64,000 bases of DNA from Prosapia bicincta. Lineage: Eukaryota > Arthropoda > Insecta > Hemiptera > Cercopidae. Both the position numbers and the translations under genes were made by a program. Below the pieces are notes generated by a model. That model was not told the origin of the DNA, did not search any database, and saw nothing but the letters and a program-made list of their open reading frames with translations. The DNA lies in NCBI GenBank assembly GCA_036971475.1, contig JBAIZL010000006.1, forward strand, positions 94,083,265 through 94,147,264, given 5' to 3'. Positions 1 to 64,000 of this stretch are shown here, piece after piece; the first letter of the stretch is position 1, and each line of letters opens with the position of its first letter.

Positions 1-26
1 CTAAACCACAAATAACATTTATTTAA

Positions 27-69
27 ACCTTATGTACATTTCGATTGCCCAACAATCATCTTCAGAGGT
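27..69 (-). ncRNA. Hammerhead ribozyme-like core, intact (subfamily A)
   Basis: Read on the minus strand: CUGAAGA at 65-59 fits the CUGANGA core box. Next is a 5-bp stem II (57-53 with 47-43) with a 5-nt loop. GAAA lies at 42-39, then UGUACAU and A31 as the nucleotide before the predicted cut. Stem I is ACCU (69-66) with AGGU (30-27). Stem III would be AUGU/ACAU with no loop, so it could pair only between two molecules, as reported for minimal hammerheads of Penelope-like elements. The core match is seen directly; activity is inferred and untested. Confidence 0.6.
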
Positions 70-109
70 ATTTAAAAAATACAACGAGTTGTATTTTTTA
101 AATACCTCT

Positions 110-150
110 GAAGTGATTGCTGGGCAAATCGAAATGTACACAAGGTTTAA
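110..150 (+). ncRNA. Decayed hammerhead-like motif in right arm of the foldback element
   Basis: This is the mirror copy of the left-arm motif. The CUGANGA box reads CUGAAGU because one base has been lost relative to the left arm. A TTGC/GCAA hairpin and GAAATGTACA remain. The disrupted core box should prevent self-cleavage. Confidence 0.5.
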
Positions 151-172
151 ATAAATGTTATTTGTGGTTTAG

Positions 173-1340
173 AGGTTTTATTTATTTAAAAATAAACATT
201 ACGCCACAGTTGCTTCATACAGTTAATACTGAAACAGTTGTAAGATTTTATTATCGTAGTTATTTTACAAACACATACAAGTAAAAAGAAGCTAAATCGA
301 TTAGACTCGAGTATGTTTCACGCTGCAATACTTTTCCGTGGTTTTCATTCGAACAGACAGTAGTTGGGCGACCTGAAAAGGCCTTCCGCTGTGTCTAAAC
401 ACTACTTGCTCGTAGAAATTTCTCAACAAAACTCATAATCACACCGTTACTAGATGAGTTTTTCTGAAATTTTTTCTCAAAAAGTGCTACAGTGTGACAA
501 ACTCAGCCCACCGTCACGTCCAATTCCAAACGAGCGAAAATAATGATTTACGATAAAAGTTTTCTATGCCATAAGCTAGCACCATATCAGCGTAAACTAA
601 CCTCAAATGAAATACGTCAAAACGAATAAGCGGTAACAATAAAAAATCGGCACAGCTGATCGAGAAGGCAAGGACAGTTGATTTAGTTTCAGTACTATTT
701 TTTTTTGGCGCATATCGTATCAAGTTATGTTTATTTGTAGTTTATGAAATTTAATATTGATGTTTTGTTTAGCTAAGCTGGCCTTCATCAGGAGTCTGTT
801 CGCGACGTACACTACGCCGTTGTTAAACGTCGATACTCGTATATCTCAATACCAATACTGAATTTTGTTTCCAAGTGCAGCATAACCTTCTAGAGCTTTT
901 TGTGGATACACACAACCAAATTTGTGGATTTCAAATTCCAAGTGTTTTATGTCGATTTTTCCATACATTCCGTGTATTGGGTAAAAAGTGTTTTATTTAG
1001 TAGTCCATGGACAGTTCCAAAACCTTACTTGGAAGCCTGCACTAATCATGTTCTCCTTTTCAGAATGTTTAGGTACAATGTCGTGTGAATCGAAAACATA
1101 ACTGGATATATTGGTGTTACTCCATGTTGATGACTATATTATTACTAATACTTTACAATATTTATTTCAAATATAATATTCTTATTGTTTTATTATTATT
1201 ACTATTGTTATTATTAATTATCAAATAATAACTATCACTAACTCACAATCATTAATTATTTTCTCCTGCGTTGTCATGATAAAAACATCAACAAAATAGA
1301 GTATAACTCTTTGTCTTGTATTGTACAGTCTTTGTATGTT
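173..1340. other. AT-rich intergenic DNA, nothing recognised
   Basis: About 1.2 kb of low-complexity AT-rich sequence, with ATT runs near 1130-1260. Short frames at 514-723 (minus) and 900-1088 (plus) have no recognisable domain and the composition of their surroundings. No gene is supported. Confidence 0.6.
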
Positions 1341-1342
1341 AT

Positions 1343-1386
1343 CCCTCTGAGGATGGTTACTTGGTAGCTGAAATGTACATGAGGGG
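1343..1386 (+). ncRNA. Hammerhead-like motif with non-cleavable position 17 (subfamily A)
   Basis: CTGAGGA at 1347-1353 is followed by a 6-bp stem II (1355-1360 with 1364-1369, loop TTG), then GAAA at 1370-1373 and TGTACAT at 1374-1380. Stem I is CCCU (1343-1346) with AGGG (1382-1385). The base before the expected cut is G1381, and hammerheads do not cleave after G. It appears to be a fixed, inactivated relative of the motif at 27-69, without an inverted partner nearby. Confidence 0.5.
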
Positions 1387-1512
1387 TAAAATTAAGAAAG
1401 TTAAGAGGTTTTTGTATATTTATTATTAAATTCAACCGCAGTGTAATCCTAATAAATTATAACTTTATAGGTAAAATTAATTTTAGCTTAGAATTTGTGA
1501 AGATATATGCGT

Positions 1513-1544
1513 GGATGATGATGGCATAACTTTCGAAACACGTA
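1513..1544 (+). ncRNA. Degenerate hammerhead-like remnant
   Basis: GGATGATGATGG followed by CGAAACACGTA keeps the GAAAC...GUA half of a hammerhead core (GAAA at 1535-1538). The CUGANGA box is changed and no convincing stem II forms between them. It is listed because it sits in the same kind of AT-rich flank as the better copies. Confidence 0.25.
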
Positions 1545-1550
1545 AAACAC

Positions 1551-2341
1551 AAATCATTAATCTTTGTTGTTTTGTATATATTAAATTGCTCAGAAATGTT
1601 TTAGTGTTATTATTTTCAAAATAGAGTAAAAAATGTCTTAAATGTCCTCTACCAACATATGAAAGTTTTTATCACTAGCGGAGCCATATTCTTTGTTTTG
1701 TACCACATTCTTCTGCTCATAGAAGAATATTAATCATACCTTCTTCGCATACCTTGACGGATTTGGGCTAAAGGGAGGCGACCTTCTGGTTGTAACTAAA
1801 AGGCGAAATGTCACAATGAATAAATACTATACAACCCGAGTTCTGTTTATAAAGCCTTTCGAAACGTATATTACTAGTACCATTGAAATAGCAAATGTAT
1901 ATTATAAAGAATTTATATTATATAGGCCTTTGGTAACAGAGTTTATACATGTTTTGTACCAAGCTTGTTGCAATAAAATTCGGATTCTGTGATACATATC
2001 TTTGTACAGTGCTGAATCTAGTGTGTAAGTTAACGAAAGATAATCATAGCTAGTTAGGTATCTGTGTAACGTAAGCAGTATTTGGTTGGTTGAGACTTTC
2101 GTTAGTTGAATGCACTGCATTAATCATATCTGAGAGACGTAATGATTCTATTTTATGGCCCTGCAGTCATTACGACTACAAGGTATAGGGATGAACTTGG
2201 AATGTACGTTGCATTAAAGTTACACCACAAAACCATCGGGTAGAAGAGATATGGAGAGATGCGTGCGACTTGGATTAAAGTATGAAAGGTGACCGGAACC
2301 CTTCCATTTTATAGTTGATAATAAAGTTATCTGTTGTGATA
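1551..2341. other. AT-rich intergenic DNA, nothing recognised
   Basis: An open plus-strand frame runs from about 1738 to 1991 (about 80 codons, one internal Met), but its translation matches no family I know. The base composition is that of the flanks. It could be the remains of a repeat. Confidence 0.5.
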
Positions 2342-3100
2342 GCCAATAGCGAAACATATTTATCCTGGTTTTTTTCAGGATAGCCTTGCAATCCCTTCGG
2401 TAGATTTTACAAATCATAATGATTCGATATTTTCTGCTGTCGAGGCCCACCTTAGCAACTATGACGGTGAGGTAGCTGTCATATATGCTGCAGCAATTGA
2501 ACTTGAGAACCTGACTGCTCCAGCTAAGGTAGTTTCCTTTGTTCACTCTAAGACCGCCTTCCTCTCTGGGAACTCACGGACCGACTGTATCAGATCCATA
2601 AAATGTAAAAGAAAACTAAATACTCTCATAAATGCTGGGTGGGTACTTACTTTCCAGTGGAAACCGAGCCATGTAAACATCACTGGGAATGAAAAGGCTG
2701 ATCAACTAGCCAAGCAAGGAACAAGCCTCCCCCAGCATCTGAGTTCACTACATTCATCCACGTCCCTAATAAAAACGTCCACCAAAAAAATGAAATCAAG
2801 GTCGATTGAGGGTGCTCTCAGCAGGAAAACGGTCGGAGAATCTTGTGATGGGTAGACCAATTGACCAAAATTTGCCCCGATCTGTTAGCGTTGCAGCTTT
2901 CAGATTGAAGACCTGTCATGATTACTTTGCTGCGCACCACCGCATTCATGTGCTACCGACCCCGGAGTGTCTGCTGTGTGGTGGTGAACTTATGAATGCC
3001 GAACACTTTGGTGATTGCACAGCCCTGGACCGGGCCCAGGATTATAACAGTCCCATCTTCAGGGATGCCCATCTGTACGGACAGCGTAAGAGATGACCAA
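2342..3100 (+). pseudogene. Decayed non-LTR retrotransposon, RNase H and C-terminal zinc-knuckle part of ORF2
   Basis: The plus-strand frame open from about 2342 to the TAG near 2853 encodes an RNase H-like domain. It reads DGEVAVIYAA (acidic second-strand region), FVHSKTAF, then WKPSHVNITGNEKADQLAKQ, the typical C-terminal RNase H signature with H, N and D. Shifted by one frame, 2806-3096 continues with the tail after RNase H found in I/R1-like LINEs. There RLKTCHDYFAAHHRIHV leads into a Cys-Cys-His-Cys knuckle (CLLC...EHFGDC). The frameshift, missing first catalytic region and absence of an upstream reverse transcriptase make this a 5'-truncated dead copy. The clade assignment is inference. 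Confidence 0.8.
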
Positions 3101-3110
3101 ATGGCTCAAC

Positions 3111-4255
3111 TGCCAAGGGTGGGCGTTGGCTAGTAAGTAATATTATTGGGGTTGAACTCCTAAGTGAATTACCGACATTTTGAGGAGCTGCTGCACATCA
3201 AGAGCATGCGGTTTTAGTAGAGGAAATGTTAGTAACATGACTTATCCCACTGTAAATTTAGATTAGAATACACACAAAAAAATAAGTTAATACCAAATCA
3301 TTCTAAGAACCCTTATAATCAAACGTGCCTAGTTCTAATATTTTCTTGTACAGATTGCATAATATAAGATTAGGCAACGAAAATAAACTAAGAGAAGTAT
3401 TTATAATGCTATCATACTGGTATTTCTAATGGTTTTAATAAAAAAAAAAATTTAATATATTGTAATAAAAAAGTACATGTTATTACATTTTATAATAAAA
3501 ATATTAAAGAAAATAAAGAAATAACATGATACAAATTTACTTTCATGGTTAATTAAAGCGTAATACGCGTATTTAAAATTACAGAATATAAATGTTTACT
3601 TTAATAGTAATGTAATAAACATTATTAATATCAATAAAGTAACAAAAGAAAGTATACATGAAATGAGTGGTCCTTAAAATATATAAATGTAGCGATAGTA
3701 GAAAATATTGTATAAGTAAAAAAAAAAAAATAACAAACAAAAATAGAGAACATCTAAATTGATTTTAAAAACTAAGTATTTACAAATCCAATTTAGCCAC
3801 GGATTGTATAAATTGATATCATATTTTTCCTGAATTGTAGTATATAGATTTAATAAAAACAATAGATTAAGGTTTAAGAATAAATTTATATGAAAATATG
3901 GGAGTTACAAACTAATATTTGAACGAATTCAGGTTGAATCTAAACGTAATGCTACATTTCGTGTATAGGATGAAGCGAGGAATATATCTAGTTCGTAGTT
4001 GCATTTGTGGCATTAGCGAGTGTTTTTGTGCGACAGATGTAGGTCAGTAATATTGAGTTTGCTCAAGTTGTTGACAGCGTGCGAAGCTCTGATGTTATAA
4101 ATATATTAAATTGATTAACAGCATCGAGGGATTCGAGTCATTGGAATGTTCGTACATATTTGTGTTCGATATTGTCTTCTCACACTCTTAGTGAACCATG
4201 AATAAAGTCTCGATTGAAACTATTAATATACTCACCTTGATTTCTGTTGGGAATA
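3111..4255. other. AT-rich intergenic DNA, nothing recognised
   Basis: Very AT-rich with homopolymer A and T runs (for example 3441-3451 and 3720-3731). The short minus frame at 3674-3862 is rich in Phe and Tyr only because of composition. No gene or RNA is supported. Confidence 0.6.
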
Positions 4256-4716
4256 TTACTGTATATTTGAGTACATTTTTCTGCCTTTCCTGACTATACA
4301 ATCTTTTCGTCTCTTGAAGCGTTTCGAAATGACACCATTTTCCAAACTTAAACCGTACTGTTCGCCCAAATCTTGGTATATATTTGAGTACATTTTTCTG
4401 CCTTTCCTAACTGTACAATCTTTTCGTCTCTTGACGCGTTTCGAAATGACACCATTTTCCAAACTTAAACCGTACTGTTCGCCCAAATCTTGGTATATAT
4501 TTGAGTATATTTTTCTGCCTTTCCTAACTTTACAATATTTTCGTCTCTTGACGCGTTTCGAAATGACACCATTTTCCAAACTTAAACCGTACTGTTCGCC
4601 CAAATCTTGGTATATATTTGTACGGTTTAAGTTTGGAAAATGGTGTCATTTCGAAAGGCGTCAAGAGACGAAAAGATTGTAAAGTTAGGAAAGGCAGAAA
4701 AATGTACTCAAATATA
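4256..4716. repeat. 117-bp tandem repeat, three direct copies plus a terminal inverted copy
   Basis: CCATTTTCC recurs at 4335, 4452 and 4569, giving an exact 117-bp period over about 4258-4617. At about 4619 the sequence turns back and an inverted copy of one unit runs to about 4716, so the block can fold into a hairpin. Copies differ by a few bases. As 117 is 39 codons, both strands stay open for about 115-122 codons; these translations are simply the repeat and are not proposed as genes. In reverse complement, each unit has GAAACGCGTC after a small hairpin, which recalls the 3' half of a hammerhead core, but the CUGANGA box is absent. Confidence 0.9.
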
Positions 4717-6120
4717 TATATTCGTACTTTATTTTTAAAAAATAGTCAACTTATGTATATACTAGGGGCTTTTAATGGCAAATGCCTCTATTCATATTGA
4801 AAAAAATTTTTAACTTTTGTATAAAAGTTTTATTTTTTTAAACAAATTAATTTAATATAATTAAAATTTTTCATAGCAAAATTTCCTCATAAACTATATT
4901 TTTTTGTGAATTTCTTTTCCATTTAATTTTGTTGACCAATTGTATTATCAATATGTATCTTTAATCCATCTTGAGATTTTTCTCGACTTAAGTACGAAAA
5001 CACCTGCAACATAGAATTGACTATGTGTAAAAACAGGTAAAAACAGATTTGGTCGATTAAAGCTTTACTTATAGTTATTGAAAATGTAAGTCTTAAAAGA
5101 AAATTGGTTCCTTTTCTTTAGAAATGAGATGTTAGGATCTGTTGATATTAATTTAATTATTGGTAAAAATATCATGTTTCCTTTTCCAGGACCAGGGATA
5201 ATATCTAATTTAATACACTTGTCAAACATATCTAGCACCACAAGACGTACCCCATTAACTCAACCTGATCAAAGTTCATATTTCTAATTAACCTTTAATA
5301 CTGTTAAAATATCTGTACTCAGCTGTTTTTAATATAATATTTGTACAGCTGTTTCTCAGCTGATATATTTTAAAATCATATTCAGCTGTTTTTCATTGCA
5401 ATGTATTTCTTATGCAGATTTTTGGTAACTTTAAGTTCTTCAAAAACCTATGAATGTTGTAAATAGAGAAAAACCTATATTTTTCCCCGCTCCCCCCCCC
5501 AATACTTTTAATTTAAGCCATCTCCCAGCTCTGTACGAAATCCCACAATTTTTCTCTCAAAATTCGGCTCACGAAATTATATATATGGAAATTTAATTAA
5601 TTATTAAAATATAGTTAACTATATTTATATATTTTTTAACTACTTATTTTTAATTAGTTTCTCCAGTCTACGTGTTAGTGTTCGAGTGATAATATTTCTT
5701 AGAGTAATTAGAGTTTTAGCAAAACGTGTGAGTAATGATATGGTTACTATTTGTTAAACATAAAAATGAATTATTTACAGCCCCTTTGTGCGTACAAAAC
5801 GAGACGGGGAATCTGGGAAGACCTTATTAAATTGACTTTTGATTTCAGATAAAACTTACTCAGAAACCCATAAAGCGAGAAGGGAGAAAGAAGAAATTTG
5901 TGCCTACTGACTTGTATTTTATCGTTTCAACGGTGCCCTCGCGTTAAAGTTTGGCGAGTGGTGAAAACGGGAGGGGTAGAAACGTGACCTAACATATAAT
6001 CGTAGAATTCTTTAAACCTGCCGCCAGTTATGTGGCTATAAGGGTGCAAACTGGTAAAAGTCGAGGTGCGTACATCCATATTATGTGTACACTTGTGGGT
6101 AGTGCGTAGTAGTTTGTGCT
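4717..6120. other. Intergenic DNA with a less AT-rich patch at its end
   Basis: Mostly AT-rich and featureless, with a C-run near 5492-5501. The last part (about 5780-6110) is distinctly less AT-rich and has a normal dinucleotide mix (for example GGCGAGTGG and CCGCCAGTTATG), but no open frame of note and no tRNA-like A/B boxes. It could be an old repeat or a regulatory region; nothing further can be said. Confidence 0.5.
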
Positions 6121-6176
<56 letters not shown>

Positions 6177-6242
6177 ATATATATATATATGTATAACTAA
6201 TAATATATATTATAATATATATAGAAAATATATATATATATA
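6121..6242. repeat. (TA)n microsatellite
   Basis: A nearly pure TA run at 6122-6170, an interrupted continuation to about 6190, then degenerate TATA tracts to about 6242. Confidence 0.97.
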
Positions 6243-6459
6243 ACTAATTTCTTACAAAGAAACCTCAATGTAATTTCATCTTTTAAAATGTATACATACT
6301 TTGAGCAAAATTGAGTTAAATGTTTATTGTAAAATCAATAACATTTTCTGATAAAAGTTTTTGATAATGTTATAAAGTTAATTACAGCTTAAAAAGTAGA
6401 ACAATTCAACAATAATTCATATATGTCTCAATAAGTGATCAAAATAAGAGCATTAACAG

Positions 6460-6633
6460 TTCACTCAAAATCTCACAACACGCTTGTTTATACATACATA
6501 CAGACTAGTTTCGATGACGATGTCACCTTCATCAGTGATTAACAACCATTAATAGCCAATCAACGATGAAGGCTACATCGTTTAACTAGCCTTATGTATT
6601 AATAAACACTTTTGTAGTGAGATTTTGAGTGAA
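6460..6633. mobile_element. Foldback element with hammerhead subfamily B motifs
   Basis: The terminal inverted repeats are perfect over 17 bp (6460-6476 and 6617-6633, TTCACTCAAAATCTCAC and its complement). The inner arms pair again around the motif GATGAAGG...ACATCG. The left arm carries an intact minus-strand hammerhead core (6503-6535). The right arm (about 6564-6595, plus) is a mutated copy with the GAAA box lost. The ends match those of the element at 12168-12326, so the two are family members. No coding capacity. Total length is about 174 bp. Confidence 0.85.
6500..6537 (-). ncRNA. Hammerhead ribozyme-like core, canonical (subfamily B)
   Basis: On the minus strand: CUGAUGA at 6535-6529; A; stem II GGUGA (6527-6523) with UCAUC (6517-6513) and loop CAUCG; GAAA at 6512-6509; a one-pair stem III C6508-G6505 closing UA; then U6504, C6503. 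This gives the canonical GUC cleavage triplet, with the predicted cut after 6503. All invariant core positions are present. Weak point: stem I is only about 2 bp (AC with GU) before a mismatch, and stem III is minimal, so monomer cleavage would be poor. Confidence 0.65.
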
Positions 6634-7252
6634 ATCTTTTAATATTTAGCGTTGCGATAATGTTATGCCTATACTTTTAAAAACATACGATTGCACTCAA
6701 TATAAGAGAGTAACAAAACATGTTAAGATTCGTTTTGGATTTTAAAAAGAATCATTCTTATCAGCAGTTGTATTTTTTTAATTTTCCTAAACGTTGATTC
6801 GTGTACAATTTCGTTACCTTATTTTAAATACGAATTTATCAAATAACAGATAGCCTTGTTTAAATAGAAGATTGGTGTGAGGTACAATTTTATAATTATT
6901 TTTTAAAAAATTACTATTTAATGTATAAATAGTTATTTAATATATAAGCATTACTGATTATTACAAATGTATCATTCATCAATACATAAAGTATATTACA
7001 TTTTAAGATTTTTCTTTCGGGTGTTAATTACATATTAAAATCCAATTTATAACATTTTCAATGTAAATGTGGAAATATTTGTGCATAAATGGAATACTGG
7101 TTATATTCCAATTTCTTTTGAATAAACTGCACATTTTCCTAAACTACTTGTTTGTATTGTATTGTGATTGTAAAAAGTCATATTTTGTAAGGTAATTTTT
7201 CATTTTTGAACTGTTTTTACAATCTTTCTTTTGCTTCATATACTTGCCAGCG
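6634..7252. other. AT-rich intergenic DNA, nothing recognised
   Basis: No frame, repeat or RNA signal beyond AT-rich background. Confidence 0.6.
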
Positions 7253-7253
7253 C

Positions 7254-7300
<47 letters not shown>

Positions 7301-7301
7301 T
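7253..7301. repeat. (GT)n microsatellite
   Basis: A near-pure TG run at 7261-7298 with degenerate edges. Confidence 0.97.
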
Positions 7302-9480
7302 GTTTAATATATGCAATGTGATGTTTGTATTTTAATTTGTCCTTGTAATAATACAATACTGAAATACAGTCTTTCCTACTTCCTTGATATATTACTTATT
7401 AATTCAATTATGAGCTAAGTGGAATATATTCGATTTACTTAAACTCTTAACATAACCTATTAATATCTAGCAAATTAACTCTAGCAAATTGTAAACATGA
7501 AGTTCAATTTACTAAATACAAAGGACGAAATGGAAATTAGGTGTTTTTTGTAAACGAATCTAACAATATAATAATTCAGAATTAATTACTAGCCTGCCAA
7601 AAATTAACCAAAATCTTTAAGACTTATTATTTTTCAATTCCTTCTATTAGAGCACACTCCCCTTATATGTATCTTGTACAAATTTTCAATCGTTAATGAA
7701 ATACATTTTTAATTCATCCACTCAAGTTCAAATACATTTTTGTAACCTATAGTAGATGACAATTGATGTTAATAGAGTACTTTTAAATTTTTATTTACTA
7801 ATTAAATTTAAAACGTTGTTTTTTCTCAGTCGGATTTGAACTTAATGACTTCATTTTCGAAATACAGCTTTTTGGCACTCAGCCAACTTTCCTGTAGATA
7901 GAAATTAACTACTTAAAGATGTATATGAAATTATAAGCGAAACGTTTCTTGCAATAATGAAGCATTACAAGAGATGGTAGAATAATAAATTATAGACCAA
8001 CATCAGCTTCATAAATTAGAAACGGAAAAAAGCGAATGAATGGTAACCAACAAAAATCATAGTCCAATACTATATACTGTAAAGAGAAGGAAATGGTAAA
8101 TTGCAAGGAAATTCGCTTTCTGTTTTGCCACTTATTATTCTGATTCTGTCATATCTATATACATATTTATATTAATTGTAATGATAAAATAAAAACTAAC
8201 TCTCTAAATAAACTACCTAAATAAAATTTGTCTTTCTTGATCTCAGTAGGATTTGATTTGAATTTTTTTCTAATGATTCTTGTTCTCTGAATGGCACGAT
8301 GTATTTTGAATATTATTATTGACGTTTTAAATTGCAATTAATCAATAAAAACATTAAAAGTAGGTCTTAGTAAACCTAAAACTATTATATAGGTTATTAA
8401 ATTTGCAGAAATAAAATGTCCCAGTGTTTTTCCTGATCAGAAAATAAAGTATAGGTTGCTGTATCGGTTATTTACTGAATTTTAAAAAAACATTTAATCA
8501 GATAATTTTTGTTACTTTTTAGTTTTAGAGTTATTTATTATTTGAGGACTAATTTTTTAAAGATCGAAATGTTTTTTTAGAGGTGTAATGCTACATATAT
8601 TTTAATAGTTTTGGTTTTCCTTTAAACAGAATGTGAGTTATAAATTGGAAACAAGTGCATATAGATTTCTTAAATTATATTATTTTCAAATTGAAGCCGT
8701 GTATATTTTTTATGGTCTTATATGTATATTTTATAAAATAATTAAAAAATCCTCTTTGTCGATAATCCTCAAATAATTAAGGCAGCAGTGGATTTATTTA
8801 TAGAAGAATGATTTACCATACGGGCGAGGTAGGAAGCCTTACCTTAATACATTTCCTGTGAAAGTATGGACTTACAGCATGAGGATTCTTGTTTGCACAG
8901 ACCGACAGACGTTATTTGTAGACATGTTATGCATGTCTTATACCAGTTCTATTATCAATAGGGGCTTGCATTTAATAACAGCACTGGCCAAACAACCATA
9001 TGCCAGTCAAATGCAATATACATTGTCCCCTCCTCCGTCCTCTTGGTTTGTATTGACTTTCCTACGGATCTGGCCGACTTAGCACGAAAAGAACCGATTG
9101 ACTGAAATAAACCCGCGCAAGCTTCCCTCAGACTCGTCGTTTTAGCCAAGGGAATGCCTATTCCACGAAGCAGACATAGTTGAGTTTACAACTTGGTGCT
9201 GTTCGCTTCTCTCCTCCGACCGTTTTATCAACCTGTTATCGTCCGTTTTTTTTTTTTTTTTTTTTGTAATTGTGAATATTATTTTGTCGAAGTTATAACC
9301 GAGATATTGCTAACCGTTTTAAAAATTGGGGAGAGAAACAGGTAGGAAAAATTTAATTTCTTATAAAATTTAAATAATTTATTAATTTTCTTTGAAAAAT
9401 ATATAAAATTTAAAAGTAAGTTTCAAATATTTTATTTTAAATTCATGTAAACCTTTTCGTAATTTAATAAATTACAAAGA
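7302..9480. other. Intergenic DNA; less AT-rich patch at 8830-9240 ending in T20
   Basis: Most of this stretch is plain AT-rich DNA. From about 8830 to 9245 the sequence is less AT-rich and contains CG-bearing words (CCCGCGCAAGC, GACTCGTCG), followed by 20 T at 9246-9265. Overlapping frames at 8858-9082 (plus) and 8955-9149 (minus) are complementary shadows with no domain. A retroposed fragment or a promoter-like patch are both possible; I see no tRNA-type promoter boxes. Confidence 0.45.
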
Positions 9481-9481
9481 T

Positions 9482-9522
9482 CTGATGAAGGTCGCCACGG
9501 AGCGATTGAAAACGACTTGTCT
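9482..9522 (+). ncRNA. Hammerhead-like motif with one extra A in the GAAA box
   Basis: CTGATGA at 9482-9488; A; a 6-bp stem II (9490-9495 with 9502-9507, two G-U pairs) and loop CACGGA; then GAAAA at 9508-9512; C; GACTT; GTC at 9519-9521. It therefore matches a hammerhead with a C-G stem III and GUC triplet, except for one inserted A. No stem I pairs next to it. It is a solo copy without an inverted partner, probably inactive. Confidence 0.45.
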
Positions 9523-9529
9523 CAGTAAG

Positions 9530-10530
9530 TTTTCACAATTTTACACAAAATTAAAGTTCAGACAGTCGTAAACTAATGTTAAGTTATTACCTAAGTTTTA
9601 CCGAACGTAATAAACTACAAAATCCAAGAGTTACAATGTTCTTTAAAGTTAAAAAAAATAGATTTTTTATAAAATCAATTTATTAAAGCTATTTATTACA
9701 CATAAAAGATGTTTACACTCAGTTTTTTCTACTTTTTCATTGATAAATTACATTACTACTAATAATTGTTATTACTCGAAATTGTCTTTATTTTTTTATA
9801 TGTTGAAATGTACTAAGTACTAACTAACAAACAAACATAAAATAAAATCCTTTATAAATTAATTATTTTCTTAAGCATATCTAAAAATGTTTTTTTCAGT
9901 TGGAACTTGTACCATATGTTAATTTCTATATGTAAAAAACTTCATTAATTAAGTGGTAAATTTTAAAATAAATTTAGTAAAACTTATATAAACAAACTGA
10001 CGTTATGCTATATTGCTCTAGATATATAAATATATTTACTGTTTTTAATTAAAAATTGTAAAATGCATGCTAATTATTAAGTATCATAAATAATGCTCAT
10101 AAACGCCATATTGAAATAAAACTATGAAAATATTATTAGAATTTGATGTCTGATAAAAAAATATGAGAACTGCAGTATCTAAATGTAAAAAGATGGAGGC
10201 AATGTAGTCTACTGTACTGGTGGAAAAGTCCCGACAGTTTTAGTACTTACCGCATGCCATGGTAACGTGCAGTGAGTAGATTTGCAGACTTGAAAGACTG
10301 TTTTAGTTTTGTGATCAATCTACAATTTCCACAACAGTTTTGTTCCAACTTAACTCAATAAAAGGATCAGGGAGTAAAATATGAACGAAGAAAGAGACCC
10401 TTTTTTGTAATATAAATGTTTCTTGATATAAATTATGATTTTACATAATTAAATCGTATAATATTTTTACTCTTATACGTATTTTAGAAATATAATACTT
10501 GACTGAATATAGGTTTTCAAATACTTATGT

Positions 10531-10536
<6 letters not shown>
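9530..10536. other. AT-rich intergenic DNA, nothing recognised
   Basis: AT-rich throughout, with a slightly less AT-rich patch near 10190-10320 that contains no open frame or RNA signal I can defend. Confidence 0.55.

Positions 10537-10590
<54 letters not shown>
10537..10590. repeat. (AT)n microsatellite
   Basis: Uninterrupted AT dinucleotide run of about 54 bp. It produces a Tyr-Ile repeat if translated. Confidence 0.97.
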
Positions 10591-10592
<2 letters not shown>

Positions 10593-10655
10593 TACAACAA
10601 TGATATTCGCAAAAACCCCAATACGTCAAAAATAACTAATATTACAATTTGCTTC

Positions 10656-10886
10656 AGATTAAACCCCTATGTACATTTCGATGACCATGCCATCATCATC
10701 AGAGGATCCTATTACAAAATTACAATTTAGAATACAATATTTTACAAAACTAGACCGACTCTAAAATTTAATAATGTCAGTATAATTTTTAATTTAGTGT
10801 ATTATTGTATTCTGGATTGTAATTTTGTAATAGGACCCTCAAATGATGATTGAATGGTCATCGAAATGTACATAGGGGTTTAATCT
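10656..10886. mobile_element. Foldback element (hammerhead subfamily A) inserted beside (AT)n
   Basis: The left arm (about 10656-10738) is repeated in reverse complement at about 10805-10886, around an AT-rich spacer of about 65 bp. Shared words include AAACCCCTATGTACATTTCG on the left and its complement on the right. The left arm holds a full hammerhead-like core on the minus strand. The right arm has lost the CUGANGA box (CTCAAATGATGA). No open frame. It is related to the element at 1-172. Confidence 0.85.
10663..10707 (-). ncRNA. Hammerhead ribozyme-like core, intact (subfamily A)
   Basis: Minus strand: CUGAUGA at 10702-10696; U; stem II of six pairs (10694-10689 with 10685-10680, one G-U) and loop AUG; GAAA at 10679-10676; UGUACAU (10675-10669); A10668, with the predicted cut after it. 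Stem I: 10707-10703 with 10667-10663, five pairs including two G-U. As in the copy at 27-69, stem III is the palindrome AUGUACAU, so only a dimer could form a proper stem III. Confidence 0.6.
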
Positions 10887-10971
10887 TAGGAAACTTGCAA
10901 TATTAGTTATTTTCGATAGGTTTTATAGTATTAAGGGTTTTGCCAATATTTTTATTATAATTTATTTTACT

Positions 10972-10975
10972 TATA

Positions 10976-11008
<33 letters not shown>
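10972..11008. repeat. (AT)n microsatellite
   Basis: AT dinucleotide run of about 30 bp with TATATTTATA edges. Confidence 0.95.
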
Positions 11009-11010
<2 letters not shown>

Positions 11011-12167
11011 TAATTTACTTTGTTCAGGTAAAACGTTTATAATAGTCTGCAAAATATGTATTTTATAAAATGTGAGCATTAAAAGTATATATTATATATA
11101 TGGTTGTGAACAGCTGTGAGTAGCTCTTTAATCTAGTTGGCATTTCCAATATACCAAAGGTTTTATAAAGGTATTATGCTACATATATTCCAATAGTTTT
11201 GGTGCTCTTTTTAATAGAATGTCGGTTATAAATTACAATTAAAATCAGATAGATTTCGTAAATTAGGTGTTTTCTAATTAAACCCAAACATAAATTTTAA
11301 CTTCTTTTTAAGTGGCCCTACTAATTAATCTTTATTTAGAACAAAAATACTACCTTAGACTACTAAAATTTCTTGAACTTGTTTTAATAATAAACTAATG
11401 TGTTAAGAGGGATTACTAAGTAAAAAAGGGAAATTTGGTGGAAATTGCTTCTACTGTTTGGACGATGTACAGTCGGTTGTAAAATCGCACCAGCCCATTC
11501 GCTGATGTTGGTCTCTTAGAATCCGATACTTAGATACGAAATTTTATCTAGAGAGATTTAACAGAAGACAGGCTTTTCAGTATTACGTCATAAATATCGT
11601 CAGAGCCATTTCTGTGAGAGTGATTCTGACAATTCTTCCGAACTCACTCTTGCGGATGGTCTGAGTAACTTTCTGAAATCAAGAAACAGCTTCTGGCATT
11701 AGACTAATATCAAGATAAAAACACAAAAAAGATTTAAAACAACGGAAGGGAAAAATTGTTTGGACAATAAATCCATAAGACAATTTTTTCCATTTACTTC
11801 TATAGCACAATAGATATTTAAAAGATGTAAAACATATACGTTAGTCATCAGAGACTGATTTTTCAGTAGTTATGTTGCTACTACGATTTGCATTAATTCA
11901 TTATAAACATTTAGTACATTTATTGTGGTAATTTTTCAGCAAAACCTTCAACTACATGCTCATAACCTGTTTGAAATTCCCCATTGATATTTTGATTTCT
12001 TAACGTTTTATAGTCTAAGTATTTAGAATTTTCGAGTTTAAATTATGTGCAAGAGCGATGCACATTAGAACATCAAAATTAGAGAATATTAGAAATTTGA
12101 TCAAATCTAATGTGGACTAATTTAATTTGGACCTTCGCTAGTGAGAACAATTCACAACGGTAAAAGT
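11009..12167. other. AT-rich intergenic DNA, nothing recognised
   Basis: A short patch around 11570-11690 could encode a Ser/Asp/Glu-rich peptide in one frame, but it is broken by stops and too short to assign. Otherwise featureless. Confidence 0.5.
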
Positions 12168-12326
12168 TAAAACAGTTCACTCAAAAATCCCACTACACAC
12201 TTGTTATTAAAACATACAGACGATGGATTGGTAAGCCCATCAGTGATGAAGGCAACATCGTCGTCAAAACTAGTGTGTGTGTTTTAATAAACTGTTGTGT
12301 AGTGAGAGTTTGATGAAACTGTTTTA
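12168..12326. mobile_element. Foldback element, degenerate relative of 6460-6633
   Basis: The outer ends pair (about 12168-12197 with 12299-12326) and match the ends of the 6460-6633 element (TTCACTCAAAA...CCCACTAC). The centre reads CAGTGATGAAGG...CGTCAAAACTAGTG on the plus strand. This is the subfamily B hammerhead with a changed first core base, G lost from GAAA and G at the cleavage position. In the left arm the GAAA region is deleted. Both ribozyme motifs therefore look dead. Confidence 0.75.
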
Positions 12327-13644
12327 ATGTTTATTGTTATCAGTGTTGATATAGATGAACGATTTCTTTTCATTAAACATTGCCATATTAAATATAACTC
12401 AATACCAAACGAAAGGTTTTAGTATAAGGCAAGGAAAGAAAAGTTTGATTCAATAAGCTCCGTTAAATCAAATTTAAAACCATTTAAGAGAATACTAAAT
12501 GAGACCTACAGACCCCTGGAGGGTGTTCCCTCGGTGTTGTCCCTAAATGAATAAACTCGTTTATCAACAGATGCGCCCTACACTTATCTATTTCTAATGT
12601 AAAATGATTTCTAATTTTCATTTTCGATTATTAACGTTATAATTATTTTTCTTTTAATAATACTACTTAAAATCTATCGTCGCATACGGTAAACAATTAT
12701 TAAAAAATATCGTTGAAATTTAAACGATTTTAAAATTTGAAGTAAAAGAAGAGACATTTTTAATTCCTGGCACAGTTTAAGTTTCTGTTTACAGAAACAA
12801 GATAAATTTAAAAAACATTTTTTGATATCTACAGAAGTATTTAATTGAAATTTAAATAAATTTTTTTATATCTGTAAAATAACACACACATTGTCCTCCA
12901 TACACACAGAAGTGTATAGTTTAAAATTTAGAACCATATAATAAAAATAAAAACTCAATAAAACCACAAATAGTTTAATTTTACCAAAATTAAAATTATC
13001 TTAGGCAGACATGTCGAAAAGTATAAAATAAATGATATGCGATTAATTATTTCACAATGTGTTTCCTACAACTTGTTTTCTAACTTTTATTTAAAAAGTT
13101 ATCCAACTGTATCTTTTTTAAAAATGTTTGGAAATGTTGTGTCTCGCTTGTACATTTTATTCCAATATACATTATGTTAAGGATTCATTACAAGGACATT
13201 GGGTTTCGAAGAAGAGGACTTGGTAGGTAGAATTATTGATGAGGAAATACGTTTACAGGAGATACGAGTTATAGGTACATCCTTAACCATAATTATTTTT
13301 TTTAAGAACCAAGTTACTACAGTATTTCGAAAATAAATATATTCTTATGTATGATTATAAATTGGTCACAGGTTCGTTAGAAAGGTACTTTGGTATTATA
13401 CCAACCGCACACCTATAGGAAGTGTAGGACATTGCAGAATGAAAATGTACATAAATGACCCTTAATATTAAACTTTTACAAAAGTTCTCACTAGAACATT
13501 TTTAGAAAAATCTCAAATCATGAAGCAGTTAAAACATCCATTGAAGGTATACAGCCTACAAGTATAACCTTATTTCTTAAACATGTCCATTAATAAATAA
13601 TTGCATGTCCATTTATCGTTGCAATGTAACGGTGTATTTATGTA
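12327..13644. other. AT-rich intergenic DNA left of the satellite
   Basis: No gene, RNA or repeat unit recognised. The sequence up to the array edge shows no trace of the 102-bp unit. Confidence 0.6.
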
Positions 13645-15300
13645 TTTTTTTGTGTATTATCCTCTTTCCCCAGGTGTGTGTGGTCAGTATAATACCAAAA
13701 CTGTACGCTACAAATATTTATCACATGAGTTTGTAAGTAATTTAAGATTTTTTGTGTAATATCGTCTTTCCCCAGGGGTGGGTGGTCAGTATAATATCAA
13801 AACTGTACACTACAAATGTTTATCACATGAGTTTGTAAGTTATTTTAGATTTTATGTGTATTATCCTCTTTCCCCAGGGGTGGGTGGTCAGTATAATACC
13901 AAAACTCTACGCTACAAATATTTATCAAATGAGTTTGTAAGTAATTTTAGATTTTTTGTGTAATATCGTCTTTCCCCAGGTGTGGGTGGTCAGTATAATA
14001 CCAAAACTGTACACTACAAATATTTATCACATGAGTTTGTAAGTAATTTCAGATTTTTTGTGTAATATCGTCTTTCCCCAGGGGTGGGTGGTCAGTATAA
14101 TATCAAAACTGTACACTACAAATATTTGTCACATGAGTTTGTAAGTAATTTTAGATTTTTTGTGTAATATCGTCTTTCCCCAGGGGTGGGTGGTCAGTAT
14201 AATATCAAAACTGTACACTACAAATATTTGTCACATGAGTTTGTAAGTAATTTTAGATTTTTTGTGTAATATCGTCTTTCCCCAGGGGTGGGTGGTCAGT
14301 ATAATATCAAAACTGTACACTACAAATATTTGTCACATGAGTTTGTAAGTAATTTTAGATTTTTTGTGTAATATCGTCTTTCCCCAGGGGTGGGTGGTCA
14401 GTATAATATCAAAACTGTACACTACAAATATTTATCACATGAGTTTGTAAGTAATTTTAGATTTTTTGTGTAATATCCTCTTTCCCCAGGTGTGGGAGGT
14501 CAGTATAATACCAAAACTGTACGATACAAATATTTATCACATGAGTTTGTAAGTTATTTTAGATTTTATGTGTATTATCCTCTTTCCCCAGGGGTGGGTG
14601 GTCAGTATAATACCAAAACTCTACGCTACAAATATTTATCAAATGAGTTTGTAAGTAATTTTAGATTTTTTGATTATTATCCTCTTTCCCCAGGGGTGGG
14701 TGGTCAGTATAATACCAAAACTGTACTACAAATATTTATCACATGAGTTTGTAAGTAATTTTAGATTTTTTGTGTAATATCGTCTTTCCCCAGGGGTGGG
14801 TGGTCAGTATAATACCAAAACTGTACACTACAAATATTTATCACATGAGTTTGTAAGTAATTTTAGATTTTTTGTGTATTATCCTCTTTCCCCAGGGGTG
14901 GGTGGTCAGTATAATACCAAAACTGTACCCTACAAATATTTTTATCACATGAGTTTGTAAGTAATTTTAGATTTTTTGTGTATTATCCTCTTTCCCCAGG
15001 GGTGGGTGGTCAGTATAATACCAAACTGTACGCTACAAATATTTATCACATGAGTTTGTAAGTAATTTTAGATTTTTTGTGTAATATCCTCTTTCCCCCG
15101 GGGTGGGTGGTCAGTATAATACCAAAACTGTACACTACAAATATTTATCACATGAGTTTGTAAGTAATTTTGGATTTTTTGTGTAATATCCTCTTTCCCC
15201 CGGGGTGGGTGGTCAGTATAATACCAAAACTGTACGCTACAAATATTTATCACATGGGTTTGTAAGTAATTTTAGCTTTTTATTTATTATCCTCTTTCCC
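13645..15300. repeat. Divergent left edge of the satellite
   Basis: Units here differ most from the consensus: GTGTAATATCG linkers, ATATCAAAACTGTACAC variants, CCCCCGGGG instead of CCCCAGGGG at 15096 and 15200, and several indels (14722, 14937, 15018). Because of in-frame TAA in the linker, no long open frame exists. Decay at one edge fits a satellite homogenised from its interior by unequal exchange. Confidence 0.9.
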
Positions 15301-18300
15301 CAGGGGTGGGTGGTCAGTATAATACCAAAACCGTACGCTACAAATATTTATCACATGAGTTTGTAAGTAATTTTAGATTTTTTGTTTATTATCCTCTTTC
15401 CCCAGGGGTGGGTGGTCAGTATAATACCAAAACTGTTCGCTACAAATATTTATCACATGGGTTTGTAAGTAATTTTAGATTTTTTATTTATTATCCTCTT
15501 TTCCCAGGGGTGGGTGGTCAGTATAATACTAAAACTGTACGCTACAAATATTTATCACATGAGTTTGTAAGTAATTTTAGATTTTTTGTGTATTATCCTC
15601 TTTCCCCAGGGGTGGGTGGTCAGTATAATACCAAAACTGTACACTACAAATATTTATCACATGAGTTTGTAAGTAATTTTAGATTTTTTGTGTATTATCC
15701 TCTTTCCCCAGGGGTGGGTGGTCAGTATAATACCAAACCTGTACACTACAAATATTTATCACATGAGTTTGTAAGTAATTTTAGATTTTTTGTGTATTAT
15801 CCTTTTCCCCAGGGGTGGGTGGTCAGTATAATACCAAAACTGTACACTACAAATATTTATCACATGAGTTTGTAAGTAATTTTAGATTTTTTGTGTAATA
15901 TCCTCTTTCCCCCGGGGTGGGTGGTCAGTATAATACCAAAACTGTACACTACAAATATTTATCACATGAGTTTGTAAGTAATTTTAGATTTTTTGTGTAT
16001 TATCCTCTTTCCCCAGGGGTGGGTGGTCAGTATAATACCAAAACTGTACGCTACAAATATTTATCACATGAGTTTGTAAGTAATTTTAGATTTTTTGTTT
16101 ATTATCCTCTTTCCCCAGGGGTGGGTGGTCAGTATAATACCAATACTGTACGCTACAAATATTTATCACATGAGTTTGTAAGTAATTTTAGATTTTTTGT
16201 TTATGATCCTCTTTCCCTAGGGGTGGGTGGTCAGTATAATACCAATACTGTACGCTACAAATATTTATCACATGAGTTTGTAAGTAATTTTAGATTTTTT
16301 GTTTATTATCCTCTTTCCCCAGGGGTGGGTGGTCAGTATAATACCAAAACTGTACGCTACAATAATTGATCACATTAGTTTGTAAGTAATTTTAGATTTT
16401 TTGATTATTATCCTCTTTCCCCAGGGGTGGGTGGTCAGTATAATGCCAAAACTGTACGTTACAAATATTTATCACAAGAGTTTGTAAGTAATTTTAGATT
16501 TTTTGTGTATTACCCTCTTTCCCCAGGGGTGGGTGGTCAGTATAATACCAAAACTGTACGTTACAAATATTTATCACATGAGTTTGTAAGTAATTTTAGA
16601 TTTTTTGTTTATTATCCTCTTTCCCCAGGGGTGGGTGGTCAGTATAATACCAAAACTGTACGCTACAAATATTTATCACATGGGTTTGTAAGTAATTTTA
16701 GATTTTTTGTTTATTATCCTCTTTCCCCAGGGGTGGGTGGTCAGTATAATACCAAAACTGTACGCTACAAATATTTATCACATGGGTTTGTAAGTAATTT
16801 TAGATTTTTTATTTATTATCCTCTTTCCCCAGGGGTGGGTGGTCAGTATAATACCAAAACTGTACGCTACAAATATTTATCACATGGGTTTGTAAGTAAT
16901 TTTAGATTTTTTATTTATTATCCTCTTTCCCCAGGGGTGGGTGGTCAGTATAATACCAAAACCGTACGCTACAAATATTTATCACATGAGTTTGTAAGTA
17001 ATTTTAGATTTTTTGTTTATTATCCTCTTTCCCCAGGGGTGGGTGGTCAGTATAATACCAAAACTGTACGCTACAAATATTTATCACATGAGTTTGTAAG
17101 TAATTTTAGATTTTTTATTTATTATCCTCTTTTCCCAGGGGTGGGTGGTCAGTATAATACTAAAACTGTACGCTACAAATATTTATCACATGAGTATGTA
17201 AGTAATTTTAGATTTTTTGTTTATTATCCTATTTCCCCAGGGGTGGGTGGTCAGTATAATACCAATACTGTACGCTACAAATATTTATCACATGAGTTTG
17301 TAAGTAATTTTAGATTTTTTGTTTATTATCCTATTTCCCCAGGGGTGGGTGGTCAGTATAATACCAATACTGTACGCTACCAATATTTATCACATGAGTT
17401 TGTAAGTAATTTTAGTTTTTTTGTTTATTATCCTATTTCCCCAGGGGTGGGTGATCAGTATAATACCAAAACTGTACGCTACAAATATTTATCACATGAG
17501 TTTGTAAGTAATTTTAGATTTTTTGTTTATTATCCTATTTCCCCAGGGGTGGGTGGTCAGTATAATACCAATACTGTACGCTACAAATATTTATCACATG
17601 AGTTTGTAAGTAATTTTAGAATTTTTGTTTATTATCCTCTTTCCCCAGGGGTGGGTGGTCAGTATAATACCAAAACTGTACGCTACAAATATTTATCACA
17701 TGAGTTTGTAAGTAATTTTAGATTTTTTGTTTATTATCCTCTTTCCCCAGGGGTGGGTGGTCAGTATAATACCAATACTGTACGCTACAAATATTTATCA
17801 CATGAGTTTGTAAGTAATTTTAGATTTTTTGTTTATGATCCTCTTTCCCTAGGGGTGGGTGGTCAGTATAATACCAATACTGTACGCTACAAATATTTAT
17901 CACATGAGTTTGTAAGTAATTTTAGATTTTTTGTTTATTATCCTCTTTCCCCAGGGGTGGGTGGTCAGTATAATACCAAAACTGTACGCTACAATAATTG
18001 ATCACATTAGTTTGTAAGTAATTTTAGATTTTTTGTGTATTATCCTCTTTCCCCAGGGGTGGGTGGTCAGTATAATACCAAAACTGTACGCTACAAATAT
18101 TTATCACATGGGTTTGTAAGTAATTTTAGATTTTTTATTTATTATCCTCTTTCCCCAGGGGTGGGTGGTCAGTATAATACCAAAACTGTACGCTACAAAT
18201 ATTTATCACATGGGTTTGTAAGTAATTTTAGATTTTTTATTTATTATCCTCTTTCCCCAGGGGTGGGTGGTCAGTATAATACCAAAACCGTACGCTACAA

Positions 18301-21300
18301 ATATTTATCACATGAGTTTGTAAGTAATTTTAGATTTTTTGTTTATTATCCTCTTTCCCCAGGGGTGGGTGGTCAGTATAATACCAAAACTGTACGCTAC
18401 AAATATTTATCACATGAGTTTGTAAGTAATTTTAGATTTTTTATTTATTATCCTCTTTTCCCAGGGGTGGGTGGTCAGTATAATACTAAAACTGTACGCT
18501 ACAAATATTTATCACATGAGTATGTAAGTAATTTTAGATTTTTTGTTTATTATCCTATTTCCCCAGGGGTGGGTGGTCAGTATAATACCAATACTGTACG
18601 CTACAAATATTTATCACATGAGTTTGTAAGTAATTTTAGATTTTTTGTTTATTATCCTATTTCCCCAGGGGTGGGTGGTCAGTATAATACCAATACTGTA
18701 CGCTACCAATATTTATCACATGAGTTTGTAAGTAATTTTAGTTTTTTTGTTTATTATCCTATTTCCCCAGGGGTGGGTGATCAGTATAATACCAAAACTG
18801 TACGCTACAAATATTTATCACATGAGTTTGTAAGTAATTTTAGATTTTTTGTTTATTATCCTATTTCCCCAGGGGTGGGTGGTCAGTATAATACCAATAC
18901 TGTACGCTACAAATATTTATCACATGAGTTTGTAAGTAATTTTAGATTTTTTGTTTATTATCCTCTTTCCCCAGGGGTGGGTGGTCAGTATAATACCAAA
19001 ACTGTACGCTACAAATATTTATCACATGAGTTTGTAAGTAATTTTAGATTTTTTGTTTATTATCCTCTTTCCCAAGGGGTGGGTGGTCAGTATAATACCA
19101 ATACTGTACGCTACAAATATTTATCACATGAGTTTGTAAGTAATTTTAGATTTTTTGTTTATGATCCTCTTTCCCTAGGGGTGGGTGGTCAGTATAATAC
19201 CAATACTGTACGCTACAAATATTTATCACATGAGTTTGTAAGTAATTTTAGATTTTTTGTTTATTATCCTCTTTCCCCAGGGGTGGGTGGTCAGTATAAT
19301 ACCAAAACTGTACGCTACAATAATTGATCACATTAGTTTGTAAGTAATTTTAGATTTTTTGTGTATTATCCTCTTTCCCCAGGGGTGGGTGGTGAGTATA
19401 ATACCAAAACAGTACGTTACAAATATTTATCACATGAGTTTGTAAGTAATTTTAGATTTTTTGTGTATTACCCTCTTTCCCCAGGGGTGGGTGGTCAGTA
19501 TAATACCAAAACTGTACGTTACAAATATTTATCACATGAGTTTGTAAGTAATTTTAGATTTTTTGTTTATTATCCTCTTTCCCCAGGGGTGGGTGGTCAG
19601 TATAATACCAAAACTGTACGCTACAAATATTTATCACATGGGTTTGTAAGTAATTTTAGATTTTTTGTTTATTATCCACTTTCCCCAGGGGTGGGTGGTC
19701 AGTATAATACCAAAACTGTACGCTACAAATATTTATCACATGGGTTTGTAAGTAATTTTAGATTTTTTGTTTATTATCCTCTTTCCCCAGGGGTGGGTGG
19801 TCAGTATAATACCAAAACTGTACGCTACAAATATTTATCACATGGGTTTGTAAGTAATTTTAGATTTTTTATTTATTATCCTCTTTCCCCAGGGGTGGGT
19901 GGTCAGTATAATACCAAAACCGTACGCTACAAATATTTATCACATGAGTTTGTAAGTAATTTTAGATTTTTTGTTTATTATCCTCTTTCCCCAGGGGTGG
20001 GTGGTCAGTATAATACCAAAACTGTACGCTCCAAATATTTATCACATGGGTTTGTAAGTAATTTTAGATTTTTTATTTATTATCCTCTTTCCCCAGGGGT
20101 GGGTGGTCAGTATAATACCAAAACTGTACGCTACAAATATTTATCACATGGGTTTGTAAGTAAATTTAAATTTTTTATTTATTATCCTCTTTCCCTAGGG
20201 GTGGGTGGTCAGTATAATACCAAAACTGTACGCTACAAATATTTATCACATGGGTTTGTAAGTAATTTTAGAATTTTTATTTATTATCCTCTTTCCCCAG
20301 GGGTGGGTGGTCAGTATAATACCAAAACTGTACGCTACAAATATTTATCACATGAGTATGTAAGTAATTTTAGATTTTTTGTTTATTATCCTATTTCCCC
20401 AGGGGTGGGTGGTCAGTATAATACCAATACTGTACGCTACAAATATTTATCACATAAGTTTGTAAGTAATTTTAGATTTTTTGTTTATTATCCTATTTCC
20501 CCAGGGGTGGGTGGTCAGTATAATACCAATACTGTACGCTACCAATATTTATCACATGAGTTTGTAAGTAATTTTAGTTTTTTTGTTTATTATCCTATTT
20601 CCCCAGGGGTGGGTGATCAGTATAATACCAAAACTGTACGCTACAAATATTTATCACATGAGTTTGTAAGTAATTTTAGATTTTTTGTTTATTATCCTAT
20701 TTCCCCAGGGGTGGGTGGTCAGTATAATACCAATACTGTACGCTACAAATATTTATCACATGAGTTTGTAAGTAATTTTAGATTTTTTGTTTATTATCCT
20801 CTTTCCCCAGGGGTGGGTGGTCAGTATAATACCAATACTCTACGCTACAAATATTTATCACATGAGTTTGTAAGTAATTTTAGATTTTTTGTTTATTATC
20901 CTCTTTCCCCAGGGGTGGGTGGTCAGTATAATACCAAAACTGTACGCTACAAATATTTATCACATGAGTTTGTAAGTAATTTTAGATTTTTTGTTTATTA
21001 TCCTATTTCCCCAGGGGTGGGTGGTCAGTATAATACCAAAACTGTACGCTACAATAATTGATCACATTAGTTTGAAAGTAATTTTAGATTTTTTGTTTAT
21101 GATCCTCTTTCCCTAGGGGTGGGTGGTCAGTATAATACCAAAACTGTACGCTACAAATATTTATCACATGAGTATGTAAGTAATTTTAGATTTTTTGTTT
21201 ATTATCCTATTTCCCCAGGGGTGGGTGGTCAGTATAATACCAATACTGTACGCTACAAATATTTATCACATGAGTTTGTAAGTAATTTTAGATTTTTTGT

Positions 21301-21877
21301 TTATTATCCTATTTCCCCAGGGGTGGGTGGTCAGTATAATACCAATACTGTACGCTACAAATATTTATCACATGAGTTTGTAAGTAATTTTAGATTTTTT
21401 GTTTATTATCCTCTTTCCCCAGGGGTGGGTGGTCAGTATAATACCAATACTGTACGCTACAAATATTTATCACATGAGTTTGTAAGTAATTTTAGATTTT
21501 TTGTTTATTATCCTCTTTCCCCAGGGGTGGGTGGTCAGTATAATACCAAAACTGTACGCTACAAATATTTATCACATGAGTTTGTAAGTAATTTTAGATT
21601 TTTAGTTTATTATCCTATTTCCCCAGGGGTGGGTGGTCAGTATAATACCAAAACTGTACGCTACAATAATTGATCACATTAGTTTGTAAGTAATTTTAGA
21701 TTTTTTGTTTATGATCCTCTTTCCCTAGGGGTGGGTGGTCAGTATAATACCAATAGTGTACGCTACAAATATTTATCACATGAGTTTGTAAGTAATTTTA
21801 GATTTTTTGTTTATTATCCTCTTTCCCCAGGGGTGGGTGGTCAGTATAATACCAAAACTGTACGCTACAATAATTGA

Positions 21878-24800
21878 TCACATTAGTTTGTAAGTAATTT
21901 TAGATTTTTTGTGTATTATCCTCTTTCCCCAGGGGTGGGTGGTGAGTATAATACCAAAACAGTACGCTACAAATATTTATCACATGAGTTTGTAAGTAAT
22001 TTTAGATTTTTTTTTTATTATCCTCTTTCCCCAGGGGTGGGTGGTCAGTATAATACCAAAACTGTACGCTACAAATATTTATCACATGAGTTTGTAAGTA
22101 ATTTTAGATTTTTTGCTTATTATCCTCTTTCCCCAGGGGTGGGTGGTCAGTATAATACCAAAACTGTACGCTACAATAATTGATCACATTAGTTTGTAAG
22201 TAATTTTAGATTTTTTGTGTATTATCCTCTTTCCCCAGGGGTGGGTGGTCAGTATAATACCAAAACTGTACGCTACAAATATTTATCACATGGGTTTGTA
22301 AGTAATTTTAGATTTTTTGTTTATTATCCTCTTTCCCCAGGGGTGGGTGGTCAGTATAATACCAAAACTGTACGCTACAAATATTTATCACATGGGTTTG
22401 TAAGTAATTTTAGATTTTTTGTTTATTATCCTCTTTCCCCAGGGGTGGGTGGTCAGTATAATACCAAAACTGTACGCTACAAATATTTATCACATGAGTT
22501 TGTAAGTAATTTTAGATTTTTTGTATATTATCCTCTTTCCCCAGGGGTGGGTGGTCAGTATAATACCAAAACTGTACGCTACAAATATTTATCACATGAG
22601 TTTGTAGGTAATTTTAGATTTTTTGTTTATTATCCTCTTTCCCCAGGGGTGGGTGGTCAGTATAATACCAAAACTGTACGCTACAATAATTGATCACATT
22701 AGTTTGTAAGTAATTTTAGATTTTTTGTGTATTATCCTCTTTCCCCAGGGGTGGGTGGTCAGTATAATACCAAAACTGTACGCTACAAATATTTATCACA
22801 TGGGTTTGTAAGTAATTTTAGATTTTTTGTTTATTATCCTCTTTCCCCAGGGGTGGGTGGTCAGTATAATACCAAAACTGTACGCTACAAATATTTATCA
22901 CATGGGTTTGTAAGTAATTTTAGATTTTTTGTTTATTATCCTCTTTCCCCAGGGGTGGGTGGTCAGTATAATACCAAAACTGAACGCTACAAATATTTAT
23001 CACATGGGTTTGTAAGTAATTTTAGATTTTTTGTTTATTATCCTCTTTCCCAGGGGTGGGTGGTCAGTATAATACCAAAACTGTACGCTACAAATATTTA
23101 TCACATGAGTTTGTAAGTAATTTTAGATTTTTTGTTTATTATCCTCTTTCCCCAGGGGTGGGTGGTCAGTATAATACCAAAACTGTACGCTACAAATATT
23201 TATCACATGAGTTTGTAAGTAATTTTAGATTTTTTGTTTATTATCCTCTTTCCCCAGGGGTGGGTGGTCAGTATAATACCAAAACTGTACGCTACAAATA
23301 TTTATCACATGAGTTTGTAAGTAATTTTAGATTTTTTGTTTATTATCCTCTTTCCCCAGGGGTGGGTGGTCAGTATAATACCAAAACTGTACGCTACAAA
23401 TATTTATCACATGAGTTTGTAAGTAATTTTAGATTTTTTGTTTATTATCCTCTTTCCCCAGGGGTGGGTGGTCAGTATAATACCAAAACTGTACGCTACA
23501 AATATTTATCACATGAGTATGTAAGTAATTTTAGATTTTTTGTTTATTATCCTATTTCCCCAGGGGTGGGTGGCAGTATAATACCAATACTGTACGCTAC
23601 AAATATTTATCACATGAGTTTGTAAGTAATTTTAGATTTTTTGTTTATTATCCTATTTCCCCAGGGGTGGGTGGTCAGTATAATACCAATACTGTACGCT
23701 ACAAATATTTATCACATGAGTTTGTAAGTAATTTTAGATTTTTTGTTTATTATCCTCTTTCCCCAGGGGTGGGTGGTCAGTATAATACCAATACTGTACG
23801 CTACAAATATTTATCACATGAGTTTGTAAGTAATTTTAGATTTTTTGTTTATTATCCTCTTTCCCCAGGGGTGGGTGGTCAGTATAATACCAAAACTGTA
23901 CGCTACAAATATTTATCACATGAGTTTGTAAGTAATTTTAGATTTTTAGTTTATTATCCTATTTCCCCAGGGGTGGGTGGTCAGTATAATACCAAAACTG
24001 TACGCTACAATAATTGATCACATTAGTTTGTAAGTAATTTTAGATTTTTTGTTTATGATCCTCTTTCCCTAGGGGTGGGTGGTCAGTATAATACCAATAG
24101 TGTACGCTACAAATATTTATCACATGAGTTTGTAAGTAATTTTAGATTTTTTGTTTATTATCCTCTTTCCCCAGGGGTGGGTGGTCAGTATAATACCAAA
24201 ACTGTACGCTACAATAATTGATCACATTAGTTTGTAAGTAATTTTAGATTTTTTGTGTATTATCCTCTTTCCCCAGGGGTGGGTGGTGAGTATAATACCA
24301 AAACAGTACGCTACAAATATTTATCACATGAGTTTGTAAGTAATTTTAGATTTTTTTTTTTATTATCCTCTTTCCCCAGGGGTGGGTGGTCAGTATAATA
24401 CCAAAACTGTACGCTACAAATATTTATCACATGAGTTTGTAAGTAATTTTAGATTTTTTGTTTATTATCCTCTTTCCCCAGGGGTGGGTGGTCAGTATAA
24501 TACCAAAACTGTACGCTACAATAATTGATCACATTAGTTTGTAAGTAATTTTAGATTTTTTGTGTATTATCCTCTTTCCCCAGGGGTGGGTGGTCAGTAT
24601 AATACCAAAACTGTACGCTACAAATATTTATCACATGGGTTTGTAAGTAATTTTAGATTTTTTGTTTATTATCCTCTTTCCCCAGGGGTGGGTGGTCAGT
24701 ATAATACCAAAACTGTACGCTACAAATATTTATCACATGGGTTTGTAAGTAATTTTAGATTTTTTGTTTATTATCCTCTTTCCCCAGGGGTGGGTGGTCA

Positions 24801-26500
24801 GTATAATACCAAAACTGTACGCTACAAATATTTATCACATGAGTTTGTAAGTAATTTTAGATTTTTTGTATATTATCCTCTTTCCCCAGGGGTGGGTGGT
24901 CAGTATAATACCAAAACTGTACGCTACAAATATTTATCACATGAGTTTGTAGGTAATTTTAGATTTTTTGTTTATTATCCTCTTTCCCCAGGGGTGGGTG
25001 GTCAGTATAATACCAAAACTGTACGCTACAATAATTGATCACATTAGTTTGTAAGTAATTTTAGATTTTTTGTGTATTATCCTCTTTCCCCAGGGGTGGG
25101 TGGTCAGTATAATACCAAAACTGTACGCTACAAATATTTATCACATGGGTTTGTAAGTAATTTTAGATTTTTTGTTTATTATCCTCTTTCCCCAGGGGTG
25201 GGTGGTCAGTATAATACCAAAACTGTACGCTACAAATATTTATCACATGGGTTTGTAAGTAATTTTAGATTTTTTGTTTATTATCCTCTTTCCCCAGGGT
25301 CGGGTGGTCAGTATAATACCAAAACTGAACGCTACAAATATTTATCACATGGGTTTGTAAGTAATTTTAGATTTTTTGTTTATTATCCTCTTTCCCAGGG
25401 GTGGGTGGTCAGTATAATACCAAAACTGTACGCTACAAATATTTATCACATGAGTTTGTAAGTAATTTTAGATTTTTTGTTTATTATCCTCTTTCCCCAG
25501 GGGTGGGTGGTCAGTATAATACCAAAACTGTACGCTACAAATATTTATCACATGAGTTTGTAAGTAATTTTAGATTTTTTGTTTATTATCCTCTTTCCCC
25601 AGGGGTGGGTGGTCAGTATAATACCAAAACTGTACGCTACAAATATTTATCACATGAGTTTGTAAGTAATTTTAGATTTTTTGTTTATTATCCTCTTTCC
25701 CCAGGGGTGGGTGGTCAGTATAATACCAAAACTGTACGCTACAAATATTTATCACATGAGTTTGTAAGTAATTTTAGATTTTTTGTTTATTATCCTCTTT
25801 CCCCAGGGGTGGGTGGTCAGTATAATACCAAAACTGTACGCTACAAATATTTATCACATGAGTTTGTAAGTAATTTTAGATTTTTTGTTTATTATCCTCT
25901 TTCCCCAGGGGTGGGTGGTCAGTATAATACCAAAACTGTACGCTACAAATATTTATCACATGGGTTTGTAAGTAATTTTAGATTTTTTGTTTATTATCCT
26001 ATTTCCCCAGGGGTGGGTGGTCAGTATAATACCAAAACTGTACGCTACAAATATTTATCACATGGGTTTGTAAGTAATTTTAGATTTTTTGTTTATTATC
26101 CTCTTTCCCCAGGGGTGGGTGGTCAGTATAATACCAAAACTGTACGCTACAAATATTTATCACATGGGTTTGTAAGTAATTTTAGATTTTTTGTTTATTA
26201 TCCTATTTCCCTAGTTGTGGGTGGTCAGTATAATTCCAAAACTCTACGCTACAAATATTTATCACATGGGTTTGTAAGTAATTTTAGATTTTTTGTTTAT
26301 TATCCTCTTTCCCCAGGGGTGGGTGGTCAGTATAATACCAAAACTGTACGCTACAAATATTTATCACATGAGTTTGTAAGTAATTTTAGATTTTTTGTTT
26401 ATTATCCTCTTTCCCCAGGGGTGGGTGGTCAATATAATACCAAAACTGTACGCTACAAATATTTATCACATGGGTTTGTAAGTAATTTTAGATTTTTTGT
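21878..26500. repeat. Tandem block duplication of about 2,345 bp (23 units minus 1 bp)
   Basis: Marked positions recur at a 2,345-bp offset: 22217/24562, 22727/25072 and 23056/25401. Rare variants are shared, including GTAGGTAATT (22608 and 24953), TGAACGC (22981 and 25326) and the CTTTCCCAGGG one-base loss (near 23046 and 25391). The offset is one base short of 23 units because of 1-bp indels inside the block. The outer limits are approximate, since neighbouring units are near-identical. Confidence 0.85.
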
Positions 26501-29500
26501 TTATTATCCTCTTTCCCCAGGGGTGGGTGGTCAGTATAATACCAAAACTGTACGCTACAAATATTTATCGCATGGGTTTGTAAGTAATTTTAGATTTTTT
26601 GTTTATTATCCTCTTTCCCCAGGGGTGGGTGGTCAGTATAATACCAAAACTGTACGCTACAAATATTTATCACATGGGTTTGTAAGTAATTTTAGATTTT
26701 TTGTTTATTATCCTCTTTCCCCAGTGGTGGGTGGTCAGTATAATACCAAAAATGTACGCTACAAATATTTATCACATGGGTTTGTAAGTAATTTTAGATT
26801 TTTTGTTTAATATCCTCTTTCCCCAGGGGTGGGTGGTCAGTATAATACCAAAACTGTACGCTACAAATATTTATCACATGGGTTTGTAAGTAATTTTAGA
26901 TTTTTTACTTATTATCCTCTTTCCCCAGGGATGGGTGGTCAGTATAATACCAAAACTGTACGCTACAAATATTTATCACATGAGTTTGTAAGTAATTTTA
27001 GATTTTTTGTTTATTATCCTCTTTCCCCAGGGGTGGGTGGTCAGTATAATACCAATACTGTACGCTACAAATATTTATCACATGAGTTTGTAAGTAATTT
27101 TAGATTTTTATTTTATTATCCTATTTCCCCAGGGGTGGGTGGTCAGTATAATACCAATACTGTACGCTACAAATATTTATCACATGAGTTTGTAAGTAAT
27201 TTTAGTTTTTTTGTTTATCATCCTATTTCCCCAGGGGTGGGTGGTCAGTATAATACCAAAACTGTACGCTACAAATATTTATCACATGAGTTTGTAAGTA
27301 ATTTTAGATTTTTTGTTTATTATCCTATTTCCCCAGGGGTGGGTGGTCAGTATAATACCAATACTGTACGCTACAAATATTTATCACATGAGTTTGTAAG
27401 TAATTTTAGATTTTTTGTTTATTATCCTCTTTCTCCAGGGGTGGGTGGTCAGTATAATACCAAAACTGTACGCTACAAATATTTATCACATGAGTTTGTA
27501 AGTAATTTTAGATTTTTTGTTTATTATCCTATTTCCCCAGGGGTGGGTGGTCAGTATAATACCAATACTGTACGCTACAAATATTTATCACATGATTTTG
27601 TAAGTAATTTTAGATTTTTTGTTTATTATCCTCTTTCCCCAGGGGTGGGTGGTCAGTATAATACCAAAACTGTACGCTACAAATATTTATCACATGAGTT
27701 TGTAAGTAATTTTAGATTTTTTGTTTATTATCCTCTTTCCCCAGGGGTGGGTGGTCAGTATAATACCAAAACTGTACGCTACAAATATTTATCACATGAG
27801 TTTGTAAGTAATTTTAGATTTTTTGTTTATTATCTTATTTCCCCAGGGGTGGGTGTTCAGTATAATACCAATACTGTACGCTACAAATATTTATCACATG
27901 GGTTTGTAAGTAATTTTAGATTTTTTGTTTATTATCCTCTTTCCCCAGGGGTGGGTGGTCAGTATAATACCAAAACTGTACGCTACAAATATTTATCACA
28001 TGAGTTTGTAAGTAATTTTAGATTTTTTGTTTATTATCCTATTTCCCCAGGGGTGGGTGGTCAGTATAATACCAAAACTGTACGCTACAATAATTGATCA
28101 CATTAGTTTGTAAGTAATTTTAGATTTTTTGTTTATGATCCTCTTTCCCTAGGGGTGGGTGGTCAGTATAATACCAAAACTGTACGCTACAAATATTTAT
28201 CACATGAGTATGTAAGTAATTTTAGATTTTTTGTTTATTATCCTATTTCCCCAGGGGTGGGTGGTCAGTATAATACCAATACTGTACGCTACAAATATTT
28301 ATCACATGAGTTTGTAAGTAATTTTAGATTTTTTGTTTATTATCCTATTTCCCCAGGGGTGGGTGGTCAGTATAATACCAATACTGTACGCTACCAATAT
28401 TTATCACATGAGTTTGTAAGTAATTTTAGTTTTTTTGTTTATTATCCTATTTCCCCAGGGGTGGGTGATCAGTATAATACCAAAACTGTACGCTACAAAT
28501 ATTTATCACATGAGTTTGTAAGTAATTTCAGATTTTTTGTTTATTATCCTATTTCCCCAGGGGTGGGTGGTCAGTATAATACCAATACTGTACGCTACAA
28601 ATATTTATCACATGAGTTTGTAAGTAATTTTAGATTTTTTGTTTATTATCCTCTTTCCCCAGGGGTGGGTGGTCAGTATAATACCAATACTGTACGCTAC
28701 AAATATTTATCACATGAGTTTGTAAGTAATTTTAGATTTTTTGTTTATTATCCTCTTTCCCCAGGGGTGGGTGGTCAGTATAATACCAAAACTGTACGCT
28801 ACAAATATTTATCACATGAGTTTGTAAGTAATTTTAGATTTTTAGTTTATTATCCTATTTCCCCAGGGGTGGGTGGTCAGTATAATACCAAAACTGTACG
28901 CTACAATAATTGATCACATTAGTTTGTAAGTAATTTTAGATTTTTTGTTTATGATCCTCTTTCCCTAGGGGTGGGTGGTCAGTATAATACCAATACTGTA
29001 CGCTACAAATATTTATCACATGAGTTTGTAAGTAATTTTAGATTTTTTGTTTATTATCCTCTTTCCCCAGGGGTGGGTGGTCAGTATAATACCAAAACTG
29101 TACGCTACAATAATTGATCACATTAGTTTGTAAGTAATTTTAGATTTTTTGTGTATTATCCTCTTTCCCCAGGGGTGGGTGGTGAGTATAATACCAAAAC
29201 AGTACGCTACAAATATTTATCACATGAGTTTGTAAGTAATTTTAGATTTTTTGTTTATTATCCTCTTTCCCCAGGGGTGGGTGGTCAGTATAATACCAAA
29301 ACTGTACGCTACAAATATTTATCACATGAGTTTGTAAGTAATTTTAGATTTTTTGTTTATTATCCTCTTTCCCCAGGGGTGGGTGGTCAGTATAATACCA
29401 AAACTGTACGCTACAATAATTGATCACATTAGTTTGTAAGTAATTTTAGATTTTTTGTGTATTATCCTCTTTCCCCAGGGGTGGGTGGTCAGTATAATAC

Positions 29501-32500
29501 CAAAACTGTACGCTACAAATATTTATCACATGGGTTTGTAAGTAATTTTAGATTTTTTGTTTATTATCTTCTTTCCCCAGGGGTGGGTGGTCAGTATAAT
29601 ACCAAAACTGTACGCTACAAATATTTATCACATGGGTTTGTAAGTAATTTTAGATTTTTTGTTTATTATCCTCTTTCCCCAGGGGTGGGTGGTCAGTATA
29701 ATACCAAAACTGTACGCTACAAATATTTATCACATGAGTTTGTAAGTAATTTTAGATTTTTTGTATATTATCCTCTTTCCCCAGGGGTGGGTGGTCAGTA
29801 TAATACCAAAACTGTACGCTACAAATATTTATCACATGAGTTTGTAAGTAATTTTAGATTTTTTGTTTATTATCCTCTTTCCCCAGGGGTGGGTGGTCAG
29901 TATAATACCAAAACTGTACGCTACAAATATTTATCACATGAGTTTGTAAGTAATTTTAGATTTTTTGTTTATTATCCTCTTTCCCCAGGGGTGGGTGGTC
30001 AGTATAATACCAAAACTGTACGCTACAAATATTTATCACATGAGTTTGTAAGTAATTTTAGATTTTTTGTTTATTATCCTCTTTCCCCAGGGGTGGGTGG
30101 TCAGTATAATACCAAAACTGTACGCTACAAATATTTATCACATGAGTTTGTAAGTAATTTTAGATTTTTTGTTTATTATCCTCTTTCCCCAGGGGTGGGT
30201 GGTCAGTATAATACCAAAACTGTACGCTACAAATATTTATCACATGGGTTTGTAAGTAATTTTAGATTTTTTGTTTATTATCCTCTTTCCCCAGGGGTGG
30301 GTGGTCAGTATAATACCAAAACTGTACGCTACAAATATTTATCACATGGGTTTGTAAGTAATTTTAGATTTTTTGTTTATTATCCTCTTTCCCCAGGGGT
30401 GGGTGGTCAGTATAATACCAAAACTGTACGCTACAAATATTTATCACATGGGTTTGTAAGTAATTTTAGATTTTTTGTTTATTATCCTATTTCCCTAGTT
30501 GTGGGTGGTCAGTATAATTCCAAAACTCTACGCTACAAATATTTATCACATGGGTTTGTAAGTAATTTTAGATTTTTTGTTTATTATCCTCTTTCCCCAG
30601 GGGTGGGTGGTCAGTATAATACCAAAACTGTACGCTACAAATATTTATCACATGAGTTTGTAAGTAATTTTAGATTTTTTGTTTATTATCCTCTTTCCCC
30701 AGGGGTGGGTGGTCAATATAATACCAAAACTGTACGCTACAAATATTTATCACATGGGTTTGTAAGTAATTTTAGATTTTTTGTTTATTATCCTCTTTCC
30801 CCAGGGGTGGGTGGTCAGTATAATACCAAAACTGTACGCTACAAATATTTATCGCATGGGTTTGTAAGTAATTTTAGATTTTTTGTTTATTATCCTCTTT
30901 CCCCAGGGGTGGGTGGTCAGTATAATACCAAAACTGTACGCTACAAATATTTATCACATGGGTTTGTAAGTAATTTTAGATTTTTTGTTTATTATCCTCT
31001 TTCCCCAGTGGTGGGTGGTCAGTATAATACCAAAAATGTACGCTACAAATATTTATCACATGGGTTTGTAAGTAATTTTAGATTTTTTGTTTAATATCCT
31101 CTTTCCCCAGGGGTGGGTGGTCAGTATAATACCAAAACTGTACGCTACAAATATTTATCACATGGGTTTGTAAGTAATTTTAGATTTTTTACTTATTATC
31201 CTCTTTCCCCAGGGGTGGGTGGTCAGTATAATACCAAAACTGTACGCTACAAATATTTATCACATGAGTTTGTAAGTAATTTTAGATTTTTTGTTTATTA
31301 TCCTCTTTCCCCAGGGGTGGGTGGTCAGTATAATACCAATACTGTACGCTACAAATATTTATCACATGAGTTTGTAAGTAATTTTAGATTTTTATTTTAT
31401 TATCCTATTTCCCCAGGGGTGGGTGGTCAGTATAATACCAATACTGTACGCTACAAATATTTATCACATGAGTTTGTAAGTAATTTTAGTTTTTTTGTTT
31501 ATCATCCTATTTCCCCAGGGGTGGGTGGTCAGTATAATACCAAAACTGTACGCTACAAATATTTATCACATGAGTTTGTAAGTAATTTTAGATTTTTTGT
31601 TTATTATCCTATTTCCCCAGGGGTGGGTGGTCAGTATAATACCAATACTGTACGCTACAAATATTTATCACATGAGTTTGTAAGTAATTTTAGATTTTTT
31701 GTTTATTATCCTCTTTCTCCAGGGGTGGGTGGTCAGTATAATACCAAAACTGTACGCTACAAATATTTATCACATGAGTTTGTAAGTAATTTTAGATTTT
31801 TTGTTTATTATCCTATTTCCCCAGGGGTGGGTGGTCAGTATAATACCAATACTGTACGCTACAAATATTTATCACATGATTTTGTAAGTAATTTTAGATT
31901 TTTTGTTTATTATCCTCTTTCCCCAGGGGTGGGTGGTCAGTATAATACCAAAACTGTACGCTACAAATATTTATCACATGAGTTTGTAAGTAATTTTAGA
32001 TTTTTTGTTTATTATCCTCTTTCCCCAGGGGTGGGTGGTCAGTATAATACCAAAACTGTACGCTACAAATATTTATCACATGAGTTTGTGAGTAATTTTA
32101 GATTTTTTGTTTATTATCTTATTTCCCCAGGGGTGGGTGTTCAGTATAATACCAATACTGTACGCTACAAATATTTATCACATGGGTTTGTAAGTAATTT
32201 TAGATTTTTTGTTTATTATCCTCTTTCCCCAGGGGTGGGTGGTCAGTATAATACCAAAACTGTACGCTACAAATATTTATCACATGAGTTTGTAAGTAAT
32301 TTTAGATTTTTTGTTTATTATCCTATTTCCCCAGGGGTGGGTGGTCAGTATAATACCAAAACTGTACGCTACAATAATTGATCACATTAGTTTGTAAGTA
32401 ATTTTAGATTTTTTGTTTATGATCCTCTTTCCCTAGGGGTGGGTGGTCAGTATAATACCAAAACTGTACGCTACAAATATTTATCACATGAGTATGTAAG

Positions 32501-34210
32501 TAATTTTAGATTTTTTGTTTATTATCCTATTTCCCCAGGGGTGGGTGGTCAGTATAATACCAATACTGTACGCTACAAATATTTATCACATGAGTTTGTA
32601 AGTAATTTTAGATTTTTTGTTTATTATCCTATTTCCCCAGGGGTGGGTGGTCAGTATAATACCAATACTGTACGCTACCAATATTTATCACATGAGTTTG
32701 TAAGTAATTTTAGTTTTTTTGTTTATTATCCTATTTCCCCAGGGGTGGGTGATCAGTATAATACCAAAACTGTACGCTACAAATATTTATCACATGAGTT
32801 TGTAAGTAATTTCAGATTTTTTGTTTATTATCCTATTTCCCCAGGGGTGGGTGGTCAGTATAATACCAATACTGTACGCTACAAATATTTATCACATGAG
32901 TTTGTAAGTAATTTTAGATTTTTTGTTTATTATCCTCTTTCCCCAGGGGTGGGTGGTCAGTATAATACCAATACTGTACGCTACAAATATTTATCACATG
33001 GGTTTGTAAGTAATTTTAGATTTTTTGTTTATTATCCTCTTTCCCCAGGGGTGGGTGGTCAGTATAATACCAAAACTGTACGCTACAAATATTTATCACA
33101 TGAGTTTGTAAGTAATTTTAGATTTTTAGTTTATTATCCTATTTCCCCAGGGGTGGGTGGTCAGTATAATACCAAAACTGTACGCTACAATAATTGATCA
33201 CATTAGTTTGTAAGTAATTTTAGATTTTTTGTTTATGATCCTCTTTCCCTAGGGGTGGGTGGTCAGTATAATACCAATACTGTACGCTACAAATATTTAT
33301 CACATGAGTTTGTAAGTAATTTTAGATTTTTTGTTTATTATCCTCTTTCCCCAGGGGTGGGTGGTCAGTATAATACCAAAACTGTACGCTACAATAATTG
33401 ATCACATTAGTTTGTAAGTAATTTTAGATTTTTTGTGTATTATCCTCTTTCCCCAGGGGTGGGTGGTGAGTATAATACCAAAACAGTACGCTACAAATAT
33501 TTATCACATGAGTTTGTAAGTAATTTTAGATTTTTTGTTTATTATCCTCTTTCCCCAGGGGTGGGTGGTCAGTATAATACCAAAACTGTACGCTACAAAT
33601 ATTTATCACATGAGTTTGTAAGTAATTTTAGATTTTTTGTTTATTATCCTCTTTCCCCAGGGGTGGGTGGTCAGTATAATACCAAAACTGTACGCTACAA
33701 TAATTGATCACATTAGTTTGTAAGTAATTTTAGATTTTTTGTGTATTATCCTCTTTCCCCAGGGGTGGGTGGTCAGTATAATACCAAAACTGTACGCTAC
33801 AAATATTTATCACATGGGTTTGTAAGTAATTTTAGATTTTTTGTTTATTATCTTCTTTCCCCAGGGGTGGGTGGTCAGTATAATACCAAAACTGTACGCT
33901 ACAAATATTTATCACATGGGTTTGTAAGTAATTTTAGATTTTTTGTTTATTATCCTCTTTCCCCAGGGGTGGGTGGTCAGTATAATACCAAAACTGTACG
34001 CTACAAATATTTATCACATGAGTTTGTAAGTAATTTTAGATTTTTTGTATATTATCCTCTTTCCCCAGGGGTGGGTGGTCAGTATAATACCAAAACTGTA
34101 CGCTACAAATATTTATCACATGAGTTTGTAAGTAATTTTAGATTTTTTGTTTATTATCCTCTTTCCCCAGGGGTGGGTGGTCAGTATAATACCAAAACTG
34201 TACGCTACAA
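26010..34210. repeat. Two copies of a 4,284-bp (42-unit) higher-order repeat
   Basis: Diagnostic variants recur exactly 4,284 bp apart: CTAGTTGTGG at 26211 and 30495, and block landmarks 26829/31113, 28155/32439, 29151/33435 and 29457/33741. A related third block follows with the CAGTTGTGG variant at 35187, 4,692 bp (46 units) on. By eye the two copies differ at only a few positions (for example 26932, and one GTAAGT/GTGAGT change at 32089), so the duplication is very recent. Exact ends cannot be placed inside runs of identical units. Confidence 0.88.
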
Positions 34211-36416
34211 TAATTGATCACATTAGTTTGTAAGTAATTTTAGATTTTTTGTGTATTATCCTCTTTCCCCAGGGGTGGGTGGTCAGTATAATACCAAAAC
34301 TGTACGCTACAAATATTTATCACATGGGTTTGTAAGTAATTTTAGATTTTTTGTTTATTATCCTCTTTCCCCAGGGGTGGGTGGTCAGTATAATACCAAA
34401 ACTGTACGCTACAAATATTTATCACATGGGTTTGTAAGTAATTTTAGATTTTTTGTTTATTATCCTCTTTCCCCAGGGGTGGGTGGTCAGTATAATACCA
34501 AAACTGTACGCTACAAATATTTATCACATGAGTTTGTAAGTAATTTTAGATTTTTTGTTTATTATCCTCTTTCCCCAGGGGTGGGTGGTCAGTATAATAC
34601 CAAAACTGTACGCTACAAATATTTATCACATGAGTTTGTAAGTAATTTTAGATTTTTTGTTTATTATCCTCTTTCCCCAGGGGTGGGTGGTCAGTATAAT
34701 ACCAAAACTGTACGCTACAAATATTTATCACATGAGTTTGTAAGTAATTTTAGATTTTTTGTTTATTATCCTCTTTCCCCAGGGGTGGGTGGTCAGTATA
34801 ATACCAAAACTGTACGCTACAAATATTTATCACATGAGTTTGTAAGTAATTTTAGATTTTTTGTTTATTATCCTCTTTCCCCAGGGGTGGGTGGTCAGTA
34901 TAATACCAAAACTGTACGCTACAAATATTTATCACATGGGTTTGTAAGTAATTTTAGATTTTTTGTTTATTATCCTCTTTCCCCAGGGGTGGGTGGTCAG
35001 TATAATACCAAAACTGTACGCTACAAATATTTATCACATGGGTTTGTAAGTAATTTTAGATTTTTTGTTTATTATCCTCTTTCCCCAGGGGTGGGTGGTC
35101 GGTATAATACCAAAACTGTACGCTACAAATATTTATCACATGGGTTTGTAAGTAATTTTAGATTTTTTGTTTATTATCCTATTTCCCCAGTTGTGGGTGG
35201 TCAGTATAATTCCAAAACTGTACGCTACAAATATTTATCACATGGGTTTGTAAGTAATTTTAGATTTTTTGTTTATTATCCTCTTTCCCCAGGGGTGGGT
35301 GGTCAGTATAATACCAAAACTGTACGCTACAAATATTTATCACATGAGTTTGTAAGTAATTTTAGATTTTTTGTTTATTATCCTCTTTCCCCAGGGGTGG
35401 GTGGTCAATATAATACCAAAACTGTACGCTACAAATATTTATCACATGGGTTTGTAAGTAATTTTAGATTTTTTGTTTATTATCCTCTTTCCCCAGGGGT
35501 GGGTGGTCAGTATAATACCAAAACTGTACGCTACAAATATTTATCACATGGGTTTGTAAGTAATTTTAGATTTTTTGTTTATTATCCTCTTTCCCCAGTG
35601 GTGGGTGGTCAGTATAATACCAAAAATGTACGCTACAAATATTTATCACATGGGTTTGTAAGTAATTTTAGATTTTTTGTTTATTATCCTCTTTCCCCAG
35701 GGGTGGGTGGTCAGTATAATACCAAAACTGTACGCTACAAATATTTATCACATGGGTTTGTAAGTAATTTTAGATTTTTTACTTATTATCCTCTTTCCCC
35801 AGGGGTGGGTGGTCAGTATAATACCAAAACTGTACGCTACAAATATTTATCACATGAGTTTGTAAGTAATTTTAGATTTTTTGTTTATTATCCTCTTTCC
35901 CCAGGGGTGGGTGGTCAGTATAATACCAATACTGTACGCTACAAATATTTATCACATGAGTTTGTAAGTAATTTTAGATTTTTATTTTATTATCCTATTT
36001 CCCCAGGGGTGGGTGGTCAGTATAATACCAATACTGTACGCTACAAATATTTATCACATGAGTTTGTAAGTAATTTTAGTTTTTTTGTTTATTATCCTAT
36101 TTCCCCAGGGGTGGGTGGTCAGTATAATACCAAAACTGTACGCTACAAATATTTATCACATGAGTTTGTAAGTAATTTTAGATTTTTTGTTTATTATCCT
36201 ATTTCCCCAGGGGTGGGTGGTCAGTATAATACCAATACTGTACGCTACAAATATTTATCACATGAGTTTGTAAGTAATTTTAGATTTTTTGTTTATTATC
36301 CTCTTTCTCCAGGGGTGGGTGGTCAGTATAATACCAAAACTGTACGCTACAAATAATTATCACATGAGTTTGTAAGTAATTTTAGATTTTTTGTTTATTA
36401 TCCTATTTCCCCAGGG

Positions 36417-38816
36417 GTGGGTGGTCAGTATAATACCAATACTGTACGCTACAAATATTTATCACATGATTTTGTAAGTAATTTTAGATTTTTTGTTTAT
36501 TATCCTCTTTCCCCAGGGGTGGGTGGTCAGTATAATACCAAAACTGTACGCTACAAATATTTATCACATGAGTTTGTAAGTAATTTTAGATTTTTTGTTT
36601 ATTATCCTCTTTCCCCAGGGGTGGGTGGTCAGTATAATACCAAAACTGTACGCTACAAATATTTATCACATGATTTTGTAAGTAATTTTAGATTTTTTGT
36701 TTATTATCCTATTTCCCCAGGGGTGGGTGGTCAGTATAATACCAATACTGTACGCTACAAATATTTATCACATGGGTTTGTAAGTAATTTTAGATTTTTT
36801 GTTTATTATCCTCTTTCCCCAGGGGTGGGTGGTCAGTATAATACCAAAACTGTACGCTACAAATATTTATCACATGGGTTTGTAAGTAATTTTAGATTTT
36901 TTGTTTATTATCCTCTTTCCCTAGGGGTGGGTGGTCAGTATAATACCAAAACTGTACGCTACAAATATTTATCACATGGGTTTGTAAGTAATTTTAGATT
37001 TTTTGTTTATTATCCTATTTCCCCAGTTGTGGGTGGTCAGTATAATACCAAAACTGTACGCTACAAATATTTATCACATGGGTTTGTAAGTAATTTTAGA
37101 TTTTTTGTTTATTATCCTCTTTCCCCAGGGGTGGGTGGTCAGTATAATACCAAAACTGTACGCTACAAATATTTATCACATGGGTTTGTAAGTAATTTTA
37201 GATTTTTTGTTTATTATCCTCTTTCCCCAGGGGTGGGTGGTCAGTATAATACCAAAACTGTACGCTACAAATATTTATCACATGGGTTTGTAAGTAATTT
37301 TAGATTTTTTGTTTATTATCCTCTTTCCCCAGGGGTGGGTGGTCAGTATAATACCAAAACTGTACGCTACAAATATTTATCACATGGGTTTGTAAGTAAT
37401 TTTAGATTTTTTGTTTATTATCCTCTTTCCCCAGGGGTGGGTGGTCAGTATAATACCAAAACTGTACGCTACAAATATTTATCACATGGGTTTGTAAGTA
37501 ATTTTAGATTTTTTGTTTATTATCCTCTTTCCCCAGGGGTGGGTGGTCAGTATAATACCAAAACTGTACGCTACAAATATTTATCACATGGGTTTGTAAG
37601 TAATTTTAGATTTTTTGTTTATTATCCTCTTTCCCCAGGGGTGGGTGGTCAGTATAATACCAAAACTGTACGCTACAAATATTTATCACATGGGTTTGTA
37701 AGTAATTTTAGATTTTTTACTTATTATTCTCTTTCCCCAGGGGTGGGTGGTCAGTATAATACCAAAATTGTACGCTACAAATATTTATCACATGAGTTTG
37801 TAAGTAATTTTAGATTTTTTGTTTATTATCCTATTTCCCCAGGGGTGGGTGGTCAGTATAATACCAATACTGTACGCTACAAATATTTATCACATGAGTT
37901 TGTAAGTAATTTTAGATTTTTTGTTTATTATCCTATTTCCCCAGGGGTGGGTGGTCAGTATAATACCAATACTGTACGCTACCAATATTTATCACATGAG
38001 TTTGTAAGTAATTTTAGTTTTTTTGTTTATTATCCTATTTCCCCAGGGGTGGGTGGTCATTATAATACCAAAACTGTACGCTACAAATATTTATCACATG
38101 AGTTTGTAAGTAATTTTAGATTTTTTGTTTATTATCCTATTTCCCCAGGGGTGGGTGGTCAGTATAATACCAATACTGTACGCTACAAATATTTATCACA
38201 TGAGTTTGTAAGTAATTTTAGATTTTTTGTTTATTATCCTCTTTCCCCAGGGGTGGGTGGTCAGTATAATACCAAAACTGTACGCTACAAATATTTATCA
38301 CATGAGTTTGTAAGTAATTTTAGATTTTTTGTTTATTATCCTATTTCCCCAGGGGTGGGTGGTCAGTATAATACCAAAACTGTACGCTACAAATATTTAT
38401 CACATGAGTTTGTAAGTAATTTTAGATTTATTGTTTATTATCCTATTTCCCCAGGGGTGGGTGGTCAGTATAATACCAAAACTGTACGCTACAAATATTT
38501 ATCACATGAGTTTGTAAGTAATTTTAGATTTTTTGTTTATTATCCTATTTCCCCAGGGGTGGGTGGTCAGTATAATACCAATACTGTACGCTACAAGTAT
38601 TTATCACATGAGTTTGTAAGTAATTTTAGATTTTTTGTTTATTATCCTCTTTCCCCAGGGGTGGGTGGTCAGTATAATACCAAAACTGTACGCTACAAAT
38701 ATTTATCACATGAGTTTGTAAGTAATTTTAGATTTTTTGTTTATTATCCTATTTCCCCAGGGGTGGGTGGTCAGTATAATACCAAAACTGTACGCTACAA
38801 TAATGGATCACATTAG
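36417..38816 (+). other. Longest open frame through the satellite (799 codons), not proposed as a gene
   Basis: The frame translates as repeats of 34 residues that run YYPLSPGVGGQYNTKTVRYK and then YLSHEFVSNFRFFV. It begins at a GTG inside a unit and ends at a derived stop-bearing unit, and similar frames of 100-700 codons fill 15.3-50.8 kb. The unit length is divisible by three and the consensus lacks stops in this frame, so the openness is automatic. There is no promoter, start context or unique terminal sequence, and the frame crosses the intron-like part of every unit. Coding is unlikely, though repeat-peptide translation cannot be excluded. Confidence 0.9.
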
Positions 38817-41800
38817 TTTGTAAGTAATTTTAGATTTTTTGTTTATTATCCTCTTTCCCTAGGGGTGGGTGGTCAGTATAATACCAAAACTGTACGCTAC
38901 AAATATTTATCACATGAGTTTGTAAGTAATTTTAGATTTTTTGTTTATTATCCTCTTTCCCCAGGGGTGGGTGGTCAGTATAATACCAAAACTGTACGCT
39001 ACAAATATTTATCACATGGGTTTGTAAGTAATTTTAGATTTTTTGTTTATTATCCTCTTTCCCTAGGGGTGGGTGGTCTGTATAATACCAAAACTGTACG
39101 CTACAAATATTTATCACATGAGTTTGTAAGTTATTTTAGATTTTTTGTTTATTATCCTCTTTCCCCAGGGGTGGGTGGTCAGTATAATACCAAAACTGTA
39201 CGCTACAAATATTTATCACATGGGTTTGTAAGTAATTTTAGATTTTTTGTTTATTATCCTCTTTCCCCAGTTGTGGGTGGTCAGTATAATACCAAAACTG
39301 TACGCTACAAATATTTATCACATGAGTTTGTAAGTAATTTTAGATTTTTTGTTTATTATCCTCTTTCCCCAGGGGTGGGTGGTCAGTATAATACCAAAAC
39401 TGTACGCTACAAATATTTATCACATGGGTTTGTAAGTAATTTTAGATTTTTTGTTTATTATCCTCTTTCCCTAGGGGTGGGTGGTCTGTATAATACCAAA
39501 ACTGTACGCTACAAATATTTATCACATGAGTTTGTAAGTTATTTTAGATTTTTTGTTTATTATCCTCTTTCCCCAGGGGTGGGTGGTCAGTATAATACCA
39601 AAACTGTACGCTACAAATATTTATCACATGGGTTTGTAAGTAATTTTAGATTTTTTGTTTATTATCCTCTTTCCCCAGGGGTGGGTGGTCAGTATAATAC
39701 CAAAACTGTACGCTACAAATATTTATCACATGAGTTTGTAAGTAATTTTAGATTTTTTGTTTATTATCCTCTTTCCCCAGGGGTGGGTGGTCAGTATAAT
39801 ACCAAAACTGTACGCTATAAATATTTATCACATGAGTTTGTAAGTAATTTTAGATTTTTTGTTTATTATCCTATTTCCCCAGGGGTGGGTGGTCAGTATA
39901 ATACCAAAACTGTACGCTACAATAATTGATCACATTAGTTTGTAAGTAATTTTAGATTTTTTGTTTATTATCCTCTTTCCCTAGGGGTGGGTGGTCAGTA
40001 TAATACCAATACTGTACGCTACAAATATTTATCACATGAGTTTGTAAGTAATTTTAGATTTTTTGTTTATTATCCTCTTTCCCCAGGGGTGGGTGGTCAG
40101 TATAATACCAAAACTGTACGCTACAATAATTGATCACATTAGTTTGTAAGAAATTTTAGATTTTTTGTGTATTATCCTCTTTCCCCAGGGGTGGGTGGTC
40201 AGTATAATACCAAAACAGTACGCTACAAATATTTATCACATGAGTTTGTAAGTAATTTTAGATTTTTTGTGTATTATCCTCTTTCCCCAGGGGTGGGTGG
40301 TCAGTATAATACCAAAACTGTACGTTACAAGTATTTATCACATGAGTTTGTAAGTAATTTTAGATTTTTTTTGTATTATCCTCTTTCCCCAGGGGTGGGT
40401 GGTTAGTATAATACCAAAACCGTACGCTACAAATATTTATCACATGAGTTTGTAAGTAATTTTAGATTTTGTTTGTATTTTCCTCTTTCCCCAGGGGTGG
40501 GTGGTCAGTATAATACCAAAACTGTACGTTACAAGTATTTATCACATGAGTTTGTAAGTAATTTTAGATTTTTTGTTTATTATCCTCTTTCCCCAGGGGT
40601 GGGTGGTCAGTATAATACCAAAACAGTACGCTACAAATATTTATCACATGAGTTTGTAAGTAATTTTAGATTTTTTGTGTATTATCCTATTTCCCCAGGG
40701 GTGGGTGGTCAGTATAATACCAAAACCGTACGTTACAAATATTTATCACATGAGTTTGTAAGTAATTTTAGATTTTTTTTGTATTATCCCCTTTCCCCAG
40801 GGGTGGGTGGTCAGTATAATACCAAAACTGTACGCTACAAATATTTATCACATGAGTTTGTAAGTAATTTTAGATTTTGTTTGTATTTTCCTCTTTCCCC
40901 AGGGGTGGGTGGTCAGTATAATACCAAAACTGTACGCTACAAATATTTATCACATGAGTTTGTAAGTAATTTTAGATTTTTTGTGTATTATCCTCTTTCC
41001 CCAGGGGTGGGTGGTCAGTATAATACCAAAACTGTACGCTACAAATATTTATCACATGAGTTTGTAAGTAATTTTAGATTTTTTGTGTATTATCCTCTTT
41101 CCCCAGGGGTGAGTGGTCAGTATAATACCAAAACTGTACGCTACAAATATTTATCACATGAGTTTGTAAGTAATTTTAGATTTTTTGTGTATTATCCTCT
41201 TTCCCCAGGGGTGGGTGGTCAGTATAATACCAAAACTGTACGCTACAAATATTTATCACATGAGTTTGTAAGTAATTTTAGATTTTTTGTATATTATCCT
41301 CTTTCCCCAGGGGTGGGTGGTCAGTATAATACCAAAACTGTACGCTACAAATATTTATCACATGAATTTGTAAGTAATTTTAGATTTTTTGTGTATTATC
41401 CTCTTTCCCCAGGGGTGGGTGGTCAATATAATACCAAAACTGTACGCTACAAATATTTATCACATGAGTTTGTAAGTAATTTTAATTTTTTTGTTTATTA
41501 TCCTATTTCCCCAGGGGTGGGGGGTCAGTATAATACCAAAACTGTACGCTACAAATATTTATCACATGAGTTTGTAAGTAATTTTAGATTTTTTGTTTAT
41601 TATCCTCTTTCCCCAGGGGTGGGTGGTCAGTATAATACCAAAACTTTACGCTACAAATATTTATCACATGAGTTTATAAGTAATTTTAGATTTTTTGTGT
41701 ATTATCCTCTTTCCCCAGGGGTGGGTGGTCAGTATAATACCAAAACTGTTCGCTACAAATATTTATCAAATGAGTTTGTAAGTAATTTTAGATTTTTTGT

Positions 41801-44800
41801 GTATTATCCTCTTTCCCCAGGGGTGGGAGTTCAGTATAATACCAAAACTGTACGCTACAAATATTTATCACATGAGTTTGTAAGTAATTTTAGATTTTTT
41901 GTATATTATCCTCTTTCTCCAGGGGTGGGTGGTCTGTATAATACCAAAACTGTACGCTACAAATATTTATCACATGAGTTTGTAAGTAATTTTAGATGTT
42001 TTGTGTAATATCCTCTTTCCCCAGGGGTGGGTGGTCAGTATAATACCAAAACTGTACGTTACAAATATTTATCACATTAGTTTGTAAGTAATTTTAGATT
42101 TTTTGTGTATTATCCTCTTTCCCCAGGGGTGGGTGGTCAGTATAATACCAAAACTGTAAGCTACAAATATTTATCACATGAGTTTGTGAGTAATTTTAGA
42201 TGTTTTGTGTATTATCCTCTTTCCCCAGGGGTGGGTGGTCAGTATAATACCAAAACTGTACGCTACAAATATTTATCACACGAGTTTGTAAGTAATTTTA
42301 AATTTTTTGTGTATTATCCTCTTTCCCCAGGGGTGGGTGGTCAGTATAATACCAAAACTGTACGCTACAAATATTTATCACATGAGTTTGTAAGTAATTT
42401 TAGATTTTTTGTGTATTATCCTCTTTCCCCAGGGGTGGGTGGTCAGTATAATACCAAAACTGTACGCTACAAATATTTATTACACGAGTTTGTAAGTAAT
42501 TTTAGATTTTTTGTTTATTATCCTCTTTCCCCAGGGGTGGGTGGTCTGTATAATACCAAAACTGTACGCTACAAATATTTATCACATGAGTTTGTAAGTA
42601 ATTTTAGATTTTTTGTGTATTATCCCCTTTCCCCAGGGGTGGGGGGTCAGTATAATACGAAAACTGTACGCTACAAATATTTATCACATGAGTTTGTAAG
42701 TAATTTTAGATTTTTTGTGTATTATCCTCTTTCCCCGGGGGTGGGTGGTCTGTATAATACCAAAACCGTACGCTACAAATATTTATCACATGAGTTTGTA
42801 AGTAATTTTAGATGTTTTGTGTATTATTTTCTTTCCAAAGGGGTGGGTGGTCAGTATAATACTAAAACTGTATGCTACAAATATTTATCACATGAGTTTG
42901 TAAGTAATTTTAGATTTTTTTGTGTATTATCCTCTTTCCCCAGGGGTGGGTGGTCAGTATAATACCAAAACTGTACGCTACAAATATTTATCACATGAGT
43001 TTGTAAGTAATTTTAGATTTTTTGTGTATTATCCTCTTTCCCCAGGGGTGCGTGGTCAGTATAATACCAAAACTGTACGCTACAAGTATTTATCACATGA
43101 GTTTGTAAGTAATTTTAGATTTTTTGTTTATTTTCCTCTTTCCCCAGGGGTGGGTGGTCAGTATAATACCAAAACTGTACGCTACAAATATTTATCACAT
43201 GAGTTTTGTAAGTAATTTTAGATTTTTTGTTTATTATCCTCTTTCCCCAGGGGTGGGTGGTCAGTATAATACCAAAACTGTACGCTACAAATATTTATCA
43301 CATGAGTTTATAAGTAATTTTAGATTTTTTGTGTATTATCCTCTTTCCCCAGGGGTGGGTGGTCAGTATAATACCAAAACTGTACGCTACAAATATTTAT
43401 CAAATGAGTTTGTAAGTAATTTTAGATTTTTTGTGTATTATCCTCTTTCCCCAGGGGTGGGAGGTCAGTATAATACCAAAACTGTACGCTACAAATATTT
43501 ATCACATGAGTTTGTAAGTAATTTTAGATTTTTTGTATATTATCCTCTTTCTCCAGGGGTGGGTGGTCTGTATAATACCAAAACTGTACGCTACAAATAT
43601 TTATCACATGAGTTTGTAAGTAATTTTAGATGTTTTGTGTATTATCCTCTTTCCCCAGGGGTGGGTGGTCAGTATAATACCAAAACTGTACGCTACAAAT
43701 ATTTATCACATGAGTTTGTAAGTAATTTTAGATTTTTTGTGTATTATCATCTTTCCCCAGGGGTGGGTGGTCAGTATAATACCAAAACTGTACGCTACAA
43801 ATATTTATCACATGAGTTTGTAAGTAATTTTAGATTTTGTGTGTATTATCCACTTTCCCCAGGGGTGGGTGGTCAGTATAATACCAAAACTGTACGCTAC
43901 AAATATTTATCACATGAGTTTGTAAGTAATTTTAGATTTTTTGTGTATTATCCTCTTTCCCCAGGGGTTTGTGGTCAGTATAATACCAAAACTGTACGTT
44001 ACAAATATTTATCACATTAGTTTGTAAGTAATTTTAGATTTTTTGTGTATTATCCCCTTTCCCCAGGGGTGGGGGGTCAGTATAATACGAAAACTGTACG
44101 CTACAAATATTTATCACATGAGTTTGTAAGTAATTTTAGATTTTTTGTGTATTATCCTCTTTCCCCGGGGGTGGGTGGTCTGTATAATACCAAAACCGTA
44201 CGCTACAAATATTTATCACATGAGTTTGTAAGTAATTTTAGATGTTTTGTGTATTATTTTCTTTCCAAAGGGGTGGGTGGTCAGTATAATACTAAAACTG
44301 TATGCTACAAATATTTATCACATGAGTTTGTAAGTAATTTTAGATTTTTTTGTGTATTATCCTCTTTCCCCAGGGGTGGGTGGTCAGTATAATACCAAAA
44401 CTGTACGCTACAAATATTTATCACATGAGTTTGTAAGTAATTTTAGATTTTTTGTGTATTATCCTCTTTCCCCAGGGGTGCGTGGTCAGTATAATACCAA
44501 AACTGTACGCTACAAGTATTTATCACATGAGTTTGTAAGTAATTTTAGATTTTTTGTTTATTTTCCTCTTTCCCCAGGGGTGGGTGGTCAGTATAATACC
44601 AAAACTGTACGCTACAAATATTTATCACATGAGTTTTGTAAGTAATTTTAGATTTTTTGTTTATTATCCTCTTTCCCCAGGGGTGGGTGGTCAGTATAAT
44701 ACCAAAACTGTACGCTACAAATATTTATCACATGAGTTTATAAGTAATTTTAGATTTTTTGTGTATTATCCTCTTTCCCCAGGGGTGGGTGGTCAGTATA

Positions 44801-47800
44801 ATACCAAAACTGTACGCTACAAATATTTATCAAATGAGTTTGTAAGTAATTTTAGATTTTTTGTGTATTATCCTCTTTCCCCAGGGGTGGGAGGTCAGTA
44901 TAATACCAAAACTGTACGCTACAAATATTTATCACATGAGTTTGTAAGTAATTTTAGATTTTTTGTATATTATCCTCTTTCTCCAGGGGTGGGTGGTCTG
45001 TATAATACCAAAACTGTACGCTACAAATATTTATCACATGAGTTTGTAAGTAATTTTAGATGTTTTGTGTATTATCCTCTTTCCCCAGGGGTGGGTGGTC
45101 AGTATAATACCAAAACTGTACGCTACAAATATTTATCACATGAGTTTGTAAGTAATTTTAGATTTTTTGTGTATTATCATCTTTCCCCAGGGGTGGGTGG
45201 TCAGTATAATACCAAAACTGTACGCTACAAATATTTATCACATGAGTTTGTAAGTAATTTTAGATTTTGTGTGTATTATCCACTTTCCCCAGGGGTGGGT
45301 GGTCAGTATAATACCAAAACTGTACGCTACAAATATTTATCACATGAGTTTGTAAGTAATTTTAGATTTTTTGTGTATTATCCTCTTTCCCCAGGGGTTT
45401 GTGGTCAGTATAATACCAAAACTGTACGTTACAAATATTTATCACATTAGTTTGTAAGTAATTTTAGATGTTTTGTGTATTATCCTCTTTCCCCAGGGGT
45501 GGGTGGTCAGTATAATACCAAAACTGTACGCTACAAATATTTATCACACGAGTTTGTAAGTAATTTTAGATTTTTTGTGTATTATCCTCTTTCCCCAGGG
45601 GTGGGTGGTCAGTATAATACCAAAACTGTACGCTACAAATATTTATCACATGAGTTTGTAAGTAATTTTAGATTTTTTGTGTATTATCCTCTTTCCCCAG
45701 GGGTGGGTGGTCAGTATAATACCAAAACTGTACGCTACAAATATTTATTACACGAGTTTGTAAGTAATTTTAGATTTTTTGTTTATTATCCTCTTTCCCC
45801 AGGGGTGGGTGGTCTGTATAATACCAAAACTGTACGCTACAAATATTTATCACATGAGTTTGTAAGTAATTTTAGATTTTTTGTGTATTATCCCCTTTCC
45901 CCAGGGGTGGGGGGTCAGTATAATACGAAAACTGTACGCTACAAATATTTATCACATGAGTTTGTAAGTAATTTTAGATTTTTTGTGTATTATCCTCTTT
46001 CCCCGGGGGTGGGTGGTCTGTATAATACCAAAACCGTACGCTACAAATATTTATCACATGAGTTTGTAAGTAATTTTAGATGTTTTGTGTATTATTTTCT
46101 TTCCAAAGGGGTGGGTGGTCAGTATAATACTAAAACTGTATGCTACAAATATTTATCACATGAGTTTGTAAGTAATTTTAGATTTTTTTGTGTATTATCC
46201 TCTTTCCCCAGGGGTGGGTGGTCAGTATAATACCAAAACTGTACGCTACAAATATTTATCACATGAGTTTGTAAGTAATTTTAGATTTTTTGTGTATTAT
46301 CCTCTTTCCCCAGGGGTGCGTGGTCAGTATAATACCAAAACTGTACGCTACAAGTATTTATCACATGAGTTTGTAAGTAATTTTAGATTTTTTGTTTATT
46401 TTCCTCTTTCCCCAGGGGTGGGTGGTCAGTATAATACCAAAACTGTACGCTACAAATATTTATCACATCAGTTTTGTAAGTAATTTTAGATTTTTTGTTT
46501 ATTATCCTCTTTCCCCAGGGGTGGGTGGTCAGTATAATACCAAAACTGTACGCTACAAATATTTATCACATGAGTTTATAAGTAATTTTAGATTTTTTGT
46601 GTATTATCCTCTTTCCCCAGGGGTGGGTGGTCAGTATAATACCAAAACTGTACGCTACAAATATTTATCAAATGAGTTTGTAAGTAATTTTAGATTTTTT
46701 GTGTATTATCCTCTTTCCCCAGGGGTGGGAGGTCAGTATAATACCAAAACTGTACGCTACAAATATTTATCACATGAGTTTGTAAGTAATTTTAGATTTT
46801 TTGTATATTATCCTCTTTCTCCAGGGGTGGGTGGTCTGTATAATACCAAAACTGTACGCTACAAATATTTATCACATGAGTTTGTAAGTAATTTTAGATG
46901 TTTTGTGTATTATCCTCTTTCCCCAGGGGTGGGTGGTCAGTATAATACCAAAACTGTACGCTACAAATATTTATCACATGAGTTTGTAAGTAATTTTAGA
47001 TTTTTTGTGTATTATCATCTTTCCCCAGGGGTGGGTGGTCAGTATAATACCAAAACTGTACGCTACAAATATTTATCACATGAGTTTGTAAGTAATTTTA
47101 GATTTTGTGTGTATTATCCACTTTCCCCAGGGGTGGGTGGTCAGTATAATACCAAAACTGTACGCTACAAATATTTATCACATGAGTTTGTAAGTAATTT
47201 TAGATTTTTTGTGTATTATCCTCTTTCCCCAGGGGTTTGTGGTCAGTATAATACCAAAACTGTACGTTACAAATATTTATCACATTAGTTTGTAAGTAAT
47301 TTTAGATTTTTTGTGTATTATCCTCTTTCCCCAGGGGTGGGTGGTCAGTATAATACCAAAACTGTACACTACAAATATTTATCACATGAGTTTGTGAGTA
47401 ATTTTAGATGTTTTGTGTATTATCCTCTTTCCCCAGGGGTGGGTGGTCAGTAAAATACCAAAACTGTACGCTACAAATATTTATCACACGAGTTTGTAAG
47501 TAATTTTAGATTTTTTGTGTATTATCCTCTTTCCCCAGGGGTGGGTGGTCAGTATAATACCAAAACTGTACGCTACAAATATTTATCACATGAGTTTGTA
47601 AGTAATTTTAGATTTTTTGTGTATTATCCTCTTTCCCCAGGGGTGGGTGGTCTGTATAATACCAAAACTGTACGCTACAAATATTTATCACATGAGTTTG
47701 TAAGTAATTTTAGATTTTTTGTGTATTATGCTCTCTCCCCAGGGGTGGGTGGTCAGTATAATAGCAAAACTGTACGCTACAAATATTTATCACATGAGTT

Positions 47801-50699
47801 TGTAAGTAATTTTAGATTTTTTGTGTATTATCCTCTTTCCCCAGGGGTGGGTGGTCAGTATAATACCAAAACTGTACGCTACAAATATTTATCACATGAG
47901 TTTGTAAGTAAGTTTAGATTTTTTGTGTATTATCCTCTTTCCCCAGGGGTGGGTGGTCAGTATAATACCAAAACTGTACGCTACAAATATTTATCACATG
48001 AGTTTGTAAGTAATTTTAGATTTTTTGTGTAACATCCTCTTTCCCCAGGGGTGGGTGGTGTGTATAATACCAAAACTGTACGCTACAAATATTTATCACA
48101 TGAGTTTGTAAGTAATTTTAGATTTTTTGTGTATTATCCTCTTTCCCCAGGGGTGAGTGGTCAGTATAATACCAAAACTGTACGCTACAAATATTTATCA
48201 CATGAGTTTGTAAGTAATTTTAGATTTTTTGTGTATTATCCTCTTTCCCCAGGGGTGGGTGGTCAGTATAATACCAAAACTGTACGCTACAAATATTTAT
48301 CACATGAGTTTGTGAGTAATTTTAGATGTTTTGTGTATTATCCTCTTTCCCCAGGGGTGGGTGGTCAGTATAATACCAAAACTGTACGCTACAAATATTT
48401 ATCACACGAGTTTGTAAGTAATTTTAGATTTTTTGTGTATTATCCTCTTTCCCCAGGGGTGGGTGGTCAGTATAATACCAAAACTGTACGCTACAAATAT
48501 TTATCACATGAGTTTGTAAGTAATTTTAGATTTTTTGTGTATTATCCTCTTTCCCCAGGGGTGGGTGGTCAGTATAATACCAAAACTGTACGCTACAAAT
48601 ATTTATCACACGAGTTTGTAAGTAATTTTAGATTTTTTGTTTATTATCCTCTTTCCCCAGGGGTGGGTGGTCTGTATAATACCAAAACTGTACGCTACAA
48701 ATATTTATCACATGAGTTTGTAAGTAATTTTAGATTTTTTGTGTATTATCCTCTTTCCCCGGGGGTGGGTGGTCTGTATAATACCAAAACTGTACGCTAC
48801 AAATATTTATCACATGAGTTTGTAAGTAATTTTAGATGTTTTGTGTATTATCCTCTTTCCAAAGGGGTGGGTGGTCAGTATAATACTAAAACTGTATGCT
48901 ACAAATATTTATCACATGAGTTTGTAGGTAATTTTAGATTTTTTGTGTATTATCCTCTTTCCCCAGGGGTGGGTGGTCAGTATAATACCAAAACTGTACG
49001 CTACAAATATTTATCACATGAGTTTGTAAGTAATTTTAGATTTTTTGTGTATTATCCTCTTTCCCCAGGGGTGGGTGGTCAGTATAATACCAAAACTGTA
49101 CGCTACAAATATTTATCACATGAGTTTGTAAGTAATTTTAAATTTTTTGTGTATTATCCTCTTTCCCCAGGGGTGGGTGGTCTGTATAATACCAAAACTG
49201 TACGCTACAAATATTTATCACATGAGTTTGTAAGTAATTTTAGATTTTTTGTGTATTAATCTCTTTCCCCAGGGGTGGGTGGTCAGTATAATACCAAAAC
49301 TGTACGCTACAAATATTTATCACATGAGTTTTTAAGTAATTTTAGATTTTTTGTGTATTATCCTCTCTCCCCAGGGGTGGGTGGTCAGTATAATACCAAA
49401 ACTGTACGCTACAAATATTTATCACATGAGTTTGTAAGTAATTTTAGATTTTTTGTGTATTATCCTCTTTCCCCAGGGGTGGGTGGTCAGTATAATACCA
49501 AAACTGTACGCTACAAATATTTATCACATGAGTTTGTAAGTAAGTTTAGATTTTTTGTGTATTATCCTCTTTCCCCAGGGGTGGGTGGTCAGTATAATAC
49601 CAAAACTGTACGCTACAAATATTTATCACATGAGTTTGTAAGTAATTTTAGATTTTTTGTGTAACATCCTCTTTCCCCAGGGGTGGGTGGTGTGTATAAT
49701 ACCAAAACTGTACGCTACAAATATTTATCACATGAGTTTGTAAGTAATTTTAGATTTTTTGTGTATTATCCTCTTTCCCCAGGGGTGAGTGATCAGTATA
49801 ATACCAAAACTGTACGCTACAAATATTTATCACATGAGTTTGTAAGTAATTTTAGATTTTTTGTGTATTATCCTCTTTCCCCAGGGGTGGGTGGTCTGTA
49901 TAATACCAAGCTGTACGCTACAAATATTTATCACATGAGTTTGTAAGTAATTTTAGATTTTTTGTGTATTATCCTCTTTCCCCAGGGGTGGGTGGTCTGT
50001 ATAATACCAAAACTGTACGCTACAAATATTTATCACATGAGTTTGTAAGTAATTTTAGATTTTTTGTGTATTATCCTCTTTCCCCAGGGGTGGGTGGTCA
50101 GTATAATACCAAAACTGTACGCTACAAATATTTATCACATGAGTTTGTAAGTAATTTTAGATTTTTTGTGTATTATCCTCTTTCCCCAGGGGTGGGTGGT
50201 CAGTATAATACCAAAACTGTACGCTACAAATATTTATCACATGAGTTTGTAAGTAATTTTAGATTTTTTGTGTATTATCCTCTTTCCCCAGGGGTGGGTG
50301 GTCAGTATAATACCAAAACTGTACGCTACAAATATTTATCACATGAGTTTGTAAGTAATTTTAGATTTTTTGTGTATTATCCTCTTTCCCCAGGGGTGGG
50401 TGGTCAGTATAATACCAAAACTGTACGCTACAAATATTTATCACATGAGTTTGTAAGTAATTTTAGATTTTTTGTGTATTATCCTCTTTCCCCAGGGGTG
50501 GGTGGTCAGTATAATACCAAAACTGTACGCTACAAATATTTATGACATGAGTTTGTAAGTAATTTTAGATTTTTTGTGTGTTATCCTCTTTCCCCAGGGG
50601 TGGGTGGTCAGTATAATACCAAAACTGTACGCTACAAATATTTATCACATGAGTTTGTAAGTAATTTTAGATTTTTTGTGTATTATCCTCTTTCCCCAG

Positions 50700-50758
50700 G
50701 GGTGGGTGGTCAGTATAATACCAAAACTGTACGCTACAAATATTTATCACATGAGTTT
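50700..50758 (+). other. Exon-like block of the satellite unit (representative copy)
   Basis: This 59-nt block is preceded by CCTCTTTCCCCAG (polypyrimidine tract plus AG, a good 3' splice site) and followed by GTAAGT (the consensus 5' splice site). The pattern repeats in nearly every unit. The intron-like spacer is only 43 nt, below the usual minimum for animal introns, so splicing would more likely join units further apart (145, 247 nt and so on). 59 is not a multiple of three: spliced units change frame, stay open across two blocks and meet TAA in the third. Origin from a duplicated gene exon is inference. Confidence 0.5.
50703..50711 (-). promoter_or_regulatory. Ci/Gli consensus site in the satellite unit (representative copy)
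   Basis: TGGGTGGTC (GACCACCCA on the minus strand) is the published consensus of Gli/Cubitus interruptus zinc-finger factors. It is present once per consensus unit, hence several hundred times across the array. A minority of units have changes such as GGGAGGTC (43450), GGTGATCAG (17450) or GGTCTG, which leaves the 9-mer intact. Binding is inferred from the motif only. Confidence 0.4.
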
Positions 50759-50885
50759 GTAAGTAATTTTAGATTTTTTGTGTATTATCCTCTTTCCCCA
50801 GGGGTGGGTGGTCAGTAGAATACCAAAACTGTACGCTACAAATATTTATCACATGAGTTTGTAAGTAATTTTAGATTTTTTGTGT

Positions 50886-51279
50886 TTTATTTATATTGGT
50901 AAAAAATCATTCGTAAATACAATTTTAAACTTTAAAAACATTTTTAATATAAGTTATCTACTGTACTTTAACTTGACGTTTTAAGTAGTCATTTACTTTA
51001 GGTTGCGCAATTGCTTCAAAATTAAAAGCAATAATGTATTCGGATTTGAAAATCGTTTTTGAGAAAAAGCGTATTTAACCTGATGGGTGGAAATGTGGGA
51101 GAATCGTTACTTCATAGGGTGGAACGTAAACCACCCTTGTACACCGATAGCATATAAGCATTTCTGTGGGTAGGGTTGCTTCACTTAAGTGAAAATGCTT
51201 ACTACCTAGGCGATATTATCACAGAACAGAGATATATTCAATTTTTAATTAATAATTATAGGAAAAAATAAAATAGTTG
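50886..51279. other. Intergenic DNA right of the satellite
   Basis: AT-rich with a less AT-rich stretch (51080-51240). No frame, RNA or relation to the 102-bp unit is visible. Confidence 0.55.
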
Positions 51280-51496
51280 ACTGTGAATCTCACCACACAT
51301 TAGTTCAATAGAAACAAACACACTAGTTTATAACACAGACTCGTTTCAGCGACGATTTCGCCATCCTCAGTGCCTGGCTACTCAGTAAGTAGAAGCCAAG
51401 CATAGAGGTAGGCGACATCGTCGCTGAGACTAGTCTGTGTTATAAATTATTGTATTTGTTTCTATTAGACGAATGTGTGATGAGATTCAGAGTTTA
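51280..51496. mobile_element. Foldback element with hammerhead subfamily B motifs
   Basis: The ends pair (CTGTGAATCTCACCACACAT near 51281-51300 with a complementary run ending about 51492). The inner arms pair around ACACAGACT...CGACGAT and its complement. The left arm carries an intact hammerhead-like core on the minus strand. The right arm (plus, about 51401-51440) has GAGA instead of GAAA and a damaged first box, but keeps the GUC triplet. It lies about 400 bp from the satellite's right edge. Confidence 0.82.
51335..51373 (-). ncRNA. Hammerhead ribozyme-like core, canonical (subfamily B)
   Basis: Minus strand: CUGAGGA at 51370-51364; U; stem II GGCGA (51362-51358) with UCGCU (51352-51348) and loop AAUCG; GAAA at 51347-51344; C51343 and G51340 closing GA; then U51339, C51338. 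All core boxes and the GUC triplet are present, with the predicted cut after 51338. Stem I is about 3 bp (GCA with UGU). The match is sequence-level; cleavage is untested. Confidence 0.65.
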
Positions 51497-52547
51497 TTAT
51501 TTCATTTTTTTCCGTTGTGAATAGTTCTCACTAAGGTTCTCTAATTAACCTAATATACTTAGTGACCCAGTCAAATTGTAACCAGAGCAGTATTAACGAA
51601 TTTCGTTTCAATTTAGATACTAGCGAAATTCTTGTAACGATATTTTTAGTTTACACATATTTCTAAATGAATAAATGCATTTTATCAACATTCTTCAGTT
51701 TCCGTGGGAACCGCAAATGCTATCGCCACTGACCACCATGTGTCGTGTATTACTTGATATCTACCCAATTTATAATAATTTCTCATTTGAAACTGTTTTC
51801 TTTTCAATTCTCTCTGCATTTATCCAGTTTCTGTTATCCACCTAATCTTCCACTTGCATTGTGGATTGCCATCAAATCGAAAATAGTATCCTTACTCTGA
51901 TTTCTAACTTCCGGTTTTATACATCAGGTTCGTATTGCTATCTTTAGAATCGAGATTTGATACTTATTGACTATTTTGGTTCTCTTTATTAATAAAGTGC
52001 GTATGCCCTGAGTATGGATCGAAATTAACACAAAGCAAGAAATGGAATCATGATTTTGTTCTGGCATTGTGAATTTCTTCATTAGACTAATAACAGCTTT
52101 TCGTTCATTAAAAAATTTAGAGTATTTATGATTTTTAATCTTGTTTTGTACATTTCGAAGCAATTAAGGTAATTTAATGTGATAAAATATTTATTGCTTA
52201 ATCTTAATTTAACCCTTAATATTAAATAAGTATAATTATAACTAAAGTATAAAAACAGAATCGAAGAACACAATCAAATGTTTAATGTTAACATTGTTTT
52301 GAATTCTCTTGGACAATTCCATTTGTTCTTCCCAAATGAAAGCAAGATAATTATGAAACGTTAAACACACACAAAATAGCCCCACCAGACGGTGGCAATG
52401 TTTATTTATCTTATATGTTTCATTAAATTGGATCTTTTAGTGAAAAGGTTACTATATTCGAAATTCATTAGTATTAACTATCGAAAGTAAGCATCCGCAG
52501 ACAGAAAGAAGAGTTATGTGTATGTTTATAATTAGTAGTCTCTTTAT
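51497..52547. other. AT-rich intergenic DNA, nothing recognised
   Basis: Two overlapping minus-strand frames (51924-52163 and 52082-52273) have no domain and ordinary background composition. Confidence 0.55.
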
Positions 52548-52684
52548 TTAATATCTCTCTTTCTCTCTCCCCCTCTCTTTCTCTTTCTTTCTCTTCCTCT
52601 CTCTCTCTCTCTTTCTCTCTCTTTCTCTTTCTATCTCTTTTTTCCTCTCTCTCTCTCTCCCTCTCTCTCTATGTATATGTATGT

Positions 52685-52749
<65 letters not shown>

Positions 52750-52762
52750 CGTGCGTGCCTTT
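52548..52762. repeat. Compound (CT)n-(TA)n-(TG)n microsatellite
   Basis: A pyrimidine CT/CTTT tract at about 52551-52670, then GTATGTATA and TA repeats to about 52711, then TG to 52739, then GCGCGTGTGCG. If read on the minus strand it gives an Arg/Glu-rich false protein. Confidence 0.97.
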
Positions 52763-53943
52763 GTATAGATCTTAGAAAAGGTATAGATTCAAATGTTAAA
52801 GCAATATACTGTAATATTAGGAATTTGTAATTCAAAGAATGAATTTTCTTTTTATAATTTCAAATTGAACAAACATCTGACAGTTAGTATAGCCTATACT
52901 GTATTTCAAAATATAAATCTTGAAAACGAGTTCTAAATTGGGTAAAGTTTGAAACGTTAATTATGCAGGAAAACCTAGCAAAATAACTTCAGCTACCAAA
53001 ACCTATTATTTAGTGATTGGTCATCAGCTAGCTATAAAGAGGTTGATACCGCGTTACCTCTGATTATCCAATAATATTGAACGATTTTTTTGCAATTATA
53101 ATTAATATAATAATAACTTTTATTTTCATACATTAGTATAGTGCTTCTCTTATTACACAACATGCTACAATATCAATAGTACTGTCACTATACCGCAATC
53201 ATGTTAAACTAGGCGCATTAAAATAATTAAATTACAAAAGAAAAGAACACTATATGATAAGTCAATTTAAAACGAATTTTTCTATAAAACTACCATTTTA
53301 AGTCCATTTTACATTGAAAATTTCTAAATATTAAAAAAAACTTACAGATTTCTATTTGGAATGAGTTAAATGTTCGACATATTAGTTTCAATAAGTTATT
53401 GTAACAAATATGTGTTTATTTTTAATACTTTTGGTGGTCAGGACAAAGACATATTTGTCTAAGAATTAATGACTAACAGCGTACAGTAGTTTTGTAGAGA
53501 TCTCTTTTGTATGCTTGAATATGTTTCCTTTCTTGTGAAATACGACCGTAATAAAACTGTCTAGATCTTTTACGAAGGAGCGTTCTGTGAAAAGACTGAC
53601 AAAAAAATCGAAATTTTAATGTTCGTATAAAATTCTTGTTCGTATTGAAATACGTCGGACGTATTGTTTGTATACTGATCCATACGTACTTGCATAAATT
53701 AGTAGGATGCACATTAGAAATAATAAACTGCTCTTGATGTTTTCAGAGAGGAGTATCTCAATAAATACACAAAAACCTCTTAACCATAAACTTTCTTTAT
53801 TTTACCCTTTCTGGGCATCTTTCTGCGTATTTGTAGCATAATGGGCTCTTGTAAGGTTCTTGTTGCAACTAGCCTTCGTTGGGAATGGGCGTGGAACGGT
53901 TCTACTTAAAATGTTATCAAAATAAGGATTCGTAGTATTTTAG
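52763..53943. other. AT-rich intergenic DNA with a short repeat-end remnant
   Basis: Mostly featureless. At about 53765-53810 the word ACAAAAACCTCTTAAC and its neighbourhood resemble the reverse complement of 1380-1420 beside the hammerhead-like motif, suggesting a decayed end of the same repeat family. A short open stretch with Met (53841-53909) matches nothing known. Confidence 0.45.
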
Positions 53944-54065
53944 GGAAAACCGTTAAATGGGATCCTTTTAAACTTCAAGAAGGTCTTGAGAGCAAGCAGG
54001 ACCTTCATGAGGCCTCCGTTCTTCGGCCTCAAGTGGCAACTGAGTGGTTTGACAGATTCATCCAG
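53944..54065 (+). CDS. Possible isolated internal exon, unknown protein
   Basis: A 122-nt block is open in one frame. Its translation has a coding-like composition: KTVKWDPFKLQEGLESKQ, followed by DLHEASVLRPQ and ending ATEWFDRFIQ. It is preceded by TATTTTAG (acceptor-like, weak pyrimidine tract) and followed by CAG/GTTAAT (donor-like). Its lower AT content stands out from its flanks. I do not recognise the family, and no neighbouring exon could be found. A fossil transposase fragment is the main alternative. Confidence 0.3.
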
Positions 54066-54622
54066 GTTAATAATTACTTTTAGCTTACTTGCAGTGCAAG
54101 TCGTATATAATTATATTAAACAAAATTATAAAATTTTTATTGTATCGTAAATCATTACTATGGTGGTTAGGGTATAATAAGGCGGAGATAAATATTATTA
54201 AACAATGTTGAATTTTTCCCTCGCTTTAAAACTATTTTAATATATAACTGAACGCTTTGCAACATTTATTTTAACGGGCACGTCATTTTTAATTTGTTTC
54301 ATTTTCTAAAGTTAATTCACAATATAAATACCCTAATCATTCTCTGGTACAATTCTAATGTAGTTAACACTTGTAATTGACACTGTATTTAACCTTTGTG
54401 GTAATTACCAATATTTTCTGAACATTTAAAAACTATTATATTATTTATATATTTAAATGTATTCACGCTATCTGTGAATAGAAAGCACTTGAGTAAGTAT
54501 ACTACTTTGTTTATAGTTAAAAATAATATTTACACCTTTATAGAATTTTGTCCAGTGAAGCTAAATAGTGAACAAAAAAGTGGAAGGGTTTCATTTGTCA
54601 TACCACACAGATCTATTCCTTG
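54066..54622. other. AT-rich intergenic DNA, nothing recognised
   Basis: No supported gene. The plus frame at 54474-54713 runs into the MITE that follows and is discounted. Confidence 0.55.
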
Positions 54623-54630
54623 CTTTAATC

Positions 54631-54742
54631 AAGGGGTTCCCAAACCTTTTGGTACTACGCCCCCTCTTTTTGAAATGAAAGCCTCCCACGCTCCCCTCCA
54701 CTTTACACTATAAATAAATAGTATGGGCTTATTAAAAAGAAA

Positions 54743-54799
<57 letters not shown>

Positions 54800-55262
54800 C
54801 TACATTGAAAACAAATTATACATACTTTCACAAGAAACATGATACACCATTTCAAGTTTTAATTCGCAGGATAAATTTTAACTGCTAAGAGGAAATCCTA
54901 TTACTGAGACGGATGAGCTAGAATATTTTTCACTATCATACCTATTTGGGGTTGTATTTTAGTAAATAGTCAACGCAAGTCAATTTAATTTAATTTCAAG
55001 TTTACAAAAATTTGCACATTTATTTATGTTTCTTTTATAAATGCATACATTTCATTAAATTTTTCTGAACATCATATTCAGTTACCTATGTAAAACAATC
55101 TGAGGTGTAAATTTAGTTTTAAATATTGATAAATTATTTACCCAACTTTTAACTACATGAGAATTTATCTTCCTATTTTCCAACTGGTTTTGCGCCTCCC
55201 TGATTTGCCTTCACCTACCCCCCCCCCCCGGGTCACCCCCCCCCACAGTTTGGGAACCCATG
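54631..55262. mobile_element. hAT-like non-autonomous element (MITE), about 632 bp
   Basis: The ends are imperfect inverted repeats: AAGGGGTTCCCAAACC at the left and CAGTTTGGGAACCCATG at the right, typical of hAT termini. Flanking octamers CTTTAATC (54623-54630) and TTTTAATC (55263-55270) match at seven of eight positions, fitting the 8-bp target duplication of hAT. The interior is AT-rich, with an (AT)n run at about 54752-54796 and a C-rich tract at 55219-55244. It encodes no transposase. Confidence 0.85.
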
Positions 55263-56325
55263 TTTTAATCGATCTGTGGATGTGGACGAACAAGAATTAT
55301 GTTGTTAAAGATTGAAAACTCGAAAAAGATTTATAAATATACATAGTGAGAGAGTGAACTAATAGCAGGAATTGTAAAACAATTTCAGTAATATAAGTTA
55401 ATTCTAAATTTTGTATTTTATATAGCTCCCGAAATCAACTCCTAACAATTATGTTTTCACTGTTTTGGTCCCGTGCCCATTTTGGTTTTCCTTGCATTAC
55501 GTTCTTTATAAACGTTACCCTTTAAATCAAGTTTTCTTGAGTTATTAAAAGAACTATTATCAAGGGTTGGCCTAATATTAGGCATGAAAACGTCGCGTAC
55601 AACTTGTTAATGTCGATTGCTACAGGTAAGTAATATTATGTGAATAATAAATAAGTAATATTTCTGGAAAGTCTTTTAAAATTTCCATGGCATGAGAATG
55701 TTTTCAGATTCAATTAATGTTGTTTATTTTTAATTACCTTTATATTGTGTTATAGGAATGGTTAACTATACCTGCTCAGACTTTCTGTGTAACAATGACA
55801 TTGTAGTTTTATATTTTATATAAATTCATTATATTTAAGTGTTCTTTTAAATAATTACAATGTAGGGCATGGACTATTTTCAACTTCAGACTTAATTTAA
55901 CAAACATGGATTTAAAGAATTTTTTGGTTTTGGCCATCTAAGTTTTTCTTTCTTCTTGGCTTTGGTAGTGACATTAACCTTAAAACATTGTCCTTTCCTG
56001 AGTCTGATAGCTTTGTGTCTTTCTTTCTGTTGGAAAACTAATTAACTTCCTTCGGAAGAGTTGGACAGTTGTGAAAGGGATGTACATGTACAAAGATTAA
56101 TTAGAACAGAGACTCTAGCTATTGGGTTTAATTTTTGTGAGAAGATGTATTATCTTACGTGTTAAGGTATTTAGATCTGAGGTCAATGAAAATTATTAAC
56201 AATTATCATGATTGGTAAAATCATGGTGGTTTTGTGATGGCTCCTCTTTGTTGATGTTCACAAAGCTTACAAATGTTTTGGAGAGACCGTGTAGTTGGGG
56301 TTTTACCTTTAATGTATTTGTAGTC
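55263..56325. other. AT-rich intergenic DNA, nothing recognised
   Basis: No coding frame, RNA or repeat recognised between the MITE and the minisatellite. Confidence 0.55.
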
Positions 56326-58090
56326 ATATCTGTCGTATAGTTCTATTTGTATCTGTCGAGCAGTTGTAATTGCATCTGTCGTGTAGTTGTAGTTTTATCT
56401 AACGTGTAGTTGTAGTTATATAAGTAGTGTAGTTGTAGTAGGTGTCGTGAAGTTGCAGTTATATCTGTCGTATGGTTCTATTTGTATCTGTCGAGCAGTT
56501 GTAATTGCATCTGTCGTGTAGTTGTAGTTTTATCTAACGTGTAGTTGTAGTTATATAAGTCGTGTAGTTGTAGTAGGTGTCGTGAAGTTGCAGTTATATC
56601 TGTCGTATAGTTCTATTTGTATCTGTCGAGCAGTTGTAATTGCATCTGTCGTGTAGTTGTAGTTTTATCTAACGTGTAGTTGTAGTTATATCAGTCGTGT
56701 AGTTGTAGTAGGTGTCGTGAAGTTGTAGTTATATCTGTCGTATAGTTCTATTTGTATCTGTCGAGCAGTTGTAATTGCATCTGTCGTGTAGTTGTAGTTT
56801 TATCTAACGTGTAGTTGTAGTTATATAAGTCGTGTAGTTGTAGTAGGTGTCGTGAAGTTGCAGTTATATCTGTCGTATAGTTCTATTTGTATCTGTCGAG
56901 CAGTTGTAATTGCATCTGTCGTGTAGTTGTAGTTTTATCTAACGTGTAGTTGTAGTTATATAAGTCGTGTAGTTGTAGTAGGTGTCGTGAAGTTGCAGTT
57001 ATATCTGTCGTATAGTTCTATTTGTATCTGTCGAGCAGTTGTAATTGCATCTGTCGTGTAGTTGTAGTTTTATCTAACGTGTAGTTGTAGTTATATAAGT
57101 CGTGTAGTTGTAGTAGGTGTCGTGAAGTTGCAGTTATATCTGTCGTATAGTTCTATTTGTATCTGTCGAGCAGTTGTAATTGCATCTGTCGTGTAGTTGT
57201 AGTTTTATCTAACGTGTAGTTGTAGTTATATAAGTCGTGTAGTTGTAGTAGGTGTCGTGAAGTTGTAGTTATATCAGTCGTGTAGTTGTAGTTTTATCTA
57301 ACGTGTAGTTGTAGTTATATAAGTCGTGTAGTTGTAGTAGGTGTCGTGAAGTTGCAGTTATATCTGTCGTATAGTTCTATTTGTATCTGTCGAGCAGTTG
57401 TAATTGCATCTGTCGTGTAGTTGTAGTTTTATCTAACGTGTAGTTGTAGTTATATAAGTCGTGTAGTTGTAGTAGGTGTCGTGAAGTTGTAGTTATATCT
57501 GTCGTGTAGTTCTATTTGTATCTGTCGAGCAGTTGTAATTGCATCTGCCGTGTAGTTGTAGTTTTATCTAACGTGTAGTTGTAGTTATATAAGTCGTGTA
57601 GTTGTAGTAGGTGTCGTGAAGTTGTAGTTATATCTGTCGTATAGTTCTATTTGTATCTGTCGAGCAGTTGTAATTGCATCTGTCGTGTAGTTGTAGTTCT
57701 ATCTAACGTGTAGTTGTAGTTATATAAGTCGTGTAGTTGTAGTAGGTGTCGTGAAGTTGTAGTTATATCAGTCGTGTAGTTGTAGTTTTATCTAACGTGT
57801 AGTTGTAGTTATATAAGTCGTGTAGTTGTAGTAGGTGTCGTGAAGTTGCAGTTATATCTGTCGTATAGTTCTATTTGTATCTGTCGAGCAGTTGTAATTG
57901 CATCTGTCGTGTAGTTGTAGTTTTATCTAACGTGTAGTTGTAGTTATATAAGTCGTGTAGTTGTAGTATGTGTCTTGTAGTTGTAGTTATATCTGTCGTT
58001 TAGTTGCAATTGTATCTGCCGTGTTTTGTAGTTATATCTGTTGTGTAGTTGTATTTGTGCCTGTCGTGTAGTTTTAGTTTTATCTGTCGG
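56326..58090. repeat. 135-bp minisatellite, about 13 units, built from 23-bp subunits
   Basis: ATATCTGTCG recurs at 56326, 56461, 56596, 56731, 56866, 57001 and 57136, an exact 135-bp period. Each unit consists of five 23-bp subunits plus one of 20 bp, all variants of a TCTGTCGTGTAGTTGTAGTT-like word, so a 23-bp repeat was first amplified and a six-subunit block was then amplified again. Shortened units lacking about three subunits occur near 57250 and 57760, and the right end (57960-58090) shows free-standing degenerate subunits. CpG in the TCG core is largely kept. Direct repeats only; no coding role. Confidence 0.95.
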
Positions 58091-59022
58091 GCAGTTGTTA
58101 TTCCAGTACTAACTTTATAAAATAAACATGACTGTAGTTCATTTTCACAAATTCTTAGAGTGCAGTGCTGCCCAACCTGATGTCTCGGGAAAACGCATTT
58201 ATATAAGGTTCTAAGACCTTCAAACCATGTACTTCGAATAAAGTAAACACACACACACACACACACACACACAACCTTCAGATACATCAAAAGAAATCAT
58301 TGAAGAAATAAAAACCTTTGGGAGGAAATTAAAACAAATATAGAGTTCTTTTCTTAGAATTTGTATAACTAAAATTCTTCTCTGCAGTCGAGTATTGAAT
58401 CACAAACCTTCGAAGATGACTAACATGGAAGCTAAACGCACTTCAGGTCCAAGTTTCTTTAGTAAATTTGGTGGTTTTTGGGATGAGTTTTTAAACTGAA
58501 TAGGGGTTGCATTTTAGTTTCACTGTTGTTTTTGTCATACAAATATAGCCGTCTATAGGGGCAACATAGTTGTCAATGAACCCCTCAATCGCAAGAAGGT
58601 GTACCAATAGGCCTATTTTCTCTTCATTTATCCATTACTCTCTCTCTAATCTTGGAACTACTTCATCATATTCCTCTCATGAACCTATTTAACTGCTATT
58701 TGCTTTTCGCCCTAATCAATTGCAAAACGCTTGATTAAACAAAGTAGTTTCAAAAGTTTTTTTGTTTTATCCGAATTTAACATCTTTACAATTTTTGAAA
58801 CTTTTACAATCATCTTAAAACTTGACAACTAAATGAAAAGGGACGCTTCCGTTCTTGTAATAGTTATAAACGATCTCTACTTTGGAAATTAATGTTTAGG
58901 CAAACAATAATGAGGCAGACATATTTTTATTCAGGTATTTCGTTAATTGTTACGAATGTTACAGAAATTAGTGAGTTTGGCTGAAAACATCTTAAACAAA
59001 ATTTAAAAAAACATATACTACA
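58091..59022. other. Intergenic DNA with (CA)n and a weak hammerhead-like remnant
   Basis: (CA)n lies at 58246-58273. Near 58408-58445, GAAGATGACTAACATGGAAGC followed by TAAACGC vaguely recalls a hammerhead core but has no clean boxes. The minus frame at 58000-58290 is the translation of the minisatellite edge and (CA)n. Confidence 0.5.
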
Positions 59023-59574
59023 GACAGTTGAAAGCAGTGGGTGCGGTCTAAAGTGGAATATGAAGACGACGAAATTAAAGTGATTACGAAAAATCGTGAT
59101 TTGATTCATGGTTCACTAGGAGTGTGAAAAGATAATGTGAATGTGGATTATAATTATCGTGTGTGTTGCGTGAACGATGATTGGGACAACAGAAAAATTA
59201 GACGCAGAATTGAATTAGAATAGCAATGTTGAAGTTTTTCAAACAGAAAGAGATAGGAAAACGTTTATATTTGTACGTTTATGTCTGGCATATGTGCAAC
59301 GTTATCTTGTATGGCGATGTTCGAACATGTTCGAAAAGCAGAGGTTTTTCAATTATGGATTTATATATAACAATGTTAAAAATCCCCTGGACTGCTGGAA
59401 TCACTGGAAAGCCAGATGAAAATTAGAAGTGAAATTAATAATACATTTAGAAAATCGTGAATAGATCAAAATTGTACATCAGGAAAAGTGTCACCTACGG
59501 ATATAATTCAGGGCAAGATTGTAGGGTTGGCGTACAAAGACAGATGGGCGACGTGGCTTGAAGGATTCGATTGA
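59023..59574 (+). pseudogene. Decayed RTE-like LINE, 3' part of reverse transcriptase region
   Basis: Broken plus-strand frames give, in order, peptides matching the conserved tail of RTE-type LINE proteins as I know them. GLKWNMKTTKLKVITKNRD corresponds to the usual GL.IN..KTK.M..S.N block, and NRKIRRRIELE to the ..EI..RI..A block. Then comes LYG and FSIMDLYITMLKIPWTAGIT, the F..W..R.ML.I.WT block, and finally IIQGKIVGLAYKDRWATWLE, the GK..G...R.R..WL block. Stops and frameshifts separate them. No 5' part is present. The order and spacing make the family call fairly safe; clade detail is inference. Confidence 0.7.
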
Positions 59575-59931
59575 GTGATATACCACTCTATAGAGTAATT
59601 AACGAGTCATTAACAAAGTGGGTAAATTGGGAGTCGGAATTTTGGATAACGTGAATATCTTGGAAATGGTTGAAATGTCAAGGGACAAGTCACTTGCAGT
59701 AAAAGGAAATAAATCTCTACTTCAACTTTGTATTTATCTTTACAAATATTAGAAACTATTTAATTCAAAGCGGATCTTTTTTTAAAAGAAAGGACTATAA
59801 TTTTATCAGTTCCTACTATTAGTTCACTCTCCCTATATATGTAGCCTACAGTATTTTGTTCAAATTTTCAATACTTTTTTCTTCAACAATTCAAGTTCAA
59901 ATACATTTTGTGAAATCTGTAGTGAATGACA
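59575..59931. other. AT-rich intergenic DNA, possibly 3' trail of the LINE
   Basis: No clear 3' tail or target duplication of the preceding LINE could be placed. Otherwise featureless. Confidence 0.45.
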
Positions 59932-59939
59932 CTTGAGGT

Positions 59940-60194
59940 GGTTTAGCCAGGACGATAGTTTGCGGGGGGGGGCACGACTCAGAGGATTAAGGGGAAATAA
60001 GCTTCCTGGGGAAATATTGAACGTTTTTATATCTATAAATAATATTTTATGCTATTTTGGCACAAAAATTGTGAGTCGTCGGGAAGCTGTTTTGCTGAAA
60101 ACCTAGCTCTGTTTTATAGATTAATATTGTTTGCTAAAACTAATGGGTTCGAGGGGGCACGTGCTCTCTGTGCCCCCCTCTGGGTACGCTACTG
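59940..60194. mobile_element. hAT-like MITE, about 255 bp, perfect 8-bp target duplication
   Basis: Flanked by CTTGAGGT at 59932-59939 and 60195-60202. The right end reads CAGTAGCGTACCCAGAGGGG in reverse complement. The left end (TTTAGCCAGGACGATAG then a G run) is a worn version of the same CAGTGGCGTAGCCAGG-type terminus known from hAT elements. The inside carries G-rich then C-rich stretches that pair. No transposase. The small plus frame at 60049-60231 crosses the element end and is not a gene. Confidence 0.85.
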
Positions 60195-60289
60195 CTTGAG
60201 GTTACAGTTTGTTTTAATGTTAATTCATTAATTAAATTTAGTCAAATAATTTTAGTTTCTATTTTCCCACTCAATATTTGGATTCTGCC

Positions 60290-60296
<7 letters not shown>

Positions 60297-60342
<46 letters not shown>
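60297..60342. repeat. (TA)n microsatellite
   Basis: Pure TA run of about 46 bp. Confidence 0.97.
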
Positions 60343-60344
<2 letters not shown>

Positions 60345-61824
60345 TTATTTGTAATTATTTAATAAAAAGAAAGTGTAAAAACATTTTTCTTTGCTAGTCA
60401 GAGTAGGAATTGACTTTAATTTTTTTTTAATTTTACTTGTTTAACATTATGTATTTCATTACTCGCGACTTGTAATAAATATAGAAAACCTTTTATCAGA
60501 TATTGCGTTATTTAGAAGTTGTATATCCGCGCGATCGCTCCCTGTTACATAAACACATTGTTCACTTCTGACAGCATACACACATGTGAAGAATTGTAAG
60601 GGACTCTTAAACGTATTAAATCGTGCCTCGCTCTCGTACTTTGGCCAACACAATAGAAATCCTTCTTTTATTAAAAGAACAAAGATTATTTTGCTTAGTG
60701 TGTTTAAAATTTCATTTTACGTTACGTGTGTCAGTGATAACAGGAATATAAATGTAAATATGCCACATGAATAACACAGTCTTGGCGTCGGGCCAACTTT
60801 GCAACCCTCGCACAGAAACTTTTATATTGAACACTTCCTCGTTTTATTACACTCCCTTGGTTGGCAAACAAGATTATATAACTTATTTGTCTAATCACGT
60901 TTATATTTTATTCTCAAAGTATCAACTGATTCCAAACACTTGATTCGAGTTGTATTTTCAATGTGAAACTAACGAGCACATTGCTGTAATGCGTTGAAGC
61001 TGTCAGACGTATGCATTTGGTGCTCCGCTATATATGTAATTTAAAGTGGGAAAAAGTTATTATTTTGACTTCATTTTTGGTATAGTTTATTGTTATAACG
61101 TATTCTGACGTTTAGTGGTAAAATTGTGATAACTTTTTAGTTATTCTGATAATTTTTAGTGTAAAAACATCTGTGAGCGTTTTGAGGTTATCAGTACAAT
61201 AGTGAATTTTGTGTTAATGTGATATTGTTCCAGTTTAAAGGATTTTGAACAGTAAGTACTGATATTTTATCATCTGACTAATCATTATTTAAAGATAATT
61301 TGATTATTTTAGTAATAATAGTAAGTGTTTGAGATTTAAATATACCCAGAAGGGGGAATCATTAATTATTATTTACGATTTACATTTGCAGAAATGAGTT
61401 TCTTTGAATTAATTGTTTCTTTTATTGCTTTTTGTAGATTCTGGTTAGTAAGAAACTTGTTTTTGAATTAGGTTTATTATTTACTAATAACAGTACTAGT
61501 TTTGATGGTGAAAAGACATTATTTAACTCATTACAGAATTTTTAAAGATTTTCCATGTATAAGTCAGATAAGGGGCAAGTTATGCAATTAGGCAAGGCAT
61601 TGTCCTGTCTGAACTTGTCCACGCTGCATTTAGCATTGGGCGGTATTGAATTAATTTAAATTTGAAGAAAATTGTTTTGTTTTTGATATTTATGTTATTT
61701 TGGACTGAATATATGTTTTAGATGGTAATAATAATAATTATTATTAATAATAATATAATTATTGTTGTTATTGTATTGAAATAATTATATTTCAAATTTA
61801 AACTTATTGAAGAATTTAAAAATT
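60343..61824. other. Intergenic DNA, nothing firm
   Basis: AT-rich with ATA/ATT runs (61727-61760). A GTAAGT after AACA at about 61252 could be a splice donor, but no associated coding frame exists. The opposed short frames at 60459-60653 and 60586-60774 have no domain. Confidence 0.5.
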
Positions 61825-61844
61825 GTGTGTGTGTATATTTGTGT

Positions 61845-61892
<48 letters not shown>

Positions 61893-61925
61893 ATATTTAG
61901 TGCGTGTGTGTTTGTGTGTGTGTAT
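61825..61925. repeat. (GT)n microsatellite
   Basis: GT tract, pure at about 61848-61889, with interrupted GTGTGTTTGTG continuations on both sides. Confidence 0.96.
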
Positions 61926-62159
61926 TGGAGAACGAGTGAAAAAAGGGAAAAGAGTTCGATGGATCTGGGGGAGGGGACGTATCAACGACGAAAGTGAGAG
62001 GAAAAAAGGGGACGAAAAGGGCGAAACGTGGTACTTCTGAAGGCTCTCCGGGGGAGGAGAATTATTCTGCGATGGTGAGGCATAGGGCCGATGGTTGGTT
62101 GAAAACGATTTAGGGGTTATGTGATGGAATCAATGGTTATGTAGGGTCAAATTATTCTT

Positions 62160-63098
62160 GGGAGAAACATGGGGGATATTTTAATAAGAGGTTGGAAGAG
62201 GTCAAGGATAATGGAAAGGCGATGAAAGAACAGTTGGATATGTTGGGAATTTTACTTCATAGGGCGAAACAGGGGAGAAGGTGTTAGATAAAGAGTTCGA
62301 AATTAAATTGTCTGGGTTTTTAGGAATACTAAATGAAGGGGTGCGGGATGAGAATCAGGAGATTTATAGGAAGGTTATGGGGGAATTAAGAGGTTAGAGC
62401 CAGGCAGGGTTGAAGCTGAGAAAGTTAGATTAAAGGATATGGAGTGAATTGAAAAATGGAGTTAGAGGAAAGGATAGGCAAATTAGAAAGAAAAATGGAG
62501 GTGGGTATGAGGTGGGGGAGGACGGTGTGGGGGATAATTAGAAGGCGTGTAAAAAAAAGAGAGTATGGTGACAATGAAGGGAGAAATCAGGCAAGCAGAA
62601 AAATAACAAAGGCAGTGGAAAATATTTTAATTGGGTAATTACAAAGATTAAAAAAGTAGTGACTGTTGGTCTGGAGGGAAAATTACTTAGAAGCCAGTCT
62701 GTGGATCTGGGAGAGGCTAACAATATAGCCTCTCCTATATAGTTAGCCTCTCAATATAGTTCCTTTAAGGAGGTGATACACGGGGAGTTGAAAGAGGTGT
62801 TGAATTCAATGAAGGGGAAAGAGAACCACACTAAGGAAGAGTTAGTGAGAGTTGATGGGGATGAAAATGGTACGTGGGCGGATGAGGTGAAGAGAAAAAA
62901 CAGGGGACTAAGGATACAAGTTCCAGAGAATGTAAAATGAACGGAAGCGAAAGGGAGAGGGGAGGAATTTTTGGATGTAAAGGGGATATTAGGGTTAGTA
63001 GTATCAGATCTCATGGGAGGGACTTGGTAGTGGAAACAAATAGGAAGGGAGATATGGTAAAACTGAAGGTGAAAATAAGTTTTGAGGAGAAAGAGTAG
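62160..63098 (+). pseudogene. Decayed ORF1-like region of a non-LTR retrotransposon (tentative)
   Basis: The plus strand is purine-rich, and broken frames yield charged coiled-coil-like pieces. NKRLEEVKDNGKAMKEQLDM is followed by LDKEFEIKLSGFLGILNEG. Further on are TWADEVKRKNRGLRIQVPEN and, before the stop at 63096-63098, RDLVVETNRKGDMVKLKVKI. The last two resemble in pattern the central domain of insect LINE ORF1 proteins, with a VxVxP-type strand and later a GxVVE-type strand. Several stops and frameshifts. The family call rests on pattern only; a Gag-like fragment of another element is possible. Confidence 0.4.
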
Positions 63099-63109
63099 GA
63101 ATGAGCCCA

Positions 63110-64000
63110 AATTGGCGCGCACCCACCCCTAACTCGGCCGCTACGTAACCTAGGACTATAGGGGTAGTTTTGGATGATGCTCAAGGTCACCCCGGCCGTG
63201 ACCCCAGACCAAGGGGTGGTTTCGACCACGTTCAGAGGGGTGGGGGGGGTAGTTTTTCGAAAAAAAAAAACAAAAACGGCCGCTACGTAACCTAGGACTA
63301 TAGGGGTAGTTTCGGATGATGCGGGCGGACGTCGTGACCCCGACCCTAGCTTTGGGGGTGGTTTCGACCACGTCCAGAGGGGTGGGGGGTTGTTTTTCGA
63401 AAAAATTTATTTCCAACACACTGACCTAAGCCAGCCAAACTGGATCTGACCTAACCTAACCTACGTGTTGGGGGTGACCTCGGCTACGTTCAGGACCATC
63501 TCCGGGGGTAGCATCGGGGGTGGATTGGGGGGTGGGGGGTAGTTTTCGAAAAAATTTTGGAAAAACGTGTCTTGACCGATAGGGTATGTCTAGAGTGTAT
63601 TATTGCGTCGGTAGGGGTAGTTTCACCTAGGGGTAGTTTTTGAATAAAATACGAAAATGCCGAAAATCGAAAGGTCTGATCGAATGGCTGTATGGGATAT
63701 GTCTAGAGTCCAATAAGGAACGCGGCGGGGGTGGATTCACCGAGGGGTAGTTTTTACAAAAAATATAAAATTGCCGAAAATCGACCGGCTGGATCAAATG
63801 ACCGTATATGGTATGGTTAAAGTCCATCTTGGTGGGCTGTGCGGGCGGTTTCACCTGTTTTTAGATCGCCAAAAATAATCGGGGTCCTAGGTAAAATCCA
63901 CCCAGGCATCAGTTAAACCCGCCAAGGTAGAGCCAATATGGAGCACGCTATCGGTTAAAGACAAACCGAGCCTAGCCACCCAGCAGCTAGGCGTTAGGTA
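63110..64000. repeat. GC-rich degenerate tandem repeat block
   Basis: CpG-rich sequence unlike the rest of the window. Near-duplicate stretches start at about 63136 and 63276 (CGGCCGCTACGTAACCTAGG in both, period about 141 bp). TTCGACCACG recurs at 63221 and 63363. A second unit type with TTCACC at 63622, 63736 and 63849 has a period of about 113-114 bp and shares GCCGAAAATCGA. GGGGTAGTTTTTCGAAAAAA occurs in variant forms throughout. Minus-strand frames over it are repeat translations. It may be an untranslated part of a retroelement whose body lies past the window end. Confidence 0.75.
63450..63463. repeat. Short interstitial CCTAA run
   Basis: CCTAACCTAACCTA, fewer than three copies of the arthropod telomere repeat TTAGG on the opposite strand. 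It is too short to claim a telomeric origin, and is given mainly as a weak hint on taxonomy. Confidence 0.4.

Follow-up and report, generated by a model that had tools for sequence, protein, structure and literature searches.

The 64,000-nucleotide stretch of the Prosapia bicincta genome analysed here (the window) contains short foldback sequences, each half of which carries a hammerhead-like ribozyme motif pointing outwards. The question was which kind of element these pairs represent and by which process they are produced.

Inverted pairs and hammerhead cores in the window

All five inverted pairs that had been proposed in the initial annotation (1–172, 6460–6633, 10656–10886, 12168–12326 and 51280–51496) were present at their places; their extents required correction, the elements being longer than listed (B1, for example, covers 6374–6655). 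One single arm was found in addition, and each half of the pairs contains a hammerhead or a remnant of one. Two sequence families were distinguished: family A comprises A1, A2 and the single arm, and family B comprises B1, B2 and B3. The coordinates of all features are collated in Table 1.

Table 1. Foldback elements, hammerhead arms, tails and target-site duplications in the window (window coordinates).
Feature	Position	Strand	Remarks
Element A1, near-perfect palindrome	1–225		right limit approximate; close copies L015, L058
A1 left arm, intact hammerhead	29–73	−	predicted cleavage 3′ of base 31
A1 right arm, hammerhead missing one core base (deletion)	100–144	+	
A1 tail	196–225 (limits approximate)	+	by comparison with L015 and L058, where only one arm is tailed
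Single A-type hammerhead arm, G at position 17	1339–1383	+	core otherwise good, at plus 1347
B1 target-site duplication GATAATGTTAT, left copy	6363–6373	+	11 bp, exact
Element B1, inverted pair, long (tailed) arm on left	6374–6655		exact flanking duplication
B1 left arm, intact hammerhead core	6501–6543	−	predicted cleavage 3′ of base 6503
B1 right arm, degenerate hammerhead	6563–6591	+	
B1 target-site duplication GATAATGTTAT, right copy	6656–6666	+	11 bp, exact
Element A2, inverted pair, longer arms, ~37-nt centre	10600–10950 (outer limits uncertain)		
A2 left arm, intact hammerhead	10666–10710	−	predicted cleavage 3′ of base 10668
A2 right arm, degenerate hammerhead	10832–10876	+	
Element B2, inverted pair, both cores degenerate, long end left	~12118–12338		
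B2 right arm, degenerate hammerhead (GUGAUGA, AAAA)	12235–12277	+	
Element B3, inverted pair, long end right	~51263–51555		
B3 left arm, hammerhead core, one stem II mismatch	51336–51378	−	predicted cleavage 3′ of base 51338
B3 right arm, degenerate hammerhead	51395–51437	+	
B3 tail, right arm only	51518–51555 (limits approximate)	+	

Directly to the left of window base 1 the genome sequence reads N (L091:901–1000), and since A1 adjoins these bases its left end is not judgeable. An assembly artefact beside the N stretch was considered for A1 and rejected, as close copies with the same plan are present at L015 and L058. The duplicated flank of B1, GATAATGTTAT, occurs twice in the window, versus 0.14 expected occurrences, and a tail remnant of this element was recognised by eye at about 6374–6410. 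The idea that the left arm of B2 begins at the ribozyme cleavage site was dropped, since a small deletion between the repeats fits equally well.

Four other sequences were recorded in the window: a 102-bp satellite at 13646–50890 (about 365 copies, 96% matches); three 117-bp tandem copies at 4262–4718 followed by one inverted copy, which gives a long hairpin; the probable remains of a LINE-type RNase H region at 2343–3093 (Pfam RNase_H E 0.0016, below the Pfam cut-off); and, at 53760–53807, a solitary segment matching the sequence downstream of the A3 hammerhead, with no clear ribozyme core.

Cores consisting of CUGANGA, stem II, GAAA, a tiny stem III and a cleavable base were located on the minus strand, with CUGANGA starting at 65, 6535, 10702 and 51370 and with stem II lengths of 6, 6, 6 and 5 bp, respectively. 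Placement of these cores reproduces the four cleavage bases predicted previously (Table 1), and the partner arms are degenerate, as had been claimed, the pair at 12168–12326 being without an intact core. Position 17, the cleavage position, is A or C in these four arms; a fifth arm with an otherwise full core has G17 (plus 1347). Stem III is a palindrome of only 6–8 nt (ACUAGU or AUGUACAU; ACGAGU in B3). Minimal hammerheads with a weak, palindromic stem III are described as acting as dimers (PMC6466107, PMC7761336).

The chance level was determined with a descriptor comprising the core, stem II and a stem III of 2–3 bp. The descriptor matched six times in the window, never inside the 102-bp satellite, whereas dinucleotide shuffling of the 26,755 non-satellite bases (1000 rounds) yielded a mean of 0.008 matches, and none of the shuffles (0/1000) gave a stem II of ≥5 bp combined with a stem I of ≥2 bp. 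The match at plus 9482, with G17 and no stem I, is probably due to chance.

Compensatory changes in stem II, to which the initial annotation had looked for a decision on these motifs, were found among the copies: four of the six pairs change on both sides. In eight window arms out of 11 (A1R and B1R were excluded for their indels and B2L for its rearranged core), 44 of 48 stem II cells pair, and cells with a double change number nine, versus 2.6 in shuffles. The corresponding values for 12 arms of families A and B, picked for intact cores, are 94.4% of 72 cells and 12 double-change cells versus 4.4. Two other measures are weaker, so that not all measures of covariation exceed the shuffles: the number of pairs changed on both sides was reached by 10/500 shuffles (eight arms) and 48/500 shuffles (12 arms), and the number of further pair types by 113/500 and 89/500, respectively.

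With the curated Rfam models, no hammerhead family was matched at E≤10, either in the whole window or in 6440–6650 alone. Near-background Rfam scores had been put forward as evidence against ribozymes; this test would mislead here, as there is no Rfam hammerhead match, yet stem II covaries. Rfam matches of A1 to miRNA families were rejected (they lie below the gathering scores and reflect the long hairpin). A covariance model built from eight arms assigned 39.5–53.8 bits to those arms, by construction, and 24.0 bits (E 0.0017) to the right arm of A1, which lay outside the model. On the basis of core and stem II, the arms can be classed as hammerhead-like ribozymes of the minimal form known from Penelope-like elements (PLEs), with cleavage sites predicted from sequence. 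No PLE reverse transcriptase or GIY-YIG domain was detected by Pfam in the 10 window ORFs submitted.

Copies elsewhere in the genome

The claim of a dispersed family was borne out. Near-matches to the B hammerhead pattern (up to two mismatches) numbered 2949 (1429 + 1520) in the 2.2-Gb genome, and those to the reversed control numbered 0. A similarity search with B1 returned at least 41 places, the window's own included, from 40 scored out of 2140 first-look candidates; selection by similarity to B1 biases this first set of 41 accordingly. Loci were also taken by the ribozyme alone: 26 of 30 (several of them near-duplicates of each other, and two places already contained in the first set) carry inverted, outward-pointing pairs of the kind reported for the window, and the other four (L067, L075, L082, L086) are single arms. 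In five arbitrary 8-kb stretches, B arms were absent at E≤1e-4, and family A was represented by one clear pair (L058) and one weak match (L057). Inspection by eye of the reading frames near L092, L078, L085, L082 and L036 showed one, beside L082, that resembles a LINE-type RNase H.

Viral contigs gave no match with strict patterns; looser patterns gave 4 and 8 stretches, none of which had the same anatomy when evaluated by script. L007:6710–6742 and L008:2966–2998, both viral contigs, carry CTGATGA-GCTCTA-GGCA-TAGAGC-GAAACTAGTC, in which a hammerhead whose stem II has 6 bp can be recognised by eye; the script had missed it through a fixed offset.

Ends, junctions and proposed origin of the pairs

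The outer ends of most B arms fall at two places about 37 nt apart. The tailed end reads ...GAATTGTTCTCACTAGCTAAGCTCTAATTAACTTAA (37-nt tail), and the untailed end lies at about ...TTTACCGTTGT. Combinations of ends were counted in 58 distinct pairs, with duplicates dropped (L052 and L070 are one place) and arm limits taken from local alignments: 47 pairs are long+short, eight are short+short, three are long+other and none is long+long, versus 11.4 long+long pairs expected for independent ends (p about 3e-6). The same holds for the 19 distinct pairs from ribozyme-selected loci only (long+short 15, short+short 2, long+other 2, long+long 0 versus 4.2 expected, p 0.008). In the A1-type copies L015 and L058, too, one arm is tailed and the other untailed, the tail measuring about 26–30 nt.

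Where long and short arms overlap in extent, their majority letters agree in a set of 21 B elements (including B2 and B3), and the majority sequence of both arms retains the hammerhead core. Arm identity is 0.83 within elements and 0.80–0.82 between elements. As the former value is only slightly above the latter, both arms probably began identical and then decayed independently.

The inner junctions were positioned relative to q1, 13 nt before CUGANGA. In 52 of the 58 pairs the start of the fuller arm falls at q −5 to +5, and that of the other arm varies from −65 to +108. The arms differ by more than 4 nt in 38 pairs, with truncation of the long arm in 21 of these and of the short arm in 17. 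The centres contain filler, 0 to about 15 nt in length and unlike among most copies, although several centres end, by eye, in a weakly common CAG, possibly a sign that some palindromes have a common ancestry. Sequence upstream of q1 is common to L078, L085, L082 and L036/L053 (one place) and reaches up to about 180 nt in L085. The short arm of L064 begins exactly after the cleavage site; the seven starts beyond +30 (38, 39, 44, 47, 101, 106, 108) are not convincingly clustered at this site.

Target-site duplications were tested in 22 B elements against 460 crossed flanks; four elements with an unreached long end, B1 among them, were excluded. Five of the 22 have duplications at p≤0.02: those of L017 (13 bp), L032 (12 bp) and L034 (12 bp) exceed all 460 crossed flanks, and those of L026 and L020 measure 9 bp. 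The other 17 gave no significant duplication. The A1-type copy L015 has a 14-bp duplication, TATATTTCTATTAT. Lengths thus vary in the two-family set including B1 and L015 (9, 11, 12, 13 and 14 bp).

We consider it likely that the foldbacks are ORF-less inverted pseudo-LTR pairs of Penelope type that were made by two-sided target-primed reverse transcription. Covarying cores, inverted pairs, two outer ends, variable inner junctions and some duplications are directly observed; what we infer is the PLE enzyme, the 5′ end of the RNA, the order of events and the identity of the arms as pseudo-LTRs. The RNA would have its start close to the hammerhead (in family B about 13 nt ahead of CUGANGA), span hammerhead and tail, and be bound by a PLE-type reverse transcriptase/endonuclease. 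Cuts 9–14 nt apart would be made in the two target strands, and each target 3′ end would prime reverse transcription inside the RNA, the far start site giving the long arm with its tail and the near site (about 37 nt upstream in B) the short arm. The two cDNAs would then meet head to head and be joined with trimming and filler, and repair would yield the target duplication. Several points count against this reading: the early-closing frames of the arms and the differing start sites, both in comparison with the Anolis PLE discussed below; the 17 of 22 B elements without a significant duplication; the CAG centres; the choice of the first places by likeness to B1 and the use of local alignments for the arm limits; and the weaker covariation measures. 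In addition, no PLE reverse transcriptase or GIY-YIG gene was observed adjoining the ends at the loci inspected.

A doubtful extension of two-sided priming is that the pairs form a self-standing class of tiny non-autonomous retroelements, the PLE counterpart of SINEs, in which one short ribozyme RNA would always be employed as two copies at once. The palindromic stem III would join two hammerhead RNAs into a cleaving dimer; this RNA dimer would sit on a dimeric PLE enzyme, and its members would prime from both cut strands at different start sites. If this were true, the job of the ribozyme would be the pairing of templates for two-sided integration.

Among the alternatives to two-sided priming, retroposition of a palindromic master RNA as one hairpin, by one-sided target priming, survives best, and we regard it as unlikely. 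The short arm would be the 5′ end and the long arm the 3′ end of such an RNA, so that the long/short polarity would be natural; the nearly constant size of most B1-like copies and the weak CAG seen by eye at several centres also fit. Outer truncation of the short arm and centres common to the copies would be predicted, whereas the outer ends cluster at two places. Variation is instead mostly central, the arms being mostly 0.81–0.97 like the majority while the centres differ between most copies, and L078 and L085 extend further inward on both arms.

Self-priming, in which a single cDNA folds back and copies itself, is disfavoured more strongly than palindromic-RNA copying and appears improbable, even though self-priming on an antisense template has been proposed for Adineta PLEs and palindromes at inverted pseudo-LTR junctions have been read in this way (PMC3846280). 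It predicts equal outer ends, against which stand the 47 long+short pairs of 58, with only eight short+short and no long+long; nor does it accord with truncation that affects the long and the short arm about equally often (21 versus 17).

A palindromic MITE or foldback DNA transposon, with the hammerhead-like motif as a coincidence, would account for short, apparently non-coding elements with inverted arms and many copies; the duplications have no fixed length (9–14 bp), the arms are unequal and the ribozyme stem covaries in two sequence families, which makes this origin very improbable.

The initial annotation had also noted that the minus (left) copy is the intact one in all four pairs with an intact core. 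Four cases out of four in the window fit chance (two-sided p=0.125), and selection that keeps the minus arm is not supported by the 21 B elements, of which 10 have an intact long arm and 11 an intact short arm (four retain both and four neither; intact meaning that CUGANGA and GAA are retained). Both arms are intact in the A-type copies L015, L058 and L092. In minimum-energy folds of four elements, in which the hammerhead was not forced, the full palindromes reach −86 to −157 kcal/mol and the hammerhead stretch alone −6 to −13 kcal/mol. That the copies are working double-ribozyme elements, with the ribozyme of one strand under selection, is hardly credible: one arm is indeed intact in four of the five window pairs, yet which arm this is looks random (21 B elements; window p 0.125) and the ribozyme would, by the folding energies, lie inside a long hairpin. 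As either arm decays alike and the hairpin of a palindrome transcript would bury the ribozyme, the ribozyme most likely acts in the parent RNA rather than in the copies, and the inverted copies are probably not active ribozymes.

Direct tandem arrays of hammerheads, with minus-strand units, were observed inside such insertions at L089:542–2216 and L090:290–1749 (locus coordinates). The units measure 77–88 bp, each with a hammerhead or a variant, and L090 contains 15 of them. Because the ribozymes are in direct orientation there, these arrays are an exception and, if transcribed, could cut themselves to monomers in the manner of retrozymes.

Statistics of ends and junctions can discriminate between two-sided priming, self-priming and palindromic-RNA copying, and a genome with thousands of hammerhead matches, those examined being mostly ORF-less inverted pairs, constitutes a fossil record of integration. 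PLE integration and the role of the weak PLE hammerheads are described in the literature as unsettled. Since the curated Rfam models found no arm in the window, the ORF-less inverted hammerhead form may be under-annotated elsewhere.

Comparison with known systems

The initial annotation had treated the pairs as a kind of element that it did not recognise. Such a reading is not supported: Penelope elements are known in which inverted pseudo-LTRs stand head to head and one of them bears a tail (PMC3846280), and minimal hammerheads have already been reported in PLE pseudo-LTRs (PMC7761336). In Adineta vaga, Pen2a and Pen3a are described with inverted pseudo-LTRs head to head and palindromes at the junction, with an optional 31-bp tail on one inverted copy (one copy being 37 bp shorter) and with target duplications of 8–10 bp (PMC3846280). 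The present pairs resemble them in the inverted plan, the palindromic junction, the one-sided tail and the short duplications; they differ in being mostly arms only, in a genome that has thousands of ribozyme matches, whereas the Adineta inserts, as described there, usually contain an ORF or a captured gene and occur in few copies (PMC3846280).

Inverted and tandem pseudo-LTRs, as in PLEs, are both found in the present family if the arms are taken as pseudo-LTRs (inverted in the pairs, tandem in L089 and L090). Short target-site duplications were found at significance in five of 22 elements, and in B1 and L015. The PLE-like tail of 30–40 bp on one inverted copy has its equivalent in the tail of about 37 nt in family B, the A1-type tail of 26–30 nt being slightly short.

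Poseidon_Ac, a PLE of Anolis, bears on the proposed mechanism. Its purified protein is reported to cut and extend both DNA strands, with two adjacent internal start sites of reverse transcription and a tail of 30–40 bp between them (PMC11167929). Cutting and extension of both strands and two start sites with the tail between them are proposed for the present elements as well, and in both systems a hammerhead lies just upstream. In Poseidon_Ac, the ORF starts at stem II and no difference in start site between the strands was seen (PMC11167929), whereas the reading frames of the present arms end shortly after the ATG next to stem II (by eye) and the two ends of the present elements differ.

The minimal type I hammerheads of PLEs, credited to Cervera & de la Pena 2014 and Lunse et al. 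2017 (as cited in PMC7761336 and PMC6466107), have a weak or missing helix III with a palindromic loop and are dispersed in non-coding DNA (PMC7761336, PMC6466107), all of which they have in common with the present arms. The passages dealing with them describe dispersed or tandem motifs that act as dimers and do not mention inverted pairing (PMC7761336, PMC6466107). Metazoan non-LTR retrozymes are non-coding direct tandem repeats of about 300 bp with type I hammerheads (PMC7229834). The present elements share with them the short non-coding hammerhead repeats and, in L089 and L090, the tandem units; they are set apart by the inverted pairs at 26 of 30 loci and by the unit length of 77–88 bp, and the retrozyme arrangement of units of about 300 bp in direct tandem was not found in this family. 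In a literature search, largely of open-access papers, a family of inverted hammerhead pairs lacking an ORF was not seen described.
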